DNA from: Ignavibacteriae bacterium HGW-Ignavibacteriae-1
GTDB lineage: Bacteria > Bacteroidota > Ignavibacteria > Kapaibacteriales > UBA2268
Direction: 5' to 3'
NCBI GenBank assembly: GCA_002839825.1
Contig: PGYU01000001.1
Span: forward strand, 310,001-374,000
DNA length: 64,000 bases
Position 1 is the first letter of the stretch. Each line of letters starts with the position of its first letter. The position numbers and the translations under genes were made by a program. Shown here piece after piece: positions 1 through 64,000 of the stretch. The notes beneath the pieces are model-generated. The model worked only from the letters and a program-made list of their open reading frames with translations. It ran no database searches and had not been told where the DNA came from.

Positions 1-1
1 C

Positions 2-1510
2 ATTTTTTATGTAAACGTTATTTTGGATAATTCCAAAACTGAACGCGCACCTGTCGTAATCGAAACGAACCCAACATATACAAATCTTTTTGGCACTATC
101 GAAAAAGTCTATGACGCTCGCGGATTTTGGCGTTCCGATTTTACTAAGATAAAAGCCGGCTCATTGTTGTGTGCAGACCAAGGTTTCCTCGTTGTCAATG
201 CAACTGATTTGTTCCAAGAGCCAAACGTATGGAACAAATTGCAACAAGTCTTGCTGTACGATAAAATTGAAATTCAACCTTATGATTCAATTTTCCAGTT
301 GACTCAATCGCATCTGAAACCTGAGTCAATTGATGTGAACATCAAAGTTATCATCATTGGCGGGCAAACGCTATACAGATTTTTGCATTCCTACGAAAAA
401 GGTTTCAAGAAGATTTTTAAAATTAACGCCCAATTTGATTATGAAACGGACAAAAATGAGGAATCTTTCCATCATTACGCAAGATTTGCCGCGAAAATAT
501 GCATGGAGGAAAATATTCCACATTGCGACGTGAGTGCAGTGGCAGCAATTGTGGAATGGGGCGTCGAATTTGCCGGTTCACAAGAAGTAATAACACTAAA
601 ATTTTCGGACGTTGCCGATTTAATTCGCGAATCAGCATATTTTGTCAAGGAATCGAAAAAGAAAATCATAAGCAGAGAGGACGTGGAAAAAGCCATTGAA
701 TCACGCAAAAGACGCAATGATATGACTGATGAGAAAATCCGAAAGCATATCGTAAAAGATACGATTATGATTGATACTTCCGGTACGCGTGTTGGCATAA
801 TCAATGGTCTGACCGTTTATAACAGTGGTATATATTCATTCGGCAAGCCCGCTCGAATCAGCGCTAACGTTAGCGTTGGCACTGCCGGCATTATCAATAT
901 CGAACGCGAATCCGATATGAGCGGAAGATTGCACAACAAAGGCATTTTGATCATTTCGGGATTTTTGCGTGAGAAATTTGCTACCAAACGGACATTATCA
1001 TTGAGTGCCTCGATTGCATTCGAGCAAAATTATTCCGGAATTGATGGTGACAGCGCCTCGGCAGCAGAAATCTATGCAGTCTTGTCAGCTACTTCCAATA
1101 TGCCGATTAATCAAAGCATAGCTATAACAGGCTCTGTAAACCAAAAAGGTGAAATTCAGCCAATTGGCGGAGTTAACGAAAAAGTAATTGGATTTTACGA
1201 AGTTTGTCGTGAGCGCGGTTTTACTAAGGAACACGCTTGCATTATACCATCACGGAATGTTAAAGACCTGATGTTGAGCAAAGAAGTAATCGAAGATGTC
1301 CGCAAAGGTAATTTCCATATTTATTCAATCGATACAATTGACGATGCTATTCAATTGCTATTCGGATTGGAAGCAGGTGTAGCCGATAAAGACGGCAACT
1401 ATCCAAAGCAATCTCTGTACGGATTAGTTGATGCAAGAATCGAAGAATTTGCTCAAATACTAAAACCCGTTAAAAAAGAAACTGAAAAACCAAAAGGAAC
1501 CCGTAAATGA
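2..1510 (+). CDS. LonB-type ATP-dependent protease, 3' part (cut by window edge)
   Basis: ATP-dependent serine protease of the Lon (S16) superfamily, cytosolic. Only the last ~500 residues are present. The reading frame is open to base 2 and the residues before the first possible start (TTG at 23) continue the family motif (VNV then LDNSK), so 23 is not the real start. Visible parts are the end of the AAA+ region with the NPTY..NLFG motif, a helical part, and the S16 domain. Counting from the TTG at 23, the catalytic serine is about residue 344 (DGDSAS) and the lysine about 387 (VNEKV), followed by a normal C-terminus. This looks like the ~800-residue bacterial LonB-like family (AAA_32 type) rather than LonA. 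It overlaps rpe by 4 bases (ATGA), so the two are probably co-translated. Confidence 0.93.
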   Translation: MFYVNVILDNSKTERAPVVIETNPTYTNLFGTIEKVYDARGFWRSDFTKIKAGSLLCADQGFLVVNATDLFQEPNVWNKLQQVLLYDKIEIQPYDSIFQLTQSHLKPESIDVNIKVIIIGGQTLYRFLHSYEKGFKKIFKINAQFDYETDKNEESFHHYARFAAKICMEENIPHCDVSAVAAIVEWGVEFAGSQEVITLKFSDVADLIRESAYFVKESKKKIISREDVEKAIESRKRRNDMTDEKIRKHIVKDTIMIDTSGTRVGIINGLTVYNSGIYSFGKPARISANVSVGTAGIINIERESDMSGRLHNKGILIISGFLREKFATKRTLSLSASIAFEQNYSGIDGDSASAAEIYAVLSATSNMPINQSIAITGSVNQKGEIQPIGGVNEKVIGFYEVCRERGFTKEHACIIPSRNVKDLMLSKEVIEDVRKGNFHIYSIDTIDDAIQLLFGLEAGVADKDGNYPKQSLYGLVDARIEEFAQILKPVKKETEKPKGTRK

Positions 1511-2175
1511 AAGAAATAAAATTAGCACCTTCATTATTATCAGCCGATTTTGCAAACCTTGAAAGAGACATCCGAAAATGCGAACAGGGTGGGGCAGAGA
1601 TACTTCATATAGATGTTATGGATGGGCATTTTGTACCGAATATTACGATTGGAGTGCCCGTTGTAGCAGCTATTCGCAAAGTCTCAGATTTGTTGCTTGA
1701 TGCGCATCTGATGATTTGTGAACCCGACCGATATATTAACGATTTCGCCGAAGCAGGCGCTGATATGATTTCGGTGCATTACGAAGTTTGTAATCATTTA
1801 CACAGAACATTATCGAGCATTAAAGGTCTTGGCAAACAAGCGGGAATCGTGCTCAATCCTCTTACTCCAATCGAATTGATATACGATGCAGTCGAGTATT
1901 GCGATTTCGTATTGCTCATGTCAGTCAATCCGGGTTTTGGAGGACAAAGTTTTATCAATTCATTCCACAACAAATGCTACAAATTAAAAAGCTTTTTAGT
2001 TGATAATAATCTCGAACATATTGATATTCAAGTTGATGGTGGAATTAAGATTGATAATGTGCGAGAAGTAGTTGCTTCTGGGGCAAATGTGATTGTGAGC
2101 GGTTCGGGGATTTTCAGTGGTGATGTGGTCGAAAATTTGAAGCAAATGCGTAAAAAAGCAACGAGTGTGCTTTAG
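1507..2175 (+). CDS. rpe: ribulose-phosphate 3-epimerase
   Basis: Interconverts ribulose-5-phosphate and xylulose-5-phosphate in the pentose phosphate pathway. The 222-residue length is normal for this TIM-barrel enzyme. The N-terminal APSLLSADF motif, the metal-binding stretch LHIDVMDGHFVPN (His34, Asp36), DAHLM (His67), the MSVNPGFGGQ phosphate loop and the late VDGGI motif are all intact. The ATG sits inside the stop of the preceding protease gene (ATGA). Xylulose-5-phosphate is the donor used by the split transketolase encoded about 1 kb downstream, so the local grouping makes metabolic sense. Confidence 0.97.
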   Translation: MKEIKLAPSLLSADFANLERDIRKCEQGGAEILHIDVMDGHFVPNITIGVPVVAAIRKVSDLLLDAHLMICEPDRYINDFAEAGADMISVHYEVCNHLHRTLSSIKGLGKQAGIVLNPLTPIELIYDAVEYCDFVLLMSVNPGFGGQSFINSFHNKCYKLKSFLVDNNLEHIDIQVDGGIKIDNVREVVASGANVIVSGSGIFSGDVVENLKQMRKKATSVL

Positions 2176-2348
2176 AATTCAAATACAATGCTGATGTGAT
2201 GTGCTGATCCGGATTAGGTCAAATATTCATTCGAATGAGTAGTCTTCATTAAATATGAAATGTAAAGAGGCGATAGCTCAAGAACACTCAAACAAAGTAT
2301 GGCAGTCCTCAGGAAAGGCAATGAAATCTTTTGGAAACGAAGGCATTT

Positions 2349-2786
2349 TTACCTTGAAATTATAAATTTCTCAACATCCCTGAAATTTCTGCCAATCAAT
2401 ACACACAGATAAACTCCGTTGGGTAACTTGCTGACATTAAATTCATATATGGCTTCGTCAGTAGTTTGAATGCCTTTTTGGACAACTTTCAATACTTCCT
2501 TCCCCAACATATTATAAATCGCTATGTCAATTTCACTATCTTTATCCTTCAATGCTACCTTCACATTGTAAGCGTCATTGCTGTTCCAGATATTGACAAT
2601 ACTATTTGTCGTTACAGTATCATTTTCGACACCTTCTGCAAGGGGCATCTCAGTTGACTGATAATCAACAAACTTTGTCTCACGATTGAGTTTGGGGTCG
2701 TTTGTTCCATATGCAAATAGAGAATTATTAGAGCTGAATAATAGCAGGATTGATAAAAAAGCTAAATTTAGAATTCTATTCTTCAT
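2349..2786 (-). CDS. very small secreted protein with T9SS C-terminal sorting domain
   Basis: A 145-residue protein with a signal peptide (MKNRILNLAFLSILLLF, cleavage likely after the SLFA stretch), a ~45-residue linker, and a C-terminal module matching the T9SS type A sorting fold: a beta-rich region with YNMLGKEV and PNGVY motifs, ending KFIISR. Almost the whole mature protein is the sorting domain. The ATG at 2786 is preferred over an in-frame upstream start at 2912 because it begins exactly at the signal peptide. It is opposite in direction to its neighbours. It could be a minimal surface protein or the remnant of a larger T9SS cargo gene; function unknown. Confidence 0.75.
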   Translation of the reverse strand: MKNRILNLAFLSILLLFSSNNSLFAYGTNDPKLNRETKFVDYQSTEMPLAEGVENDTVTTNSIVNIWNSNDAYNVKVALKDKDSEIDIAIYNMLGKEVLKVVQKGIQTTDEAIYEFNVSKLPNGVYLCVLIGRNFRDVEKFIISR

Positions 2787-3094
2787 TGTTATTTTGATTT
2801 TGAAATATTTTGAAATTCTCTCGAAATACTTTTCATCTTTCAATAAACGTTCAATTGCTTGTTTAGTTTCAAGCCCTCCCTTTTCTATACCGAAATTTTT
2901 TTGCAATATCATTCAAGAATGCTCTATTGTCAATAAAAGTACTATAAAAAAACTATGCCAAATAATGCTTTTCTCTATTTTCAATTACTTAAATGGAATA
3001 CTTAAGAAACATCAATTTATTAACAAATTATTCAATCTCGATTAATTTTCGTAATTTTGGACTTAGTAAATTTTCGCTCTACAAAATAATAAAA
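2787..3094. other. divergent intergenic region, no gene seen
   Basis: About 308 bases lie between the start of the small T9SS-tagged gene (leftward) and the transketolase N-subunit (rightward). Both reading frames can be extended into it (to 2912 and 2993), but the extensions carry no recognisable protein features. It presumably holds both promoters. I see no clear hairpin, tRNA or well-spaced Bacteroidota -33/-7 pair. Confidence 0.5.
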
Positions 3095-3976
3095 ATGGAT
3101 TTACAAATCAAATTTGAAGAAAAGATTTTCGAGAATAAAAGACGGGCACCCGATGAGTTCAAGATAATCGCAAATACACTCAGACAGGATATTATAAAAA
3201 GTTTGCTCTTAGCAGGTTCCGGACATAGTGGCGGACCTCTCGGTATAGCAGATTTGATGTCAGTTTTGTATTTTGGTGGATATATCAACTATAATCCGAC
3301 CGAACCCGAATGGAAAGATAGAGATAGATTTGTCTTGAGTGCGGGGCATATGGCTCCTATACTTTATGCAGTATTAGCACGTGCAGGGTATTTTCCGGCA
3401 GCAGAACTAGCAACTTTGCGGAAATTCGGCAGCCGATTGCAAGGACATCCCGGATTGGATGTCAAACTTCCGGGGATTGAAACTTCGTCCGGTTCCTTGG
3501 GGCAAGGTGTTTCTATTGCCGTAGGAATGGCTATGAGCCATAAACTTGTTGATAAAGACTCGAAGGAAGTTTATGCAATCACAGGAGATGGCGAACTCCA
3601 AGAAGGCATTTGCTGGGAAGCCGCAATGACAGCCGGAACATATGGATTGGACAATTTCTGTTGGATTGTGGACAATAACGATTGTCAGATTGACGGTAGA
3701 GTAAAAAATGTGATGAGTATTTATCCTATTAAGGAAAAATTCGAAGCATTTGGTTTCACCGTTTTTGAAATTGATGGACATAATATTGTCGAGATTATCC
3801 AAACTTTAGACAAATTCACTCGCTATCATGCTTTACGCAAAGGAAAACCTGTTTGTATAATCGCTAAAACTTATATGGGTAATGGCGTATCGTTCATGCA
3901 CGACAATTACAAATGGCACGGCAATCCGCCTAACAAGGAACAAGCTGCAAAAGCCTTAGAGGAACTTTCGAAATGA
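3095..3976 (+). CDS. transketolase, N-terminal (ThDP-binding) subunit
   Basis: N-terminal half of a split transketolase that moves two-carbon ketol units between sugar phosphates. The 293-residue product has GSGHSGGPLG at 41-50, RFVLSAGH near 79-85, and the thiamine-diphosphate/Mg motif GDGELQEG at 164-171 followed by the conserved Asn pair near 194. The ATG at 3095 is chosen over an in-frame upstream start at 2993 because family members begin only a few residues before this point. The partner C-terminal subunit is at 4669, separated by a lipoprotein gene that overlaps this stop (ATGATG). Two-gene transketolases are known in archaea and many bacteria; the interruption is unusual. Confidence 0.95.
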   Translation: MDLQIKFEEKIFENKRRAPDEFKIIANTLRQDIIKSLLLAGSGHSGGPLGIADLMSVLYFGGYINYNPTEPEWKDRDRFVLSAGHMAPILYAVLARAGYFPAAELATLRKFGSRLQGHPGLDVKLPGIETSSGSLGQGVSIAVGMAMSHKLVDKDSKEVYAITGDGELQEGICWEAAMTAGTYGLDNFCWIVDNNDCQIDGRVKNVMSIYPIKEKFEAFGFTVFEIDGHNIVEIIQTLDKFTRYHALRKGKPVCIIAKTYMGNGVSFMHDNYKWHGNPPNKEQAAKALEELSK

Positions 3977-4659
3977 TGACTCGGATTATTTATGTTTTCG
4001 TTTTGCTCAGTTTTCTTCTGCTCGCATCTTGCGATGAATCGAAGATTGAAAGCGAAAAACTTGAAAGCATTGATACTCTCAGCGTTATTGAGAACAAAAT
4101 TGATTCAAATTACGGGACTGAAATTACAGTCGCAGCTATTGATACAAGTGTGCTTACCCCGAAAGAGAAAGAATACTTGAAAAAGCAAGATGAAAAGAAA
4201 GATAGAGTAATCTCGTACGAAAACAATATTCACCAAGATAAACTTACGGAATTCATACCAAAATCAATATCCGGATACGAAAAACTACCCGGCAGTTCCG
4301 GTAGAATGGTTGATAATGATGGTTATGTGGTAACTACTACAAAGGGTGAATACGTTTCGGGGAGAAAATCCATTATCATTGATATTTTTGATTACGGACG
4401 TAAACCAAAGATTCACAATGTGGAAATTTATGATAATCCTCCGACGGATTTGGAAGTGCCTACAATAAAAGTAGAACATCGTGGTGCCAAAGGATTTCGA
4501 TATTACGACGAAAGAATGAGATACATGCGAGTCGAAGTGCTGCTAAAAAATCGTTATGTGATAATTTTTCGGTTTAACAGACCTGACGTAGAGCGAGAGC
4601 AAGCATTGCAATATTTGGACTTGATTAATTTTGAAAATTTGATTAAACTTGGAAATTAG
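3973..4659 (+). CDS. predicted lipoprotein, unknown function
   Basis: A 228-residue protein with a type II signal peptide: hydrophobic stretch at residues 5-17, then lipobox LASC with Cys20 as the lipidated residue. A charged, low-complexity linker (~20-75) follows, then a ~140-residue C-terminal domain rich in beta-strand and basic/aromatic residues with no family I recognise. The start overlaps the stop of the transketolase N-subunit by four bases and the gene ends 9 bases before the C-subunit, so it is cotranscribed with, and translationally coupled to, transketolase. A periplasmic or outer-membrane location does not suggest a direct part in transketolase. Confidence 0.8.
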   Translation: MMTRIIYVFVLLSFLLLASCDESKIESEKLESIDTLSVIENKIDSNYGTEITVAAIDTSVLTPKEKEYLKKQDEKKDRVISYENNIHQDKLTEFIPKSISGYEKLPGSSGRMVDNDGYVVTTTKGEYVSGRKSIIIDIFDYGRKPKIHNVEIYDNPPTDLEVPTIKVEHRGAKGFRYYDERMRYMRVEVLLKNRYVIIFRFNRPDVEREQALQYLDLINFENLIKLGN

Positions 4660-4668
4660 AATATAAAT

Positions 4669-5685
4669 ATGAAAACTTACGAAAAAAAAGGCGACAAGGC
4701 TACAAGAAACGGTTTCGGCGAAGCATTGGCAGAACTTGGTGATACAATGCCGGAACTTGTTGTGATTGGTGCCGATGTTACCGGCTCCGTTTTGACTTCA
4801 TTTTTTCAAGCAAAGCATCCCGATAGATTTTTTTCAGTTGGAGTAGCAGAGCAAAATGCCACTACCGTTGCCGTTGGTATGGCATTAAGTGGTAAAGTTG
4901 CAGTGTTTTCGAGCTATAGTGCTTTTGCAGCCTTCCGAAATGCCGACCAACTCAGAGTATCAGTTTGTTACAACGAAGCCAATGTGAAAATCGGCGGTGC
5001 TCATTCGGGGATTACAGTTGGTCCTGATGGCGCAACTCACCAATCTCTCGAAGAAATTGCTTTTCTGAGAGCATTACCAAATTTAACTTTAGTATCGCCT
5101 TGCGACTACCTTGAAGCGAAAAAAGCTACAAAAGCTATTTGCGAAATGGTCGGACCGGCTTTTTTAAGATTTGGAAGACCCGCTGTGCCAATGTTTACTA
5201 ACGATGATACACCATTTATTCTTGGTAAGGCTAATATTTTACGTGAAGGCAATGATGTAGCAATTATCGCTTGCGGTCTGCTTGTATGGGAATCGCTTTT
5301 AGCTGCCGAAAAATTACAAGAAATCCATGGAATCAATGCGCGTGTTATAAATATGCACACTATAAAACCAATTGATGTTCAAGCTATAGTTGATGCAGCC
5401 CGTGAATGTGCTTGCATCGTCACTGCCGAAGAACACCAAGTTCATGGCGGATTGGGTGGAGCAGTCGCAGAAGTTACAGCGAAAAATTCACCGGTTCCAA
5501 TCGAATTAGTTGGCATGAAAGATTCATTTGGTGGGAGTGGAGAGCCATTTGAATTAGCCGAAAAGTACGGAATGACATGGAAAGAAATTTATGCTTCGGC
5601 ATTAGTTGCTATTGAACGAAAGAAAGGTACATACAACAAAATTCGACAAGTGAAAGATGTAGCTACTTATCACGAAGGTCTTTGA
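4669..5685 (+). CDS. transketolase, C-terminal subunit
   Basis: Second half of the split transketolase (338 residues), carrying the pyrimidine-binding domain and C-terminal domain. The catalytic Glu that protonates the ThDP aminopyrimidine is Glu61 in GVAEQN. The FSSYSAFAAFR motif and the DGATHQSLEEIA substrate loop follow, and the C-terminal domain has the EEHQVHGGLGGAV motif. It pairs with the N-terminal subunit at 3095-3976 to give a full enzyme of normal total length. No Shine-Dalgarno is visible before the ATG, as is common in Bacteroidota. A 1-deoxyxylulose-5-phosphate synthase partner is unlikely given the closer transketolase-type N-subunit. Confidence 0.95.
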   Translation: MKTYEKKGDKATRNGFGEALAELGDTMPELVVIGADVTGSVLTSFFQAKHPDRFFSVGVAEQNATTVAVGMALSGKVAVFSSYSAFAAFRNADQLRVSVCYNEANVKIGGAHSGITVGPDGATHQSLEEIAFLRALPNLTLVSPCDYLEAKKATKAICEMVGPAFLRFGRPAVPMFTNDDTPFILGKANILREGNDVAIIACGLLVWESLLAAEKLQEIHGINARVINMHTIKPIDVQAIVDAARECACIVTAEEHQVHGGLGGAVAEVTAKNSPVPIELVGMKDSFGGSGEPFELAEKYGMTWKEIYASALVAIERKKGTYNKIRQVKDVATYHEGL

Positions 5686-5699
5686 TTGAGCTTTAAAAT

Positions 5700-7232
5700 A
5701 TGAAAGACATTGATAAGGATAGCGAAAAACCCAAAAAATTTCGCAAACGAAAAGTAATTCAAGAAATTGAACAAATTCCCCCAATTCAGAGCGAATTAAT
5801 CAAAATTAATGAGCCAATTATACTCGAAATTGCTGAATTAGCCGACAAACACGGCTATGAGCTATATATCGTTGGTGGTTATGTCAGAGATTTGCTTTTG
5901 GACAGAGATAGGAAAGATTTTGACTTTTCAATTGTAGGCGACTCGATTGAATTTGCAAATCTTGTAGCTAAAAATTTCAATACAAAAGCTGTCATTTACG
6001 AAAGATTCAGAACTGCACTCGTCCCCATCAATAATTTCAATTGTGAATTTGTGGGCACTCGCAAAGAAGTTTACGAAGCTTCGTCGCGAAATCCGATTGT
6101 TACCATTGGGACTCTCGAAGACGACCTCAAAAGGCGAGACTTCACAGTCAATGCATTAGCAATTTCATTGAATAAATATAATTTTGGCAATCTGATTGAC
6201 TTATTCGGTGGAATTGATGATTTGCGAAACAAAATTTTACGCACTCCGCTTGACCCCGAAGCTACTTATACAGACGACCCGTTACGGATGATGCGAGCTG
6301 CACGATTTGCCTCTCAACTTGATTTTGAACTTGACCCGAATTCGCTCAATATGATTCAATCTATGTCTGAGCGGATTTCGATAATTTCGCAAGAACGAAT
6401 TAGCGACGAATTCCTCAAAATCATAGCTTCTGACGTTCCAAGCAAAGGTCTTGGGATACTGTTCAATACAGGTTTGATGAAATTAATCTTCCCGGAAATG
6501 TACGAAACTGCGGGTGTGGATATCGTTGAAAAAACTACAAAATCTTACGCTCATAAAGATGTTTTTTGGCATTCATTAAAAGTTTTGGATAATATTTCCA
6601 AGAATACAGACAATCTTTGGCTCAGATTTGTGGCTTTAGTTCACGATATTGCAAAGCCGCGCACAAAGAAGTTTATCGAAGGAACAGGTTGGTCATTCCA
6701 CGGACACGAGGAAATCGGAGCGCGAATGATGCCGAAAATATTTCGCAAAATGAAGTTGCCATTGGAACCACTCGATTACGTCCAAAAGCTCATACGTTTG
6801 CATCAGCGACCGATGGTTTTAGTAGATTCACAAGTCACTGATTCAGCAGTACGCCGACTTGCAGCACATGCCGGAGCCGATTTGGAGGACTTGTTTACAC
6901 TCGTTAGAGCGGATATTACTACTAAAAATCCGAATCTATCTGAAAAATACAAACGCAATTACGAAAATGTCTTCAACAAGGTAATTGAAGTTCAAGAAAA
7001 AGACCGCCTGAGAGAGTTCCAATCACCGGTTCGCGGCGAAATGATTATGGAATTATGCGAATTGCAACCTTCTAAACCGGTCGGCATTATTAAATCGAAA
7101 ATTGAAGATGCAATTCTGGATGGTTTGATTCCAAACGAATATGAAGCCGCATTGCAATTTTTAATCGAAAATAAAGATTCTTGGTTAGCTGAAATCCGAG
7201 CTTCTAATCCTCATCTGTTTCGCCTTCCCTGA
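5700..7232 (+). CDS. CCA-adding tRNA nucleotidyltransferase with HD domain
   Basis: A 510-residue class II nucleotidyltransferase of the polyA polymerase/CCA family, expected to build or repair the CCA end of tRNAs. The N-terminal catalytic head has VGGYVRDLLL (Gly59-Gly60) and the metal-binding pair DFD (Asp73, Asp75), followed by the RRDFTVNAL and DPLRMMRAARF motifs. A C-terminal HD phosphohydrolase domain follows, with HD near residues 315-316 and a later GHEE. None of the tRNA genes in this window encodes CCA, so such an enzyme is needed. Its 3' end overlaps the convergent AddB-like gene by 29 bases. Confidence 0.92.
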   Translation: MKDIDKDSEKPKKFRKRKVIQEIEQIPPIQSELIKINEPIILEIAELADKHGYELYIVGGYVRDLLLDRDRKDFDFSIVGDSIEFANLVAKNFNTKAVIYERFRTALVPINNFNCEFVGTRKEVYEASSRNPIVTIGTLEDDLKRRDFTVNALAISLNKYNFGNLIDLFGGIDDLRNKILRTPLDPEATYTDDPLRMMRAARFASQLDFELDPNSLNMIQSMSERISIISQERISDEFLKIIASDVPSKGLGILFNTGLMKLIFPEMYETAGVDIVEKTTKSYAHKDVFWHSLKVLDNISKNTDNLWLRFVALVHDIAKPRTKKFIEGTGWSFHGHEEIGARMMPKIFRKMKLPLEPLDYVQKLIRLHQRPMVLVDSQVTDSAVRRLAAHAGADLEDLFTLVRADITTKNPNLSEKYKRNYENVFNKVIEVQEKDRLREFQSPVRGEMIMELCELQPSKPVGIIKSKIEDAILDGLIPNEYEAALQFLIENKDSWLAEIRASNPHLFRLP

Positions 7233-10200
7233 TAATTCTGGATTTAACCCTGCATAAAGTTTGAAATTTGCAGTAAGTACAAACTATTGCACTTGTTGGC
7301 TCTACAGGGAATTTGAATTCAGCAATATTGTGAGTGATTTCGATAGCTTTTTCGGTTGACGCATCCAACAATTCTTTGAAATTTTTATCAGTCACATAGC
7401 TCAAAAACTTGTCTTTACCCGAATCCGGCAAATTCAGCCTGTAATAGAGCGCTCCGTCAGTTTGTGCTTTAATGCCGTAGAACTCGTTTAGTAATTGTTC
7501 CGCTGCTTTGGTATAAAGTGGCGTTTGGAAATTATTGAAATTTTTGACACCACCAATTTTATGGTCCGATTTAATTGTTGTTTTATAATCCGCAATCCGA
7601 AAATCGAAGGAATTTGTTTCATCATCCATATGCAGTTCGATTCTATCTATCTTTCCGCGAATTTTCATGGAGCCATTTTTAGCTTTCAATTCAATTGGCG
7701 GTGTGCCATCGTTCATGCCAAATCCCATTTCAAACAATATCGGCTTGAACTTGCTATATTCCTCTCCCTTGCCTAATTCATTGTCTAACCACGTTTCCAA
7801 GATTCCCTTTTTGCTAATCCCATTTTTATTCATTCCAAGCAATTGGTCGCGTTCAAATTTGAACATATCAGGGCTAATGGCAAATTTTTGTAATGACATT
7901 TCGGCGATTTCAAACAAGATTTTCAAATAGTTTTCACGATGTGCTACTTCTAAATGAACGGGCTTTAATTCCGGTAGATTTTCAAATTTCGGGCTCGGGA
8001 TTACCCAACTTCCGGTGGAATTCTTGTCTTGCTGGATTGTGACATAGAAATAATAAAGTACACTGTGCATCAGCGAACCAAGCTCCAATGGCGTCAGTGC
8101 GGGTTCTTTTTGTTCAATCTTATCAACTCTGAGCATCTTTGCTACATAATATTGATACGGGCATTTGACGTATTGTTCTATCTCGCTTGCAGAAAATACG
8201 CTCTTTTGCAGTGCTTTGTCATCTTGCAAGGTTGACAAATCATTTGCATCCGCAAGCCAATCTTTCATCTCCGACATTGCGAAATTTTGCAGATAGTCAA
8301 GGTTTGATTTGGTTTTGTTGCTAATTGTAATGTCATTGTTCAATTCAAAAGAATCGTTCAGGTTTTTACTGTTTTCATACAAATCGTTATCATTGACAAT
8401 GTATTCAATTGGTTTTCGGACGATTTCCAAAATATCGCTATTATTATCAGTTTCGTTAATATTTTCCGGGCGGATAGGGTATAAGCCTGTTATTTTGCTC
8501 AAATATGTCAAAAATGGCGATTTGACTACATCGCCGCCTTCATCCTTGCAAATGTAAGATATGAAAATCTTTTTTTGAGCAGAATCCAAAAGGTGCTGAG
8601 CATTTGTCAAGAATTGGTAAAATTGAATCCGTTCGGAGTTTTCGTGTCGGATTTCACTATCGGGCAGTTTCTTCCCTAATAATGCTTCCGACTTGTATGG
8701 CAGCGGAAATTCTCCATCATTTACTCCACAAAGGATTGCAATTTTGTAATCCAAACCTCTGATTTGCTCGATTGAAGTTATCGTGACGCCATAATTCATT
8801 TTGTCGAGAATTTGGTATTTTTCAGACTTAACGGCAGTTTTTAATCTTTCGATTAGCTCTTTCAAACTATAAACTTGCTGTGGATTTCGCTCATTCATTA
8901 CGAAAAACATTTCATCGAGAAGAGCCATGAACTTATTGAGGGCTTTACCATTCTTTTCAGCTTGCTCTTTGATTGTAATGTAATCGAAATAGTCCCGCTT
9001 ATCCTTTTCGGGTAATATGTTGTTGAAAGCGGATGAAATATTTTCCTGAATCGCAAATCTTTTGATAATATCATTTTTGATTAATCTTACAAAATCATTA
9101 ATCGAAAATTTATCCTTTCCGACTTTGAAAATTTCGGTCAATTTGTTTATATCTTTCAATGCCGCTTTATAATGTTTGAGCTTGGTTTCTATGTCTCGTT
9201 TTTCGTGGTAATCTTCATATTTATCTTTAACCGATTCGAAGAATTTTATAGCTTTTTCTAATCTAAAAACCCATTGCTTGGCACCGCCGAATTTCAGCCC
9301 GCCTCTGATTCTTAATTCCGAAGCAGCATAGAACAAACTCGTATTGTTGGGATTGCGAGTGCTTATACCATCAAAAAATGCAATGTTAAGCAATCTATTG
9401 TTCAACATTTTAAAAACATCATCCTTCTCAAAACCGTTTGAAATAACCGATAAAACGTTGAAAATAGCATTAACAACGGATGAATTTGACAGTTCAAATC
9501 TATCGGTAACATGTGCCGGAATGCCTTGGAGGAAGAATCCTTCGCGGAAATTATGTGCATATTTTGAAGGATTGCGACTTACAATACAAATATCGGTCGG
9601 CTTTGCTCTGTGGATTAAAATTAAATATTTCACAAGTTTCAAAATGTACTCGACTTCATCCTCGATTGTTTCAAATTCGAGTATTGCCAGATTATTGTTC
9701 AATTTTGTGTATGGGCTTGTGTTGTCAATCTCGAACAAATATTTTCTCAAAAAATCGCTCGGTTTCAAGTCCTGATAAGATTGTGTCAATTCCTTGTCGA
9801 AACTTAAAATTGAATATCCTGCTTGGGATAATCTTTCGGTAACTTCGCTCAAATTTCCGAACAAAGGTCCGTTTTTCTCGGAAAAATCTAAATGAATCGC
9901 TGTTGCAATTTTGCTTTTGCCAAAATGAGAAATGAATTCTACTTCGGGAGTCTTGAAATCGCTGAAGCCCCAAATCAATAGATTAGATGCTTCACTCCGC
10001 GAATTTTCAGGAAAAATATTATCAATCAATACATCCGAAAAGTGGTCATTTCTGACATATTCTTCCGTGAAGTCTTTGTTCAATTTGTTCAGAACTTCAG
10101 CCATATCAAACAAATTTGGCGAAATCAATTCCTGATATTTTTTGTAGATTTCGTGAATATCATTGAGCCGGACGTGGTCAGTGATTTGATCCGCTTTTTT

Positions 10201-10665
10201 CGAATCATTTTCAACTTCAAGCAAATCAATTTCTATGTCTTCGACTTTGATGCCATCTTCCTTGATTCCGTAGATTATTCCACCCAGCCTCTCCACAAGA
10301 GCATGTTTGATTCTTGCATTTGGTTTGTAAAAGCTCAGATTTGATTTGGCAATTGCATCTTCAAAAAGTGTATTCCGGTAAGCTTCGGAAACAATGAAAT
10401 ATGGCTTGTCCTTGTAGTAATTTTTGAAACAGAGCGAAGCAAAAGATTGCAAGTTATAGACCATTGGCATTTCGCAAGGTTTGCCATGCACGGAATAATA
10501 CTTTTTGACGATTTCGCGCTTAAATTTAAAAACGAGCTTTCCTGTGGGGACAATGATTATCATCGAATTCAAGGTATCATCGGCAATATGCTTGTCAATC
10601 AATGTATTGATGTCGTAAAGTTTCGATTGAATATCGAATCCCGAGTTATATAATATATAAGCCAT
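7204..10665 (-). CDS. AddB/RexB-like helicase-nuclease with PD-(D/E)XK and Fe-S cysteines
   Basis: An 1153-residue protein resembling the AddB subunit of the AddAB recombinational repair complex, or the Bacteroidota PD-(D/E)XK family protein annotated beside it. The N-terminus has a helicase-like segment with a degenerate nucleotide loop (IIIVPTGKLV). A UvrD-type C-terminal region has EQIRGLDYKIAILCGVNDG. The C-terminal nuclease has the Asp/Asp-Tyr-Lys core (GKIDRIEL, then ADYKTT, near 1010-1030). Four cysteines typical of the AddB iron-sulfur staple are visible: one near 835 (KCPYQYY) and three near 1129-1138 (CTYCKFQTLC). No addA partner lies nearby. It was not compared with a profile, so subfamily is inference. 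Confidence 0.85.
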   Translation of the reverse strand: MAYILYNSGFDIQSKLYDINTLIDKHIADDTLNSMIIIVPTGKLVFKFKREIVKKYYSVHGKPCEMPMVYNLQSFASLCFKNYYKDKPYFIVSEAYRNTLFEDAIAKSNLSFYKPNARIKHALVERLGGIIYGIKEDGIKVEDIEIDLLEVENDSKKADQITDHVRLNDIHEIYKKYQELISPNLFDMAEVLNKLNKDFTEEYVRNDHFSDVLIDNIFPENSRSEASNLLIWGFSDFKTPEVEFISHFGKSKIATAIHLDFSEKNGPLFGNLSEVTERLSQAGYSILSFDKELTQSYQDLKPSDFLRKYLFEIDNTSPYTKLNNNLAILEFETIEDEVEYILKLVKYLILIHRAKPTDICIVSRNPSKYAHNFREGFFLQGIPAHVTDRFELSNSSVVNAIFNVLSVISNGFEKDDVFKMLNNRLLNIAFFDGISTRNPNNTSLFYAASELRIRGGLKFGGAKQWVFRLEKAIKFFESVKDKYEDYHEKRDIETKLKHYKAALKDINKLTEIFKVGKDKFSINDFVRLIKNDIIKRFAIQENISSAFNNILPEKDKRDYFDYITIKEQAEKNGKALNKFMALLDEMFFVMNERNPQQVYSLKELIERLKTAVKSEKYQILDKMNYGVTITSIEQIRGLDYKIAILCGVNDGEFPLPYKSEALLGKKLPDSEIRHENSERIQFYQFLTNAQHLLDSAQKKIFISYICKDEGGDVVKSPFLTYLSKITGLYPIRPENINETDNNSDILEIVRKPIEYIVNDNDLYENSKNLNDSFELNNDITISNKTKSNLDYLQNFAMSEMKDWLADANDLSTLQDDKALQKSVFSASEIEQYVKCPYQYYVAKMLRVDKIEQKEPALTPLELGSLMHSVLYYFYVTIQQDKNSTGSWVIPSPKFENLPELKPVHLEVAHRENYLKILFEIAEMSLQKFAISPDMFKFERDQLLGMNKNGISKKGILETWLDNELGKGEEYSKFKPILFEMGFGMNDGTPPIELKAKNGSMKIRGKIDRIELHMDDETNSFDFRIADYKTTIKSDHKIGGVKNFNNFQTPLYTKAAEQLLNEFYGIKAQTDGALYYRLNLPDSGKDKFLSYVTDKNFKELLDASTEKAIEITHNIAEFKFPVEPTSAIVCTYCKFQTLCRVKSRIIREGETDED

Positions 10666-10705
10666 ATAAGAATCTCATTTTGTCAAAGTTTAAAAATAAA
10701 TAAAA

Positions 10706-10735
10706 AAGCCGCACAATATGTCGTTTGTGCGGCTT
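10706..10735 (-). terminator. Rho-independent terminator of pckA
   Basis: A perfect 11-bp inverted repeat (AAGCCGCACAA at 10706-10716, TTGTGCGGCTT at 10725-10735) with an 8-base loop. It lies just past the pckA stop and is followed on the minus strand by a T-rich run. Confidence 0.88.
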
Positions 10736-10756
10736 GGAATAAAATATTTTTAGAAA

Positions 10757-12397
10757 TTATAAAGACGGACCAGCTGAAATTAAGCTTTTGCCGTGTTCAT
10801 TATCGGTGAAATTCTCAAAATTCTTGATGAATTTTTCGGCTAATGAGATTGCTGCAGCGTCCCAATCTTCGGCAACACTCCAGAAGTTACGCGGATTGAA
10901 AATTTCAGGATTAACATCGTGCAAAGATTTCGGAATTTCAAGATTGAAAATCGGTAGAGTTTCAAATTCGGAATTTTCGATTGAACCGTCAAGAATTGCA
11001 TCAATAATAGCACGTGTTGACGGCAAATCAATTCTGCGTCCGATTCCGTAAGGACCACCGACCCAGCCTGTGTTAATCAAATATGCTTTCGAGCCGTGTA
11101 TTTCCATTTTGCGAGTCAATTCATTTGCATATAAAGTAGGGTGGAGCATCAAAAAAGCATTCCCGAAACATGATGAAAACGATGGTGTTGGCACAGTTAC
11201 GCCACGTTCTGTTCCGCCTAATTTAGCTGTATATCCGCTCAAAAAGTGATATTCAGTTTGTTCTTTAGTTAATTTTGATACGGGAGGCAAAACACCGAAA
11301 GCGTCTGCTGTCAAAAATATAACAACATTCGGGTGAGTGCCTCGCGAAATTGGTTTCACAATATTTTCAATATGATTCAAAGGATACGATACGCGAGTGT
11401 TCTCGGTTTTGGAAGTATCGCTGAAGTCTATTACACCTGTTTCGGCATCAAATACTACGTTTTCGAGTAGTGCATCGCGTTTGATAGCATGATAAATATC
11501 GGGTTCATTTGCTGGATCGAGGTCGATACATTTTGCATAGCATCCGCCCTCGAAATTGAATACACCGTCATCGTCCCATCCATGCTCGTCGTCACCGATG
11601 AGTAATCTGTGCGGGTCGGTTGAAAGTGTAGTCTTTCCGGTACCGGATAAACCAAAAAATATAGCTGTATCATTTGCTTTGCCCATATTTGCCGAACAAT
11701 GCATCGAAGCAATTCCTTTCAGCGGCAAATAGTAGTTCATAATCGAAAAAATGCCTTTTTTCATTTCGCCACCATACCATGTACCGCCAATGACTGCCAT
11801 TTTTTCAGCTAAGTTGAAAGCTGCAAAAACTTCACTATTCAAGCCTTGTTCTTGCCACAATGGATTTGATGTTTTCGAGGCGTTTAAGACCACGAAATCA
11901 GGAACGAAATCTTGTAGTTCGGCTTCAGTTGGGCGGATGAACATATTCGTAACAAAATGCGCTTGCCATGCCACTTCCATAATGAAGCGAACATTTAATC
12001 TTGTGTCTGCATTTGCACCGGCGAAACAATCCACTACATATAATTTCTTATTTGATAATTGAGTAGTAGATAGCTCTTTCAAATGGTTCCATATTTCCGG
12101 AGTAATGGGTTTGTTATCCGAACTCTTTCTTCCTGGATTTGCCCACCAAACATTCTTTTCGGAGCTTGGCTCTTTGACGATGTATTTGTCTTTTGGAGAC
12201 CGTCCTGTAAATATCCCTGTATCTACAGCAATTGCACCAAGGTTGGTGACATATCCTTTCTCAAATCCTTCAAGATGAGGATCCAATTCATGATGATAGA
12301 GTTCATCAAAACTTAAGTTATAAAATATCTGATTTGTATCAGTAATTCCATAATTTTCTAATTTGAGATTTTTTGTTTGAAACTTTTCTACCCACAT
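10757..12397 (-). CDS. pckA: phosphoenolpyruvate carboxykinase (ATP)
   Basis: Converts oxaloacetate and ATP to PEP, CO2 and ADP (gluconeogenesis, or the reverse as an anaplerotic step). Length of 546 residues is normal. Intact motifs include GRSPKDKY near the N-terminus, the P-loop [11 protein letters not shown] (about 244-254), the IGDDEHGW metal-binding loop, [11 protein letters not shown], and GTERGV. A single-gene unit with its own terminator downstream; upstream is a short AT-rich region shared with the divergent DUF2752 gene. The start at 12397 gives an N-terminus slightly longer than E. coli pckA but in line with FCB homologues. Confidence 0.97.
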
Positions 12398-12527
12398 TAC
12401 GAATTATCTTTTAGTAGTGAAACATAATATTTATTAGATGAATAATTCGTATGTGCAGCTTAAATATTGTTTTAATTAAATAAAATTAAAATTTAGTGAA
12501 ATCAAACACTTAAACTGACATTTAGAC

Positions 12528-12557
12528 TTGGCTTTAATAAGAAATAAAGTATATTTG
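12528..12557 (+). promoter_or_regulatory. Bacteroidota-type promoter for the DUF2752/TM2 pair
   Basis: TTG at 12528-12530, a 19-base spacer, then TATATTTG at 12550-12557, matching the -33/-7 consensus. The ATG at 12568 lies only about 10 bases past the -7 box, so the transcript leader must be only a few bases long. Confidence 0.6.
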
Positions 12558-12567
12558 TAACGAAAAA

Positions 12568-12891
12568 ATGAAAAAATATTTTAGACATATTGAGCTTCTC
12601 TTCTGGGTTTCGGCACTCTTTTGGCTTGCGTTTGTCGAAATCAAGACTGTACACTTTACTTTTTGTCCTCTGAGTAATGCCGGATTGGATTTTTGCCCGG
12701 GTTGTGGTTTGGGGCAGTCTGTATCGCTTATTATGTCCGGCAATGTTTTGCAATCTTTTGAAGCTCATCCACTTGGAATGTTCGCACTTATAATTATTTT
12801 ACACAGAATTTACGTACTGATTTCTAATTATATTAAATTTAAGGAGTTACACCATGAATCATCAATTAATCCAAATGTTTCCGGACGTTGA
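12568..12891 (+). CDS. DUF2752 family small membrane protein
   Basis: A 107-residue inner-membrane protein of the DUF2752 family, of unknown function. The family signature is clear: CPGCGLGQS (about residues 47-55), preceded by another conserved Cys (FCPLSNAG), and a later HPLGM motif, with two to three hydrophobic segments. The last 38 bases overlap the TM2-domain gene that follows, which has its own Shine-Dalgarno. DUF2752 and TM2 genes are frequently paired in Bacteroidota genomes, so a joint membrane role is likely but unproven. Confidence 0.85.
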   Translation: MKKYFRHIELLFWVSALFWLAFVEIKTVHFTFCPLSNAGLDFCPGCGLGQSVSLIMSGNVLQSFEAHPLGMFALIIILHRIYVLISNYIKFKELHHESSINPNVSGR

Positions 12892-13204
12892 GTTCGAAGA
12901 ATTACGTATTTTAGAAAGATACACAGCAGATTTGAGTGAGCAGCAATTGATGCTATTTGCACAAATTTACCGAAACAAACGCCAAACATCTCAAAATATT
13001 CTAATTTTTTGTATAGTAGGGTTCTTGGGCTTTGCCGGTTTGCAAAGGTTTTTTCTCAAACAAATCGGTATGGGAATTTTGTATTTCTTAACTTTTGGAT
13101 TGTGCTTTATTGGTACGATTGTAGATACTATCAATTACAAACAATTGACACTCGAACACAATTCAAAGATGATGCAAGAAACTATGGCTTTGATTAGATT
13201 ATAA
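12854..13204 (+). CDS. TM2 domain-containing membrane protein
   Basis: A 116-residue protein with a soluble N-terminal ~50 residues and a C-terminal TM2 domain: two closely spaced transmembrane helices around 53-95 with the expected FLGFAGLQRFFL and GMGILYFLTFG pattern. Function of TM2 proteins in bacteria is not established. A strong Shine-Dalgarno (AAGGAG) sits about eight bases before the ATG at 12854, inside the end of the overlapping DUF2752 gene; this fixes the start and suggests independent re-initiation. Confidence 0.88.
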   Translation: MNHQLIQMFPDVEFEELRILERYTADLSEQQLMLFAQIYRNKRQTSQNILIFCIVGFLGFAGLQRFFLKQIGMGILYFLTFGLCFIGTIVDTINYKQLTLEHNSKMMQETMALIRL

Positions 13205-13208
13205 TATA

Positions 13209-14192
13209 TTAGAATTTTCGATTTTCGATAGCGTTTATTAGCCAAGTGAGCATTTTTGTGTATTCATTTTCTTCGAGTTTATTCAATTCGGAGTAAGCTT
13301 TTTCGAAATATACACGAATCTGTTCTGAGGCTATCTCATATGTTCCGGTGCGTCTGAACATTTCATCCATTTGTGGAATGAATTGCTCAGGCAATCCGTT
13401 ATTTTGGTAAAATTCATCAATTAATTTGATATCCGATTCCTCAACAGCATTCTCCTTTGCCGCTAAAATCAGGAATGTCTTTTTACCTTCGTTAATATCT
13501 TTTCCAATTTTTTTGCCCAATATTTTTTCTTCGGCTACCATATCCAATAAATCGTCTTGAATCTGAAATGCCAAGCCTGCGCTATGAGCTATATTGTTCA
13601 GAATCGCTATTTTTTCGTCATTTGCATAGCCGATATGTGCTCCAATCAAGCAAGCGGTTTCAATTAACCGCGAGGTTTTTTTGTCAATCATATTTATATA
13701 TTCAGGCATTGTGACATCTTTTCGGTCGTTGAATTCCATGTCTAAGACTTGCCCTTCACAAACTTCAATTAGTTCGTTTGTGAATATATTTAAAATTTGC
13801 TCACTTCGGCTATGCTCCGATGCTTTAGGCAGCAATTTATATGCATAACCAACCATTACATCACCGGTGAGAATCGCTATGTCACTATTCCATTTCATAT
13901 GCACAGTTTGGCGCCCTCTTCTGAGTGGAGAGCCATCCATAATATCGTCGTGAACGAGTGTGAAATTGTGCAAAATTTCGATTGCCGCTCCGCATTTTGT
14001 TGCGTCATATGGATTAGCACCGACTACTCCGGCACATATCATCGCAAGTACAGGTCTAAGCCTCTTGCCACCTTCTTGCATAATATATCGAAATGGTTCG
14101 TATAAATTATTTGGCTGCCCAAGAGGCAATGATTCTTGAATATTTTTTTCAACTTCACTTAAAAATTTGTCAAATTCTATCTTGAAATCCAT
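13209..14192 (-). CDS. polyprenyl (geranylgeranyl/farnesyl-type) diphosphate synthase
   Basis: Trans-isoprenyl diphosphate synthase that condenses IPP with allylic diphosphates, feeding quinone, carotenoid or lipid-carrier synthesis. The 327-residue product has GGKRLRP near the N-terminus, the first aspartate-rich motif DDIMD near residue 81 with downstream RRGRQTVH, and the second motif DDLLD near 212. The residues before the first Asp motif (LHNFTLVH) do not allow a firm chain-length call without alignment. It heads or follows a minus-strand run with dprA and trmH; 13 bases separate it from dprA. Confidence 0.93.
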   Translation of the reverse strand: MDFKIEFDKFLSEVEKNIQESLPLGQPNNLYEPFRYIMQEGGKRLRPVLAMICAGVVGANPYDATKCGAAIEILHNFTLVHDDIMDGSPLRRGRQTVHMKWNSDIAILTGDVMVGYAYKLLPKASEHSRSEQILNIFTNELIEVCEGQVLDMEFNDRKDVTMPEYINMIDKKTSRLIETACLIGAHIGYANDEKIAILNNIAHSAGLAFQIQDDLLDMVAEEKILGKKIGKDINEGKKTFLILAAKENAVEESDIKLIDEFYQNNGLPEQFIPQMDEMFRRTGTYEIASEQIRVYFEKAYSELNKLEENEYTKMLTWLINAIENRKF

Positions 14193-14205
14193 CTTTTCAC
14201 CATTT

Positions 14206-15300
14206 TTAATTATTTAGTATATAATACTTTCCGGGTAATTGTCTGATATGCCCGTTGAATTCTAATTCGAGAAGCAAAACGAGCAACATTGAAATGTCGA
14301 GTTCGCTTTTTTGGAGCAAAGCATCAATATGAAGCGGTTCATATGATAGCAAACTATACAGCAATTCTGCACTCTTATTTGAAAATACAGGTGCTTTCTT
14401 ACTCGATTCAAATTCCACTTTGTCGAAGCCTAAATCTTGCAAGATTTGCTGTGGCGATAAAGCTATTTTGGCGGCTTCGGCTCTGATTAAATCATTTGTG
14501 CCGTCGCTTGTTTTGTTGTTTATATTACCGGGAATAGCAAATACATCTCGACCTTCGTTGAAAGCAATCCTTGCAGTAATTAAGGAGCCGCCTTTTGCAG
14601 CACTTTCGACTATTAAAACAGCTTTAGATATTCCGGCGATTATTCGGTTTCGCTGGGGGAAAGAGCTTAAATTGGCACTAACACCAAATTTATATTCTGA
14701 AATTATTGCTCCACCGGTTTCAATGATTTTGTCCGAATTTGCAACTGACGTTGAAGGGGAGAGCTTGTCTATTCCTGATGCGATAACTGCATATGTAATT
14801 CCGTTGCCCTTTACTGTCGTCATATGTGCAATTGTGTCAATTCCATAAGCTAATCCGCTCACAACGACAACATTATTTAGAGCGAAATAATCAGCAAATC
14901 TTTCTGCACAAAGTTTTCCGTATGTCGAGGGTCGTCTTGTACCGACAATTGCAATTGCAATAGAATCAGATGCTTGCAATGTTCCTTTGACATAAAGTAT
15001 AGGTGGCGGATAGGCAATTGATTTCAACAAAGCGGGATATTCAGAATCCCAAATTGTTACAAATTTGCTGTTATTTTTCTCGGCGAGTTCAATTTGCTTC
15101 ATGCTTTCATCGTAATAATGATTGCCTGAAGCGAACAAATCATCGCCAAAAACTTTGTTCCTAATCGGGTGCGATGATTCCATCATTTCATTCAGTGATT
15201 TAAAATCGCTGACTATTCTAACCAATTCGTATGATGAAAGCTTTTTTGTAAAACTCAGTCTGAGTATGTCAAGTATGTTCCAGTCTGATGGTATCGCCAT
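14206..15300 (-). CDS. dprA: DNA-processing protein DprA
   Basis: Loads RecA on incoming single-stranded DNA during natural transformation. The 364-residue protein shows the Rossmann-like DprA core: IAIVGTRRPSTYG, VVSGLAYGIDTIAH, ASGIDKLSPS, SFPQRNRIIAGIS, and KGGSLITA, then a small C-terminal winged-helix-like DNA-binding region (about 300-364). The spacing and motifs are normal. It overlaps the methyltransferase gene upstream by 32 bases. comEC elsewhere in this window (50643) supports a competence function in this organism. Confidence 0.95.
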   Translation of the reverse strand: MAIPSDWNILDILRLSFTKKLSSYELVRIVSDFKSLNEMMESSHPIRNKVFGDDLFASGNHYYDESMKQIELAEKNNSKFVTIWDSEYPALLKSIAYPPPILYVKGTLQASDSIAIAIVGTRRPSTYGKLCAERFADYFALNNVVVVSGLAYGIDTIAHMTTVKGNGITYAVIASGIDKLSPSTSVANSDKIIETGGAIISEYKFGVSANLSSFPQRNRIIAGISKAVLIVESAAKGGSLITARIAFNEGRDVFAIPGNINNKTSDGTNDLIRAEAAKIALSPQQILQDLGFDKVEFESSKKAPVFSNKSAELLYSLLSYEPLHIDALLQKSELDISMLLVLLLELEFNGHIRQLPGKYYILNN

Positions 15301-16081
15301 AAGTATTTTCGTAAATTTTGTTGAGTAAAATTGCAGATGCAGACGCTACATTTAATGATTCAATATCCTTATTCATTTTAATTTCAAAAATTCTGTCACA
15401 TTGTTCCAAAATCTCGCTATCAATTCCCTTCGTTTCGTTGCCAAAAATAAGGATTTTTTTGCCAACAAAATCAAAATTTTCAAAAGATTCCGAATCTACA
15501 TTATTTTCAATTGCATAAATTCTATATATATTATATTTCAATGAGTTGAACGATTCATTTAAAGTGTTTATATATGCAATTTTAACTTTAAACAACGAAC
15601 CCATTGAGACTCTTGCAACTCTTCGCGAATATGGATAATAAGTACCTGAATCAATCAAAATTGAATCAATCCCAAAAGCTATGCAATTTCGGATAATCGA
15701 ACCCAAATTTTCTGCATCGTTTATATTATTGAGCGCGACAATTGTATCAGATAGTTCGCTGACATCGTAAAATTTTGGTGTACGACCTACAGCTAAAATC
15801 CCCGTATGCAATTTAAAGCCTGCAACTTGATTCATCAATGCTTTTGAAGCAACAAACTGAGAAATATTAGACACTTTGCTGTTAATCAAATCAAAATTCT
15901 CATTGTAAAAATCCTCAGTTACAAATACCGAAATAGTATCGAGTTCGCTTTGAAGCAATTTTATAACTACTTTTCTACCTTCCACTACAAATTTATCTTT
16001 TCTCGTGCCAGCAATAGATTGCTGTTTCAAATTTTGATAATCAGCAACTCGAATGTCATCCACATTTTCGATGTAAATCAT
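15269..16081 (-). CDS. TrmH/SpoU-family RNA 2'-O-methyltransferase
   Basis: SAM-dependent methyltransferase with a SPOUT knot, acting on rRNA or tRNA ribose. The 270 residues comprise an N-terminal substrate-binding domain (about 1-100) and the SpoU domain. Motif 1 is NNINDAENLGSIIRNC, motif 2 is IFGNETKGID, and motif 3 is SLNVASASAILL. The target nucleotide cannot be told from sequence. Start at 16081 overlaps the stop of the upstream dehydrogenase by one base (TGATG arrangement), so the two are likely co-translated; its own 3' end overlaps dprA. Confidence 0.93.
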   Translation of the reverse strand: MIYIENVDDIRVADYQNLKQQSIAGTRKDKFVVEGRKVVIKLLQSELDTISVFVTEDFYNENFDLINSKVSNISQFVASKALMNQVAGFKLHTGILAVGRTPKFYDVSELSDTIVALNNINDAENLGSIIRNCIAFGIDSILIDSGTYYPYSRRVARVSMGSLFKVKIAYINTLNESFNSLKYNIYRIYAIENNVDSESFENFDFVGKKILIFGNETKGIDSEILEQCDRIFEIKMNKDIESLNVASASAILLNKIYENTYGDTIRLEHT

Positions 16082-17211
16082 CAGTTGATAACTTGCTTTT
16101 TGATATTGTAGTAAATTTTGCGTTGAAGTTGGTAATTCATCACATATTCGTAAATATCGTCATTTAGAGGAAGCATTTCCGGTGCGATGATTCCCTTTTC
16201 GTCAAACATGCCTGCTAAGAACAATGATGCTACTGCAGTAGCGGTATAACCAGTTGTACGAGCCATTGATGAAGTTCCGGTTGCAATGTCGGTCTCGTCA
16301 TAGACATCGTAAGTGTACTTAACATTTTGACCATCTTCATTTCCGGCAATTTCAACTCTCATCACGGTAAATTCCAAATCTCCCGGTTGCAATCTCCAAT
16401 TATCGAATAAAATATGAGAAGTGAATTCCATTGGAGAGATTTTGACATCTCCGATTTGAATTTTGTTCGTATCCAAAAATCCGGCTTTAATGATTGCACG
16501 CATCAAATCAATATGTCCGGGCCATCTTAGCGTCTTTTCAATCATGTTCGGAGCTTTGATATTCCGCATGATGGTTCGCAGACCGTCTGTGTTAAATGCT
16601 TCCAAAGTGCCAATTCCATCAAATTCTAAATATTCAGGGTCTGTAAGAGCAGGCTTGACAACGAGATGAGAATTCTCTACATATCGTGCAGGTCTGGTGT
16701 ATTCTTCAAGCACATCAACAGGCGAAAACGGCGCCTTGTATTGGAATGGGTGACTACGTAGCTTTGGCAAACCGCCAACGTAACATTTGAAATCCGTGAC
16801 ATCCATTTTCCGCACGTGATGCCCTAAAAGGAAGTTATCCATTCCCGGAGCAACGCCCATATCAACGATTGCCGTCAAATTTTTCGCTTTAGCTTTTGAG
16901 TTCAATGTGTAAGCATCTTCGGGGAAAAAAGAAATATCAACGACATTTTTTCCCGCTTCAATGACGTATTTAAGTGTTTGATAGCCCATAAAACCAGGTA
17001 CAGCGCCAATTACTAAGTCAGCATCTGAAACTACTTGGGCTACATTTTCATATTTGGATAAATCGGTAACAGTTGTTGGAATTCCCAGTTTAATTAATTT
17101 AGCTAAATGGTCTTGGGATTTGTCTGCGACAGTAACTTTGAACCGATTGCTCAAGTCAATCGCTATTGCACTTCCGACCATTCCCGAACCTAATACAGTA
17201 ACTTTTTTCAT
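16081..17211 (-). CDS. saccharopine dehydrogenase-like NAD(P)-dependent oxidoreductase
   Basis: A 376-residue enzyme of the saccharopine dehydrogenase/lysine-6-dehydrogenase superfamily. The N-terminus has a Rossmann fold with VLGSGMVGSAIA at residues 5-16, followed by the family's DISFFPED and DMGVAPGMDN motifs and a long C-terminal domain of the type found in saccharopine reductase. Likely substrates are lysine-derived (saccharopine or lysine semialdehyde), but carboxynorspermidine and homospermidine enzymes share the fold. A DUF1338 gene (43236), a family that includes 2-oxoadipate dioxygenase, gives weak support for lysine catabolism in this organism. Confidence 0.85.
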   Translation of the reverse strand: MKKVTVLGSGMVGSAIAIDLSNRFKVTVADKSQDHLAKLIKLGIPTTVTDLSKYENVAQVVSDADLVIGAVPGFMGYQTLKYVIEAGKNVVDISFFPEDAYTLNSKAKAKNLTAIVDMGVAPGMDNFLLGHHVRKMDVTDFKCYVGGLPKLRSHPFQYKAPFSPVDVLEEYTRPARYVENSHLVVKPALTDPEYLEFDGIGTLEAFNTDGLRTIMRNIKAPNMIEKTLRWPGHIDLMRAIIKAGFLDTNKIQIGDVKISPMEFTSHILFDNWRLQPGDLEFTVMRVEIAGNEDGQNVKYTYDVYDETDIATGTSSMARTTGYTATAVASLFLAGMFDEKGIIAPEMLPLNDDIYEYVMNYQLQRKIYYNIKKQVIN

Positions 17212-17299
17212 TGCTTTTCAATCTATTATTTTAACATCTTACAAACTTACAATTTTTATATAATCTACAAAGCAAAAACTGTCAGTAATTAAATAAAAA

Positions 17300-17328
17300 A
17301 AGAGACTGCCCATTAAAAGCAGTCTCTT
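17300..17328 (-). terminator. Rho-independent terminator of the SRPBCC/GyrI gene
   Basis: Perfect 10-bp inverted repeat (AAGAGACTGC at 17300-17309; GCAGTCTCTT at 17319-17328) followed on the minus strand by a run of T. It lies just downstream of the gene ending at 17351 and before the gene starting at 17211, separating two transcription units. Confidence 0.88.
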
Positions 17329-17350
17329 GAATTATTAAAAAAAATATAAA

Positions 17351-18346
17351 CTATTTTACCGGATAAAGAATGTTCGTAATCAGTTCGTTAGGAGGTGTAT
17401 CCTGTGGACTATTTACATATTCTTCCATAGATTTTCCTGCTATTTCCAGTCCACGTTTTTTGATGTAAGCTTCGATTGCCATATATGTTTTTTCTGTGCC
17501 ATCATATGGTCCCACATAAACTGATTTAGCAACTTTCATCGGAGCCAATTCCAAAACCTTGATTCTTCCTGTTGGAGCGACTGAATTATCGTTGACAGGA
17601 ATGCAAATAGTGAAATCCCAAGTCATTAGTTCGGTGCTCCATTCATTATTAATTGCTAATGGCAACCCTGACATTTTTAGACCGCTTCTACCGATAAATT
17701 CATATAGTTCAGGGAATATATTGTTCATTTTACCTTCAATTTCACTTACATGTCCCTTGTCAGAAATTGTATAATACTTGCCACCCGGGAAATTTGTAAC
17801 TTCAATTCTGATAAAATCTTTAATTGCTTCGCTACGTATTTTCAATTTTGCCAAACCCTCATCAAAAGACTGTGCAAGTTCAGTTTCAATCATAGGTTTG
17901 AAAAATTTTTGAACCGGATAAGATAATTTACCTACAGTTGACCAAGTTACTTTAGTAGTTCCATCATCATTTTTCACAAAAGTAAAAGTGATTTCAGCTT
18001 CACCTTCATGGGGTTCTTCAAATTTCAAAGTTTGTGTGAGAGATTCATATTCATTAATACCGGTAACTGTCAAAGTGCCTTTACCAACAGTATCGCCATC
18101 CCACCTTGAAACTTGCCCTACACCATTACCTTCTACACCCAAGTATGCCGATGGTTCTGAATCATTCCATGGACTCCATTGTTCAAAGTTGTTTAAATCC
18201 GCTACTTGCTCAAAGACAAGCTCGACGGGTTGATTGATATCAATACTTCTTTCAACGTGATATGAAGACGGCATAAATGCTGCAACCACAAGAAATAGAA
18301 TGACAATCGCAACAATTATCAAAAGAACAACTTTCAAAATTTTCAT
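17351..18346 (-). CDS. membrane-anchored SRPBCC + GyrI-like ligand-binding fusion
   Basis: A 331-residue protein with one N-terminal transmembrane segment (about residues 3-26), an SRPBCC/START-like domain (about 30-150, starting YHVERSIDINQP with the conserved NFEQWSPW), then a GyrI-like/AraC effector-binding domain (about 175-330) with the typical VYVGPYDGTEKTY near the C-terminal half. Both are ligand-binding folds; neither has a known ligand here. The ATG at 18346 with GGAG six bases upstream is chosen over a TTG four codons earlier. Probably anchored in the inner membrane facing the periplasm. Monocistronic, with its own terminator. Confidence 0.85.
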   Translation of the reverse strand: MKILKVVLLIIVAIVILFLVVAAFMPSSYHVERSIDINQPVELVFEQVADLNNFEQWSPWNDSEPSAYLGVEGNGVGQVSRWDGDTVGKGTLTVTGINEYESLTQTLKFEEPHEGEAEITFTFVKNDDGTTKVTWSTVGKLSYPVQKFFKPMIETELAQSFDEGLAKLKIRSEAIKDFIRIEVTNFPGGKYYTISDKGHVSEIEGKMNNIFPELYEFIGRSGLKMSGLPLAINNEWSTELMTWDFTICIPVNDNSVAPTGRIKVLELAPMKVAKSVYVGPYDGTEKTYMAIEAYIKKRGLEIAGKSMEEYVNSPQDTPPNELITNILYPVK

Positions 18347-18489
18347 AAGAAACTCCAAATATTGTGAATAGAATTTACTAAATTAATACTTGTTTATGAA
18401 ACGATAAATTAATTTATTGTCATAATATTAAACAAATTGATTAATGAAAAAATTTGAATAATCACTGTAGCCTATTTTTCAATTGTATT

Positions 18490-19731
18490 CTAATCTAAAA
18501 AATGAACAAACATTCCGTCACGTAATTTGGGTTCGAACCATGTTGATTTTGGAGGCATAATTTTTCCGGCATCGGCAATAGCCATCAATTCTTCAACCGA
18601 AGTTGGATACATTGCAAAAGCTACTTTCATTTCATCATTATCAACTCGTCTTTCCAATTCACTCAATCCACGAATTCCACCTACAAAATCAATTCGGTTA
18701 TCTGTGCGTGGGTCTTCGATTCCGAGTATTATATCCAAAACATATTTTTGGAGCAAAGCTACGTCCAAACTCTGGACAGGGTCGTTGATGTTATCGAAAT
18801 TGGATTTAAATTTCAAATTATACCAACTATTGTCAATGTACATACCAACTTCGCCTTTGGCTTTGGGTTTGAATTGTTGTGCGGATTTGCTAATTTCAAA
18901 AACTTCACCAAGTTTTGTGATAAACTCGTCGTTAGACAAGCCGTTCAAATCTTTTACCAATCTGTTGTAATCCATTATATAAAGCTGGGAAGCAGGGAAG
19001 AGCACCGCAAGAAAGAAATTGTATTCCTCTGTGCCTTGATGTTTGGGATTCGCATCTTGACGCTCACGCCCAACGATGCCTGCCGCTGCAGACCTATGAT
19101 GACCATCGGCAACGTAAAATTCGGGCACATTATGCAATAAATTTTCAATTTTTGAAATTAACTCTTCATCTTGAATTACCCAAGATTGATGTCTAATGCC
19201 ATCTTCTGCAACAAAATCAGTAGTAGCGGGATTGCTCACAATGTTTGCCACTATTCTATCAATTTCATCTGTATCGCGATATGTTAAAAAAATCGGACCT
19301 GTGTGAGCATTCGTTATCCGAACGTGATTACATCTATCTTCTTCTTTTACTTTGCGTGTTTTTTCGTGTTTTTTGATTATGTCATTCCAATAATCTTCGA
19401 CCGAGGCGCAACCAACGAGCCCATATTGAATTTTCCCGTTCATTGTTTGAGCATAAACGTATAAATGTGGTTCCGCATCTTCTATGAGTAAGCCTTGTTC
19501 AATCAATTTGTGCAGATTTTCTTTACCTTTTTCGTAAACACTCATATCATATGTGCTGATATTAGGGTCTAAATCTACTTCCGGCTTGCCGACATGTAAA
19601 AATGAAATCGGTTTATCTTTTACGTATTCTCTGGCTTCGTCCGAATTAATGACATCATACGGTGGAGCCGCAATTTCCTGCGCCTTTTCGGGAATTGGCA
19701 TAAATGCTTTGAATCTTCTGAAGATTGCCAT
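18490..19731 (-). CDS. DUF1015 family protein
   Basis: A 413-residue cytosolic protein of the DUF1015 family, recognised by the N-terminal FKAFMPIPEKA and PPYDVINSDEA motifs, the central YVADGHHRSAAA motif and the C-terminal GGIRG region. The DGHHR sequence resembles ParB/sulfiredoxin-like phosphate-binding sites, and a kinase-like role has been suggested for relatives. It follows serA by 22 bases on the same strand, and DUF1015 genes neighbour serA or serC widely, so a role in serine metabolism is a reasonable inference. Confidence 0.88.
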   Translation of the reverse strand: MAIFRRFKAFMPIPEKAQEIAAPPYDVINSDEAREYVKDKPISFLHVGKPEVDLDPNISTYDMSVYEKGKENLHKLIEQGLLIEDAEPHLYVYAQTMNGKIQYGLVGCASVEDYWNDIIKKHEKTRKVKEEDRCNHVRITNAHTGPIFLTYRDTDEIDRIVANIVSNPATTDFVAEDGIRHQSWVIQDEELISKIENLLHNVPEFYVADGHHRSAAAGIVGRERQDANPKHQGTEEYNFFLAVLFPASQLYIMDYNRLVKDLNGLSNDEFITKLGEVFEISKSAQQFKPKAKGEVGMYIDNSWYNLKFKSNFDNINDPVQSLDVALLQKYVLDIILGIEDPRTDNRIDFVGGIRGLSELERRVDNDEMKVAFAMYPTSVEELMAIADAGKIMPPKSTWFEPKLRDGMFVHFLD

Positions 19732-19753
19732 GTTCTATCCTTAATTATTTGTA

Positions 19754-20662
19754 TTAATTTTTTAAAGCATTTACTACTTTTTCGGCAATTTCGATTCCAA
19801 CTCTGTCTTGAGCTTCAACGGTTTGTGCTCCGATATGAGGAGTAACACTTACTTTCGGGTGATTGATTAATGCTAATTGAGCTTCTGTACAAGGTTCGTT
19901 CTCAAAAACATCAATTCCGGCTGCTTTAACTTTTCCTGAGTTAAGTGCATCGAGCAAATCTTTTTCGACAATTACACCACCACGTGCACAGTTAATTATC
20001 ACAACGCCGTTTTTCATTTTGTCAAATTCTTTAGCTGAGATTGCCGGACCTTCTGATTTGATTAAAGGCATATGCATAGAAATGAAATCTGAATTTGCCA
20101 AAACATCGTCTTTTGTTACTAATTTCACATTCATATCTGTTTCTTTAACAAATGGGTCGAATGCTATAACATTCATGCCCAAACCCAAAGCACGTTTTGC
20201 AGTTTCTTTGCCAATATTTCCAAAGCCGAAAAATCCAATAGTTTTGCCTGTAAGTTCAAAGCCTTTTGCGTAATCTTTCTTGGGCCATTGACCTTGTCTC
20301 ATTGCAGTATTGCTGAGATTGATAAATCTGGCAACCGAGAACATGTGCGCTATCGCTAATTCCGCAACCGAAATGGATGATGCACCCGGAGTATTAAGCA
20401 CAGGAATTCCTTTTTCTTTAGCGTAAACTACGTCAATGTTGTCCAATCCAACACCACCACGAGCGATACACTTTAGATTTACACCGTTGTCAATTACATC
20501 CTTAGTTACTTTTGTTGCACTTCTAACAATAATAGCATCATAATCTTTAATGTTTTCTAACAATTCTTCGGGAGTGTACTTTTGGTCAACAACTTCATGT
20601 CCGGCATTTGATAAAATGTCAAAGCCTTGTTTGGATAATCCGTCTGCAATTAAAATTCTCAT
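19754..20662 (-). CDS. serA: D-3-phosphoglycerate dehydrogenase, short form
   Basis: First step of serine synthesis: 3-phosphoglycerate to 3-phosphohydroxypyruvate with NAD+. The 302 residues include the substrate domain start (ILIADGLSKQG), ARGGVGLDNID, the NAD-binding GFFGFGNIGKE, NCARGGVIVE and the catalytic-His region TPHIGAQT. It lacks the C-terminal ACT and ASB regulatory domains of longer SerA, so serine feedback through ACT is not expected. serC lies 2.5 kb away on the other strand. 2-Hydroxyacid dehydrogenases are hard to separate by sequence, but DUF1015 and serC nearby support SerA. Confidence 0.92.
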   Translation of the reverse strand: MRILIADGLSKQGFDILSNAGHEVVDQKYTPEELLENIKDYDAIIVRSATKVTKDVIDNGVNLKCIARGGVGLDNIDVVYAKEKGIPVLNTPGASSISVAELAIAHMFSVARFINLSNTAMRQGQWPKKDYAKGFELTGKTIGFFGFGNIGKETAKRALGLGMNVIAFDPFVKETDMNVKLVTKDDVLANSDFISMHMPLIKSEGPAISAKEFDKMKNGVVIINCARGGVIVEKDLLDALNSGKVKAAGIDVFENEPCTEAQLALINHPKVSVTPHIGAQTVEAQDRVGIEIAEKVVNALKN

Positions 20663-20843
20663 GATTTTACCTTAATAAAATTTCATAAATAGTTTTTGCT
20701 TTTCGCAAAATAAGCTACTTCAAACTTAATTAAAAAAAAATTCATAAAAAAGCAGAGTTGAAATGTTAACATTATATTCTTGTGGAAATTTAGTAAATTT
20801 GAACTTATCTGTGTGATAAAATTAAATTATTTAAAACTAAATT

Positions 20844-23009
20844 ATGAACAAGATGAAGAAGAATCCTAAATTAAAGTCAAAGAAACATGCTGAAACTCGC
20901 AATCAATACAACTTCTCGACACTAATTGGGCTTGTCGTACTTATTGTATTGCCATTGGCAGTATTTTGGTATTCTACAGATTTAGGTCTATCCGGCTTTG
21001 ATGATGATGTTATACTCGAGAATGCAAAGCAAATCAAAGGTATTGGCAATTATGAAGAGGCATTCAAACGAGACGCTTTTTTGAAATATGGCTCCGGCGA
21101 CTTTTACCGCCCGCTTCAATCACTCAGTTATTTGTTGGATTCAACAATTGGCGATAATAGTAACTTTGTGTATCACCTCAGCAATCTCATCTATCATATC
21201 ATATTTTGCCTTGTGCTATTTATATTATTGCTCAAACTCAAAATTGACCGTTACATTGCCTTTGGCTTCAGTCTCCTATATTCGATTCACCCCTTCTTTG
21301 TCCATACAGTTGTGTGGATTCCGTCGAGAGGTGATATTTTGTTAGCAATATTTGCAGTCGTTTCGCTGATATTTTATATCAACTTTCTCGAAAAGAGGAA
21401 TTATCTGTATTTGGTGCTGAATGTAGTTGCTTTTATGTTTGCAATATTTTCCAAAGAGACTGCTTTGCTCTCAATTGGAGTTTTTACGGCATATTATTTT
21501 ATCGAATCAAAGTATGACTTCAAATCATTTTTCCAACCACGTTATTTGATAGGTTTAGCATTTTGGATAGCAGTCGTAGTTTTCTACATTTGGTTCAGGA
21601 CATTGATGATAGGATTCAATCCCGGGGAATCCAATTTCAAAATATCAAACTTCTTCCTGAATATTTCGACTATTCCGGAGTTTTTCGGCAAATTTTTAGT
21701 GCCGATAAATTTGACTCCAATGGCAGATATGACGTTGGCGGTAACAGCAATTGGAGTAATCGGATTTGTAGCGTCATTTATAATGTTGATATTAAATAAG
21801 GAATCGGATAAAAAGCTGTTTTTGATTGGATTAGTATGGTTTTTAGCATTCACATTACCACCTATGCTTTACCGCCAATCAACAGACTCATTCACATTTT
21901 CTTACCTTGAGCACCGTGCATATTTACCCGTAGTCGGACTTGTAATGATATTGGCTTCAATCATACCGATGAATGAATTTCGCAAAAATTTGAAAACGAT
22001 AATTCCACTATTTTTGCTTGTTGTTGTAGGATTTGCTTATTATTCTAATAATCATGGAAAGCTCTATGATAATCCAATTTCATTTTATTCATACATAATT
22101 GAAAAATCAGACAACATCCTTTCCGCATTCAATAATCGCGGCAATTATTTGATGAGACAAGGAAAACATAGAGAAGCATTACTCGATTACAACATGGCAA
22201 TAAGGCAAAATCCGAATGCTTTTAACACTTTGAATAATCGGGCAAACTGCTATTCAATTCTTGGAATGTTAGATTCCTCTTATAAAGATTATGAAAGAGC
22301 TTTGGCATTGAAACCCGAAGCGTACCAAATTAGAACAAATTTCGCCATGCTATTACAAAAAAATAATAAGTTTGACGAATCACTCGAGCATCTTAACAAG
22401 GTTATTGAAGAGAATCCTAACTATACTCAAGCATACGGAGCCAGAGGATTGACTTATGGCAAGTTGAAAAAATCGGAACTTGCTGTAAAAGATTTCGATA
22501 AAGCATTGGAATTTTACAAGCACTCAGCTTATACATATTTCAATCGGGGTGTTGTAAAGTATGATTTGAATGATTTTGGCGGAGCATTGGCTGATTTCAA
22601 CGAAGCTTTGAAATTAAGAGAGAAATATCCTGAAGCAATGTATTTCCGTGGCGTGACGCTTATCAAATCGGCTCAAAATGAAAGAGCGATGGCAGATTTG
22701 AATGCTGCATTAGAATTGCGAGAGTATTATCCTGAGGCATATTTCAATCGTGGAGTGCTTTTCGGCATGTATAAGGAATATGGCAAGGCTATTGCAGATT
22801 TCAATTTGGCGCTCGAACAACATCATGACACCACTCTTACTCTTCGTCAGCGAGGAAAAGCACTATATGCCTACGGAAACAAAAATGCGGCTTGCGAGGA
22901 TTGGGTAATTTCGATGCAAAGAGGCGATAGTATAAGTACAGATTTTTATACTCGAGCTTGTCAACCCAAGCAAAGTTCTAATCAACCCAAGCAAATTTCT
23001 AAAAATTGA
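20844..23009 (+). CDS. multi-spanning membrane protein with C-terminal TPR array (TMTC-like)
   Basis: A 721-residue protein. Residues ~25-410 hold about ten hydrophobic helices with the DDDVILEN loop, FYRPLQSLSYLLD, SIHPFFVHTVVWIPSRGD and FSYLEHRAYLP motifs of the TMTC/GT-C-like family. Residues ~430-690 are seven to eight tetratricopeptide repeats, each with the A..DYN.A or A..DF..AL pattern. The fold suggests a lipid-linked sugar-using glycosyltransferase with a periplasmic TPR scaffold, but substrate and activity are unknown for bacterial members. A TAAATTTG -7-like box lies at 20794 without a clear -33 element. Confidence 0.85.
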   Translation: MNKMKKNPKLKSKKHAETRNQYNFSTLIGLVVLIVLPLAVFWYSTDLGLSGFDDDVILENAKQIKGIGNYEEAFKRDAFLKYGSGDFYRPLQSLSYLLDSTIGDNSNFVYHLSNLIYHIIFCLVLFILLLKLKIDRYIAFGFSLLYSIHPFFVHTVVWIPSRGDILLAIFAVVSLIFYINFLEKRNYLYLVLNVVAFMFAIFSKETALLSIGVFTAYYFIESKYDFKSFFQPRYLIGLAFWIAVVVFYIWFRTLMIGFNPGESNFKISNFFLNISTIPEFFGKFLVPINLTPMADMTLAVTAIGVIGFVASFIMLILNKESDKKLFLIGLVWFLAFTLPPMLYRQSTDSFTFSYLEHRAYLPVVGLVMILASIIPMNEFRKNLKTIIPLFLLVVVGFAYYSNNHGKLYDNPISFYSYIIEKSDNILSAFNNRGNYLMRQGKHREALLDYNMAIRQNPNAFNTLNNRANCYSILGMLDSSYKDYERALALKPEAYQIRTNFAMLLQKNNKFDESLEHLNKVIEENPNYTQAYGARGLTYGKLKKSELAVKDFDKALEFYKHSAYTYFNRGVVKYDLNDFGGALADFNEALKLREKYPEAMYFRGVTLIKSAQNERAMADLNAALELREYYPEAYFNRGVLFGMYKEYGKAIADFNLALEQHHDTTLTLRQRGKALYAYGNKNAACEDWVISMQRGDSISTDFYTRACQPKQSSNQPKQISKN

Positions 23010-23057
23010 CAGATTTCAAGTTTTTTGTGATTAAAAGTTAATAAAAACGCATTTTTA

Positions 23058-23088
23058 TTGCTTATTACGCAATAAAATGATATTTTTG
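23058..23088 (+). promoter_or_regulatory. Bacteroidota-type promoter of serC
   Basis: TTG at 23058-23060, a 20-base spacer, then TATTTTTG at 23081-23088. This predicts a leader of about 55-60 bases before the serC ATG at 23152. Confidence 0.6.
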
Positions 23089-23151
23089 CGTAATGAAATT
23101 TCTAAAAATGCAATTAAAAATTGCTCAGTTGTAAAATAATTGGAGTTAAAA

Positions 23152-24231
23152 ATGTCGAGTCATAATTTTTTTGCAGGTCCGGCAGTACTTCCGGAAGTAG
23201 TAGTAAAAGAAACAGCCGCTGCTTGTCTTGATTTCACAGGCAAGGGCATTGGTATAATGGAAATCAGCCACCGCTCAAAAGAGTTTGATGCAGTGATTAA
23301 GTCGGCTCAAACTGATTGTTTGAAAATCTTAGGATTAGATAAGAATGATTATGCTATACTCTTCCTTGGTGGTGGGGCAAGCACACAATTCATGATGATA
23401 CCACAGAATTTTTTGAAAACAAAAGCTGATTATGTACTTACAGGCGTTTGGGCTGAAAAAGCTGCCAAAGAAGCAAAGCTTTTCGGTGAAGTCAATGTAG
23501 CAGCGACTTCTAAAGAAGCAAATCATAATTATATCCCAAAATCTTGGAATTTCCATCCTGATTCGGATTACGTGCATATAACAACGAATAATACAATTTT
23601 CGGTACAGAATGGAAAATTGATCCTGACACTGCAAATGTGCCACTCGTAGCCGATATGTCATCTGATTTCTTGGCAATGCGTCGCGATTTCTCCAAGTAT
23701 AGTTTGATTTATGCAGGTGCTCAAAAGAACATTGGTCCATCAGGCGTAACTTTAGTTGTCATCAAGAAAGAATGGCTTGAAAAAGCCGGAAAATCGGGCA
23801 TGCCAACTATGTTGAATTACAATACTCACGTTAAAGAAGAATCATTGTTCAACACTCCACCAACATTGCCGATTTTTGCAGTGGGACGCACGTTCAAATG
23901 GATTGAAAACATGGGTGGATTAGAAGCAATTGAAGCTCATAATATCAAAAAAGCCGATACAATTTACAATGTGATTGATGCTCATACAGATTTTTACAAG
24001 GGCGCAGTTGCTGATGCTATTGACAGGTCATTGATGAACATCACTTGGAATTTGCCAACTCCGGAATTGGAAGACAAATTCATCAACGAAGCTAAACAAC
24101 AAAACATGCTTGGTTTGAAAGGACATCGCTCAGTAGGAGGCATTCGTGCTTCTGTATATAACGCTTGTCCTATGGCATCTGTAGAAACTCTTGCCAAATT
24201 CATGGAAGATTTCTACAAGAACAACAAATAG
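23152..24231 (+). CDS. serC: phosphoserine aminotransferase
   Basis: Second step of serine synthesis: transfers the glutamate amino group to 3-phosphohydroxypyruvate, PLP-dependent. The 359-residue product has the N-terminal FFAGPAVLP, MEISHRSKEF, GGGASTQF and the PLP-lysine motif YAGAQKNIGPSG (Lys near 192). The C-terminus has HRSVGGIRAS, a substrate-binding motif. The ATG at 23152 with GGAG six bases upstream is preferred over an in-frame TTG four codons earlier. Followed by a strong terminator, so monocistronic. Confidence 0.97.
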   Translation: MSSHNFFAGPAVLPEVVVKETAAACLDFTGKGIGIMEISHRSKEFDAVIKSAQTDCLKILGLDKNDYAILFLGGGASTQFMMIPQNFLKTKADYVLTGVWAEKAAKEAKLFGEVNVAATSKEANHNYIPKSWNFHPDSDYVHITTNNTIFGTEWKIDPDTANVPLVADMSSDFLAMRRDFSKYSLIYAGAQKNIGPSGVTLVVIKKEWLEKAGKSGMPTMLNYNTHVKEESLFNTPPTLPIFAVGRTFKWIENMGGLEAIEAHNIKKADTIYNVIDAHTDFYKGAVADAIDRSLMNITWNLPTPELEDKFINEAKQQNMLGLKGHRSVGGIRASVYNACPMASVETLAKFMEDFYKNNK

Positions 24232-24250
24232 TTTTTAGATTAAATTACAA

Positions 24251-24290
24251 AAAATCCTTCCTTGGGCTGACCTAAGGAAGGATTTTTTTT
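24251..24290 (+). terminator. strong terminator of serC (copy 1 of a repeated terminator)
   Basis: An 11-bp stem (CCTTCCTTGGG with CCTAAGGAAGG, one G-T pair) and a 4-base CTGA loop, flanked by A and T runs so that the full helix can extend by several A-T pairs. The same stem with a different loop recurs at 25377-25419. Confidence 0.92.
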
Positions 24291-24338
24291 GTTGTTATGG
24301 ATTTAAGTTTATTCTATAATTGATATGTGTGAAATTGT

Positions 24339-24346
24339 TATATTTG
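24339..24346 (+). promoter_or_regulatory. possible -7 box upstream of the lipoprotein gene
   Basis: TATATTTG, matching TAnnTTTG, about 38 bases before the ATG at 24385. No convincing -33 element is spaced correctly upstream, so this is only a candidate. Confidence 0.35.
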
Positions 24347-24384
24347 TAATTAGAAAAGACTATTAACAAAACAGTATATCAAAT

Positions 24385-25140
24385 ATGAAAAATTCAATAT
24401 TGATTTTGTTCGTAATTATCGCAATATTATGTAGCTGTAGAACTAATAATTTAGATGGGCATGTTTTAGTTAACAAAAGAGTCTTGTATGAACTTAATGT
24501 TTTGGAATCGGCATTAGATATTGATGTCAGACCATTTGAAAAAGCACCAACTGAGGACTTTGTAGTCAAAGAAGAATTTGCAAAAGCAATGGCACGTGTA
24601 AAAAGGCTTCAACCGAAAATTGAGACAAAAATTGTTGAACGATTAAAGGAATCAGCTGATTCATATGAAATAGGCAATGAATTGGTGAAAGGTCTTAAGT
24701 TAAATTTAGAAAGTAATTTAGAATTTGGAGAGATAAATAAAGAAGAAGAACATGATTATAAATTCCAAATCACTATTGAATTTATTGAATTGGTTAGAAA
24801 AGCAGATGATTGGTTTATTAACCTTCGGGCTAAATCTCAATTGAGCTATCAAAAGGAATCTGAAATTATTTGGGTGAATAGGGAATATAGATTTATTCCT
24901 TTTTGTAAGAATAATTATGACTTAAGTACGAAAATTGGCGCTAAAATTAATGCAGATTTATTAAGTGTCAATGTTATGGAACTTAATGAAGAACAATTAA
25001 ATAATCTTATAAAGAATGCTTCATTTCAAGCCGGCTTGGATATAGGCGTAATATTCATAAGCGATTATAAGAATGTTAATCGTTCTACCAACCTCCACTT
25101 AAAATTGCACCACAAATCAATCGTCAAGGATTTAAAATGA
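24385..25140 (+). CDS. predicted lipoprotein, unknown
   Basis: A 251-residue protein with a type II signal peptide: hydrophobic residues 5-15 and lipobox LCSC with Cys18 as the acylated residue. The mature part is rich in Glu, Lys, Asn and Leu, looks mixed alpha/beta, and I recognise no family. It is AT-richer and uses more AAT/AAA/GAA codons than the housekeeping genes on either side, which may hint at recent acquisition. Its stop overlaps the Shine-Dalgarno of the downstream DUF433 gene, and the pair is bounded on both sides by near-identical terminators. Confidence 0.78.
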   Translation: MKNSILILFVIIAILCSCRTNNLDGHVLVNKRVLYELNVLESALDIDVRPFEKAPTEDFVVKEEFAKAMARVKRLQPKIETKIVERLKESADSYEIGNELVKGLKLNLESNLEFGEINKEEEHDYKFQITIEFIELVRKADDWFINLRAKSQLSYQKESEIIWVNREYRFIPFCKNNYDLSTKIGAKINADLLSVNVMELNEEQLNNLIKNASFQAGLDIGVIFISDYKNVNRSTNLHLKLHHKSIVKDLK

Positions 25141-25153
25141 AGGAGAAATCAAT

Positions 25154-25360
25154 ATGGAATACATTACAGAAAGAATCACGATAAGTGATGATTTATGCAA
25201 CGGGAAACCAACTATCAGAGGAATGAGAATCACCGTCCAGACGATATTGGAATTCTTGGGTGCGGGCAATACCAATGAAGAAATTCTCGAACATTACCCT
25301 GAGTTGGATTCAAGCGACATAACAGCTTGTCTGAATTTTGCAAGTGAATATAAAAATTAA
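25154..25360 (+). CDS. DUF433 family antitoxin-like protein, orphan
   Basis: A 68-residue DUF433 protein with the hallmark opening (ITISDDLCNGKPTIRGMRI) and the T.EEILEHYPELDSSDI helix-turn-helix-like segment. DUF433 proteins usually act as antitoxins and are followed by a DUF5615 PIN-like toxin gene; none follows here, since a terminator comes 16 bases after the stop. An AAGGAGA Shine-Dalgarno, partly formed by the stop of the upstream lipoprotein gene, fixes the ATG at 25154. Either a solitary regulator or a TA module that lost its toxin. Confidence 0.88.
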   Translation: MEYITERITISDDLCNGKPTIRGMRITVQTILEFLGAGNTNEEILEHYPELDSSDITACLNFASEYKN

Positions 25361-25376
25361 AATCTAAATATATACA

Positions 25377-25419
25377 AAAAATCCTTCCTTGGGCTTAATA
25401 CCTAAGGAAGGATTTTTTT
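25377..25419 (+). terminator. terminator after DUF433 (copy 2 of a repeated terminator)
   Basis: The same 11-bp stem as the serC terminator (CCTTCCTTGGG / CCTAAGGAAGG) but with the loop CTTAATA instead of CTGA, flanked by A and T runs. Bidirectional in form, so it may also stop the convergent PIN operon. Confidence 0.92.
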
Positions 25420-25455
25420 AATTATATAAAATTTATAATTTCAAAAACTTTCAAT

Positions 25456-25626
25456 TCAATCAAATTTGCTCCATTTTTTGCGTGGATGCAAAGTTTTTGC
25501 ATTTTTAAAATATAAAAGTAACTCCTCATTTGACATGTTTTGAATTTCTTTATTCAAAATATCACGAAGATTTCGCAATACAACAGTATCTGTAGTATTT
25601 TTTAGTTTATTCTCTTTAGTCTTCAT
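25456..25626 (-). CDS. small protein paired with PIN gene, probable antitoxin
   Basis: A 56-residue, highly charged protein with a predicted helix containing VLRNLRDILNKEI and the pattern MSNEELLLYFKNA, similar in style to small antitoxins paired with PIN toxins. Its ATG at 25626 overlaps the 3' end of the PIN gene by 11 bases, so it is translated second. A 67-residue version starting at 25659 is possible but begins inside the PIN gene without need. No DNA-binding domain is evident. Antitoxin role is inferred from size and coupling only. Confidence 0.65.
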   Translation of the reverse strand: MKTKENKLKNTTDTVVLRNLRDILNKEIQNMSNEELLLYFKNAKTLHPRKKWSKFD

Positions 25627-26074
25627 ATTCAATAATCTCTCTTGGAGTCCTGATTTCAATAATTTTGTAACCCAATTTATAGTTTACCGAGTTGTAGCCT
25701 CGTATTCTATGAATATTCACTATATGTTTAAAATTCCAGCTCACCAAAATGTCAACATTGTTTAATGTAGCTAACGCAATATGAATACAATCTGCACGGT
25801 TTGTTTTGCCAACTACTTTTTCATCCAAATATTGATCCGCTAATCTCAATGAATCTTCAGATATGTCCACAAATTCAAAAACATCTGGTGGTAAACTATT
25901 CACTAGATCTTTAACATTTTGAGGAGCACGTTCTAATTCAATATCTGTCAATTTTGAAAACACAACCTTATATTGCGATTTTGATATTTTATTAAAAAGA
26001 ATGTTAGTCCAAATTTCAAACTCAGGTTCAAAAAACCCACCATATATGGATGTATCTAAATACAATCTTTGCAT
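25616..26074 (-). CDS. PIN-domain ribonuclease, probable toxin (VapC-like)
   Basis: A 152-residue PIN-domain protein. It starts with YLDTSIYGGFFE, carrying the first acidic metal ligand (Asp6), a mid-protein Glu (TDIELERAP), a third acidic site in the TNRADCIHIALA segment, and the C-terminal LVSWNFKHIVN motif common to this PIN subgroup. Expected activity is Mg-dependent RNA cleavage, often of tRNA. It is coupled to a 56-residue gene downstream, giving toxin-then-antitoxin order. It lies in a small accessory stretch between serC and kbl. Confidence 0.85.
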   Translation of the reverse strand: MQRLYLDTSIYGGFFEPEFEIWTNILFNKISKSQYKVVFSKLTDIELERAPQNVKDLVNSLPPDVFEFVDISEDSLRLADQYLDEKVVGKTNRADCIHIALATLNNVDILVSWNFKHIVNIHRIRGYNSVNYKLGYKIIEIRTPREIIEYED

Positions 26075-26131
26075 AGTAACTACTTTATAATATTAACGTT
26101 CGATTCAAAAATTTTATTGTTTCTACAAAAC

Positions 26132-27376
26132 TTATATCATCTTCAATTCTTTACCCACTTTGATGAAGGCTGCAATTGCTTTATCTAAATGTTGCTCGTC
26201 ATGTGCGGCTGAAAGCTGAACACGGATTCTGTCTTTGCCGCGAGGAACCACAGGGAAGGAGAATGCGATTACGTAAATTCCTTCCTCCAGCATACGATTT
26301 GCAAATTCTACTGCCAATGCTGAACAATTTTCGTATTTGCCGAACATAATTGGCGTAATAGGATGGACGCCGGGAATAATATCAAATCCGGCTTCGGTCA
26401 TTTCCTTGCGGAATCTGGTAGTGTTGCTTTCCAATTTGTCGCGTAATTCTGTGCTTGCAGTCAATATTTCAAGACATTTCAATGTAGCACCAACAATTGC
26501 CGGAGCTAAAGTATTGCTGAACAAATAGGGGCGAGCCTTGTTTCTCATCCATTCGATGATTTCTTTTCTACCGGAAATACAACCACCGGATGCACCACCG
26601 AGTGCTTTGCCAAAAGTAGTTGTGATGATGTCAATTCTACCCATTACATTCTTATGTTCGTGAGTTCCGCGTCCGGTTTTGCCCATAAAACCCGAAGCAT
26701 GGCATTCATCTACCATTACAAGTGCATCATATTTTTCAGCTAAATCGCAAATTTCATCCAAACGAGCTATATCGCCATCCATCGAAAAGACGCCGTCCGT
26801 TGCGATTACTTTGAATCTGCAACCTTGTTCGTTAGCTTCAATCAAACATCTTTCCAAACCTTTCAAATCTTTTCCGGTTGCAGGGTCGAGTTCCTCGATA
26901 TTTCTCATGTCGCTATGTTTATAAACCCATCTTTTAGCCTTGGAAAGCCTGATTCCGTCAATAATTGAAGCATGATTGAGTGCATCGGTAATGATTGCGT
27001 CATCAGGTCCGAAAAGTGGCTCGAACACAGCACCATTTGCATCGAAAGCTGCACAGAATAAGATTGAGTCTTCAGTCCCGAGAAACTCGGAAACTTTTTG
27101 CTCCAATTCTTTGTGAATATCTTGGGTACCGCAGATAAATCTTACTGATGATAAACCGTAACCGCGATAGTCTATCATTTCGTGCGCAGCTTTTATCAAT
27201 TCGGGATGAGATGATAACCCAAGATAATTGTTAGCACAAAAATTAAGTACTTTTTTGCCTCCGACAACGATTTCAGCTGCCTGAGGGCTCTCGATTATTC
27301 TTTCGCTTTTGTAAAGTTTTTGATCTCTAAGTGATTGCAATTCTTGATTCAGAAATTCTTTCATTTGACCATACAT
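26132..27376 (-). CDS. kbl: glycine C-acetyltransferase (2-amino-3-ketobutyrate CoA ligase)
   Basis: PLP enzyme of the alpha-oxoamine synthase family, cleaving 2-amino-3-oxobutyrate with CoA into glycine and acetyl-CoA (threonine breakdown), or the reverse. The 414-residue product has NFCANNYLGLSSHP, the SVRFICGTQDIHKELE motif, DECHASGF, and the PLP-lysine segment TTFGKALGGASGG (Lys near 255). Start at 27376 has an AGGTGA Shine-Dalgarno eight bases upstream. No threonine dehydrogenase (tdh) gene is adjacent. Serine palmitoyltransferase and other relatives share the fold, but the motifs fit Kbl best; sphingolipid synthesis in Bacteroidota is an alternative to keep in mind. Confidence 0.93.
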   Translation of the reverse strand: MYGQMKEFLNQELQSLRDQKLYKSERIIESPQAAEIVVGGKKVLNFCANNYLGLSSHPELIKAAHEMIDYRGYGLSSVRFICGTQDIHKELEQKVSEFLGTEDSILFCAAFDANGAVFEPLFGPDDAIITDALNHASIIDGIRLSKAKRWVYKHSDMRNIEELDPATGKDLKGLERCLIEANEQGCRFKVIATDGVFSMDGDIARLDEICDLAEKYDALVMVDECHASGFMGKTGRGTHEHKNVMGRIDIITTTFGKALGGASGGCISGRKEIIEWMRNKARPYLFSNTLAPAIVGATLKCLEILTASTELRDKLESNTTRFRKEMTEAGFDIIPGVHPITPIMFGKYENCSALAVEFANRMLEEGIYVIAFSFPVVPRGKDRIRVQLSAAHDEQHLDKAIAAFIKVGKELKMI

Positions 27377-27535
27377 AAAAATTCACCTAATTAAATATTG
27401 TTAATAATTGATTTCAAAATTTTCTAAAAATACGAAATTCACACGAGAAATTAACACCAAGTTGCATAAAAAATATAATTAATGTACATGGGTATTCGTT
27501 ATTGCTACTTTACTATTATTCAAACGGACATTTAC

Positions 27536-29287
27536 ATGATGAAGTATATTCTTTTGGTGCTGATTGCAATTTTGTTTAGTGCTTGTGGCGAAGACAACGT
27601 AACAAATAATTATATCGGTCACGACCGCACTTTTGTTTTGATTACCGATTACGACAGAAGTAGCGAATTAGTCATGAGCTTGTCCGGTATCGTAAATAAA
27701 GAATTCCCGAATGTTAAGTTCGAATATATTCAGACACGGAATTTTGACGTAGCCCAAGCTGCATACGTTTTGGAGCAAGCAAAAAAGAATTACCCTATCA
27801 ATACAGTATTTTTGTCAACAGTTGACGATGGTGATTCAGACAGAAATATCATTTTCAAAGTGGGCGACCAAGCCTTCATTTTGCCTGATAATGGTTTAGC
27901 TTCGAGGATTTTGGCAAATTATACTCACGGCGAAATCAGATATATTGACAATATGCTGCTATTCGACGGCAAACACAAGAGTATTGATGATGTCACCTTC
28001 TTCGAAATTTATAATTCATCGCTGAGAACTATTCTTTCACACGCTCCTCTAAACAGATTCGGCTCATTATGTACCGAACCTCAACTAAGACCTGTATATG
28101 ATGCTTACCGCAATGCCGGAAATATAATAGGGCAGAGCCTATATATTGACAATATCGGCAACGTGGAAACCAACATCCCGAGTGATTTATTATCAGGGAT
28201 TGAACTTGGTTCCATCTTGAAAGTGCAAGCTGGTGGCAGTACATTCTTCGCACGGTGGGCAACTACTTTTTCAAGTGTACCTGTTGGAGCCAATGTTGCA
28301 TTACTTGATGCGAATAACAAATTAATCCTTGCCGTGAATTTTGGTAATATGTCTGAGAAATACAGTCTAAATGCCGGAGATACAATTCAAATCTCGGCAG
28401 CGAACATTAAAGTTGGATTTTTGAGATACAATTTGTCCGAAATTTCAGGGAATATCATTCAAGGCACTAAAAATAGTATGCAAGAGTTTGGATTGATTAG
28501 CGGCAAAAATGTTGAATATATTGAGAAAAATGCCAATGGAGATGATTCGAGATTGCCAATATTATGCAAAGAATTGGTTGATTTGAATTGCGATATTATC
28601 ATTCCTGTTTCAACATCTGCATCCAAAGCGGCTGTCAATTACACACCTGCAAATATTCCGGTTGTCTATACTTATGTAACTTCACCCGAGTTTGCCGGAA
28701 TCCTCAATGCACGTGAAAATGTAACCGGATTATCGGATGCAACCAATTTTGATGATTATTTGAAATTCGTTAAAGAATTATTTCCCAATCTGACAAAAGC
28801 AGGTAGAATGTACAATCCGAATGAAGCAAATTCGCAATATGCTCAACAAAGGCTTACATCATTATCAGTGCTATACGGTTTGGAATTTACAAGTGAAGTT
28901 ATAGAAGATATTAGTCAAATCACACCGGCTTTGTCAACTTTTGAAAGCCAACAAATCAATACAATCTTAATCGCCGCAGACAATACTATGAATTTGGGGA
29001 TGAAGGATTTATCCCAAAATGCAATTGTTAAAAAAATGTATATAGTGGGCGATTCTCGTGAAAACGTTGAAGATGGCGCTATTGGTGGCGTTTCGGTTGA
29101 TTACGCTGAATTGGCAAAAGAAACCGGTATTTCGGCAATTTCAGTACTTTTAGGCATAAAAGCCGATGACATCGCTGTCAAATATTTGCCTACAACTCAA
29201 ATTTATTTGAATAAAAAGACTGCACAAGCATTAAATTTCACATTTTCTGATGATTTATTGAATAAAGCATCTTATATTGTAGAATAA
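27536..29287 (+). CDS. lipoprotein: SAM-hydroxide-adenosyltransferase-like domain fused to ABC substrate-binding domain
   Basis: A 583-residue predicted lipoprotein (hydrophobic segment 5-14, lipobox FSAC, Cys17). Residues ~31-288 match the DUF62/SAM hydroxide adenosyltransferase fold: FVLITDY start, TVFLSTVDDGDSDR, the ILPDNGLASR motif, then a C-terminal beta-domain with IDNIGNVETNI and NFGNMSEKYSLNAGD. Residues ~290-580 match the ABC_sub_bind family (TrpX/BMP-like), with IIPVSTSASKAAV, IPVVYTYVTSP and VTGLSD. Of the known catalytic triad (Asp68, Arg75, His127 in Pyrococcus PH0463) the Asp is kept (97), the loop to the Arg is one residue short, and the His aligns with Phe156, so the domain is probably non-catalytic. 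Start 27536 is chosen over a start at 27482 because it begins the signal peptide. The two domains together, and export, are unusual. Confidence 0.85.
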   Translation: MMKYILLVLIAILFSACGEDNVTNNYIGHDRTFVLITDYDRSSELVMSLSGIVNKEFPNVKFEYIQTRNFDVAQAAYVLEQAKKNYPINTVFLSTVDDGDSDRNIIFKVGDQAFILPDNGLASRILANYTHGEIRYIDNMLLFDGKHKSIDDVTFFEIYNSSLRTILSHAPLNRFGSLCTEPQLRPVYDAYRNAGNIIGQSLYIDNIGNVETNIPSDLLSGIELGSILKVQAGGSTFFARWATTFSSVPVGANVALLDANNKLILAVNFGNMSEKYSLNAGDTIQISAANIKVGFLRYNLSEISGNIIQGTKNSMQEFGLISGKNVEYIEKNANGDDSRLPILCKELVDLNCDIIIPVSTSASKAAVNYTPANIPVVYTYVTSPEFAGILNARENVTGLSDATNFDDYLKFVKELFPNLTKAGRMYNPNEANSQYAQQRLTSLSVLYGLEFTSEVIEDISQITPALSTFESQQINTILIAADNTMNLGMKDLSQNAIVKKMYIVGDSRENVEDGAIGGVSVDYAELAKETGISAISVLLGIKADDIAVKYLPTTQIYLNKKTAQALNFTFSDDLLNKASYIVE

Positions 29288-29313
29288 TATTTTGCACAAT
29301 ATGCAGACATTGT

Positions 29314-30939
29314 ATGAATTTCAATTTTGTGGTCTTTGCTGCACTTATTGTTTTATTTCTTGATATTAGATTTCTGAATTCGCAAGATTTGTTCGATACT
29401 GAGTACCTTTTTGATGATTTTCATTATACAAATTTCATCAATCCGGCACCTTTTTATTCATCCGGCTCAATATTTGGAAATAATCTTTGGATTACGCGCG
29501 ACGGAATAGTAAGCTCCCGTGCTTGGCAAGGTTATGTTTATCATGATTCAACTATGCAGCACCCGAGCACAACAATCAAATTTGATTCAGTTGGAGTACA
29601 ACTTATCCTCAATAAGGGGAAATGGGAGCCGCATCCACATCCATTTATTGTATCGAGTTTTTTATTCAGAGAAGGCACTTATGCCACGAGAATCAAACTC
29701 GAAGCATTGAAAGCTACCGACAAAATTATTCAAGCTTATTGGCTTTGGAGTAGCACTATATTTACATTCAAAGACGGTGACGATACCATCAGGTATTGGG
29801 CTGAGATGGATTTCGAGTGGAATAATGGTTGGTATCACGACACTCACCCAAGGATGAAAGCCGGATGTAATAATTTCACGGGCAGAAATGTATTAAACAC
29901 GGACTTGGATTGCATCTGCTACGATAATGGCAAGCTAACAGGATTTAAACAGTGCGTTGGGGAATACAAGTGGAGACCATTGATTGGCGATAGATGGATG
30001 ATTTATGTGATGCGAGTGGATAAATTAGGCAACAAAATTGCATTCGAGATTTTGAGTGACGAACCGGAACTCGATTACATCGTTTATTCAGGTGAATCAT
30101 ACAAATCTGATTCATGGCTCAAACCTTATACTATTAAAAATTACTACCCTCAGTATGAATTTCAGACTTGGTATTCTATGCACTCGCTCGGCGAAAGTCT
30201 CCAAAATGGAATAAAAGAAGAGCATAAACTCGAGATTGATTGGTTTCTCTACACCGCAAACCCGAGAACGAGCTTCAGCGAGATAAAATCGAAAGTTAAT
30301 GAATTGAAAGGAAAGAATATTTCTCGTATCAACACAACTTTTAAACCTTTATCAAATAATACAACTTCATTTGTAAATAATAATATTGCAATTTCTGGTC
30401 CTGACGAAGTATTTACTTGTGAAGTAGGTGTTTGGCATGTCCAACCGCTCTACAAAGGTCGAAATACATATAATCTCGATTATTCATATAGGGCATTTAT
30501 TAACGAAACACCCACCGAATGGTTCAACGTTTATAATACCGAAATGAAGATTAACATCAGCCCGCTTTACGACAGTCTTGAAATCAAACTTATTGCTACA
30601 GATGAATGGGAGAAACCTGCTGATACTTTAATTAAAAAAGTCAATGTCATAAAATTGGAAGATTGCTTCGATGAATCAAATTTAAAACTGACTCAAGTAT
30701 TTCCCAATCCGGTCAAAGATAACCTGAATATTCAATACTACAACGGCAATTCACTTATTACAATTTTTGAAATTTATGATTTTATGGGTAGGAAAATTTT
30801 CGATGAACAAGATAATAATTTGGTAAATATCGAACACCTCAGAAAAATCTCAACAAGTACGTTCGCTCAAGGAATTTATTACCTAAAGATTATCGGTGGA
30901 AATCAGAGTTTAATGCATCCGATTATAATCTTACGTTAG
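29314..30939 (+). CDS. secreted GH16-like concanavalin-fold protein with T9SS sorting domain
   Basis: A 541-residue protein with signal peptide (~1-23), a beta-jelly-roll region (~30-320), a ~100-residue linker domain, and a T9SS type A sorting domain (~455-541: VFPNPVKDNLNIQ, YDFMGRKIF, AQGIYYLKI, ending IIILR). In the jelly roll, AEMDFEW (about 168-174) fits the ExDxE catalytic pattern of GH16 glucanases, and TYATRIKL and aromatic-rich strands fit the fold. Likely a surface or extracellular polysaccharide-active or polysaccharide-binding protein; substrate unknown. It follows the fusion lipoprotein by 26 bases, so the two may share a transcript. Confidence 0.75.
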   Translation: MNFNFVVFAALIVLFLDIRFLNSQDLFDTEYLFDDFHYTNFINPAPFYSSGSIFGNNLWITRDGIVSSRAWQGYVYHDSTMQHPSTTIKFDSVGVQLILNKGKWEPHPHPFIVSSFLFREGTYATRIKLEALKATDKIIQAYWLWSSTIFTFKDGDDTIRYWAEMDFEWNNGWYHDTHPRMKAGCNNFTGRNVLNTDLDCICYDNGKLTGFKQCVGEYKWRPLIGDRWMIYVMRVDKLGNKIAFEILSDEPELDYIVYSGESYKSDSWLKPYTIKNYYPQYEFQTWYSMHSLGESLQNGIKEEHKLEIDWFLYTANPRTSFSEIKSKVNELKGKNISRINTTFKPLSNNTTSFVNNNIAISGPDEVFTCEVGVWHVQPLYKGRNTYNLDYSYRAFINETPTEWFNVYNTEMKINISPLYDSLEIKLIATDEWEKPADTLIKKVNVIKLEDCFDESNLKLTQVFPNPVKDNLNIQYYNGNSLITIFEIYDFMGRKIFDEQDNNLVNIEHLRKISTSTFAQGIYYLKIIGGNQSLMHPIIILR

Positions 30940-30948
30940 TTGTTATTA

Positions 30949-31401
30949 TCAATTTACCGTACTCTTAATCGAAATTAAACGGATGTTTTCATTGTCATCA
31001 TCTAATTCAAAACGAACAGTATAATCAAATTTACATAATCGGTTTCCTGCTTTTTCAGCCCATTCAATTAGTATAATATCATTTTTGGAATGAATACATT
31101 CGTCAAAACCAATTTCGTCCAATTCAGAAACGTTTTTTATTCTATACAAATCAACATGATAAATACTAAGTTCTCTATGATTTAACCTGCCGATGTAGCT
31201 ATTCATAATAGTAAAAGTAGGGCTTGTGACCATTTGCTCTACATTTAGAGCATGGCACAAACCCTTGATAAACTCTGTTTTTCCGGCTCCGAGCTCACCA
31301 TAAAGTGCTACTACGTCACCTAATTTTAATTCTTTTGCAAAGTCGTAACCAAGTTTAATAGTATCTTTTTCACTTTTTGACTTTATATTCAGTTCTAGCA
31401 T
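30949..31401 (-). CDS. tsaE: tRNA threonylcarbamoyladenosine biosynthesis ATPase
   Basis: ATPase of the TsaB-TsaD-TsaE complex that makes t6A37 in ANN-decoding tRNAs. 150 residues, normal length. Walker A is GELGAGKTE (about 36-44), followed by VTSPTFTIMNSY and the YHVDLYRI motif, with EWAEKAG near the C-terminus. The gene starts 3 bases downstream of the porX stop, so the two form one transcript; tsaE next to porX is seen in other Bacteroidota. Cytosolic. Confidence 0.96.
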   Translation of the reverse strand: MLELNIKSKSEKDTIKLGYDFAKELKLGDVVALYGELGAGKTEFIKGLCHALNVEQMVTSPTFTIMNSYIGRLNHRELSIYHVDLYRIKNVSELDEIGFDECIHSKNDIILIEWAEKAGNRLCKFDYTVRFELDDDNENIRLISIKSTVN

Positions 31402-31404
31402 TTT

Positions 31405-32979
31405 TTACCTTGGTGTCAGTTGCACAACCGGGCAAATCATTTCTTCCATCGAAATGCCGCCATGTTGGAAACTGTCACGATATTTATTCAAATAATGATG
31501 ATAATCAGTCGGATAAACGAAATAATAATCTTCTTTAGCTATGATATTGTTCACTGTTATTCCGTGAGCCGGCAGTTTGTAATCTTCTGGTCGAGCAATT
31601 TGCATTGCATATCTTGATTCAGCCTTTACGTTTTTGCCGAATTTATATCGTAAGTTTGTTGATGTATCGCGGTCACCCAACACTTTAACACCACGCATAC
31701 ACCGTACAGAACCATGGTCTGTGGTTATGAGTATGCTGATGTCTTTTTGCTTAGATAATGCTTTGAGCATACCGAAAAAGCTTGAATGCCGAAACCATGA
31801 ACGAGTCAACGAGCGATAAGCCGATTCGTCGGGCGCAATTTCCTTCAAAATAGCATAATCAGAACGCGAATGTGCAATCATATCAACAGCATTTAATACA
31901 AATGCGTTCAAATGATTTTGGGTATATTGCATTATGTCTCGCTCGATTTTTTGACCGAATTCAGTATCGAATATTTTGACATAACCGGGTCTGTTTCTTA
32001 GCTTAATTCTGCGTCTTTCAATCCAAGCTTCGAGCAATTCCTTTTCAAATGCATTGAGTTTATGGTCTTCACTATTTGTTTCAGAATTCCACCATTGTGG
32101 GTAATGCTTCTTGATTTCAATCGGATATAATCCCGAGAAAATTGAATTCCGGGCATATTGAGTTGCCGTAGGAAGTATCGTACAATAATAATTTGTCTTA
32201 AATGAATAATATGACGCCAAAAGCTCTTGCATTACAAGCCATTGGTCAAGCCTCAAGCAATCTACCACGAATATGAAAACTGTCTTAGATTGGCTTAGAA
32301 GAGGCTTTAAATAGGTATCCAACAGATGTGGTGAAAGTACAGGATCAGCATCTTCGTACTTTGCATCCAACCAATTGATATAATTACGTTCGATAAATTT
32401 TGAAAATTCTGCATTTGCATTGCGGAATTGGTCTTGCAATGTCTGAGTAAGTGTCGTATTTGGCATTCTGTCCAATTCCATAGACCATTGAACTAATCGA
32501 GTATATATTTCAACCCAATCCTTCCAATCAACTTGCCCAAGCATTTGGCGAGAAATTTCGTTGAATCCCATCAAATAATTTTGCGTAAATTTTTCCTCTT
32601 CGATTCTCGAAGATTCTATGAATTTCTTTGCAGCCATCAAAATCTGCGTTGGATTGACGGGTTTTGTCAAATAATCATCAATTTTGCTACCGATAGCCTC
32701 TTCCATAACGCTTTCAGCTTCATTCTTAGTGACCATCACAATCGGAGTAGTAGAGTCAATTTCTTTCAGAATCGGCAAAGTTTCCAATCCCGAAATTCCA
32801 ACCATTGATTCGTCCAAAAATATTAAATCGAAATGCTCTTGTTTCAGCATTTCTATTGCGTCTTCCCCATTGGTAGCAGTAGCGACATCAAAGCCGCGTT
32901 GGTTTAGTAATATGATATGAGGACGCAATAGGTCTATTTCGTCATCAATCCAAAGTATCTTTCCTTTGATTTTATCCAT
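31405..32979 (-). CDS. porX: PorX, T9SS response regulator with alkaline-phosphatase-like (PglZ) output domain
   Basis: A 524-residue two-component regulator. Residues 1-120 are a receiver domain (acidic pocket DD at 12-13, phospho-acceptor Asp56 in LIFLDES, Thr near 83, Lys near 107). Residues ~200-520 are a PglZ/alkaline-phosphatase-superfamily domain: IFVVDCLRLDQW (nucleophile region), LPTATQYARNSIFSGL, VLNAVDMIAHSR and ILITTDHGSVR with metal ligands, then HYPTDYHHYLN-like His-rich end. PorX partners with sensor PorY and sigma factor SigP to control T9SS in Porphyromonas; homologues show phosphodiesterase activity on oligonucleotides. Its presence agrees with the four T9SS-tagged proteins here. 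No porY in the window. Confidence 0.95.
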   Translation of the reverse strand: MDKIKGKILWIDDEIDLLRPHIILLNQRGFDVATATNGEDAIEMLKQEHFDLIFLDESMVGISGLETLPILKEIDSTTPIVMVTKNEAESVMEEAIGSKIDDYLTKPVNPTQILMAAKKFIESSRIEEEKFTQNYLMGFNEISRQMLGQVDWKDWVEIYTRLVQWSMELDRMPNTTLTQTLQDQFRNANAEFSKFIERNYINWLDAKYEDADPVLSPHLLDTYLKPLLSQSKTVFIFVVDCLRLDQWLVMQELLASYYSFKTNYYCTILPTATQYARNSIFSGLYPIEIKKHYPQWWNSETNSEDHKLNAFEKELLEAWIERRRIKLRNRPGYVKIFDTEFGQKIERDIMQYTQNHLNAFVLNAVDMIAHSRSDYAILKEIAPDESAYRSLTRSWFRHSSFFGMLKALSKQKDISILITTDHGSVRCMRGVKVLGDRDTSTNLRYKFGKNVKAESRYAMQIARPEDYKLPAHGITVNNIIAKEDYYFVYPTDYHHYLNKYRDSFQHGGISMEEMICPVVQLTPR

Positions 32980-33199
32980 GGTTTTTGCACCTTTCCCAAA
33001 ATTTCAACAACAAACTTATAAAAATAGTAGCAAAAGCCATCATCAAAATGGTCCTAAATTTTTCATTCAAATTATTCACAGTTCTTAGACGGAATTATAT
33101 TGAAATAATTACGCCGAATGCGATTGAGTAATAAAATATCTTATCTACGTAATTCGTAAATCAATTTGTATGTTGATTAATATATGACCAGAGTAGATT

Positions 33200-34519
33200 G
33201 TGAATTACCAAAAATTGACTTTAAAAGCACAAGAATCATTGCAAACTGCTCAAGAGATTGCATCGAGCTATAATAATCAAGCGATTGAGCCAACTCACTT
33301 GCTTGCGGCTTTGGTGCAAGATTCGAGCGGAATTATTCCCGATTTGATATTGAAAGCCGGAGCAAATTTAAATTCAATCAAAATCATGGTGAACAAAAAA
33401 TTGCAAGAATTGCCGAAAATTTCAGATGCTGCTCTTGCCCAAGCATATTTATCCAATTCTACTAATGATTTATTCAATGTCGCACTCAAAAATGCGAATA
33501 ATCTAAAAGACGAATACATCAGTACTGAGCATCTTTTGATAGCGATGATGGAAACAAAAAGCGACGCTTATGATATACTTCATGAAAATGGGCTGACAAA
33601 GGATATTGTTCTACAAGTTTTGCATTCAGTCAGAGGTGACAGCCGTGTGACCGACCAAAATCCCGAAGACAAATATCAAGCTCTTAAACGATATGGTAGG
33701 ATGTTGAATGAAGAGGCAATTCAAGGCAAATTAGATCCCGTAATCGGAAGGGAAAACGAAATCCGACGTGTATTGCAAGTGCTATCGCGAAAAACTAAAA
33801 ATAATCCCGTACTAATCGGCGAGCCTGGCGTAGGTAAAACTGCTGTTGTTGAGGGAATCGCCCAAAGAATTGTCAACCGTGACGTTCCGGAAAATCTCAA
33901 AACAAAGTCAATTGTTGCTTTGGATTTGGGAAGCCTGATTGCGGGTACAAGTTTCAGAGGGCAATTTGAAGAGCGACTCAAAGCATTAATTAAAGAAGTA
34001 TCGGATTCAAACGGCGAAATAATCCTATTCATTGATGAATTGCACACTTTAGTCGGTGCAGGTGCAACTTCAGGCAGCATGGATGCAGCAAACATACTGA
34101 AACCGGCACTTGCTCGCGGAGAATTGCATTGTATCGGGGCAACGACATTCAACGAATATCAAAAATATATCGAAAAAGATGCCGCTTTGGAGCGACGTTT
34201 CCAGAAAGTGATTATAGATGAACCGACCGTCGAAGATACAATCTCGATTTTACGTGGATTGAAAGAGCGCTATGAAGTTCATCATGGTGTGAAAATCACT
34301 GATGCTGCAATCATAGCTGCTTCAGAATTATCTTACCGCTACATTTCTGACAGATTTCTTCCCGATAAGGCAATTGATTTGGTTGACGAAGCTGCCAGCA
34401 AACTCAGGCTCGAAATGGATTCCTTGCCTGAAGAAATTGATTCGATTGACCGAAGAATTAGACAGCTTGAAATAGAGAGACAGGCTTTGCTTCACGAAAT
34501 TGAGAATAACGATGATTAA
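33200..34519 (+). CDS. short ClpB: N domain + first AAA+ domain only
   Basis: A ClpB disaggregase homologue that stops at 439 residues, half the usual ~860. Present are the double Clp-N domain (~1-150), the first AAA+ module with Walker A GEPGVGKT near 205, Walker B ILFIDELH near 276, sensor and arginine-finger region (LERRFQ), and the first helix of the coiled-coil M domain ([16 protein letters not shown]). The second AAA+ domain is absent, and none of the next 2 kb encodes it in any frame. The start is GTG at 33200. The stop overlaps the ATG of the next gene by 8 bases, so the end looks native rather than a sequencing break. Threading activity would need a full-length partner. Confidence 0.9.
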
Positions 34520-34715
34520 ATTGACAAAAACTTACTGCGAAAAAATCCTTGTGAGTGCCGATGAAATCGGAACCATAGAATCTGCTTTCGATAATACTAT
34601 CACTTTGAAATCCGAAAGAAAAATTATTGTCAAGGAGAATAAGACTTTAAATGCAGAACTCGTAATTTTGTACAAACGAGAGTGCAACAAAGGGCTTTTT
34701 CGAAATGAACAATAG
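34512..34715 (+). CDS. 67-residue protein of unknown function, coupled to short ClpB
   Basis: Small basic-acidic protein with alternating beta-type segments ([33 protein letters not shown]), no signal peptide and no recognised family. The ATG lies inside the end of the short clpB gene (8-base overlap) and its stop overlaps the start of the outer-membrane gene by 11 bases. An in-frame start at 34500 is possible but less well placed. The tight two-sided overlap is the main reason to believe it is real. Confidence 0.65.
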
Positions 34716-36621
34716 AGTTTTGCGACTCATATTTGTACTTTTTCTCATACTGATTTTGAAGTCAAATTCGGTATTTTCAACTATGGTTACCGACTCAATC
34801 AATACCTTGCCGATTGAAAATTTGCTACGCTACGGATTTAACAAGGTGACGAATGTATATAATTTTAATCTATTGTTGGATTATCGTACCGAAACCAAAT
34901 TCGGTATCTTCGACATTGAGCAAAATTATTACGGCAATGCATCGCTCGAAGGCAGAACGATTTTTCAAGATGATCAAGCCTTCAAATTCAATTATTTAAC
35001 ACCTGCGACCGGTAATTTTCGATTTCTCCTTAATAATTCATATCTGGTTACATCCAATCCCGGTAGTGTTGAATTGAATGAACTAAGCCGACTGAATGGA
35101 CTTTTGGGGATTCAATATGACATTTCAGATTTTAATTTCATCAATTTTGCTTACGGTCGTGAACAAAATTCTCAAGTAGGAGTTGTCTCCGGTGGTGATA
35201 TTATGCAATTCGAAGCTAAGTATTTAAACAATGAGAGCGATTTGTATTTTGCCGGAAGATTGAAAGGGGAGATGTTGAAACTCAATTACGACCGCTCTTT
35301 GAATACTATAAATTTCAATTCAAATGTATCTCGTTATTTTTCGATTTTCGATTACATTAGTGCAGATTTTGGTGTATCATATTTAGACAGGTCGAATCTA
35401 CTCAGGCGGGATTCGGTGTATATGTCCGCAAATAGTCTTGATTTTCCGTTTTCAGTCGAGGAACGTGGCAGTTTAACATATTTTGCCGAGCTGAATTTAA
35501 ACTATCAGCTTAGCAAAGCTCTCTTTAGCGGAATCAAGTTAGCAGTAAACCAAAATTCTGTGGAGAAATGGTACAATTCGTATGTGCCGAATGACTTGAA
35601 CACAGGTGTCTCGAAATCTCGCGACATCACTTCATTCAGATTGAACGGAAACCTAAATTATGTCAAACCATCGTTCTCAAATCGGCTACTCTTGGACTAT
35701 TCAACTGAAAATGACCAGAATATCGTAACTAAACTTCATGAGATTGATGAGAATCGCTTCAATCAAATGAAGAACGAAGCTTTTATGTTGGATAATATCA
35801 CATCAATTACAAATATCACTAATCAAACGCAATTTCTATTTTCGAAATCCGATACTTTGGAATCAAAAATTTTGCTGATGCTAACCCGCTTCGATACTCC
35901 TTCGGAATCGAATTACTCCGATAGAGACGAATTCATGACTATAATTTCCACGAAATATTCACGCAAAGTAAACGAATTATTTGCTGCAGGTGTGAATGCA
36001 GAATTGCAAATGAATCATTTAGTGTATCTCAAATCGCAACGCAGTGCCTCGAATTATTGGATGCGGATAATCAAATTGAGCCCTTTTTTCAGTTACAACA
36101 GCAAATTTATTTCGTTGAAACCGACTTTCAATATTTTGGCAAATTACACCGTTTATGATTTTGAATCTATTTCGGCGGGTGTCTCGAGTTATAGCTTCCG
36201 CCAAATAGGCTATAATGATTCGATTACTATCAGAATGACTGAAAAGACAAGCTTACTTTTGAACTACGATTTGATATATCGTGAAACTGGAGTCTTGTAT
36301 TGGTCAAGTTTTGAGGAGTCGCCCGTCAGTGGAAATATGAAATTCTTCGGGAAATTTTTCGTGAAATATAAGGAAAACGAAGTCTTTGACGTAGCTTGCG
36401 GGTTCAGATACTACAACTTGTCTAATAGGAATATCGCTATACGCAGAAGCAATCCAAATGATTATGTAAGTGTTAGTTTGGGTCCTGAAATAAACATTAA
36501 AGTTAATTTTTCGCATTATTCGTTAATATCTTTTGTAGGTTGGTATGAATTTAGATATATAAATGATAGGTTTTCGGGAGAAATACCAAATATTTATTTA
36601 GTTTCACAAATTTCATTGTAA
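34705..36621 (+). CDS. predicted outer-membrane beta-barrel protein, unknown
   Basis: A 638-residue protein with signal peptide (~1-25) and a body of repeated amphipathic strands rich in Asn, Ser, Tyr and Phe, ending in IYLVSQISL, a typical outer-membrane barrel C-terminus with a hydrophobic last residue. No TonB plug domain, no OmpA domain and no T9SS tag are visible. No family recognised. It overlaps the small gene before it and ends 4 bases before the RsbW-like gene. Confidence 0.75.
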   Translation: MNNRVLRLIFVLFLILILKSNSVFSTMVTDSINTLPIENLLRYGFNKVTNVYNFNLLLDYRTETKFGIFDIEQNYYGNASLEGRTIFQDDQAFKFNYLTPATGNFRFLLNNSYLVTSNPGSVELNELSRLNGLLGIQYDISDFNFINFAYGREQNSQVGVVSGGDIMQFEAKYLNNESDLYFAGRLKGEMLKLNYDRSLNTINFNSNVSRYFSIFDYISADFGVSYLDRSNLLRRDSVYMSANSLDFPFSVEERGSLTYFAELNLNYQLSKALFSGIKLAVNQNSVEKWYNSYVPNDLNTGVSKSRDITSFRLNGNLNYVKPSFSNRLLLDYSTENDQNIVTKLHEIDENRFNQMKNEAFMLDNITSITNITNQTQFLFSKSDTLESKILLMLTRFDTPSESNYSDRDEFMTIISTKYSRKVNELFAAGVNAELQMNHLVYLKSQRSASNYWMRIIKLSPFFSYNSKFISLKPTFNILANYTVYDFESISAGVSSYSFRQIGYNDSITIRMTEKTSLLLNYDLIYRETGVLYWSSFEESPVSGNMKFFGKFFVKYKENEVFDVACGFRYYNLSNRNIAIRRSNPNDYVSVSLGPEINIKVNFSHYSLISFVGWYEFRYINDRFSGEIPNIYLVSQISL

Positions 36622-36625
36622 TTTC

Positions 36626-37045
36626 ATGAGCGAAAAAATTTTCCATTCTCATAACACTCTCAAGAGCGTAAGACATTCAATCACAGAAATTGAACCGATT
36701 TTAGCTGATTTAAGGTCTAAATTTGCTATTGATGATACGATATTTTATAATATCATGATTGCAGTTACCGAAGCTGTGAACAATGCAATCAATCATGGCA
36801 ACAAATTAGACCCGAGCAAGGACGTTCAGTTTAATGTAGAAGCGGACAAGGATATGATTTACATCTATGTTAAAGACGAAGGGAAAGGATTTAATCCACA
36901 GGAAATTGACGATTGCCTCGAGCCCGAAAATTTACTCAAAGCAAGCGGCAGAGGTGTATTTATCATTCGTGAATTAATGCATGAAGTCAAAATTCGTTCA
37001 AATTCGGAAGGAACAGTTGTGGAAATGAAGTATTTTTTCAAATAG
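36626..37045 (+). CDS. RsbW-like ATP-binding anti-sigma/serine kinase domain protein
   Basis: A 139-residue single-domain GHKL ATPase of the anti-sigma regulatory factor type. The N box is AVTEAVNNAINHGNKLDP (about 49-66), the G1 box KDEGKGFNPQEI (about 91-102), the G2 region SGRGVFIIRELM (~112-123), and it ends EGTVVEMKYF. Such proteins bind and phosphorylate partner anti-anti-sigma (STAS) proteins or sequester sigma factors; no STAS gene is in the window. Four bases after the outer-membrane gene, so part of the same operon. Confidence 0.9.
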   Translation: MSEKIFHSHNTLKSVRHSITEIEPILADLRSKFAIDDTIFYNIMIAVTEAVNNAINHGNKLDPSKDVQFNVEADKDMIYIYVKDEGKGFNPQEIDDCLEPENLLKASGRGVFIIRELMHEVKIRSNSEGTVVEMKYFFK

Positions 37046-37047
37046 GG

Positions 37048-37686
37048 TCAAGGTGATAATCGAATTATTTCCCACTTTTCAGCTTCAGTTAATTTGAATC
37101 TGAACCTATCGTGCAATCTATTTTCCCGACCTTGCCAAAATTCAAACTCATCAGGTACTAAACGGTAGCCTCCCCAAAAATCCGGCAACGGCACATTAAT
37201 AGGGTGCTTCACCATTAGTTTGATAACTTTCCTAATAAGTGTGAATCTGCTTTTGAGTGGTTGGCTTTGTTCCGATGCCCAAGCTCCGATTCTACTCGTA
37301 TATGGTCTAGTATCGTAATATGCTTTAGATTCGTCTGGAGAGATTTTTTGGATTTTACCTTCAATTCGAATTTGACGTTCAAATTTATCCCAGAAAAAAA
37401 GTAATGAACCGTAAGGATTGGATGTAATGTCAGTACCTTTGCGGCTCAAATAGTTCGTGAAGAATACAAAGCCCTGTTCGTCATAGCTTTTCAAAAGCAC
37501 AACTCTCGATGATGGGCGACCGTCGGAATTAACAGTTGAAATCACCATAGCTGTCGGTTCGTAGAAATCTCCAACTAAGCCTTCATCCATCCAAATTTTG
37601 AATTGTGCAAAAGGGTCCTTATTTATCGAAGTTTCATCAAGTTTGAACTTGTTGTAATCTCGTCTGATATCGCCTAAATTTTCCAT
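37048..37686 (-). CDS. pdxH: pyridoxamine 5'-phosphate oxidase
   Basis: FMN enzyme that oxidises pyridoxine/pyridoxamine 5'-phosphate to PLP. The 212-residue protein has the N-terminal IRRDYNKFKLDE, RPSSRVVLLKSYDEQGFVFFTNY (split substrate/FMN site), RQIRIEGKIQKI, WASEQSQPL and the C-terminal ENRLHDRFRF motif; all are standard. The ATG at 37686 (GGGA upstream) is chosen over a GTG at 37713, which lies inside the upstream gene's terminator. Convergent with the RsbW-like gene, 2 bases apart. Supplies cofactor for SerC and Kbl encoded here. Confidence 0.96.
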   Translation of the reverse strand: MENLGDIRRDYNKFKLDETSINKDPFAQFKIWMDEGLVGDFYEPTAMVISTVNSDGRPSSRVVLLKSYDEQGFVFFTNYLSRKGTDITSNPYGSLLFFWDKFERQIRIEGKIQKISPDESKAYYDTRPYTSRIGAWASEQSQPLKSRFTLIRKVIKLMVKHPINVPLPDFWGGYRLVPDEFEFWQGRENRLHDRFRFKLTEAEKWEIIRLSP

Positions 37687-37706
37687 TGAATTCCCACAAA
37701 TTAAAA

Positions 37707-37741
37707 ACGGCACGATTGAACTATTGTGTTAATCGTGCCGT
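37707..37741 (-). terminator. Rho-independent terminator of the CAP/FnIII gene
   Basis: Perfect 11-bp inverted repeat (ACGGCACGATT at 37707-37717; AATCGTGCCGT at 37731-37741), followed on the minus strand by TTTT. Sits between the CAP-domain gene and pdxH. Confidence 0.9.
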
Positions 37742-37754
37742 TAGATTTTATATT

Positions 37755-39860
37755 TTATCTTACAATTGTAAAGCTTTTTACAAAGCTATTCAAACCGCTG
37801 TTAATCGAAATCATATAAGTAGAAATAGGCAAATGACTGATATTGATTATGTATTCATTGACACCTTCGGACCTAATGCTTGTTGATTCATGCACAACAT
37901 TGCCGGAAATATCAAAAATGAGTATCTTTATCGGTGCTATTGCAATTGAATTCAATTGTAGCTTGATTTGCTCATTTGCCGGATTTGGGAACATCATAAA
38001 GTTTCGGTCAACAAAACTTTGTACAGATTGTGCAGGGTCTGTTGTGAATGAATTTACTTGCGACCAATCGCCATTACCACCTGATGATTCTCCACGAACG
38101 CGCCATTTATATAGAGTGCCTGCTTCGCTTGTGCTAAATAGGTATTCTGCATCTGTCAATCCACCTTGATTTACAACCAAACTCTCATCAAAATTTTCTT
38201 TGGTTGTGATTTGAATTCTGTATGAATCTGTACCTTCAATTTCACTCCATTTGATAAGCGGTGATTTTTCAACTTTGGTAGCATTGTTTTCAGGATATAA
38301 TAACACAGGTCCTACCATACTCGAACCGATTTTGAATGACCAAATTTCTGAGAATTCGCCATATCCGGTGCCATTCGATGCACGTACACGCCAAAAGTAA
38401 GTTGTGTTGTTTACTAAGCGATTAGGCGTTACTTCAGTACTTAAATCTTCGATTCCCGATTTTGTAAATTTAATGGCAAACCCTTCAAAAGTATTATCGT
38501 TTGCTACCTGAACTGCATAAGTATCAGCACGGTCTGCTGCTTCCCAAGTCAATGTTGGCGTAGTAGTTTTTAAATCAGCATTGATTGCGGGTGTTTTCAA
38601 TACAACTTTCGCCGGCAAAGGCAAAGCAGTTGTAAATGTAAACACTTCAGACCAAGGACTCGTCCCGGCATCATTAGTCGCTGCTACTCTCCACCAATAT
38701 TGGGTCGAATGAGTTAGTTCATTCGGCAGATATGCGTTTGTCGGTAAGGCATTTTGGTCAATTACCATATTTGTAAAATCTGAATTTTTACTTACTTGTA
38801 AAAGATATTTATTAGTGTTATCAGTTAGCGACCATGTGAGTGCATTTGAAACTTTGACATTTTTTGCTAAGTTTTCCGGCAATTGTGGCTGTGGAGATTG
38901 TGGTGGACTTGTTTGATTTTTATCAGTCAAATTGAACCAATAAGAATAATTTCTAGTTTGCCCGTTTACCACAACTCCTTTAATTTCAACGTTGTATCTC
39001 ACTTCATTTACCAAACCGTCAGCTTTCCAACTAATGTTGTTAGGGAAACTTCCCCAACCTTCATTATCGTGTTTTACAGAATTTACATTGACATTTGAAC
39101 CACTTTCAGTTTTCATTGTAACAACTGCTGAAGAGTAATCAACAGATTGGTTAGCCCACAAATTTGTCTTACTGGAAATCGCGTTAAATGACAAATAAAA
39201 TGACTTATTGAAGTATGAGGGAGGATAATATTCGTACGGATAAGCAATGTATTCTAAGTCTGTATCTGCAAAATTTCCATTTGTATAATCTTGATACAAA
39301 AAGTTACTACCTGTATAATAATAATTTGAACCTTGTGCTTTGCCATCAGCTCTGCCATAAGCAAATTTCGTCAAAAATGGGTTGATTATTGCTCTTCGGT
39401 GCCCAACTTTGTATTCTTGAGCTTGATCAGCATTACTGTCATCAATCAGCCATCCGATAATTACATCTTCGCTAATTACGGTTGCAGGATTTGTTCCTAT
39501 TTGTAAATGCAAATTGGATTTCAACCTTGCTTGACCGGCACCGGGAGTGTAGCATTTTGAAGATGGGTCGTCAACGTGTCCGATAGTTCCGCCTGCAATC
39601 ATATTCAAGCAGCCTTCCATAGACATTTGTTGACCATTGTACTCATAAGTTACAGGTTTGAGCTTATGAAGGCTGCGGATATAATTGACACGCTCCAAAA
39701 CTCGGTCAATCTCGGATTGTTTCAACACACCGGCTGTGCATGACCCTATATCTGGCAATACATCATAAATAGCATTCAAATTTTGAGATTCGGGATTTCC
39801 GGCAAAACTAAAATTTGGTAAAGCAACAATGATAGCGATAAGTAATAATATTTTTTTCAT
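37755..39860 (-). CDS. secreted CAP-domain protein with fibronectin III-like repeats and T9SS tag
   Basis: A 701-residue extracellular protein. Signal peptide MKKILLLIAIIVALPNFSFA (1-20), then a CAP/SCP-like domain (~50-300: VNYIRSLHKLKPV, GTIGHVD, VGHRRAIINP), then three FnIII-like repeats (~335-620; each ends in YWWRV, YFWRV or YKWRV before a SPWS/EFSE/DWSQ strand), and a T9SS type A sorting domain (~625-701: MMFPNPANEQIKLQL, ending KSFTIVR). CAP proteins include adhesins, proteases and lipid binders; no activity can be assigned. Start at 39860 is the signal peptide start, eight codons inside the longest frame. Confidence 0.88.
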   Translation of the reverse strand: MKKILLLIAIIVALPNFSFAGNPESQNLNAIYDVLPDIGSCTAGVLKQSEIDRVLERVNYIRSLHKLKPVTYEYNGQQMSMEGCLNMIAGGTIGHVDDPSSKCYTPGAGQARLKSNLHLQIGTNPATVISEDVIIGWLIDDSNADQAQEYKVGHRRAIINPFLTKFAYGRADGKAQGSNYYYTGSNFLYQDYTNGNFADTDLEYIAYPYEYYPPSYFNKSFYLSFNAISSKTNLWANQSVDYSSAVVTMKTESGSNVNVNSVKHDNEGWGSFPNNISWKADGLVNEVRYNVEIKGVVVNGQTRNYSYWFNLTDKNQTSPPQSPQPQLPENLAKNVKVSNALTWSLTDNTNKYLLQVSKNSDFTNMVIDQNALPTNAYLPNELTHSTQYWWRVAATNDAGTSPWSEVFTFTTALPLPAKVVLKTPAINADLKTTTPTLTWEAADRADTYAVQVANDNTFEGFAIKFTKSGIEDLSTEVTPNRLVNNTTYFWRVRASNGTGYGEFSEIWSFKIGSSMVGPVLLYPENNATKVEKSPLIKWSEIEGTDSYRIQITTKENFDESLVVNQGGLTDAEYLFSTSEAGTLYKWRVRGESSGGNGDWSQVNSFTTDPAQSVQSFVDRNFMMFPNPANEQIKLQLNSIAIAPIKILIFDISGNVVHESTSIRSEGVNEYIINISHLPISTYMISINSGLNSFVKSFTIVR

Positions 39861-39965
39861 ATTAATTTTTTTATAATTTAACAAATTCCATTCTAATATT
39901 AACCACGAATGAAGAGAAAGTTACATTTACTTAATAAAAATAAGTTTATTATTAACATAACAAAA

Positions 39966-39990
39966 AGCCCTCATTTTTGTACTGAGGGCT
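39966..39990 (-). terminator. terminator of the efp-accB-accC-gcvH unit
   Basis: 8-bp inverted repeat (AGCCCTCA at 39966-39973; TGAGGGCT at 39983-39990) followed on the minus strand by TTTTTG. It lies 22 bases past the gcvH stop. Confidence 0.85.
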
Positions 39991-40012
39991 AATTGTTCTT
40001 CAAATAATAGGA

Positions 40013-40393
40013 TTAATGTCCGAGTTTAGCCTTGTAAGCGGCAGCATCCATTAGTTTGTCTAATTCGGCAAGATTGCTCAATTCGATTTTCACAATCCAT
40101 CCTTCGCCGTAAGGGTCTGCATTTACTGTTTCGGGAGCATCATTCAATGCTGAATTGACTTCAACCAATTTTCCTGAAACAGGAGCATACATTTCTGCAA
40201 CAGTTTTAACAGCTTCAATTGTTCCGAAACTATCTCCTGCGTTGACAGTAGCGTCGGGTTCGGGGATATCAATATAAACGATATCGCCAAGTTCGCCTTG
40301 AGCATGGTCAGTCACACCGATAGTGCCGATATTACCTTCTAATTTGACCCACTCGTGGTCTTCTGTGTATTTTAAATTTTCCGGGAAATTCAT
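40013..40393 (-). CDS. gcvH: glycine cleavage system H protein
   Basis: Lipoyl carrier of the glycine cleavage system. 126 residues, standard length, with the lipoylation lysine Lys63 in TIEAVKTVAE and the typical GDIVYIDIP and GWIVKIEL strands. No gcvT or gcvP is in the window; H protein may also feed lipoate transfer. It is the last gene of a minus-strand run after accC (57-base gap). The ATG at 40393 gives the canonical N-terminus (FPENLKYTEDHEWV). Confidence 0.97.
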   Translation of the reverse strand: MNFPENLKYTEDHEWVKLEGNIGTIGVTDHAQGELGDIVYIDIPEPDATVNAGDSFGTIEAVKTVAEMYAPVSGKLVEVNSALNDAPETVNADPYGEGWIVKIELSNLAELDKLMDAAAYKAKLGH

Positions 40394-40450
40394 ACAATCT
40401 CCAACTTTTAATTGAAAAAAAACAATTATCTAAGTGTAAAATTAAGAAAA

Positions 40451-41794
40451 TTACATTGAATTCCAATCAACTCTATCTAAATATTTTGTATCAATATTGC
40501 CTGAGATAAAGTCTTTGTTCATCATCATTTTCTTATGGAAAGGAATAGTGGTCTTAATTCCTTCGATTATAAATTCATCTAAAGCTCTGTACATTTTAGC
40601 TATTGCCTCTTTTCGAGTAGGGGCAGTAGCTATTAATTTTGCAACTAATGAATCATAGTTACTCGGTATTGTGTAGCCTTGGTAAGCGTGAGAATCAGTT
40701 CTAATACCACGACCACCGGGAACATGGAATACATCAATACGCCCGGGGCTCGGACGGAAATTGTGTTCGGGGTCTTCGGCGTTGATTCTGCATTCGATTG
40801 AATGGAATTTTGGTTCCGATTCTTTAAGTCTCAGTTTGCCACCGGATGCGACCAAAATTTGCTCAGTAATCAAATCAATTCCCAATGACTCTTCAGTCAC
40901 AGGGTGTTCCACTTGAATGCGTGTATTCATTTCCATGAAATAGAAATTCATTTCAGCATCAACTAAGTATTCGATCGTGCCGGGACCGTAATAATTCACA
41001 GATTTAGCTCCCAATACGGAAACTTCACCCATTTGTTTTCGTAAAGCTCTTGTTACTACAGGTGATGGAGCTTCTTCGATTAGTTTCTGGTGGCGTCTTT
41101 GGATAGAACATTCTCTTTCGTTCAGATGCACGACATTGCCGTGTTTGTCGCCAATAACTTGAATTTCGATATGACGTGAACCGATAACGAGTTTTTCGAT
41201 ATACAAATCGGGATTGCTAAAGAATGCTTCGGCTTCATTGCTTGCTACGCTGAATGCTGCAGCTAATTCATTAGGACTTTCGACAAGTCGCATACCTTTG
41301 CCGCCGCCGCCTGCAACAGCTTTCAACATCACAGGGTAGCCGATTTCATTGCAAACTGTTTTCGCTTCTTCATAGTCTTTAACAACGCCTAAACTGCCGG
41401 GGACAACAGGGACACCCGCGTTACGCATTGTTTCTTTTGCAATAGATTTATTTCCCATTCTGCGAATTGCATCCGCAGACGGACCAATGAATATGATTCC
41501 GTGGTCGTTGCAAATTTCTACAAATTTATCATTTTCAGCCATGAATCCATATCCCGGATGAATTGCATCCGCATTGGTAATCATAGCAGCCGAAATAATA
41601 GCAGGGATTCTAAGATAGCTATCGCGACTTGGTGCCGGACCGATACAAATTGCTTCATCGGCAAATTTGACGTGCAAAGATTCCTTATCGGCAGTAGAAT
41701 ATACAGCAACAGTTGCAATTCCCATCTCTTTACAAGCTCTGATAATCCGAAGCGCAATCTCGCCACGATTTGCAATCAATACTTTTTTTATCAT
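40451..41794 (-). CDS. accC: acetyl-CoA carboxylase, biotin carboxylase subunit
   Basis: ATP-grasp enzyme that carboxylates the biotin on AccB, first step of fatty-acid synthesis. 447 residues, normal. Motifs: [21 protein letters not shown] at the start split as [11 protein letters not shown], the glycine loop [43 protein letters not shown] (catalytic region) and RINAEDP. 16 bases after accB on the same strand. No accA/accD nearby, as usual. Confidence 0.97.
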
Positions 41795-41810
41795 ACTTTT
41801 CTACCCCTAA

Positions 41811-42314
41811 TTAATCAGGCTTGATAAGGAAAATTGGCTGGTTAAATTCAATAGGTTTAGAATTTTCGATAAGTATTTCCACTACAGTTCCACTAATATC
41901 GCTTTCGATTTCGTTCATCAATTTCATTGCTTCAATAATGCAAAGAGTATCACCGGGACGAATCTTGGTGCCAACTTCAACAAAAGCAGGTGATTCGGGC
42001 GAAGGTGAACGATAAAAAGTACCCACAATCGGAGATTTGATTTCGTGAAGATTACTTTTCGGTGCAACTTCTTTTACTTCCGCTACCGGAGCAGCCGGTT
42101 GAGGTGCATGATGTTGCGATTCTTGAGCAACCATATTCGGGGCAGATGCAAAAGAACCCATCGGAATAATAATGGGCTGATTGGAATTAGACTCTGATTT
42201 AGATTCGCTGATTTTGCTGATTTTGATTTTTGTGCCTTCTTCATCTATTTCGAGCGATGAAGCTGAACTTTCATCAAATAACTGCATAATATCTTTCAAG
42301 TAACTGATGTCCAT
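41811..42314 (-). CDS. accB: biotin carboxyl carrier protein of acetyl-CoA carboxylase
   Basis: 167 residues: an N-terminal dimerisation part, a Pro/Ala-rich linker (about 55-90), and a biotinyl domain with biotin on Lys131 in [10 protein letters not shown]. The thumb insert [11 protein letters not shown] is present, as in true AccB. Follows efp by 43 bases and precedes accC by 16, the conserved efp-accB-accC order of many bacteria. Confidence 0.97.
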
Positions 42315-42357
42315 TATATCTCCTGAATTGTTGAAAAAAAATTGATTGGAGAATTAA

Positions 42358-42921
42358 TTATTCTTTAACGCGTTCAATATAGCTTGCTTCACGAGTATCA
42401 ACTCTGATCAAGTCACCTTCATTGATAAATATCGGAACACCGATTTCGGCTCCGGTTTCGAGTGTTGCGGGTTTGGTAGCATTTGTAGCTGTATCACCTT
42501 TGAATCCGGGTTCGGTATGGATTACTCTTAAGTTTACGTGTTGAGGTACATCAACTGAGAGAACTGTTTCACCCTCAAATGCGAGTAAAGCTATCTCATT
42601 TTCTTTCAAAAATCGAATTTCACTACCAAGAGTATCATCGGGAATGCCAATTTGCTCGAAAGTGTTGACATCCATGAAAATCAAATCACTGCCATCTTTA
42701 TAAAGATACTGGTAAGAGCGTCTTTCAACTCTTACAAATTCGACTGTTTCTTCACTTCTAAAGCGATTTTCAACAACTTTTCCGGTACGGATATTACGCA
42801 TTTTTGTTTGGAAAAATGCGCCACCTTTGCCGGGTTTGATGTGTTGCGTTTCAATTACAACACAGTTTTCACCGTTATATTTAACGACTGCACCTTTTTT
42901 GAGGTCTGTAGCACTGCCCAT
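42358..42921 (-). CDS. efp: translation elongation factor P
   Basis: Relieves ribosome stalling at polyproline. 187 residues, three-beta-barrel layout. The position that is modified by beta-lysylation, rhamnosylation or related chemistry is Lys32 in the KPGKGGAF loop; a Lys there points to lysine-type or 5-aminopentanol-type modification rather than EarP rhamnosylation (Arg). The C-terminus ends YIERVKE. A tRNA-Cys lies 31 bases upstream on the same strand. Confidence 0.97.
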   Translation of the reverse strand: MGSATDLKKGAVVKYNGENCVVIETQHIKPGKGGAFFQTKMRNIRTGKVVENRFRSEETVEFVRVERRSYQYLYKDGSDLIFMDVNTFEQIGIPDDTLGSEIRFLKENEIALLAFEGETVLSVDVPQHVNLRVIHTEPGFKGDTATNATKPATLETGAEIGVPIFINEGDLIRVDTREASYIERVKE

Positions 42922-42952
42922 ATGTTAAATTGTCATTTATGTATAAAAAAAG

Positions 42953-43023
42953 AGGTGACGAGAGGAGTCGAACCTCCGTAGGCGGTTTTGCAGACCGCAG
43001 CCTAGCCACTCGGCCACGTCACC
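42953..43023 (-). tRNA. tRNA-Cys (GCA)
   Basis: 71-nt cloverleaf on the minus strand: acceptor GGTGACG/CGTCACC with discriminator T(U), anticodon stem GCGGT/ACCGC with loop CTGCAAA giving GCA, T-stem with TTCGACT loop. CCA not encoded. Confidence 0.96.
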
Positions 43024-43032
43024 TTAAGACTA

Positions 43033-43063
43033 CAAATATAGGGTTTTTTACGCACATACCAAA
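43033..43063 (-). promoter_or_regulatory. Bacteroidota-type promoter of tRNA-Cys
   Basis: On the minus strand: TTTG (43060-43063), 19 bases, then TATATTTG (43033-43040), 9 bases before the tRNA start at 43023. An excellent match to the -33/-7 consensus. Confidence 0.75.
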
Positions 43064-43099
43064 ATATTTGTTGATAAATTACAATTCTAAAAAATATTT

Positions 43100-43130
43100 T
43101 TTGAAATCTACTCGCAATGTGCTACTTTTG
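43100..43130 (+). promoter_or_regulatory. Bacteroidota-type promoter of tRNA-Leu
   Basis: TTTG at 43100-43103, a 19-base spacer, then TACTTTTG at 43123-43130, about 14 bases before the tRNA start. Same geometry as the divergent tRNA-Cys promoter next to it. Confidence 0.75.
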
Positions 43131-43144
43131 TGTTCTGTATATTT

Positions 43145-43227
43145 GCGGAAGTGGTGAAATTGGTAGACACGCCATCTTGAGGGGGTGGTGCCTTATGGGT
43201 GTAGGGGTTCAAATCCCCTCTTCCGCA
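43145..43227 (+). tRNA. tRNA-Leu (GAG)
   Basis: 83-nt type II tRNA: acceptor GCGGAAG/CTTCCGC with discriminator A, anticodon stem CCATC/GGTGG with loop TTGAGGG giving GAG, a long variable arm, and T-loop TTCAAAT. CCA not encoded. Confidence 0.95.
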
Positions 43228-43235
43228 CAAAAATC

Positions 43236-44036
43236 TCAGCCTTTGTTTGTACTCTCAAATATTTTATCTGCCGATTTGGCGATAAAGCCCTTGAACAATT
43301 CTCCCGATGTCGTTTCGTAACGTTTTGCGAATTCGTAATAGCAGCCTGTTATTTCAAATTCGCCTTCTACGAAATCTCCTGAGATTATATCGGCTTTGAT
43401 GCTGGATTGTTCGAGATATTCCGATGGATTACCCTTGATTTCTCCACCCGAATCATTAAGTTTGAATCCCTTATCTTTCAGCAAATGATTGACTTTTTCG
43501 AGCGAATCATACTTTTTGAGATGATTAACTGAGACAGTGAAATGATTAGCACAAAATCCATTGTAATACAGCCAAGCAGCATACTCGGACTCTTTGAGGA
43601 GATTTTGGTAAACTGTATGCGAAGGTTTGCCCCAAATATTGCCGGAATATAGGATTTCACCACTTTCAATCAAAGCTCTTCCAATTTTTTGGACAGAATC
43701 ATGCACGATTGCTTGCAAAAAGTCACTAAACTCGCTCGTTCGGAGTTCGCTTATAAAAATCAAAGGCATGTTTTCATTCCCGGAATATTCATAGTGCTTC
43801 GCATTCAACTTTTTTTCAGGGAAATCATATTGTCCCATTTCACGATAGCCTAAATCAGTGAAAATTTTGCCAAGTGAATCTACGTTTATTTTTGGATTGT
43901 CAAAAGTGCGAAAAGCAATGTGGTCATTGATTACTGTTTCGCCTTCGGAAGTGAATAGTTCATATACTTTTCGTGCAGATTCATTTTGTGAAGTGTATAA
44001 TTCCCATAATTTTGATAATACATTGTCGAGTGTCAT
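43236..44036 (-). CDS. DUF1338 family protein (2-oxoadipate dioxygenase/decarboxylase-like)
   Basis: A 266-residue DUF1338 protein. The family includes HglS/YdcJ, an Fe(II) enzyme converting 2-oxoadipate to 2-hydroxyglutarate in lysine breakdown. The first expected metal His is His39 in INDHIAFRTF, and a conserved HFTVSVN segment follows later. The protein is shorter than the ~450-residue bacterial HglS and matches the short DUF1338 group, whose substrate is not settled. A saccharopine-dehydrogenase-like gene at 16081 could belong to the same pathway, but the genes are far apart. Its 3' end lies 8 bases after the tRNA-Leu on the other strand. Confidence 0.85.
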   Translation of the reverse strand: MTLDNVLSKLWELYTSQNESARKVYELFTSEGETVINDHIAFRTFDNPKINVDSLGKIFTDLGYREMGQYDFPEKKLNAKHYEYSGNENMPLIFISELRTSEFSDFLQAIVHDSVQKIGRALIESGEILYSGNIWGKPSHTVYQNLLKESEYAAWLYYNGFCANHFTVSVNHLKKYDSLEKVNHLLKDKGFKLNDSGGEIKGNPSEYLEQSSIKADIISGDFVEGEFEITGCYYEFAKRYETTSGELFKGFIAKSADKIFESTNKG

Positions 44037-44111
44037 TTTTTTATTCCTTAAATTTGAACTTCAATTCTTTACAAATGACGCAAAGAACTTATTTAATATT
44101 ACAGATTACTA

Positions 44112-45248
44112 ATGAATGAATTTTTCACACTTATAAAAGAAGACGGAGAAAGCAAAGCAAGAGCAGGACTTTTGAAAACTACTTATGCCGAAATCGAAAC
44201 TCCGGTTTTTATGCCCGTCGGAACTAATGCCACTGTCAAAGCGATTCAGCAGCGCGAACTGGTGGAGCTAGATACGCGCATCATTTTGGGCAATACCTAT
44301 CACCTTTACTTGCGTCCGGGCGACGATACAATTCATGAATTCGGTGGCTTGCACAAATTTATGAATTGGAATCGGGCAATTTTGACTGACAGCGGTGGTT
44401 ATCAAGTATTTTCGCTCAAAGACATAAGAAAGATTACCGATGACGGCGTTGAGTTCAAATCGCACATTGATGGCTCGAAGCACTTTTTTACACCTGAAAT
44501 TGTGGTTGACATCCAACGAAATTTAGGCTCCGATATTATGATGGTGCTTGATGAATGTGCTCCATATCCGGCAGATAGAGCGTATGTACGCAAATCTATG
44601 AATCTTTCGCTTGATTGGGCTGAACGTTCAATCGAGTATTTCAGACCCAAAACTCCCAAATACGGAAACCAACAATTTATGTTCGGGATAGCCCAAGGTG
44701 GAATGTACAATGATTTACGGGTAGAATATTTGCGGAAAATGATAGACCTCAATTTTGATGGCAATGCTATCGGTGGTCTGTCTGTCGGCGAACCAAACGA
44801 AATGATGTATGAAATTACGGAACTATCCACAGAAATTTTGCCGAAAGATAAGCCGCGCTATTTGATGGGTGTTGGCACACCGATTGATATTTTGGAATGT
44901 ATCGAACGAGGCATTGATATGTTTGATTGTGTGATGCCAACGCGGAATGCAAGAAACGGGCAATTATTCACCTCACGGGGAAAAATCAACATCAAAAATG
45001 CAAAATATAAGCTTTCAAATGAGCAAATTGACCCGAATGTTGATTCATATGCGAGTCAAAATTTCTCACTTGGATATTTGCGCCACCTTTTCATAGCTGA
45101 TGAAATTCTTGGATTGCAATTAGCATCATTGCATAACATAGCCTTCTATCTTTGGCTTGCTCGAACTGCCAGAGAGAAGATTTTAGCCGGAGATTTTACG
45201 AAATGGAAAAAAGACTTTATCCAAATTTACAAGGGAAATCAAGGTTAA
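44112..45248 (+). CDS. tgt: tRNA-guanine transglycosylase without zinc cysteines
   Basis: Exchanges guanine-34 for the queuosine precursor in tRNAs with GUN anticodons. The 378-residue TIM barrel is otherwise standard: PVFMPVGTNATVK, catalytic-base Asp93 (LTDSGGYQVFS), VLDECAPYP, GGLSVGEPNE and nucleophile Asp272 (MFDCVMPTRNARNG). The zinc site normally C-x-C-x2-C plus His reads Val310, Ser312, Ser315, with the His kept at 341 at exactly the usual spacing. The enzyme probably folds without zinc. The 50-residue region around it is otherwise well conserved (YLRHLF). No other queuosine genes are here. Confidence 0.95.
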   Translation: MNEFFTLIKEDGESKARAGLLKTTYAEIETPVFMPVGTNATVKAIQQRELVELDTRIILGNTYHLYLRPGDDTIHEFGGLHKFMNWNRAILTDSGGYQVFSLKDIRKITDDGVEFKSHIDGSKHFFTPEIVVDIQRNLGSDIMMVLDECAPYPADRAYVRKSMNLSLDWAERSIEYFRPKTPKYGNQQFMFGIAQGGMYNDLRVEYLRKMIDLNFDGNAIGGLSVGEPNEMMYEITELSTEILPKDKPRYLMGVGTPIDILECIERGIDMFDCVMPTRNARNGQLFTSRGKINIKNAKYKLSNEQIDPNVDSYASQNFSLGYLRHLFIADEILGLQLASLHNIAFYLWLARTAREKILAGDFTKWKKDFIQIYKGNQG

Positions 45249-45263
45249 TTGGTTGATTTTTTG

Positions 45264-45271
45264 TACTTTTG
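45264..45271 (+). promoter_or_regulatory. possible -7 box upstream of yajC
   Basis: TACTTTTG, matching TAnnTTTG, 42 bases before the yajC ATG. No well-spaced -33 element, so only a candidate. Confidence 0.35.
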
Positions 45272-45313
45272 TAAATTGATTATGAGTTTATTTTAAATAA
45301 ATAGGGATAAGAA

Positions 45314-45628
45314 ATGAATCACATCTTTTCTACAATAATGATGACACCTCCTGGTGGCGGTGACGCCGGTGGTGGCGGTATGATGTCAATGCTTTTGATG
45401 TTTGCCGTTGTAATTGCAATCATGTATTTCATGATGATAAGACCACAACAAAAACGCCAGAAAGAACATCAAAATATGCTTTCTAATATTCGCAAAGGCG
45501 ACAGAGTTGTAACTACTGCCGGCATGCACGGTACTGTTACTGATTCGGACGACACTACTTTTACACTCCAAATAGCTGATAACGTAAAAGTCAAGTTTGA
45601 AAAAGCGTCAATTGCAAATAAGCTCTAA
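45314..45628 (+). CDS. yajC: preprotein translocase subunit YajC
   Basis: 104-residue inner-membrane protein of the SecDF-YajC complex. It has a Gly/Met-rich N-terminus, one transmembrane segment (about 24-41), the conserved MIRPQQKRQKEHQNML after it, and a KGDRVVTTAGMHGTV C-terminal domain; all standard. Lies between tgt and ribBA on the same strand; tgt-yajC adjacency is common in bacteria. Confidence 0.96.
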   Translation: MNHIFSTIMMTPPGGGDAGGGGMMSMLLMFAVVIAIMYFMMIRPQQKRQKEHQNMLSNIRKGDRVVTTAGMHGTVTDSDDTTFTLQIADNVKVKFEKASIANKL

Positions 45629-45661
45629 GATTTTGCTTATTCTATAAAAAAGGATTTTATA

Positions 45662-46861
45662 ATGTTAAATACAATTGAAGAGGCTTTGATTGACCTTGCT
45701 TCCGGCAAGGTCATTATCGTTATGGATGATGAAGACCGTGAGAACGAGGGTGATTTAATTGCATCTTCGGAGCTTTGCACTCACGAAACTATCAATTTCA
45801 TGAGCACGAAAGGTAAAGGTCTCATTTGCATCGCTATAACTGAAGCTCGTGCAAGAGCACTCGAATTAGAACCTATGGTTAGAGTCAATTCCGCATTGCA
45901 CGAAACTAAGTTTACTGTATCTGTTGATTATGCTCATGGCACTTCGACAGGAATTTCTGCTTTCGACAGAGCTATTACAGTAAGAGCTGTCGCTCGTCTT
46001 GATACTAAACCGGCAGATTTGCTTCGTCCGGGTCACGTTTTTCCGCTTGTAGCCCAAGAAGGTGGCGTCTTGCGTCGTGCCGGTCATACTGAAGCAACTG
46101 TAGATTTGATGAGACTTGCAGGTTTGAAATCAAGCGGTATTTTGTGCGAAATGATTAGCGAAGACGGTTCGATGGCTCGTTTGCCCGAATTAGTCGAATT
46201 TGCCAAGGCAAATGATATGAAAATCATTACCATAAAAGACTTAATCGCTTATCGTCTCAAGACTGATAATTTGATAAAATGCACTGCTGAGGCAAAATTG
46301 CCTACAAAACATGGAGATTTCATAGTTCATGTTTACGAAAGTGAAATTGATAAGTTCGAACATTCTGCTTTAGTTTTGGGTGAAATTGACCCCGAAAAGC
46401 CAACTTTGGTGAGAGTGCATTCCGAATGTCTGACAGGAGATGTGTTTGGGTCTATACGTTGTGACTGTGGCGAACAATTGGAGAAATCACTAGAAATGAT
46501 TGCCAAAGCGGGCAACGGCGTATTGCTTTATATGCGTCAAGAGGGAAGAGGCATTGGGCTTATTAATAAAGTCAAAGCATATTCACTTCAAGATGCCGGA
46601 CTTGACACAGTCGAAGCTAATGTTGAACTCGGATTTGCACCCGACCCACGTGATTATGGTATTGGTGCACAGATTTTGCGTTCGCTTGGAATTCGTAAGA
46701 TGTCTTTAATCACAAATAACCCACGAAAGAGAGTTGGACTGGAAAGTTACGGGCTTGAGGTTGTTGATTTGGTTCCGCTTCAAATTGAACCGAATGATTC
46801 AAATAGACATTATCTCGAAACTAAAAGAACAAAATTAGGACATATACTAAATTCTTTGTAA
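45662..46861 (+). CDS. ribBA: bifunctional 3,4-DHBP synthase / GTP cyclohydrolase II
   Basis: First steps of riboflavin synthesis. Residues 1-200 are the RibB domain (DDEDRENEGDLI, RPGHVFPLVAQEGGVLRRAGHTEA, with the acidic loop and His), residues ~205-399 the RibA domain (VRVHSECLTGDVFGSIRCDCG zinc site in two parts: SECLTGDVFGS and RCDCG; then RQEGRGIGL). Standard length. No FMN riboswitch is visible in the 33-base gap upstream. Confidence 0.97.
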   Translation: MLNTIEEALIDLASGKVIIVMDDEDRENEGDLIASSELCTHETINFMSTKGKGLICIAITEARARALELEPMVRVNSALHETKFTVSVDYAHGTSTGISAFDRAITVRAVARLDTKPADLLRPGHVFPLVAQEGGVLRRAGHTEATVDLMRLAGLKSSGILCEMISEDGSMARLPELVEFAKANDMKIITIKDLIAYRLKTDNLIKCTAEAKLPTKHGDFIVHVYESEIDKFEHSALVLGEIDPEKPTLVRVHSECLTGDVFGSIRCDCGEQLEKSLEMIAKAGNGVLLYMRQEGRGIGLINKVKAYSLQDAGLDTVEANVELGFAPDPRDYGIGAQILRSLGIRKMSLITNNPRKRVGLESYGLEVVDLVPLQIEPNDSNRHYLETKRTKLGHILNSL

Positions 46862-46916
46862 CTTTGTATTGTGTTCTTAGTGAAATTTAAAAAAATTAGA
46901 ACTTTTCACTGTTTTG

Positions 46917-46949
46917 AATAAAGCCGATATTTAGTGTAGCGGCTTTATT
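46917..46949 (+). terminator. Rho-independent terminator of ribBA
   Basis: Perfect 10-bp inverted repeat (AATAAAGCCG at 46917-46926; CGGCTTTATT at 46940-46949) followed by TTTTAATTT. It separates ribBA from greA. Confidence 0.87.
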
Positions 46950-46982
46950 TTTAATTTATATTACTTTTAAAAAGGTGTAGCT

Positions 46983-47462
46983 ATGTCGAATACGATATAT
47001 ATGACCAAAGAAAAAATTCAAGAATTAGAAGAAGAATTGCGAGTACTCAAAAGTATTGGCAGACCGGAAATGGCTCGTAAGATTGCCGAAGCTCGTTCTC
47101 ATGGTGATCTCTCCGAGAATGCCGATTACGATGCTGCTAAAGATGCACAAGGTCTGATGGAAATGAAGATAAACAAAATCTCCGAAATACTTTCTCGCAG
47201 TCAAATGATTAGACCGGATGAGTTTCCTGATGATAAAGTTTACATACTTTCTAAAGTTAAGATTAAGAATCTTACTAACAATAAGATAATCGAATACATT
47301 ATGGTTAGTGCCGAAGAAGCAGATTTTGAACAAAACAAAATATCTGTTTCATCTCCTTTGGGCAAATCGCTCATGGGCAAAGCAATTGGTGATATTGCTG
47401 AATTGACTGTTGCATCAGGTACTACTAAATTTGAAATCCTCGATATTTCGAAATCAATATAA
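46983..47462 (+). CDS. greA: transcription elongation factor GreA
   Basis: Stimulates RNA cleavage in backtracked RNA polymerase. 159 residues: N-terminal coiled coil (about 8-75) with the catalytic acidic tip in SENADYDAAKDAQ, and C-terminal FKBP-like domain with SPLGKSLMGKAIGDIAEL. Normal length. Monocistronic, between two terminators. Confidence 0.96.
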   Translation: MSNTIYMTKEKIQELEEELRVLKSIGRPEMARKIAEARSHGDLSENADYDAAKDAQGLMEMKINKISEILSRSQMIRPDEFPDDKVYILSKVKIKNLTNNKIIEYIMVSAEEADFEQNKISVSSPLGKSLMGKAIGDIAELTVASGTTKFEILDISKSI

Positions 47463-47480
47463 ATTACTAAATCTGCTATG

Positions 47481-47510
47481 AATATCCCGCTGGTCGGGAT
47501 ATTTTTTTTT
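47481..47510 (+). terminator. Rho-independent terminator of greA
   Basis: Perfect 9-bp inverted repeat (AATATCCCG at 47481-47489; CGGGATATT at 47495-47503), 5-base loop, then a T run to 47510. Confidence 0.9.
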
Positions 47511-47575
47511 AGGGTGATTAAACTTTTTTCAAATTTATTTGTCTATACTATAAAGAATTATTCAAAGGTCAATAA

Positions 47576-48148
47576 GTGAGTACGGCTCTTTTGGCAAATC
47601 ATATTGAAAACGATACATTGGCGAGCGCAGAGGAAGGAAACGAAGTTCTGAATGCAAATCAATTTGTGAATGCAAATAAGAACTTTGTGTTTTCGACAGC
47701 ATTGCGATTTACTAAAGACTACGACGATGCTGACGATATTACTCAAGAAGTGCTGATAAAGGCTTTGTCCAATCTTGGCAGCTTTAATCATCAAAGTTCA
47801 GTCAAAACTTGGCTTTATCGGATTACTGTCAATATGTGTTTGAATTTTAAGAGAAAAAAGTCTATGTTATCATTTTTTTCTAACTTTAAGTCAGAATCTG
47901 AATATGACATTGACTCGAAAGAAGCATCTGCACAAAACAAAATGGAAAACAATGAACTATTTGAACGATTCAATCATGAATTAACGAAATTGCCCGAGAA
48001 GCAGCGTGAAACTTTTGCATTACGATACTTCCACGACTTGTCCTATCAGGAAATTTCCGAACTATTAGGGACAAGTGTTGGTGGTTTGAAAGCGAATTAT
48101 TTCCAAGCCGTCAAAAAGCTTGCTCAAAATATGAAGGATTTGAGGTGA
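47576..48148 (+). CDS. ECF-type RNA polymerase sigma factor
   Basis: 190 residues with region 2 (about 30-100: FVFSTALRFTKDYDDADDITQEVLIKAL split over residues 40-67, and YRITVNMCLNFKRKKS) and region 4 (about 125-185: LPEKQRETFALRYFHDLSYQEISELLG, a helix-turn-helix). Start GTG at 47576. Followed by an anti-sigma-like membrane protein 9 bases downstream, so a sigma/anti-sigma operon. Group assignment within ECF not possible here. Confidence 0.93.
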   Translation: MSTALLANHIENDTLASAEEGNEVLNANQFVNANKNFVFSTALRFTKDYDDADDITQEVLIKALSNLGSFNHQSSVKTWLYRITVNMCLNFKRKKSMLSFFSNFKSESEYDIDSKEASAQNKMENNELFERFNHELTKLPEKQRETFALRYFHDLSYQEISELLGTSVGGLKANYFQAVKKLAQNMKDLR

Positions 48149-48157
48149 GGTGAAATT

Positions 48158-48829
48158 ATGAATGAAATGACAAGAAAACAAGTCGAAGAAGCATTGCCCG
48201 ATTATCTTTTCGGTGCCTTGAATGATAGCGAAAAAATAGATTTCGAGCAATCAATCGTGCAATATCCTGATTTAGTTCAAGAATTGAACGAAGCGAAAGC
48301 ATTGTTTGACAGAATTGAAAAAACTGATTTTGAAAATGCCGTAAGCTCCAAAACGCGCAATATGAGCGTTAAAGTTAACAAGAAGTTGTCTGCAAAGCCA
48401 CAACGCAAGAGATTCAACTTGATTACTCGATTTGTTTTGCCTGCTGCTGCGATAGTGCTAATAATGTTTTATACTTTATTCGATGCTAATGATTCGAGTG
48501 ACAGCACAATCGAAATGAACAATCAATCGCTCACAAGTAATTATGATTTAGATGAAATAGCTGTGATACTCGCCGAATCCGAATCTGATGACGTTGACGA
48601 CGTGACAATGAATACATCATTCAATCAAATCAATTTTCCCGATGTATATAGCGATATTATCGAAGAAATGTATTACGAAGAAATGTATAACTACATAGAC
48701 CAAATCACACACTATGTTGGTTCAAATTTTAGTTATAATAATGATTTATATAGCAATTTCGAGACATTTGAAGAAGAAGAATTTCAAGAAATATTAAAGG
48801 AATTAGAAAATGTTGGCAAATTCAATTAA
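48158..48829 (+). CDS. predicted anti-sigma factor, membrane-bound, no zinc motif
   Basis: A 223-residue protein. N-terminal ~60 residues have the anti-sigma helical layout (LPDYLFGALNDSEKIDFEQ) but lack the HxxxCxxC zinc motif. One transmembrane segment lies at about 86-106, followed by an acidic, Asn/Tyr-rich extracytoplasmic part ending with a Glu-rich tail. Position after the sigma gene supports an anti-sigma role. It overlaps the next gene by 20 bases. Confidence 0.78.
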   Translation: MNEMTRKQVEEALPDYLFGALNDSEKIDFEQSIVQYPDLVQELNEAKALFDRIEKTDFENAVSSKTRNMSVKVNKKLSAKPQRKRFNLITRFVLPAAAIVLIMFYTLFDANDSSDSTIEMNNQSLTSNYDLDEIAVILAESESDDVDDVTMNTSFNQINFPDVYSDIIEEMYYEEMYNYIDQITHYVGSNFSYNNDLYSNFETFEEEEFQEILKELENVGKFN

Positions 48830-49307
48830 AATTATATTCAGCGTTTTTGTTATGCTCATGATTTCGGTTCCATCTTATGGACAACCGGTTGAAAAAGCAA
48901 GAGAGCGAATTGAAGCATTCAAAAAAATGAGAATCCTTGAAATATTGGAATTATCAGGCGAAAATGCAGATAAATTTATCTTGCGTTACAATGAATACGA
49001 CAAAGATTTTAAAGAACGTGTTTCAATATACGAGAAAGCCGTTGATGAGCTTGAAAATTCAATTGTTAATCAATCTGAAGATAAAATTATAAACGAAAAA
49101 TCTCAAAGTGTTATAGCTGCTCAAAAGAACGTGCATAAGTTGATTGAAGAACGCTCAACTTATTTTAAGGATTTCCTGACGGCGGAACAAATTGGAAAAT
49201 ATTTAGTATTCGAAAAAAGGTTTGAAGACAGGCTTCGTGAAATGCTTGTTGATAATCCCAAAAAGGGTCGTCAGGGTGGTGGATTCGGACCTAAAAATAG
49301 GCGATAA
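48810..49307 (+). CDS. periplasmic helical protein (Spy/CpxP-like), third gene of the sigma operon
   Basis: 165 residues with signal peptide (~1-24, ending PSYGQ), then charged, largely helical sequence with long heptad-like stretches and the FLTAEQIGKY segment that resembles the LTxxQ motifs of Spy/CpxP. It ends in a basic Gly-rich tail (GRQGGGFGPKNRR). Likely a periplasmic stress-sensing or chaperone protein linked to the sigma/anti-sigma pair; the motif is only a loose match. Confidence 0.7.
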   Translation: MLANSIKIIFSVFVMLMISVPSYGQPVEKARERIEAFKKMRILEILELSGENADKFILRYNEYDKDFKERVSIYEKAVDELENSIVNQSEDKIINEKSQSVIAAQKNVHKLIEERSTYFKDFLTAEQIGKYLVFEKRFEDRLREMLVDNPKKGRQGGGFGPKNRR

Positions 49308-49311
49308 ATTT

Positions 49312-50556
49312 TTATATCAGCAAACTTGCAATTGTGGCGGTCAATAAATTTGCCAAAGCCCCAATAAGCATTGCTTTAACCCCTAATTGAGCAATTTCAT
49401 TGCGACGTTCAGGCACAAGCGAACCGATTCCGCCAATTTGAATCGCAATCGAACTGAAGTTTGCAAAACCGCAAAGTGCAAATGTCGAGATAATTGCAGT
49501 GCGTTCACTGATAGCACCGCTCCGAATCAGTTCACTCAAATTGGAATATGCAAGAAATTCGTTGACTGAGATTTTTGTTCCAAGCAAACTGCCGAATGTT
49601 TGAGCCTCTGCAGCAGGTATTCCAACTAAAAAGGCAAATGGCATAAAAAGATAACCCAAAAGCTCTTTAAAACTTGACGGGACACCGCTAATGCCGATAT
49701 CATTCAACCATGAACTCAACAATCCCAAACTACCATCAAGAACTGCAATTATTGAAATAAATGCAATCAACATCCCGATTATATTCAGTGAGAGTTTCAC
49801 TCCATCGGTAGCACCGTTGGATATAGCAATAAGCACATTTGATGATTCCGGAATTTCAACTTGCTTGATTTCATTCAATGATACAATTTCTTTAGGAGGA
49901 GGAATAACAATTTTAGATAAAATTAAGCCACCGGGAGCCGAAATTATACTTGCTGTGACGAGATATGTGGCATCTATACCCATTGCAATATAAGCTGCCA
50001 TCACACCACCGGCAATCGTAGCAAATCCGACTGTCATTATTGCAAACAATTCAGAGCGAGATGTTCCTTTTAAATAATGTCGAATAACGAGCGGTGCTTC
50101 TGTTTGCCCGAGGAAAATATTTGCTGAAGCGGATAATGATTCGACACCTGAAGTTTTGAGAGTTTTTTGGAGCACCCATGCCATTGCATAAACGATTTTT
50201 TGGATTATACCATAATGATACAAAATCGATACAAAGGCTGAGAAAAATATTATCGAACTCGAAATTATTAAAGCAAATTGGAAACCGAATTGAGGCATAT
50301 TCGCCGGGTCGCCCAATCCGCCGAACATGAATTTCGAAGCTACCAAGCTGTGATTGATAAAAATAGTAACCGAATCGCCAATACTTCTGAACAAATCTAC
50401 GCCAAAAGGCACTTGAAGTACAAAAATTGCAAGCGCAAATTGGAGGATTATACCTAAAATCACTATTCGCCAAGGGAATTCCCTTTTGCTTTCAGACAAA
50501 AGCCACACTAGAAGAAAAATTATTGGGATACCAAGCAAATTAATTATCATTGTCAT
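49312..50556 (-). CDS. concentrative nucleoside transporter (NupC/CNT family)
   Basis: A 414-residue membrane protein with ten or so hydrophobic helices. CNT signatures are FGGLGDP, SASANIFLGQTEAPLVIRHYL (two parts: SASANIFLGQTEAP) and MTVGFATIAGGVMAAYI with the conserved Gln-Thr-Glu and the later GTKISVNEF and ICGFANFSSI-like (LCGFANFSSIAIQIGG) segments. It imports nucleosides with Na+ or H+. Single gene, minus strand, convergent with the sigma operon. Confidence 0.95.
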   Translation of the reverse strand: MTMIINLLGIPIIFLLVWLLSESKREFPWRIVILGIILQFALAIFVLQVPFGVDLFRSIGDSVTIFINHSLVASKFMFGGLGDPANMPQFGFQFALIISSSIIFFSAFVSILYHYGIIQKIVYAMAWVLQKTLKTSGVESLSASANIFLGQTEAPLVIRHYLKGTSRSELFAIMTVGFATIAGGVMAAYIAMGIDATYLVTASIISAPGGLILSKIVIPPPKEIVSLNEIKQVEIPESSNVLIAISNGATDGVKLSLNIIGMLIAFISIIAVLDGSLGLLSSWLNDIGISGVPSSFKELLGYLFMPFAFLVGIPAAEAQTFGSLLGTKISVNEFLAYSNLSELIRSGAISERTAIISTFALCGFANFSSIAIQIGGIGSLVPERRNEIAQLGVKAMLIGALANLLTATIASLLI

Positions 50557-50642
50557 ATTATTTTTTATAAAAAAGTCAAAAATAAGAAATCAGAACTTTT
50601 TATATTTGAAAATATTGATTAACAGCCATACGAAAAACAATT

Positions 50643-52541
50643 GTGGAAAAGTTTTCTCTAACGGAAATACCGGCTTTCAAATTGTTCATCTTGATTTTAT
50701 CAGGAACTATTGCTCTTTTTGTTGCAGACCTTGATGGTTCTACATTGATGTACCTGATAATTGGAAGCATTATAGCAGGTTGCATTGCCATCTATTCAAA
50801 ATTGAAATTCGCTTCATATATTTTTTTCGTTATTGCTGTTTCTTCAGTATTAAATTTCAGGATAAGCCAGGATAAAATTCAATTTCAAGAAAATTTATCC
50901 CCGACTATTTCCGGCGTATTCCAAGGCGAGATAAGCCACGTCGTAGCCAAAGGCGATAATTGGGTCAATTTTATTGCCGATGGCTCATTCGACAACAAAT
51001 TCACAGGCGAAATCCCCGAATGCCGCTTCTACATTCGTTATGCATTTGCAGATAGCAACTTGATATCGCGAATGTTGCCATCTGCAAAAATCAATGCAAA
51101 TCTTAAAGCGACATTACCACAAAAAAAGCAATTAGACAATGAATTTGACCAACGTGCTTATGCGTTGGCAAATGATATTGACTGGTTTGGGGAAGTGCGC
51201 GGAAAGAATTTAGCTCAAATAGGATTTGCGAATAAATTCAAAGTTTATTCATATCAAATACGTAAAAATGCACAAGCTAGAATCGACAGTTTATTCAACC
51301 CCAATACTGCAGCAGTCGTTACAGCCTTGCTCACGGGTGAGAAATCAAAATTATCTCCCGAATTGAGAGATGTATTCTCCCAATCAGGAACGGCGCATTT
51401 ATTGGCGGTATCCGGTTTGCACGTTGGCATAATATCAGTGATAGCTTGGTTCTTACTCGCTTTTGTCAAGAATTTGCCAATAAAAATCCTTTTATTTTTG
51501 ATATTAATTTGGGCATTTATTTTGTTTACAGGATTTCCACCTTCCGGAATCAGAGCCGGAATTTTTGCAACTCTTTACGTAATCATAAAAAGCTCCCAAA
51601 AGCAAGCAAATTCGCTCAATGTTCTTGGATTGACAGGCTTATTGATTCTACTTTTTGACCCAACATCAATTTTTTCGGCATCATTCCAGATGTCATTCGC
51701 GAGCGTTTTCGGGATTCTAATCTTTTATACAACTTTCCGAAATGCACTGATAAGATTATTCAAAGTTAGCATCAATCCATTTTCGCAATTCATTGTCAAT
51801 TCCTTATCCCTTACCTTATCGGCGAGTTTGGTTGTATCACCAATTGTGGCATATTATTTTGGCATATATTCAGTAGTTTCGCCATTGGCAAATTTGATTG
51901 CGGTGCCGCTTATCACCCTTTCTTTGGTTTATTCGCTGATTGGTGTGTGCCTTTCATATTTATACTTTGATTTGGGACAAATATTTTGCAATGCTGCAGA
52001 GTTTCTCATCGGATTGACTGAACAAACCAATAGGGCAGCAGTGTCATTTGACTTCGCCTATTTAATGTCTGATTTTGTGGTTTTGCAATCTGCAATTGTT
52101 TCATTGTTAATTGCGTATGTTTTGATTTCACGCGAAAACAAACAACTTTTATCGCGACTGATTGTTTCAGTTTTGTTTTTCGTGGCATTTATAAATTTGA
52201 TACCCGAAAAGGCGAAAGATACTGATAAAATCGTTCTTCGTGAAGATTTTGTAGCCTATATCAATGATACCGAGGATGGTCGCTATGTTTTTGTCTGTGA
52301 CAGGCGCCCGAGAATTTATCCAAGGAATGATTATTACTTGAATAATTACCTCAATGATTACGAAGGCATGATTTATGTTGGTTATACAGGCAACTGTGGA
52401 ATCAATATTGCTGATTTTTTGAAGGAACAAAGAATCATCAAAGATTTTGAAATTGACCGAGAAACGTTAAATTTGTTAAATGAAGTTTGCGACCTTGACA
52501 AAAATTTTATAAAAAGAGTGCGATACGATGATAGAAATTGA
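50643..52541 (+). CDS. comEC: ComEC/Rec2-type DNA uptake channel, short form
   Basis: A 632-residue inner-membrane protein that carries single-stranded DNA across the membrane in transformation. N-terminal helices plus the soluble DUF4131 domain (~60-190), then the Competence domain (~215-500) with LLAVSGLHVGIISV and the helices around FTGFPPSGIRAGIF. The C-terminal ~100 residues do not contain the metallo-beta-lactamase motifs (HxHxDH) of full-length ComEC. The start is GTG at 50643. Overlaps pgeF by 14 bases. Confidence 0.93.
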   Translation: MEKFSLTEIPAFKLFILILSGTIALFVADLDGSTLMYLIIGSIIAGCIAIYSKLKFASYIFFVIAVSSVLNFRISQDKIQFQENLSPTISGVFQGEISHVVAKGDNWVNFIADGSFDNKFTGEIPECRFYIRYAFADSNLISRMLPSAKINANLKATLPQKKQLDNEFDQRAYALANDIDWFGEVRGKNLAQIGFANKFKVYSYQIRKNAQARIDSLFNPNTAAVVTALLTGEKSKLSPELRDVFSQSGTAHLLAVSGLHVGIISVIAWFLLAFVKNLPIKILLFLILIWAFILFTGFPPSGIRAGIFATLYVIIKSSQKQANSLNVLGLTGLLILLFDPTSIFSASFQMSFASVFGILIFYTTFRNALIRLFKVSINPFSQFIVNSLSLTLSASLVVSPIVAYYFGIYSVVSPLANLIAVPLITLSLVYSLIGVCLSYLYFDLGQIFCNAAEFLIGLTEQTNRAAVSFDFAYLMSDFVVLQSAIVSLLIAYVLISRENKQLLSRLIVSVLFFVAFINLIPEKAKDTDKIVLREDFVAYINDTEDGRYVFVCDRRPRIYPRNDYYLNNYLNDYEGMIYVGYTGNCGINIADFLKEQRIIKDFEIDRETLNLLNEVCDLDKNFIKRVRYDDRN

Positions 52542-53268
52542 AATTTTAAACACAAATATTTTTCCCTCTGATATAATTTCCGGTGTAACAATGCGGAATC
52601 AATCCGCGTTTCAGCCCTATGGTTTCACGATTTCGGGCAATTATTCCGATGAAAATATTGTCAATCAACATCGGAAATTGATGTCTGAGTATTTGAATCT
52701 CGAGCTTGATGCAGTAAAATATCAAAAACAAGTGCATGGTGATGAAATTCAAGTTGTAGATTTCGATACTGAAATCAACGAATCTGACGCTATGATTACT
52801 AACCTGATGGGTTTAGCACTTGTTGCATCTGTTGCTGATTGTGCGGCTATTTTGCTGTATGATGATAAAGTTAAGGCAATTGCAGCCATTCATTCGGGAT
52901 GGCGAAGCACAACTCTCAATATCGTTTCCAAAACTATTGAAAAGATGAGGTCAGAGTATAATTCCAAGCCGCAAGATTTAATCGCCTATATCTCGCCATG
53001 TGCCGGTGGCGACAGTTATGAAGTGGGGATTGATGTTGCTCAATATTTTCCGAATAGCATCAAGAGACTTTCTCAGGATAAATTCCTGTTCAATATCAAA
53101 AACGAAGTGCATAATCAGCTTATCGTTAGTGGAGTGCCGCCGCAAAATATAGAGATGTCCGAAATTTGCACAATCAGCAATGAAAAATTCCATTCATTTC
53201 GTCGCGATGCTGACAATTCAGGTAGGATGGGAGCATTTATTATGATGAAAGGCGCTCCAAATGACTAA
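52528..53268 (+). CDS. pgeF: laccase-domain purine nucleoside phosphorylase/ PgeF (YfiH) family
   Basis: 246-residue multicopper-oxidase-like family protein; relatives act on purine nucleosides or edit peptidoglycan precursors. Zinc ligands: His in QVHGDEI, Cys in VADCAAIL, His in AIHSGWR; SPCAGGDSYEVG is also conserved. Starts within comEC and overlaps the next gene by 8 bases. Confidence 0.92.
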   Translation: MIEIEILNTNIFPSDIISGVTMRNQSAFQPYGFTISGNYSDENIVNQHRKLMSEYLNLELDAVKYQKQVHGDEIQVVDFDTEINESDAMITNLMGLALVASVADCAAILLYDDKVKAIAAIHSGWRSTTLNIVSKTIEKMRSEYNSKPQDLIAYISPCAGGDSYEVGIDVAQYFPNSIKRLSQDKFLFNIKNEVHNQLIVSGVPPQNIEMSEICTISNEKFHSFRRDADNSGRMGAFIMMKGAPND

Positions 53269-55126
53269 AAACCTACTTTATGCTATTACAGCTTTTATTT
53301 TTTCAAATATGATTCTGTGTGCGAACTCAATTAATGATAATATCAAAACATATGGCAATACCATAATAACAAATGATTCGGTAAGCTTATTCTACGATTC
53401 ATTTTTTCTGGATGAAGTACTTTCAAATTACGCCTTGAGCTACGATATTCCGGAAGAATTTGACAAAAATGTAGTATCATTGTTGTGGGGTTCCGGACGT
53501 TCAACTACAGTTTTTTTTGATGGCATTCCATTGAATAGCACTTTGTATGGAGATTTTGATTTCCTACGAATACCTTATAATTTATCTCAAGTGATTCGTG
53601 TAAATACTACATTCCCAAATAGTAAGCAATCGTCATATAATAACTCCGGCTATATTACATTGCAATCAAATAAGGAATATAAAGCAATGAAAAAAATCAA
53701 TGTTCAGGGTGGCAACGCACATGGGAGCTCACATTTTTCCTTATTTGGTGGGAAATCAAATTTCTTCTGGAATGTATCGGGAAATTTCTACACTTCAAAT
53801 GGACATACAATTTCATCAGATAAGCCTGATTCCATAAGCATTTTACGAGAAAATAGCAAAGCTCGACATTACTCAATGTTTGCCAAAGCCGGAATTAAAG
53901 ATGATAATTCCTTGCTAATGCTTTCAGTCTTTTTTTCGGATATTAGCCGCGATATTCCGCTGAATATTTATTATGACTCACTCCGTGCTCAAGAAATTGG
54001 GGGTGGTTTGAGCCTTGTCAATCTTGAATTTGTTACCATTTTGAATAGCTTTGTATCAATTGAGGGTAATATTTATTTCAAAGGGTCAACCCGCGATATT
54101 AATGGCAGTTTTTCAAATGTTTCATTCGCTAATACTAATTTCAGTTCAAAAGAAGATGAACAATCGCTCGGAGCCAATGTTCACACAAAAATGAGAATTA
54201 TTGATGGCGTCCGAACCAATTTGAATGTTGGCTATAGACGTGAAGTTACTGCTATGACTACACTCCGGAATTCCCTTGAAGAGTATGGTCGAATAACGGC
54301 AGAAACATTAAATGCGAAATTTGAAATTGGGAGCAAACTTTCCGAACTTTTTGAAATTAATTCTGCCCTTGAGTATATGATTTTTCATCCGGTCAGCACA
54401 AATGAAATAGAATTGTTGAACGATTTGAGCAGTATTAATGCCTATTTGCAACTTGTAACTCATTTATCGCGGAATATTACTTGGGCAAACTTTGCAAAAA
54501 TAGGAGGACAACTTCCGCCATTGGTGCTGATGAGTGAAAAATTTTCATCTGTGCCTTTTCAATCAGACCCCATGATTGAGTCTGTAACTCAGTTCAGTTC
54601 ATCGTTAAATTGGCAATTCTCAGAGTTGGCTAATGTTGCCATTTCATACAATTATGTAGATGCGAGCGATGTGTCTTATGTTGGCTATTCGGATACTGCA
54701 TTGGTAGTACTTCGAGATGGCGAATATAAGGTTCATGGCGTTGGCGTTGATTTGCGGGCTAATTTGTATAATTTCGATTTCATTTTGCGTGGTGATTACA
54801 AATTGAATAATAACGGCTCGATTAGCTTATTCAATCGTCCGCACTCACAGCTGTTTTGTCAAATAAGTCACGCCTTTGATTTTGGATTTGAATGGAATTT
54901 GGAAGCCAAATATCAAGGTGCAACTCAGGATTATGATTCAATCGAACAGCTGCTTATTGATTTGGATGAATTCACAGTGTTTAACATTCGAGTCAGCCAA
55001 CAGGTATTCAAGCAAAACGAAATATTTTTGAGAATCAACAACATCACGGATGATTTCCGCTTGAAAAGTTGGGGCAATCCAATCAAAGGACGCAATTTCA
55101 TCGCGGGGATAAATTTGCATTTTTGA
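53261..55126 (+). CDS. TonB-dependent receptor-like outer-membrane protein
   Basis: 621 residues with signal peptide (~1-22), a plug-like region (~35-130: VVSLLWGSGRSTTVFFDGIPLN, with the typical G-R-ST..V..DGIP pattern), and a barrel (~150-621) ending AGINLHF, a C-terminal aromatic as in outer-membrane barrels. No carboxypeptidase-like N-terminal domain and no SusD-type neighbour. Substrate unknown. Its ATG at 53261 lies inside the end of pgeF. Confidence 0.85.
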   Translation: MTKNLLYAITAFIFSNMILCANSINDNIKTYGNTIITNDSVSLFYDSFFLDEVLSNYALSYDIPEEFDKNVVSLLWGSGRSTTVFFDGIPLNSTLYGDFDFLRIPYNLSQVIRVNTTFPNSKQSSYNNSGYITLQSNKEYKAMKKINVQGGNAHGSSHFSLFGGKSNFFWNVSGNFYTSNGHTISSDKPDSISILRENSKARHYSMFAKAGIKDDNSLLMLSVFFSDISRDIPLNIYYDSLRAQEIGGGLSLVNLEFVTILNSFVSIEGNIYFKGSTRDINGSFSNVSFANTNFSSKEDEQSLGANVHTKMRIIDGVRTNLNVGYRREVTAMTTLRNSLEEYGRITAETLNAKFEIGSKLSELFEINSALEYMIFHPVSTNEIELLNDLSSINAYLQLVTHLSRNITWANFAKIGGQLPPLVLMSEKFSSVPFQSDPMIESVTQFSSSLNWQFSELANVAISYNYVDASDVSYVGYSDTALVVLRDGEYKVHGVGVDLRANLYNFDFILRGDYKLNNNGSISLFNRPHSQLFCQISHAFDFGFEWNLEAKYQGATQDYDSIEQLLIDLDEFTVFNIRVSQQVFKQNEIFLRINNITDDFRLKSWGNPIKGRNFIAGINLHF

Positions 55127-55157
55127 TGTGAAAGAAACTTAAAAATAGGAGGGATGC

Positions 55158-56276
55158 TTACTTATATAACATCTCCAACCACGATGATAACAACAAGTCA
55201 TCTATGCGGTATCCGGTCTTGTCCTTAATGATGATTTCTTTCTTAAGCAATGATTTTGCTGCAGTAGTCACAGAACTTGCCGAGCCGAGTTTGTTGCGAT
55301 TCAAAAAATCCTTCGATGTGATTTCGGTTGCAATTTTATCTCGGGCAATTGCTTGGAGTAATTTCCATTGATTATCTGTAAGGATATTTCTGAAACTTTC
55401 GAAATAGAATTTATTCTCAACAAGTAATTTGGTATAAGTCTTATTAACATCATCAATGGTGATGGTTTTTAGATTCTCCGAATACAGACGATTGCAAATC
55501 AATTGGACGTAGTATGTATGAGAGTCCACCAAATCTAAAATGTGGCTGATACAATCATTATCAATAGCCATTTTGGCGTTGAGAAATTTTTCAGAGATGA
55601 ATTTTGTGTATTTAGGCTTATTAATTTGCTCAAGATGCATGATTTCGCTACTCATATAAAATGGTCGGTTTTTACTTGTGAACATATTATTCAATATTTC
55701 TTTGCGACTCCCTGAAAATATGAAAGTCGTATTAGTCAAATGCTGAATATACGAACGTAAAAGCGCCTCAAAATTATTTTCGGGATAGTTTATAATCTGT
55801 TGGAATTCGTCTATCACTATCACAAACTGCTTATTGCTCGAAGCAATGTAATCAAAAATTGCTTTTAGCGAGCCTTCGCTCTCCTTGATATTTGATAATT
55901 CCAGACTAATTGTGCTCTCTCCGGTCATAGAATTTATAGTAAAAGATGGCTTAAATGCTCCAAAAATTTGCGAAATTGTTCTATATATTGTATCAATTTT
56001 GGACACTTTAGTGGAAAAGAGCGAGTTCGCAAATAAAGTGACAAATTCATTCAAGGATGATGTTGTCATAATATCAAAGTAGAGAAATGTGATCTCTTTT
56101 TTGCTTTTTAACTTGTATTGCAAATGCATCAACAATCCCGTTTTCCCCATTCTGCGCCGAGAAATTATCGTTGTATTTCGGTTATTTTCAATAGAGGATT
56201 TCAACCTTTCAATCTCTTCTTCTCTGTCGCAGAAGTATTCAGGTGTACGATAGGCACTCAGTATAAATGGATTCAT
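55158..56276 (-). CDS. AAA/STAND-like ATPase (archaeal-type ATPase family)
   Basis: A 372-residue P-loop protein. Walker A is SRRRMGKTGLL (about 39-49), Walker B FVIVIDEFQQI (about 148-158), followed by an arginine in the FSGSRKEI sensor-like motif. A C-terminal winged-helix region follows (~300-372: KDFLNRNKLGSASSVTTAAKSLLKKEI). It starts with the DREEEIERLK pattern typical of the ATPase family often associated with mobile or defence-linked loci in Bacteroidota and archaea. The neighbouring 14-bp repeat array begins 40 bases upstream of its ATG. Confidence 0.88.
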   Translation of the reverse strand: MNPFILSAYRTPEYFCDREEEIERLKSSIENNRNTTIISRRRMGKTGLLMHLQYKLKSKKEITFLYFDIMTTSSLNEFVTLFANSLFSTKVSKIDTIYRTISQIFGAFKPSFTINSMTGESTISLELSNIKESEGSLKAIFDYIASSNKQFVIVIDEFQQIINYPENNFEALLRSYIQHLTNTTFIFSGSRKEILNNMFTSKNRPFYMSSEIMHLEQINKPKYTKFISEKFLNAKMAIDNDCISHILDLVDSHTYYVQLICNRLYSENLKTITIDDVNKTYTKLLVENKFYFESFRNILTDNQWKLLQAIARDKIATEITSKDFLNRNKLGSASSVTTAAKSLLKKEIIIKDKTGYRIDDLLLSSWLEMLYK

Positions 56277-56316
56277 GACTTGCTCCAGGTATAAATTTAC
56301 AAATTATACATTACAT

Positions 56317-56722
56317 TTTTTACATAACGTAATATACGAAACTTATTTTACATAACGTATTATACAAAACATATTTCACGTTGCGCATTATGAGTTTCGT
56401 CATTTGCATTACGTATAATGCGAAACGTATGTTATGAAACGTACTTTATGTAACGTATTTTCTGTTTCGTCTTTTACAATACGTAATATGCGTAACGTAT
56501 TTAGAGAAACGCATTTAACGAAACGCATAATACATAACGTAATATACAAAACATATTTTACGAACCGTATATTGCGAAGTGCATTTTGCGTAACGTATTT
56601 TACGTAACGCATTTTACGTAACGCATTTTACATTACGCATGTAGCGTTATGTCTTTTACGTTGCGTCTTTTACATAACGTATTATACGAAATGTATTATA
56701 CGAAATGTATTCTGCGAAATAG
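56317..56722. repeat. array of ~29 degenerate 14-bp tandem repeats
   Basis: Consensus ATTTTACGTAACGT. Counting by hand, 29 consecutive 14-base units keep exact phase from 56317 to 56722 with substitutions but no insertion or deletion. Best-conserved units are at 56583-56638. Most units end in ACGT, ACGC or close variants, and many contain TACGTA or AACGT. The units have no spacers, so it is not a CRISPR. Minus-strand ORFs (56409-56612 and part of 56656-56883) run through it, as expected for a phased repeat, and are not believed to be genes. It lies between the ATPase gene and tRNA-Asp. Confidence 0.93.
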
Positions 56723-56791
56723 GATTTAGAAAGATGGAAAATGATAAAATTTGTTTGATAAGGCAGATAGATGGGCAAATTGGGTAAAAGC

Positions 56792-56823
56792 AAAAAAAAA
56801 CTGCCTTTGAGGGCAGTTTTTTT
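56792..56823 (-). terminator. terminator of the tRNA-Ala/tRNA-Asp unit
   Basis: Short hairpin (CTGCC at 56801-56805, GGCAG at 56812-56816, extended by A-T pairs) flanked by A and T runs, directly downstream of tRNA-Asp on the minus strand. Confidence 0.8.
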
Positions 56824-56824
56824 G

Positions 56825-56899
56825 CGGAGTTGACGAGACTCGAACTCGCGGCCTCCTGCGTGACAGGCAGGCGCTCTAACCAAACTGAGCTACAACTCC
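56825..56899 (-). tRNA. tRNA-Asp (GTC)
   Basis: 75-nt cloverleaf: acceptor GGAGTTG/CAACTCC, discriminator G, anticodon stem CCTGC/GCAGG with loop CTGTCAC giving GTC, T-loop TTCGAGT. CCA not encoded. Confidence 0.96.
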
Positions 56900-56909
56900 G
56901 TATTTTTCG

Positions 56910-56982
56910 TGGACCCAAGGAGGATCGAACTCCTGACCTCATGAATGCCATTCATGCGCTCTCCCAGCTGAGCTATGGGCCC
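56910..56982 (-). tRNA. tRNA-Ala (GGC)
   Basis: 73-nt cloverleaf: acceptor GGGCCCA/TGGGTCC (one G-T), discriminator A, anticodon stem CATGA/TCATG with loop ATGGCAT giving GGC. Ten bases upstream of tRNA-Asp in the same transcript. CCA not encoded. Confidence 0.96.
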
Positions 56983-57021
56983 CTTTCTGGTTGTTGTTCA
57001 TACCGTCCCACTTGGGAGATA

Positions 57022-57053
57022 CAAAAGTAATACTTCTTTTTAACACATGCAAG
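57022..57053 (-). promoter_or_regulatory. Bacteroidota-type promoter of the tRNA-Ala/tRNA-Asp unit
   Basis: On the minus strand: CTTG (57050-57053), 20 bases, then TACTTTTG (57022-57029), about 39 bases before the tRNA-Ala start. Confidence 0.65.
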
Positions 57054-57080
57054 AAATATTTTCAACTTGTGGAAAAATAA

Positions 57081-59117
57081 TTATCGAACTATCACAAAGG
57101 GCACGACTTCAGTTTTGCCGCTAAGACTCAACATGATGTAGTAAGCACCTATCGCTAAACCGGTTAAATCAATCGAAGCCTCATTGATGCCTACCAAAAC
57201 TTTGCCTTCGCTATGGCTGTAATAGAGGCTTCCTGTAAGGTCAAAAACTCGCAAATCATACCTGCCTTCCTTTTCGACAAAGAAATTCAATGTACTGTGT
57301 GCAGTGCCGGAATGTAGAAAATTAGGATATAAGAACGCGGACGCTGTTTGAACAAATCTGGGCGATTCGCGATGTTCGAAATTATGTACATATGAAGTAT
57401 CACCAATTTGAATCGTAAAATATTCATCAACTGTGTAGGGGGCACGTCTCCGCTTCGATGAAGATTCTGCATCCAAATAAAAATCCATATAAGAGTTGAC
57501 AGCCAAATCTAATGGAATATCGCAAACAAATTGGTCAGCAATACTTGTTTTTTTCATGGGATATGGAAAATACAAGGATGATTCGCTAAATTTGACGTAA
57601 AGATAGGCTGATTCAATCGGCTTGTCTGACTTGATTTTGAAGAAAATTCTCTGGAAATTATGCGACGGATAAGTAGAAAATGGCGATATAATGATGTCAT
57701 AATCAATCATAGCTTGGAATAAATCAGGAATGCCGTGACCATAGTCATTGTCAGGCGTGTAGTATCTGTCTGATGATTTGAGCAATAATTGTTTTGCATC
57801 ATATGGTTTCAATTCAGGGAATGCACTCAGCATCAATCCGACTGCTCCGGCTATCAAGGGCGAAGAAACAGAAGTTCCCTTTGCCGGCATGTAAACATCA
57901 GCTTCGCTGGGGTTTACACAAAAAACGAAATCACCAATTGTCGTCAAATCAGGTTTGATTTTGCCGGTAGAAGTTGGTCCTCTTGCACTAAATTTTGATA
58001 CATCAACACCGTTAGGTTGAACAGAACCAACTGCTAATACACTGTCGGCATCGGCAGGCGAATTGAGAGTTTTGACTCCGGGTCCGCCATTGCCTACTGA
58101 TGTAATGAAAACAACTCCACGTTGAGCTGCCATATTAACATAGATTGCAGGTATCGTGCTATTGCCGTCCAATTCATCAAAAGTGTATGATGAATCTGAA
58201 CTATCGAACTGGTTATATCCCAAAGAAGCATTGATTATATCCACACCTTGAGATTCGAGCCATTCAATCCCTGCTGCGAAATTATCCGTTTCGATTTGTT
58301 TCTCTGAGCGGATATCCTCAGTCTTAGCCAAGTAAAATGCAGAATTGGGAGACATTCCTATAAATCTCGGGTTATCAAAACCGGCAACAGTAGACAAAAC
58401 TAAAGTTCCATGATGGAATTGATTTGGGTGTTCGCCATCTTCATTTTTGACAATTTCATCATTATTAATGAAATCATACTCAGCGACAACATTTATGTTT
58501 ACAAATGCAATTGCTTTATGGTAGTCAAAGCCGCTATCTAAGAATCCAATATTTACATTATCACCAAAAATCCCCAATTTATGGATTTTGTCGGCATTGA
58601 TTAACTTGATTTGTGTAAACGAAAATCCGTAATCAATTTTGCTGTAATCATAGGTGTCCACCTTAATTAAGTCATGCAAATTCAGACTATCGCCCTTTGC
58701 AGAATAATTATTATTCGTCAGGCTAAGTAATGAATACTTATTCGCAGCGCTTTCGATTTTATTAACAAACGGCAATTCACTAAGTTCATCAATTAGCGAT
58801 GAATCTGCTCTTACGATGCAATAGTTTTTCCATTTAAGTGTATGTATAATTTTTGCACCTGCATTTTCGATTGCATATATATAATCGGAGTAAATTGGGG
58901 CATCTTGAATGGAAATGATTTCGCTCGGACTGAGGATTTTTGCTCTGCGGTCAAGTGCTGCTTGAGTCAACGAATTCAGCGTTTCGGTGTATAAGCGGCT
59001 TCCGGGCTCAAATATATCGGGACCTTTATCGCTCAGATAAATTCTAAATACTTCAGAATGCAGTTGCGAATAGATTCCGAAAAATAATATAGCGAATGTG
59101 ACAAATTTAGATTTCAT
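57081..59117 (-). CDS. secreted subtilisin-like (S8) protease with T9SS tag
   Basis: A 678-residue serine protease. Signal peptide at 1-21 (MKSKFVTFAILFF...), an N-terminal propeptide-like part (~25-165), the S8 catalytic domain with Asp in NIGFLDSGFDYH (~190), His in FHHGTLVLSTVAG (~235) and Ser in KGTSVSSPLIAGAVG (~415), the oxyanion region VFITSVGNGG, then a ~150-residue beta domain and a C-terminal T9SS-like sorting domain ending VVPFVIVR (with GRYDLRVFDLTG and AIGAYYIML). Start at 59117 begins the signal peptide; a longer frame to 59171 adds nothing. Divergent from the SDR gene. Confidence 0.93.
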   Translation of the reverse strand: MKSKFVTFAILFFGIYSQLHSEVFRIYLSDKGPDIFEPGSRLYTETLNSLTQAALDRRAKILSPSEIISIQDAPIYSDYIYAIENAGAKIIHTLKWKNYCIVRADSSLIDELSELPFVNKIESAANKYSLLSLTNNNYSAKGDSLNLHDLIKVDTYDYSKIDYGFSFTQIKLINADKIHKLGIFGDNVNIGFLDSGFDYHKAIAFVNINVVAEYDFINNDEIVKNEDGEHPNQFHHGTLVLSTVAGFDNPRFIGMSPNSAFYLAKTEDIRSEKQIETDNFAAGIEWLESQGVDIINASLGYNQFDSSDSSYTFDELDGNSTIPAIYVNMAAQRGVVFITSVGNGGPGVKTLNSPADADSVLAVGSVQPNGVDVSKFSARGPTSTGKIKPDLTTIGDFVFCVNPSEADVYMPAKGTSVSSPLIAGAVGLMLSAFPELKPYDAKQLLLKSSDRYYTPDNDYGHGIPDLFQAMIDYDIIISPFSTYPSHNFQRIFFKIKSDKPIESAYLYVKFSESSLYFPYPMKKTSIADQFVCDIPLDLAVNSYMDFYLDAESSSKRRRAPYTVDEYFTIQIGDTSYVHNFEHRESPRFVQTASAFLYPNFLHSGTAHSTLNFFVEKEGRYDLRVFDLTGSLYYSHSEGKVLVGINEASIDLTGLAIGAYYIMLSLSGKTEVVPFVIVR

Positions 59118-59129
59118 TATAAAGAATGT

Positions 59130-59137
59130 TACTTTTG
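59130..59137 (+). promoter_or_regulatory. possible -7 box of the SDR gene
   Basis: TACTTTTG in the 56-base divergent gap, 37 bases before the ATG at 59174. A -33 element is not clear, so only a candidate. Confidence 0.35.
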
Positions 59138-59173
59138 TAAAATGTAAATTTATGAAATTTTCAAATAACATGA

Positions 59174-59893
59174 ATGAATAATACCGTAATTATAACAGGT
59201 GGTGCAAGAAGAATCGGCAGAGGATTGGCTATTCAATTTGCAAATTCCGGCTGGAATGTCGGTATTATTTATAATAAAAGTGCCGAACAAGCCACAGAAA
59301 CTGTTCATTTGATACAAAAAACGGGCGTCAAAGCATTTTCAATCCAAGCTGATGTTTCACAACACGATGAAATTCAAAATGCGATTGCAGAAATGAAGAA
59401 TCATTTTGGCGATGTGCAAGTGTTGGTGAATAATGCGGCAATATATCCTGAAAGACAGTCATTGAGCGAACTCACAATTGATTCGTGGGAACTTGTTATG
59501 AATACAAATTTGAGAAGCATTTTATCTTCGTCACAAAAATTTGCCGAAATAGCCCAAAGTGGGGCAAGAATTATAAATATTGCATCGCTCGGCGCATTTA
59601 GAATTTGGAAACAAAGAATCCCTTACAACGTATCTAAAGCAGGAGTAATTCAACTAACAAAAGCATTAGCTTTGGAACTTGCTCCCGATATATCCGTCAA
59701 TTCAGTTTCACCGGGAACAATTGAAATAAAAGACGAAGCTGCAGATGCAGGGGCTTTAATCTCAGTGGACAAAATACCTATGAAAAGGTACGGAAACGTG
59801 AATGATGTTTTTGATGCTGTATATTTTTTCGCTAATTGTTCGTCATTCATTACAGGACAGAATCTTTCAATTGATGGTGGATTTTCGCTTTAA
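59174..59893 (+). CDS. SDR family oxidoreductase
   Basis: 239-residue short-chain dehydrogenase. NADP-type glycine motif ITGGARRIGRG (Arg-Arg suggests NADP preference), NNAAIYPE, Ser of the triad in IASLGAFR, and YNVSK (Tyr/Lys). C-terminal ITGQNLSIDGGFSL. It resembles FabG and pteridine/dihydropteridine reductase (FolM) types; substrate unknown. Cytosolic, followed 20 bases later by the LOG gene. Confidence 0.93.
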   Translation: MNNTVIITGGARRIGRGLAIQFANSGWNVGIIYNKSAEQATETVHLIQKTGVKAFSIQADVSQHDEIQNAIAEMKNHFGDVQVLVNNAAIYPERQSLSELTIDSWELVMNTNLRSILSSSQKFAEIAQSGARIINIASLGAFRIWKQRIPYNVSKAGVIQLTKALALELAPDISVNSVSPGTIEIKDEAADAGALISVDKIPMKRYGNVNDVFDAVYFFANCSSFITGQNLSIDGGFSL

Positions 59894-59912
59894 ACAATAT
59901 TATGGAGTATAA

Positions 59913-60758
59913 ATGGAATTCAGAGAGCCTGAAAAAGTAGCTAAGAGCAGACTGGAAAAAGCAACTAAAGCATATGACAATCAAGATTTTATACATAGTT
60001 CGGAAGGACGAATCATCCGTCTTATTTCCGAATATCAATACCCCGAACATTATTTCCGCAAATATGGAGTCAAAGGCACAATTGTGTTTTATGGGTCAGC
60101 TCGAACCCTGTCGCTTGATGAATTTGAAATGAAATTAAAAGATATGAACGATAAAATGGCAATTGCCGGTCTGGAAGAAAAGTTGTCACTTCAAACAGAG
60201 ATTGAAAGACTGATGAACACCTACGAAATGACAAATTGCTATAACGAAGCAGTAATTCTCGCTGAAAAATTATCACTTTGGTCAGCAGCTTTGCCGGATA
60301 ACAAACGAGTTTTGGTTTGTACAGGTGGTGGTCCCGGAATGATGGAAGCCGCCAATCGTGGTGCTCAGCGAGCCGGAGAGCCGACAATTGGTTTGAATAT
60401 TTCATTACCATTCGAACAATATCCTAATAATTACATAACTCCCGATTTGAATTTCGAGTTCCATTATTTTTTCATGCGGAAATTTTGGTTTGTGTATTAT
60501 GCCAAAGCAATAGTTGCAATGCCGGGCGGGTTTGGAACTCTTGATGAATTAATGGAATTGCTGACATTAAAGCAAACCATGAAAGTTACCAAACCGCTTC
60601 CCATTTTGCTTTTCAACAAAAAGTTTTGGAAAAATCTTATAAATTTTGATTATCTCGTTGAAATGGGAATGATAAGCCAAAAAGATTTGGATTTATTTGT
60701 GTATGCCGATACAGCCGACGAAGCATTCGAATATCTGACAAAAAATATTATAATCTAA
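59913..60758 (+). CDS. LOG family protein (cytokinin-activating phosphoribohydrolase-like)
   Basis: 281 residues with GGGPGMMEAANRGA (about 143-156) and PGGFGTLDELME (about 208-219), the paired motifs of the LOG/TIGR00730 fold that removes ribose 5'-phosphate from nucleotides. About 90 residues longer than the short LOG family at the N-terminus, with a charged helix (~45-85). Substrate in bacteria generally unproven (AMP or cytokinin-like nucleotides). Precedes the thioredoxin-like gene by 14 bases. Confidence 0.9.
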   Translation: MEFREPEKVAKSRLEKATKAYDNQDFIHSSEGRIIRLISEYQYPEHYFRKYGVKGTIVFYGSARTLSLDEFEMKLKDMNDKMAIAGLEEKLSLQTEIERLMNTYEMTNCYNEAVILAEKLSLWSAALPDNKRVLVCTGGGPGMMEAANRGAQRAGEPTIGLNISLPFEQYPNNYITPDLNFEFHYFFMRKFWFVYYAKAIVAMPGGFGTLDELMELLTLKQTMKVTKPLPILLFNKKFWKNLINFDYLVEMGMISQKDLDLFVYADTADEAFEYLTKNIII

Positions 60759-60771
60759 CAAGTAGTAAGAA

Positions 60772-62685
60772 ATGAAAAAATTCTTTATCCTCCTCATTGT
60801 TTTAATGTCATTAATTTTTAGCTCAATTGCAAAAGCCGAATTAAGATTTGAACCAGCAAGACCCGCTTTCGGAGAGAATGTAATCATTCAATATCACGAC
60901 AAAGATTCCATTTTTAGCGGAATTGATACTGTTTATGCAATGATTTATGGCTTTGCATCTCAATCGAATAACCCACAAGGATTTTCAGCGCCCTTAGCTT
61001 TGCAAGGCAATTCATACATTGGCAATATTACATTATCCGGAAATTGGGTGTATGTAATTGCATTTGTCGAATTTGACGAGAATTTGTATGACAAAAACAG
61101 GCAAAATTATTGGGAGCTATATATTGCCAATAATGAAGGAAACATCCAACGTGATGCACATTTGTTTTCAGCTTTAGCATTGATGGGTGCTTCTTCACCA
61201 AATTTGAATCCTATCGTCAATCTTGATTCAGCTCATAAAAGAATGGAACGCGAAGTAGAGCTTTACCCGGATAATTTCCCGGCTCAAGTTGGTTTGCTAT
61301 CATTGCGATATGATATGAAAAAAATTACCTTGCAAGGATTCAAAGACAAAGCGACTCAATTGCTTGATGAAAAGAAAATATTTGTTACCGAAAATGAAGT
61401 AAAAGCCGCCCACAGGCTTTTAAATGCAATTAATCGAAATAAAGACGGCGACGCTTTAATTAACAATTTTGTTCAGACCAATCCTTTGAGCAAACTTGCC
61501 GAAGAAGATGCAATGTCGAAGCTGTCTTTAGCTTCCGATATGCAAAATTTTGTGGACATGGCAGCTCTATTTATTGACAGATTCCCCAATTCAAATGATG
61601 TAAATAATGTTTATTCGGCTGTTGTAAGTTCATACACTCAAACAGGTAAGAGCGAAGAATTATTCAAATTTATCGAAGCTCGCAGGTTACAAATACCTGA
61701 AGTATTTTCAAAACTTGCTTGGGACATTTTCAGTAATGATGCTATATTGCCTGCGATCAAAGGGCAACAGCGACTTGATATGATTGACTCTCTACTTGAT
61801 TTATCGGTTAAAATTGTTGTCGGTCAAAATGGCTTAAACAAGCCCACATATATGACAGAACGAGAATGGGAGCGAGTAAAAAATCAAAAGCTTGCGAGTA
61901 TTTATGAAATAAAAGCGGATGTTAATTCAAAATTAGATCCGGTTAGCGCTGAAGGTTATTATGATCGAGCTTTGGATTTGTTTGGTGATGATGCAACAGT
62001 AAATTTGTATGAAAATGCTATCAATTTGGCTGATAAACAGGCTGATTCTGTACGGGTGCTGTCTCTCGTGTATCGGGCATTTTCCAATTCTCTTTCGTCT
62101 GATTTTTTAATAACTCAGTTTGGGCGCTATTATCGAGCAGAAAATCGGGAGATGGTATTAGATTCTTTGCAAAATATTGGCAGATTGAAACGCTATAATA
62201 AATATAAAATTGAAATGTTGGCACAAGCTCGCCCAAGTACTTTATTCTTAACTGCTTACGACGGACGGCTCATTAATTTGGATGATTTGAACGGGAAGAT
62301 TTTTATATTATCATTTTGGTCAACTTGGTGCGGACCTTGCCATGCAACTATTCCGGCTCTCGAAGAAATCAACGCATTTTATACCGAAGACGATGGCGTA
62401 GAAGTTGCTCTCGTGAGCATTTGGGAAAAAACTAAAGATAAAAAAGAAGCTATCAATACTTATTTTAAAAATGATTTCCCGAACGTTCCACTTGTTTGGG
62501 ACGAACTCGATGTAATTCCAATGAGTTTGGGAATTACCGGACTTCCGGTTACGTATATTTTCGATTCAAATGGAATATGCAGATTTACAATTACCGGATT
62601 TTCGAGTGCCAAAGCATTTATTGATGAAGTAATTGACAAAACTAACTTTTTGATTCATTTAGAAGGACAAAATGGACAAAATTAG
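60772..62685 (+). CDS. exported thioredoxin-fold (TlpA/ResA-like) protein with helical repeat region
   Basis: 637 residues with signal peptide (~1-22, ending AKAE), a beta-type domain (~25-125), a long helical region with TPR-like pattern (~125-480), and a C-terminal thioredoxin domain (~495-630) with the redox motif WCGPC (about 523-527) and the cis-Pro of GLPVTYIFD. Periplasmic or cell-surface disulfide reductase, as in other Bacteroidota TlpA-like proteins. Overlaps tag by 14 bases. Confidence 0.9.
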   Translation: MKKFFILLIVLMSLIFSSIAKAELRFEPARPAFGENVIIQYHDKDSIFSGIDTVYAMIYGFASQSNNPQGFSAPLALQGNSYIGNITLSGNWVYVIAFVEFDENLYDKNRQNYWELYIANNEGNIQRDAHLFSALALMGASSPNLNPIVNLDSAHKRMEREVELYPDNFPAQVGLLSLRYDMKKITLQGFKDKATQLLDEKKIFVTENEVKAAHRLLNAINRNKDGDALINNFVQTNPLSKLAEEDAMSKLSLASDMQNFVDMAALFIDRFPNSNDVNNVYSAVVSSYTQTGKSEELFKFIEARRLQIPEVFSKLAWDIFSNDAILPAIKGQQRLDMIDSLLDLSVKIVVGQNGLNKPTYMTEREWERVKNQKLASIYEIKADVNSKLDPVSAEGYYDRALDLFGDDATVNLYENAINLADKQADSVRVLSLVYRAFSNSLSSDFLITQFGRYYRAENREMVLDSLQNIGRLKRYNKYKIEMLAQARPSTLFLTAYDGRLINLDDLNGKIFILSFWSTWCGPCHATIPALEEINAFYTEDDGVEVALVSIWEKTKDKKEAINTYFKNDFPNVPLVWDELDVIPMSLGITGLPVTYIFDSNGICRFTITGFSSAKAFIDEVIDKTNFLIHLEGQNGQN

Positions 62686-63241
62686 ATGCGAGTGGTGCGT
62701 CAACTCAGAACTCGAAATGCAATATCACGATACTGAATGGGGAGTGCCACTACATGACGACAGAAAATTATTTGAATTTATGGTGCTGGATGCATTCCAA
62801 GCCGGACTTAGTTGGAAAACTATTTTGAACAAACGCGAAAATTTCCGAGTTGCATTCGATTCATTCGACCCCGTAATAATTTCAGCTTATAAGCAAGACA
62901 AAATTGAATCGCTAATGCAGGAAGTCGGAATAATTCGTAATAGGTCTAAAATTCAAACCACAGTTACAAATGCACAATTATTTCTGGAAATTCAATCAAA
63001 ATACGGCACATTCGATGCATTCATTTGGCAATTTACAGGTGGAAAAACGATTCAAAATTCTATCGAAAATATGTCCGATGTTAAAGCTACAAGCCCGGAA
63101 TCCGACGCAATGTCCAAAGAATTAAAACGTTTAGGATTCAAATTCGTCGGTAGTACAATATGTTATGCCTTCATGCAAGCCGCCGGAATGGTCAACGATC
63201 ACAAGAAAACTTGTTTCCGATACAATGAATTGAATCCTTAA
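62672..63241 (+). CDS. tag: DNA-3-methyladenine glycosylase I
   Basis: Removes 3-methyladenine from DNA. 189 residues, normal length. Conserved zinc and active-site residues are visible: Cys in RCEWC, His in YHDTEWGVP, the FEFMVLDAFQAGLSWKTIL core in two parts (LDAFQAGLSWKTIL), and the C-terminal HKKTCFRY. Starts within the end of the thioredoxin-like gene (14-base overlap). Confidence 0.96.
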   Translation: MDKIRCEWCVNSELEMQYHDTEWGVPLHDDRKLFEFMVLDAFQAGLSWKTILNKRENFRVAFDSFDPVIISAYKQDKIESLMQEVGIIRNRSKIQTTVTNAQLFLEIQSKYGTFDAFIWQFTGGKTIQNSIENMSDVKATSPESDAMSKELKRLGFKFVGSTICYAFMQAAGMVNDHKKTCFRYNELNP

Positions 63242-63286
63242 ACATATCATTTATTCTTAATTCATCACAGTTTAACATTCAAATTA

Positions 63287-63294
63287 TATATTTG
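63287..63294 (+). promoter_or_regulatory. possible -7 box of the alkaline phosphatase gene
   Basis: TATATTTG, 29 bases before the ATG at 63323. No clear -33 element at the expected spacing, so only a candidate. Confidence 0.35.
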
Positions 63295-63322
63295 CTAAAA
63301 TTTCTCAATCAAAGGTCTAAAA

Positions 63323-64000
63323 ATGAAATCCAATAGATTTAAGTTTCTGTCGCTCACGCTTTTTGTGTTTGCGATTTTTCAATTTCAAGCCGCATCACAA
63401 GGCAATTACAAAGCACCTAAAAATGTCATCATAATGATTGCAGACGGTTGGTCAGAATCAAGTATTGATGCAGCTGAGTATTTCAATAATGGCGAAAAGG
63501 GCACATCTGTATATCGCGATTTCGATATTAAGTTGTTTATGTCAACTTATCCTGCCAAAATTTCAGATAAGGATATTCCCCAAAATTGGAGCGTCGGATA
63601 TAACTCCTATCTTACCTGGTCTGATTTCGAGCACCCTAAAAATGGTGCAACCGGTTCAGGCGCAGCAGGTACTGCTTTAGCAACGGGTGTAAAAACTTAT
63701 AATGGAGCCATTGGAATGGATTTGTCTAAGAATCCTTTGCCAAATATGACAGAAAAATTTAAATCTATAGGCCGCTCTGCCGGAGTGATTACATCAGTTT
63801 ATTTTTCCCATGCAACTCCTGCTACTTTTGTTGCGCATAATGTTCATAGGGATAATTATTCGGAAATCGCTCTTTCTATGCTACTCGATAGTAGGGTAGA
63901 TGTAATAATGGGTGCAGGGCATCCCTATTACGCCAAATCAGGAATGAAAGCTAAAGAAAGCGACTACAATTATAAGCTCGTTGGCGGTAAAGATGCCTGG
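63323..64000 (+). CDS. alkaline phosphatase (PhoA family), 5' part (cut by window edge)
   Basis: 226 codons from an ATG at 63323 to the window end. Signal peptide MKSNRFKFLSLTLFVFAIF... (~1-27), then MIADGWSE (metal-ligand Asp), the nucleophile segment ATGSGAAGTALATGVKTYNG and SHATPATFVAHNVHRDNY, then MGAGHP. The nucleophile Ser is present, but the usual Asp-Ser-Ala around it reads Gly-Ser-Gly. Periplasmic or secreted phosphomonoesterase. The remaining C-terminal part is outside the window, so any T9SS tag cannot be checked. Confidence 0.92.
   Translation, partial: MKSNRFKFLSLTLFVFAIFQFQAASQGNYKAPKNVIIMIADGWSESSIDAAEYFNNGEKGTSVYRDFDIKLFMSTYPAKISDKDIPQNWSVGYNSYLTWSDFEHPKNGATGSGAAGTALATGVKTYNGAIGMDLSKNPLPNMTEKFKSIGRSAGVITSVYFSHATPATFVAHNVHRDNYSEIALSMLLDSRVDVIMGAGHPYYAKSGMKAKESDYNYKLVGGKDAW

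Follow-up and report, generated by a model that had tools for sequence, protein, structure and literature searches.

An exported fusion of a SAM hydroxide adenosyltransferase-like domain to an ABC substrate-binding domain in two bacterial genera

Background

The DUF62 enzymes, or SAM hydroxide adenosyltransferases (SAM_HAT), are usually stand-alone, cytosolic proteins, and the active site of the family sits between subunits. Excerpts of PMC4859513 describe the family members as homotrimers, give D68-R75-H127 as the triad of the hydrolases along with the motifs PxNGL and IDxxFGN, and report D16 and N215 as common to hydrolases and halogenases. The SAM-dependent halogenases lack the His-Arg-Asp triad, according to part of the text of PMC10491745, and the physiological role of the DUF62 enzymes is still debated (an excerpt of PMC12120602). 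Among the substrate-binding proteins (SBPs) of the ABC_sub_bind family, CD0873 is likewise a lipoprotein, and the excerpted text of PMC6816091 states that binders of Tyr, Phe and Trp hold the amino and acid groups of the ligand alike and differ at two places.

Here we describe a protein in which the two families are joined. Like the DUF62 proteins PH0463 and 2zbu (the latter uncharacterised, with the triad), it contains both SAM_HAT domains in order, with structural Z scores of 22.8–25.6 and with D16, PxNG and DxxGN retained; unlike them it is without the catalytic His and the HGRD block in all six known copies. It also departs from the usual stand-alone cytosolic form, having a lipobox Cys in 6/6 copies and an SBP attached. 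The halogenases FlA, SalL and ClA1 share the fold (Z about 22–23), but their halide-site residues are absent from the fusions. Its other half resembles the TrpX/CD0873-type proteins 3lft, 6hni and 3lkv in core residues and in structure (Z 37.5–38.2 over about 290 residues), whereas the fusion as a whole differs from them in its SAM_HAT module, in Tyr523 where the Trp type has Gln, and in that its gene is not flanked by permease or ATPase genes of the TrpX kind. The last relative, a PF02653 permease fused to SBP domains, belongs to the same SBP family and occurs in five of the six fusion genomes, but is a membrane permease, flanked in the loci read by STAS and ATPase genes, and has no SAM_HAT module.

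An intact fusion gene

The window is a 64,000-nucleotide stretch of contig PGYU01000001.1 of Ignavibacteriae bacterium HGW-Ignavibacteriae-1, and positions below are counted from its first letter unless a locus is named. The frame at 27536–29287 is uninterrupted for 583 codons and ends in a stop.

27536..29287, + strand: SAM_HAT / ABC_sub_bind fusion lipoprotein, complete gene, 583 aa (intact frame, Pfam matches and orthologues)
27536..27586, + strand: signal peptide with lipobox FSAC and predicted lipidated Cys17 (Cys present in 6/6 orthologues)

An alternative upstream start, ATG 27482, would yield 601 aa; the start at 27536 is preferred because the lipobox fits it. The one reverse frame translated at the same place is filled with stops. 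We take FSAC to be a lipobox, as had been proposed, and the conservation of its Cys in all six orthologues upholds that proposal. In a Bacteroidota-like organism, which is favoured here because a protein with a T9SS sorting tail adjoins the fusion in the window, a lipobox can also signal a cell-surface location, as an alternative to the periplasm of the original prediction. The residues after the Cys (GED, GEE, GDE, TEN, SDN and TEN in the six fusions) resemble just loosely the acidic surface-export signals given in the excerpted part of PMC5080379. One promoter-like site with an 11-of-12 match lies upstream of the gene at 27451–27479, in a scan that as a whole is at chance level (17 promoter-like sites seen and 17.1 expected; terminator-like sites, 2 and 2.0).

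Among 54 genomes of the family, six encode a full-length fusion: three belong to the window's genus (g1) and three to a second genus (g19). The corresponding counts were 6/123 in the order, 4/294 sampled in the class and 3/395 sampled in the phylum; these genome sets overlap, and the full-length hits everywhere belong to g1 and g19 alone. When named genomes were scanned for two peptide patterns, 29 stretches came up, three of which encode relatives (G001, G020 and G068), with the proviso that the scan needs exact patterns and divergent fusions could escape it. No PF01887 + PF04392 fusion was found outside g1 and g19 in the family, the order, the sampled class and phylum or the named-genome scan, none of 97 matching plasmid records covered 80% of the query, and the literature on exported DUF62 proteins, on DUF62 and on fused or SAM-sensing binding proteins held no such fusion among the matches listed. 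The original prediction knew of no such architecture; the search that it proposed for other proteins with both domains has now extended it to six genomes, the window's included, in two genera. The orthologues contain no internal stop and align with the window protein along almost the entire length, at 42–94% identity.

Two modules in one predicted structure

27635..27952, + strand: SAM_HAT_N (PF01887), residues 34–139 (Pfam, 58.3 bits; fold match)
28139..28390, + strand: SAM_HAT_C (PF20257), residues 202–285 (Pfam, 52.5 bits)
28400..29281, + strand: ABC_sub_bind (PF04392) domain, residues 289–582 in the model, Pfam match 307–579 (Pfam, 140 bits; fold match)

All three Pfam families exceed their curated cut-offs (26.3, 25.5 and 25.9 bits, respectively) in the window protein, and the two SAM_HAT families do so in 6/6 fusions; the absence of a PF01887 match, which had been named as grounds for giving up the idea, is thus not what we see (58.3 bits against 26.3). 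The NCBIfam models score below their cut-offs: TrpX reaches 150.5 bits (cut-off 390), and two equivalog models of SAM hydrolases stay far short at 44.1 bits (cut-off 470) and 33.9 bits (cut-off 350). The window protein is therefore a relative, not a member, of the families named there. Among solved structures, the top chains in a sequence search are 3lkv (1.9e-26), 2zbu (3.9e-24) and 3lft (4.4e-24), with 6hni also found.

AlphaFold models were computed for the window protein (pLDDT 92.0, pTM 0.83) and for its orthologue from G034 in the second genus (pLDDT 92.4, pTM 0.84), and their elements are nearly identical. The window model was built on alignment A3, in which the C-terminal tails of the stand-alone enzymes, wrongly set against the SBP part in alignments A2 and A4, had been trimmed, although some nine residues of these tails and a few at the N terminus were still misplaced; the G034 model was built on A6, which consists of the A3 rows in another order. 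The predicted model contains the N-terminal alpha/beta/alpha and C-terminal beta domains typical of DUF62. A structure search with VIA-align, using the window model alone of the two, matched the HAT half to 2zbv and 2zbu (Z 25.6), 2wr8 (23.4), SalL and FlA chains (22–23) and other family members down to 21.4, and the SBP half to 3lkv (Z 38.2; 1.9 Å, 292 residues), 6hni (37.5) and 3lft (37.5), the open form of CD0873 (6hnj) scoring lower than the closed forms at 31.8. The suggested AlphaFold check thus points to the expected identity of both halves in the predicted structure (Z 21–26 for DUF62 and halogenases, 37–38 for the TrpX/CD0873 type), and together with the Pfam matches and the lipobox it bears out the proposed exported SAM_HAT-like and ABC substrate-binding fusion.

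Two residues separate the last SAM_HAT_C strand from the first SBP strand (271 and 274 in the model), and the junction is gap-free in all five sequences of alignment A1. The pTM values above 0.8 suggest a fixed arrangement of the two halves. The fusion is real: an exported SAM_HAT domain is joined to an ABC_sub_bind domain, in two genera.

What is left of the SAM_HAT active site

In our alignment the triad of PH0463 falls at its published numbers D68, R75 and H127, and the following positions of the window protein correspond to known sites.

27647..27649, + strand: Asp38, equivalent of FlA Asp16 and PH0463 Asp7, conserved 6/6 (alignment)
27824..27844, + strand: Asp97 to Arg103 loop, shortened, with the Asp68 equivalent (Glu in one orthologue) and, six or seven positions on, a basic residue (alignment)
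27884..27895, + strand: PDNG motif, residues 117–120, adenosyl-site signature, P[DN]NG in 6/6 (alignment; motif from an excerpt of PMC4859513)
27995..28006, + strand: TFFE, residues 154–157, in place of the lost HGRD block, catalytic His absent in 6/6 (alignment; His column = Thr154)
28148..28162, + strand: DNIGN, residues 205–209, FlA Asp210 and Asn215 equivalents, conserved 6/6 (alignment)

The triad is incomplete in the fusions: the His is lost in 6/6, the Asp is present in five (Glu in one), and a basic residue stays (Arg in five, Lys in one). The loss of the His had been anticipated, at Phe156, a position off by one or two from the aligned Thr154. The Arg had also been read as changed, and Arg103 of the window protein indeed lies at Asp97+6 rather than the canonical +7, with the loop beyond the Arg position two residues shorter in all six fusions. 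Two orthologues, on the other hand, have Arg exactly at +7 and one has Lys at both +6 and +7, and once spacing is counted a basic residue is retained at or beside the Arg position; a lost catalytic Arg is too strong a statement and was rejected.

All 19 stand-alone relatives (17 from the family and 2 from the order) carry Asp, Arg and His, although they were picked by a motif filter that favours regular members; the alignment for contacts and columns omitted three of them (two shortened by a frame change, one divergent), leaving 16/16 with the triad. Two divergent stand-alone SAM_HAT proteins, at L059 (G064; Arg also gone) and L058 (second copy in G023), are without the catalytic His, so that its loss is not unique to the fusions. 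The HGRD block is present in a third stand-alone member added to the tree, from G007.

The adenosyl-site signatures fared differently from the His. D16, N215, PxNG and DxxGN (FlA numbers) are retained in 6/6 fusions, the Phe of IDxxFGN being Ile in the three g1 proteins. Among 28 columns invariant in 18 stand-alone proteins (the 16 relatives, PH0463 and 2zbu), eight are retained in all six fusions (D38, P117, N119, G120, G176, D205, G208 and N209) and 12 in none, the latter including (PH0463 numbering) His36, Thr125 and the FHGRD block. When the comparison is made with the ten FlA contact residues named in a figure legend of PMC3999930, the part of that paper used here, two of the ten (D16 and N215) are identical in 6/6. 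The Y77 position holds Asp or Glu (hydrolases have Asp), W50 is replaced by Phe, the S269 position has Ser in three fusions and Ala in the other three, Arg occupies the R270 position in one, and D21, S23, F156 and A279 are altered in all six. With two of ten contacts identical throughout, the adenosyl pocket is not preserved whole. The proposed degenerate nucleoside- or SAM-binding domain accordingly agrees with the data in its signatures and disagrees in its other pocket contacts, binding itself being a prediction.

Selection and ancestry

In g1 the three pairwise dN/dS values are 0.062, 0.070 and 0.103 for the HAT part and 0.077, 0.103 and 0.097 for the SBP part, and the fusion is under purifying selection in this genus. 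Between the g19 species the HAT part is 40–43% identical and the SBP part 54–62%, the HAT part changing faster; its dN/dS is 0.28–0.35 where computable, with synonymous changes near saturation, and we make no claim about selection there. The HAT domains of the window protein and of g19 are 33–36% identical. In the tree all fusion HAT domains form one group with support 100/100, on a stem (2.83 changes per column) so long that it obscures the exact source of the domain.

The g1 genomes contain no PF01887 match besides the fusion. In the g19 genomes a stand-alone SAM hydrolase gene survives that encodes the triad and is interrupted by a frame change, so the g19 fusion is not a simple replacement of the cytosolic enzyme.

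L050 2894–3671, + strand: stand-alone SAM hydrolase gene of g19 with ten-A run
L051 about 2492–3272, - strand: stand-alone SAM hydrolase gene of g19 with ten-A run
L071 about 3158–3938, + strand: stand-alone SAM hydrolase gene of g19 with ten-A run

The run of ten A occurs at the same place in all three genomes, just past the DxFGN motif; frame 0 ends at 208–209 aa and the remaining SAM_HAT_C is open in the +1 frame. Among eleven further stand-alone genes examined for this, the longest A runs are 5–8. The run may reflect slippage-controlled expression or homopolymer errors, the latter less likely in three genomes.

The substrate-binding half

29054..29056, + strand: Ser507, at the aligned specificity position that is Ala268 in 3lft, Ala246 in 3lkv and Glu263 in CD0873; 6/6 (sequence alignment; roles from an excerpt of PMC6816091)
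29102..29104, + strand: Tyr523, aligned with Gln284 of the Trp binder 3lft and Tyr262/Tyr279 of Phe and Tyr binders; 6/6 (alignment)

S359, T360, P384, G398, N432, N483 and Y523 recur in every fusion and in almost all of the 13 paralogue sequences listed. The Trp-specific Gln (Gln284 in 3lft) is absent, its place being taken by Tyr523 in 6/6 fusions, and a Tyr at such a position prevents Trp binding (excerpt of PMC6816091). From Tyr523 the ligand of the SBP half would be an amino acid, not Trp. No ligand is named beyond this because Ser507, whose register is uncertain by one in the paralogue alignment, is unlike the residue of all three known binders (3lft, 3lkv and CD0873).

Gene neighbourhood and transporter genes

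In 3/3 g1 genomes the fusion lies between a glycine C-acetyltransferase gene on the opposite strand and the gene for the T9SS-tail protein; names and Pfam matches of these neighbours come from the window, and those of G001 and G002 were recognized by similar sequence starts.

29314..30939, + strand: secreted protein with T9SS sorting tail, otherwise without a Pfam match, lying 26 bases downstream

The record L016 (G001) is labelled Desulfobulbaceae, yet the genome is grouped in the window's genus and has the same locus, and the label may be wrong. The window also encodes a protein that combines a response-regulator receiver domain with a PglZ domain (31405–32979, - strand), and a protein of like make-up adjoins the permease operon of G020 (L047 2493–4067).

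Each g19 genome has a different downstream neighbour: one encodes a TrkA-type ion channel protein, another a GH57 protein and the third an epimerase. Comparing the neighbours in the six genomes, we found no partner gene conserved between g1 and g19, and a conserved operon partner was rejected on these grounds. Importer genes directly adjoin the fusion in none of the six genomes. In G020 a MacB-type ABC gene set lies 2–5 kb upstream with two opposite-strand genes between; it is not a PF02653-type importer and is absent from the listed frames of the other two g19 loci.

Seven of eight genomes searched, including five of the six fusion genomes and excluding G034, encode a TrpY-like PF02653 permease fused to ABC_sub_bind domains, with one such domain in G024 and a tandem of two in G000, G001, G002 and G015 or three in G020 and G068. 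Their coordinates are as follows.

L045 2295–5129, + strand: PF02653 permease-SBP fusion
L060 3273–6107, - strand: PF02653 permease-SBP fusion
L047 5034–8777, - strand: PF02653 permease-SBP fusion
L052 5100–8861, + strand: PF02653 permease-SBP fusion
L048 1535–4372, + strand: PF02653 permease-SBP fusion
L049 57–2009, - strand: PF02653 permease-SBP fusion

In each of the six loci read, the permease is preceded by a gene of roughly 400–418 aa, for which a STAS domain was confirmed in 3/3 tested; in five it is followed by an ABC ATPase-like gene, the sixth locus stopping at a contig edge. PF02653 has no match in G034, a genome 98% complete in 6 contigs, where the sole PF04392 match is the fusion; with two per cent missing there is a small chance that a permease was lost from the assembly.

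Possible function

From the residues retained and lost, the fusion probably acts as a binding protein rather than a SAM-cutting enzyme. Our tentative choice, made with somewhat less than even confidence, is a non-hydrolytic, transporter-independent lipoprotein with two binding pockets. Its N-terminal module would be a SAM hydroxide adenosyltransferase minus the water-activating His, keeping the adenosyl-holding signature residues, and would bind an adenosyl compound such as adenosine, MTA or SAM without canonical hydrolysis, at a site on the subunit interface if the family trimer still forms. The C-terminal module, a TrpX/CD0873-like clamshell, would bind an amino acid, not Trp. Such a protein would be lipid-anchored and extracytoplasmic, its two binding modules closely joined and its place in the envelope a matter of prediction, and could serve as a stand-alone receptor or scavenger by capture, buffering, or signalling via a putative partner. 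It would not be an obligate ABC importer subunit. It is possible, if doubtful, that the protein is more specifically a trimeric membrane-anchored receptor that works independently of any transporter, its former active site occupied by an adenosyl compound, its clamshell by an amino acid, and the two coupled across the rigid junction.

The faster change of the HAT half in g19, the loss of the HGRD and DxTH blocks and the long branch that leads to the fusions in the tree (2.83 changes per column) could also mean that the SAM_HAT module holds no ligand and is a trimerising or spacing scaffold presenting three SBP clamshells, in keeping with the homotrimeric family described in the excerpts of PMC4859513. 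We regard this as rather unlikely, since adenosyl-site motifs are among the residues retained in 6/6 fusions despite the 33–36% identity between the HAT domains of the window and g19.

Transport offers another explanation. The fusion might be an accessory SBP of the TrpY-like importer that passes its ligand to the PF02653 permease, the SAM_HAT module being added for specificity or docking; the core SBP residues are retained, and the permease-SBP fusion is present in 5/6 fusion genomes with an ATPase gene adjoining where the locus was read. This seems unlikely to us given that G034 has the fusion while a PF02653 permease was not found there, that the fusion gene adjoins these genes in 0/6 genomes, and that the permease already bears one to three SBP domains. 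An accessory role beside the permease is possible in the five permease-bearing fusion genomes. An obligate role in uptake is argued against by G034, which retains the fusion without a PF02653 permease or any other ABC_sub_bind match; taken with the lack of adjoining importer genes in six genomes, this tells against the uptake component put forward in the original prediction.

Because Asp97 (Glu in one orthologue) and a nearby basic residue (+6/+7) remain in 6/6, some chemistry at the HAT site would still be possible, and the module might be an extracytoplasmic enzyme that acts on adenosyl compounds by a changed mechanism, through hydrolysis without His or with another nucleophile. Halogenases of the same fold function without the triad (excerpt of PMC10491745). 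In a profile search with the fusion HAT domain, the chlorinase 7ccg outscores PH0463 (74.4 and 61.1 bits), although the scores give no clean split of hydrolases and halogenases (2zbu 115.5, SalL chains 58–60, FlA 26.7 bits). We nevertheless consider such an enzyme improbable: the His is lost in 6/6, the FlA halide residues are replaced (T80 position D/D/D/V/S/R, S158 position F/F/F/Y/Y/Y), and to our knowledge no supply of SAM outside the cytoplasm has been described.

An assembly or frame-error artefact joining two genes, raised earlier for the region near 28400, has a negligible chance and was rejected, as the frame is intact and the same stop-free junction recurs in six genomes of two genera whose proteins are 42–94% identical over nearly the full length.

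If the two-pocket binding lipoprotein that we tentatively prefer is the correct reading, an exported, His-less SAM_HAT domain that keeps the adenosyl signature and is under purifying selection in g1 would show the fold put to a new use in binding, and would suggest that adenosyl compounds serve as signals or nutrients outside the cytoplasm. The fusion further provides an example, open to experiment, of a binding protein that occurs in a genome where no transporter of its customary kind was found.
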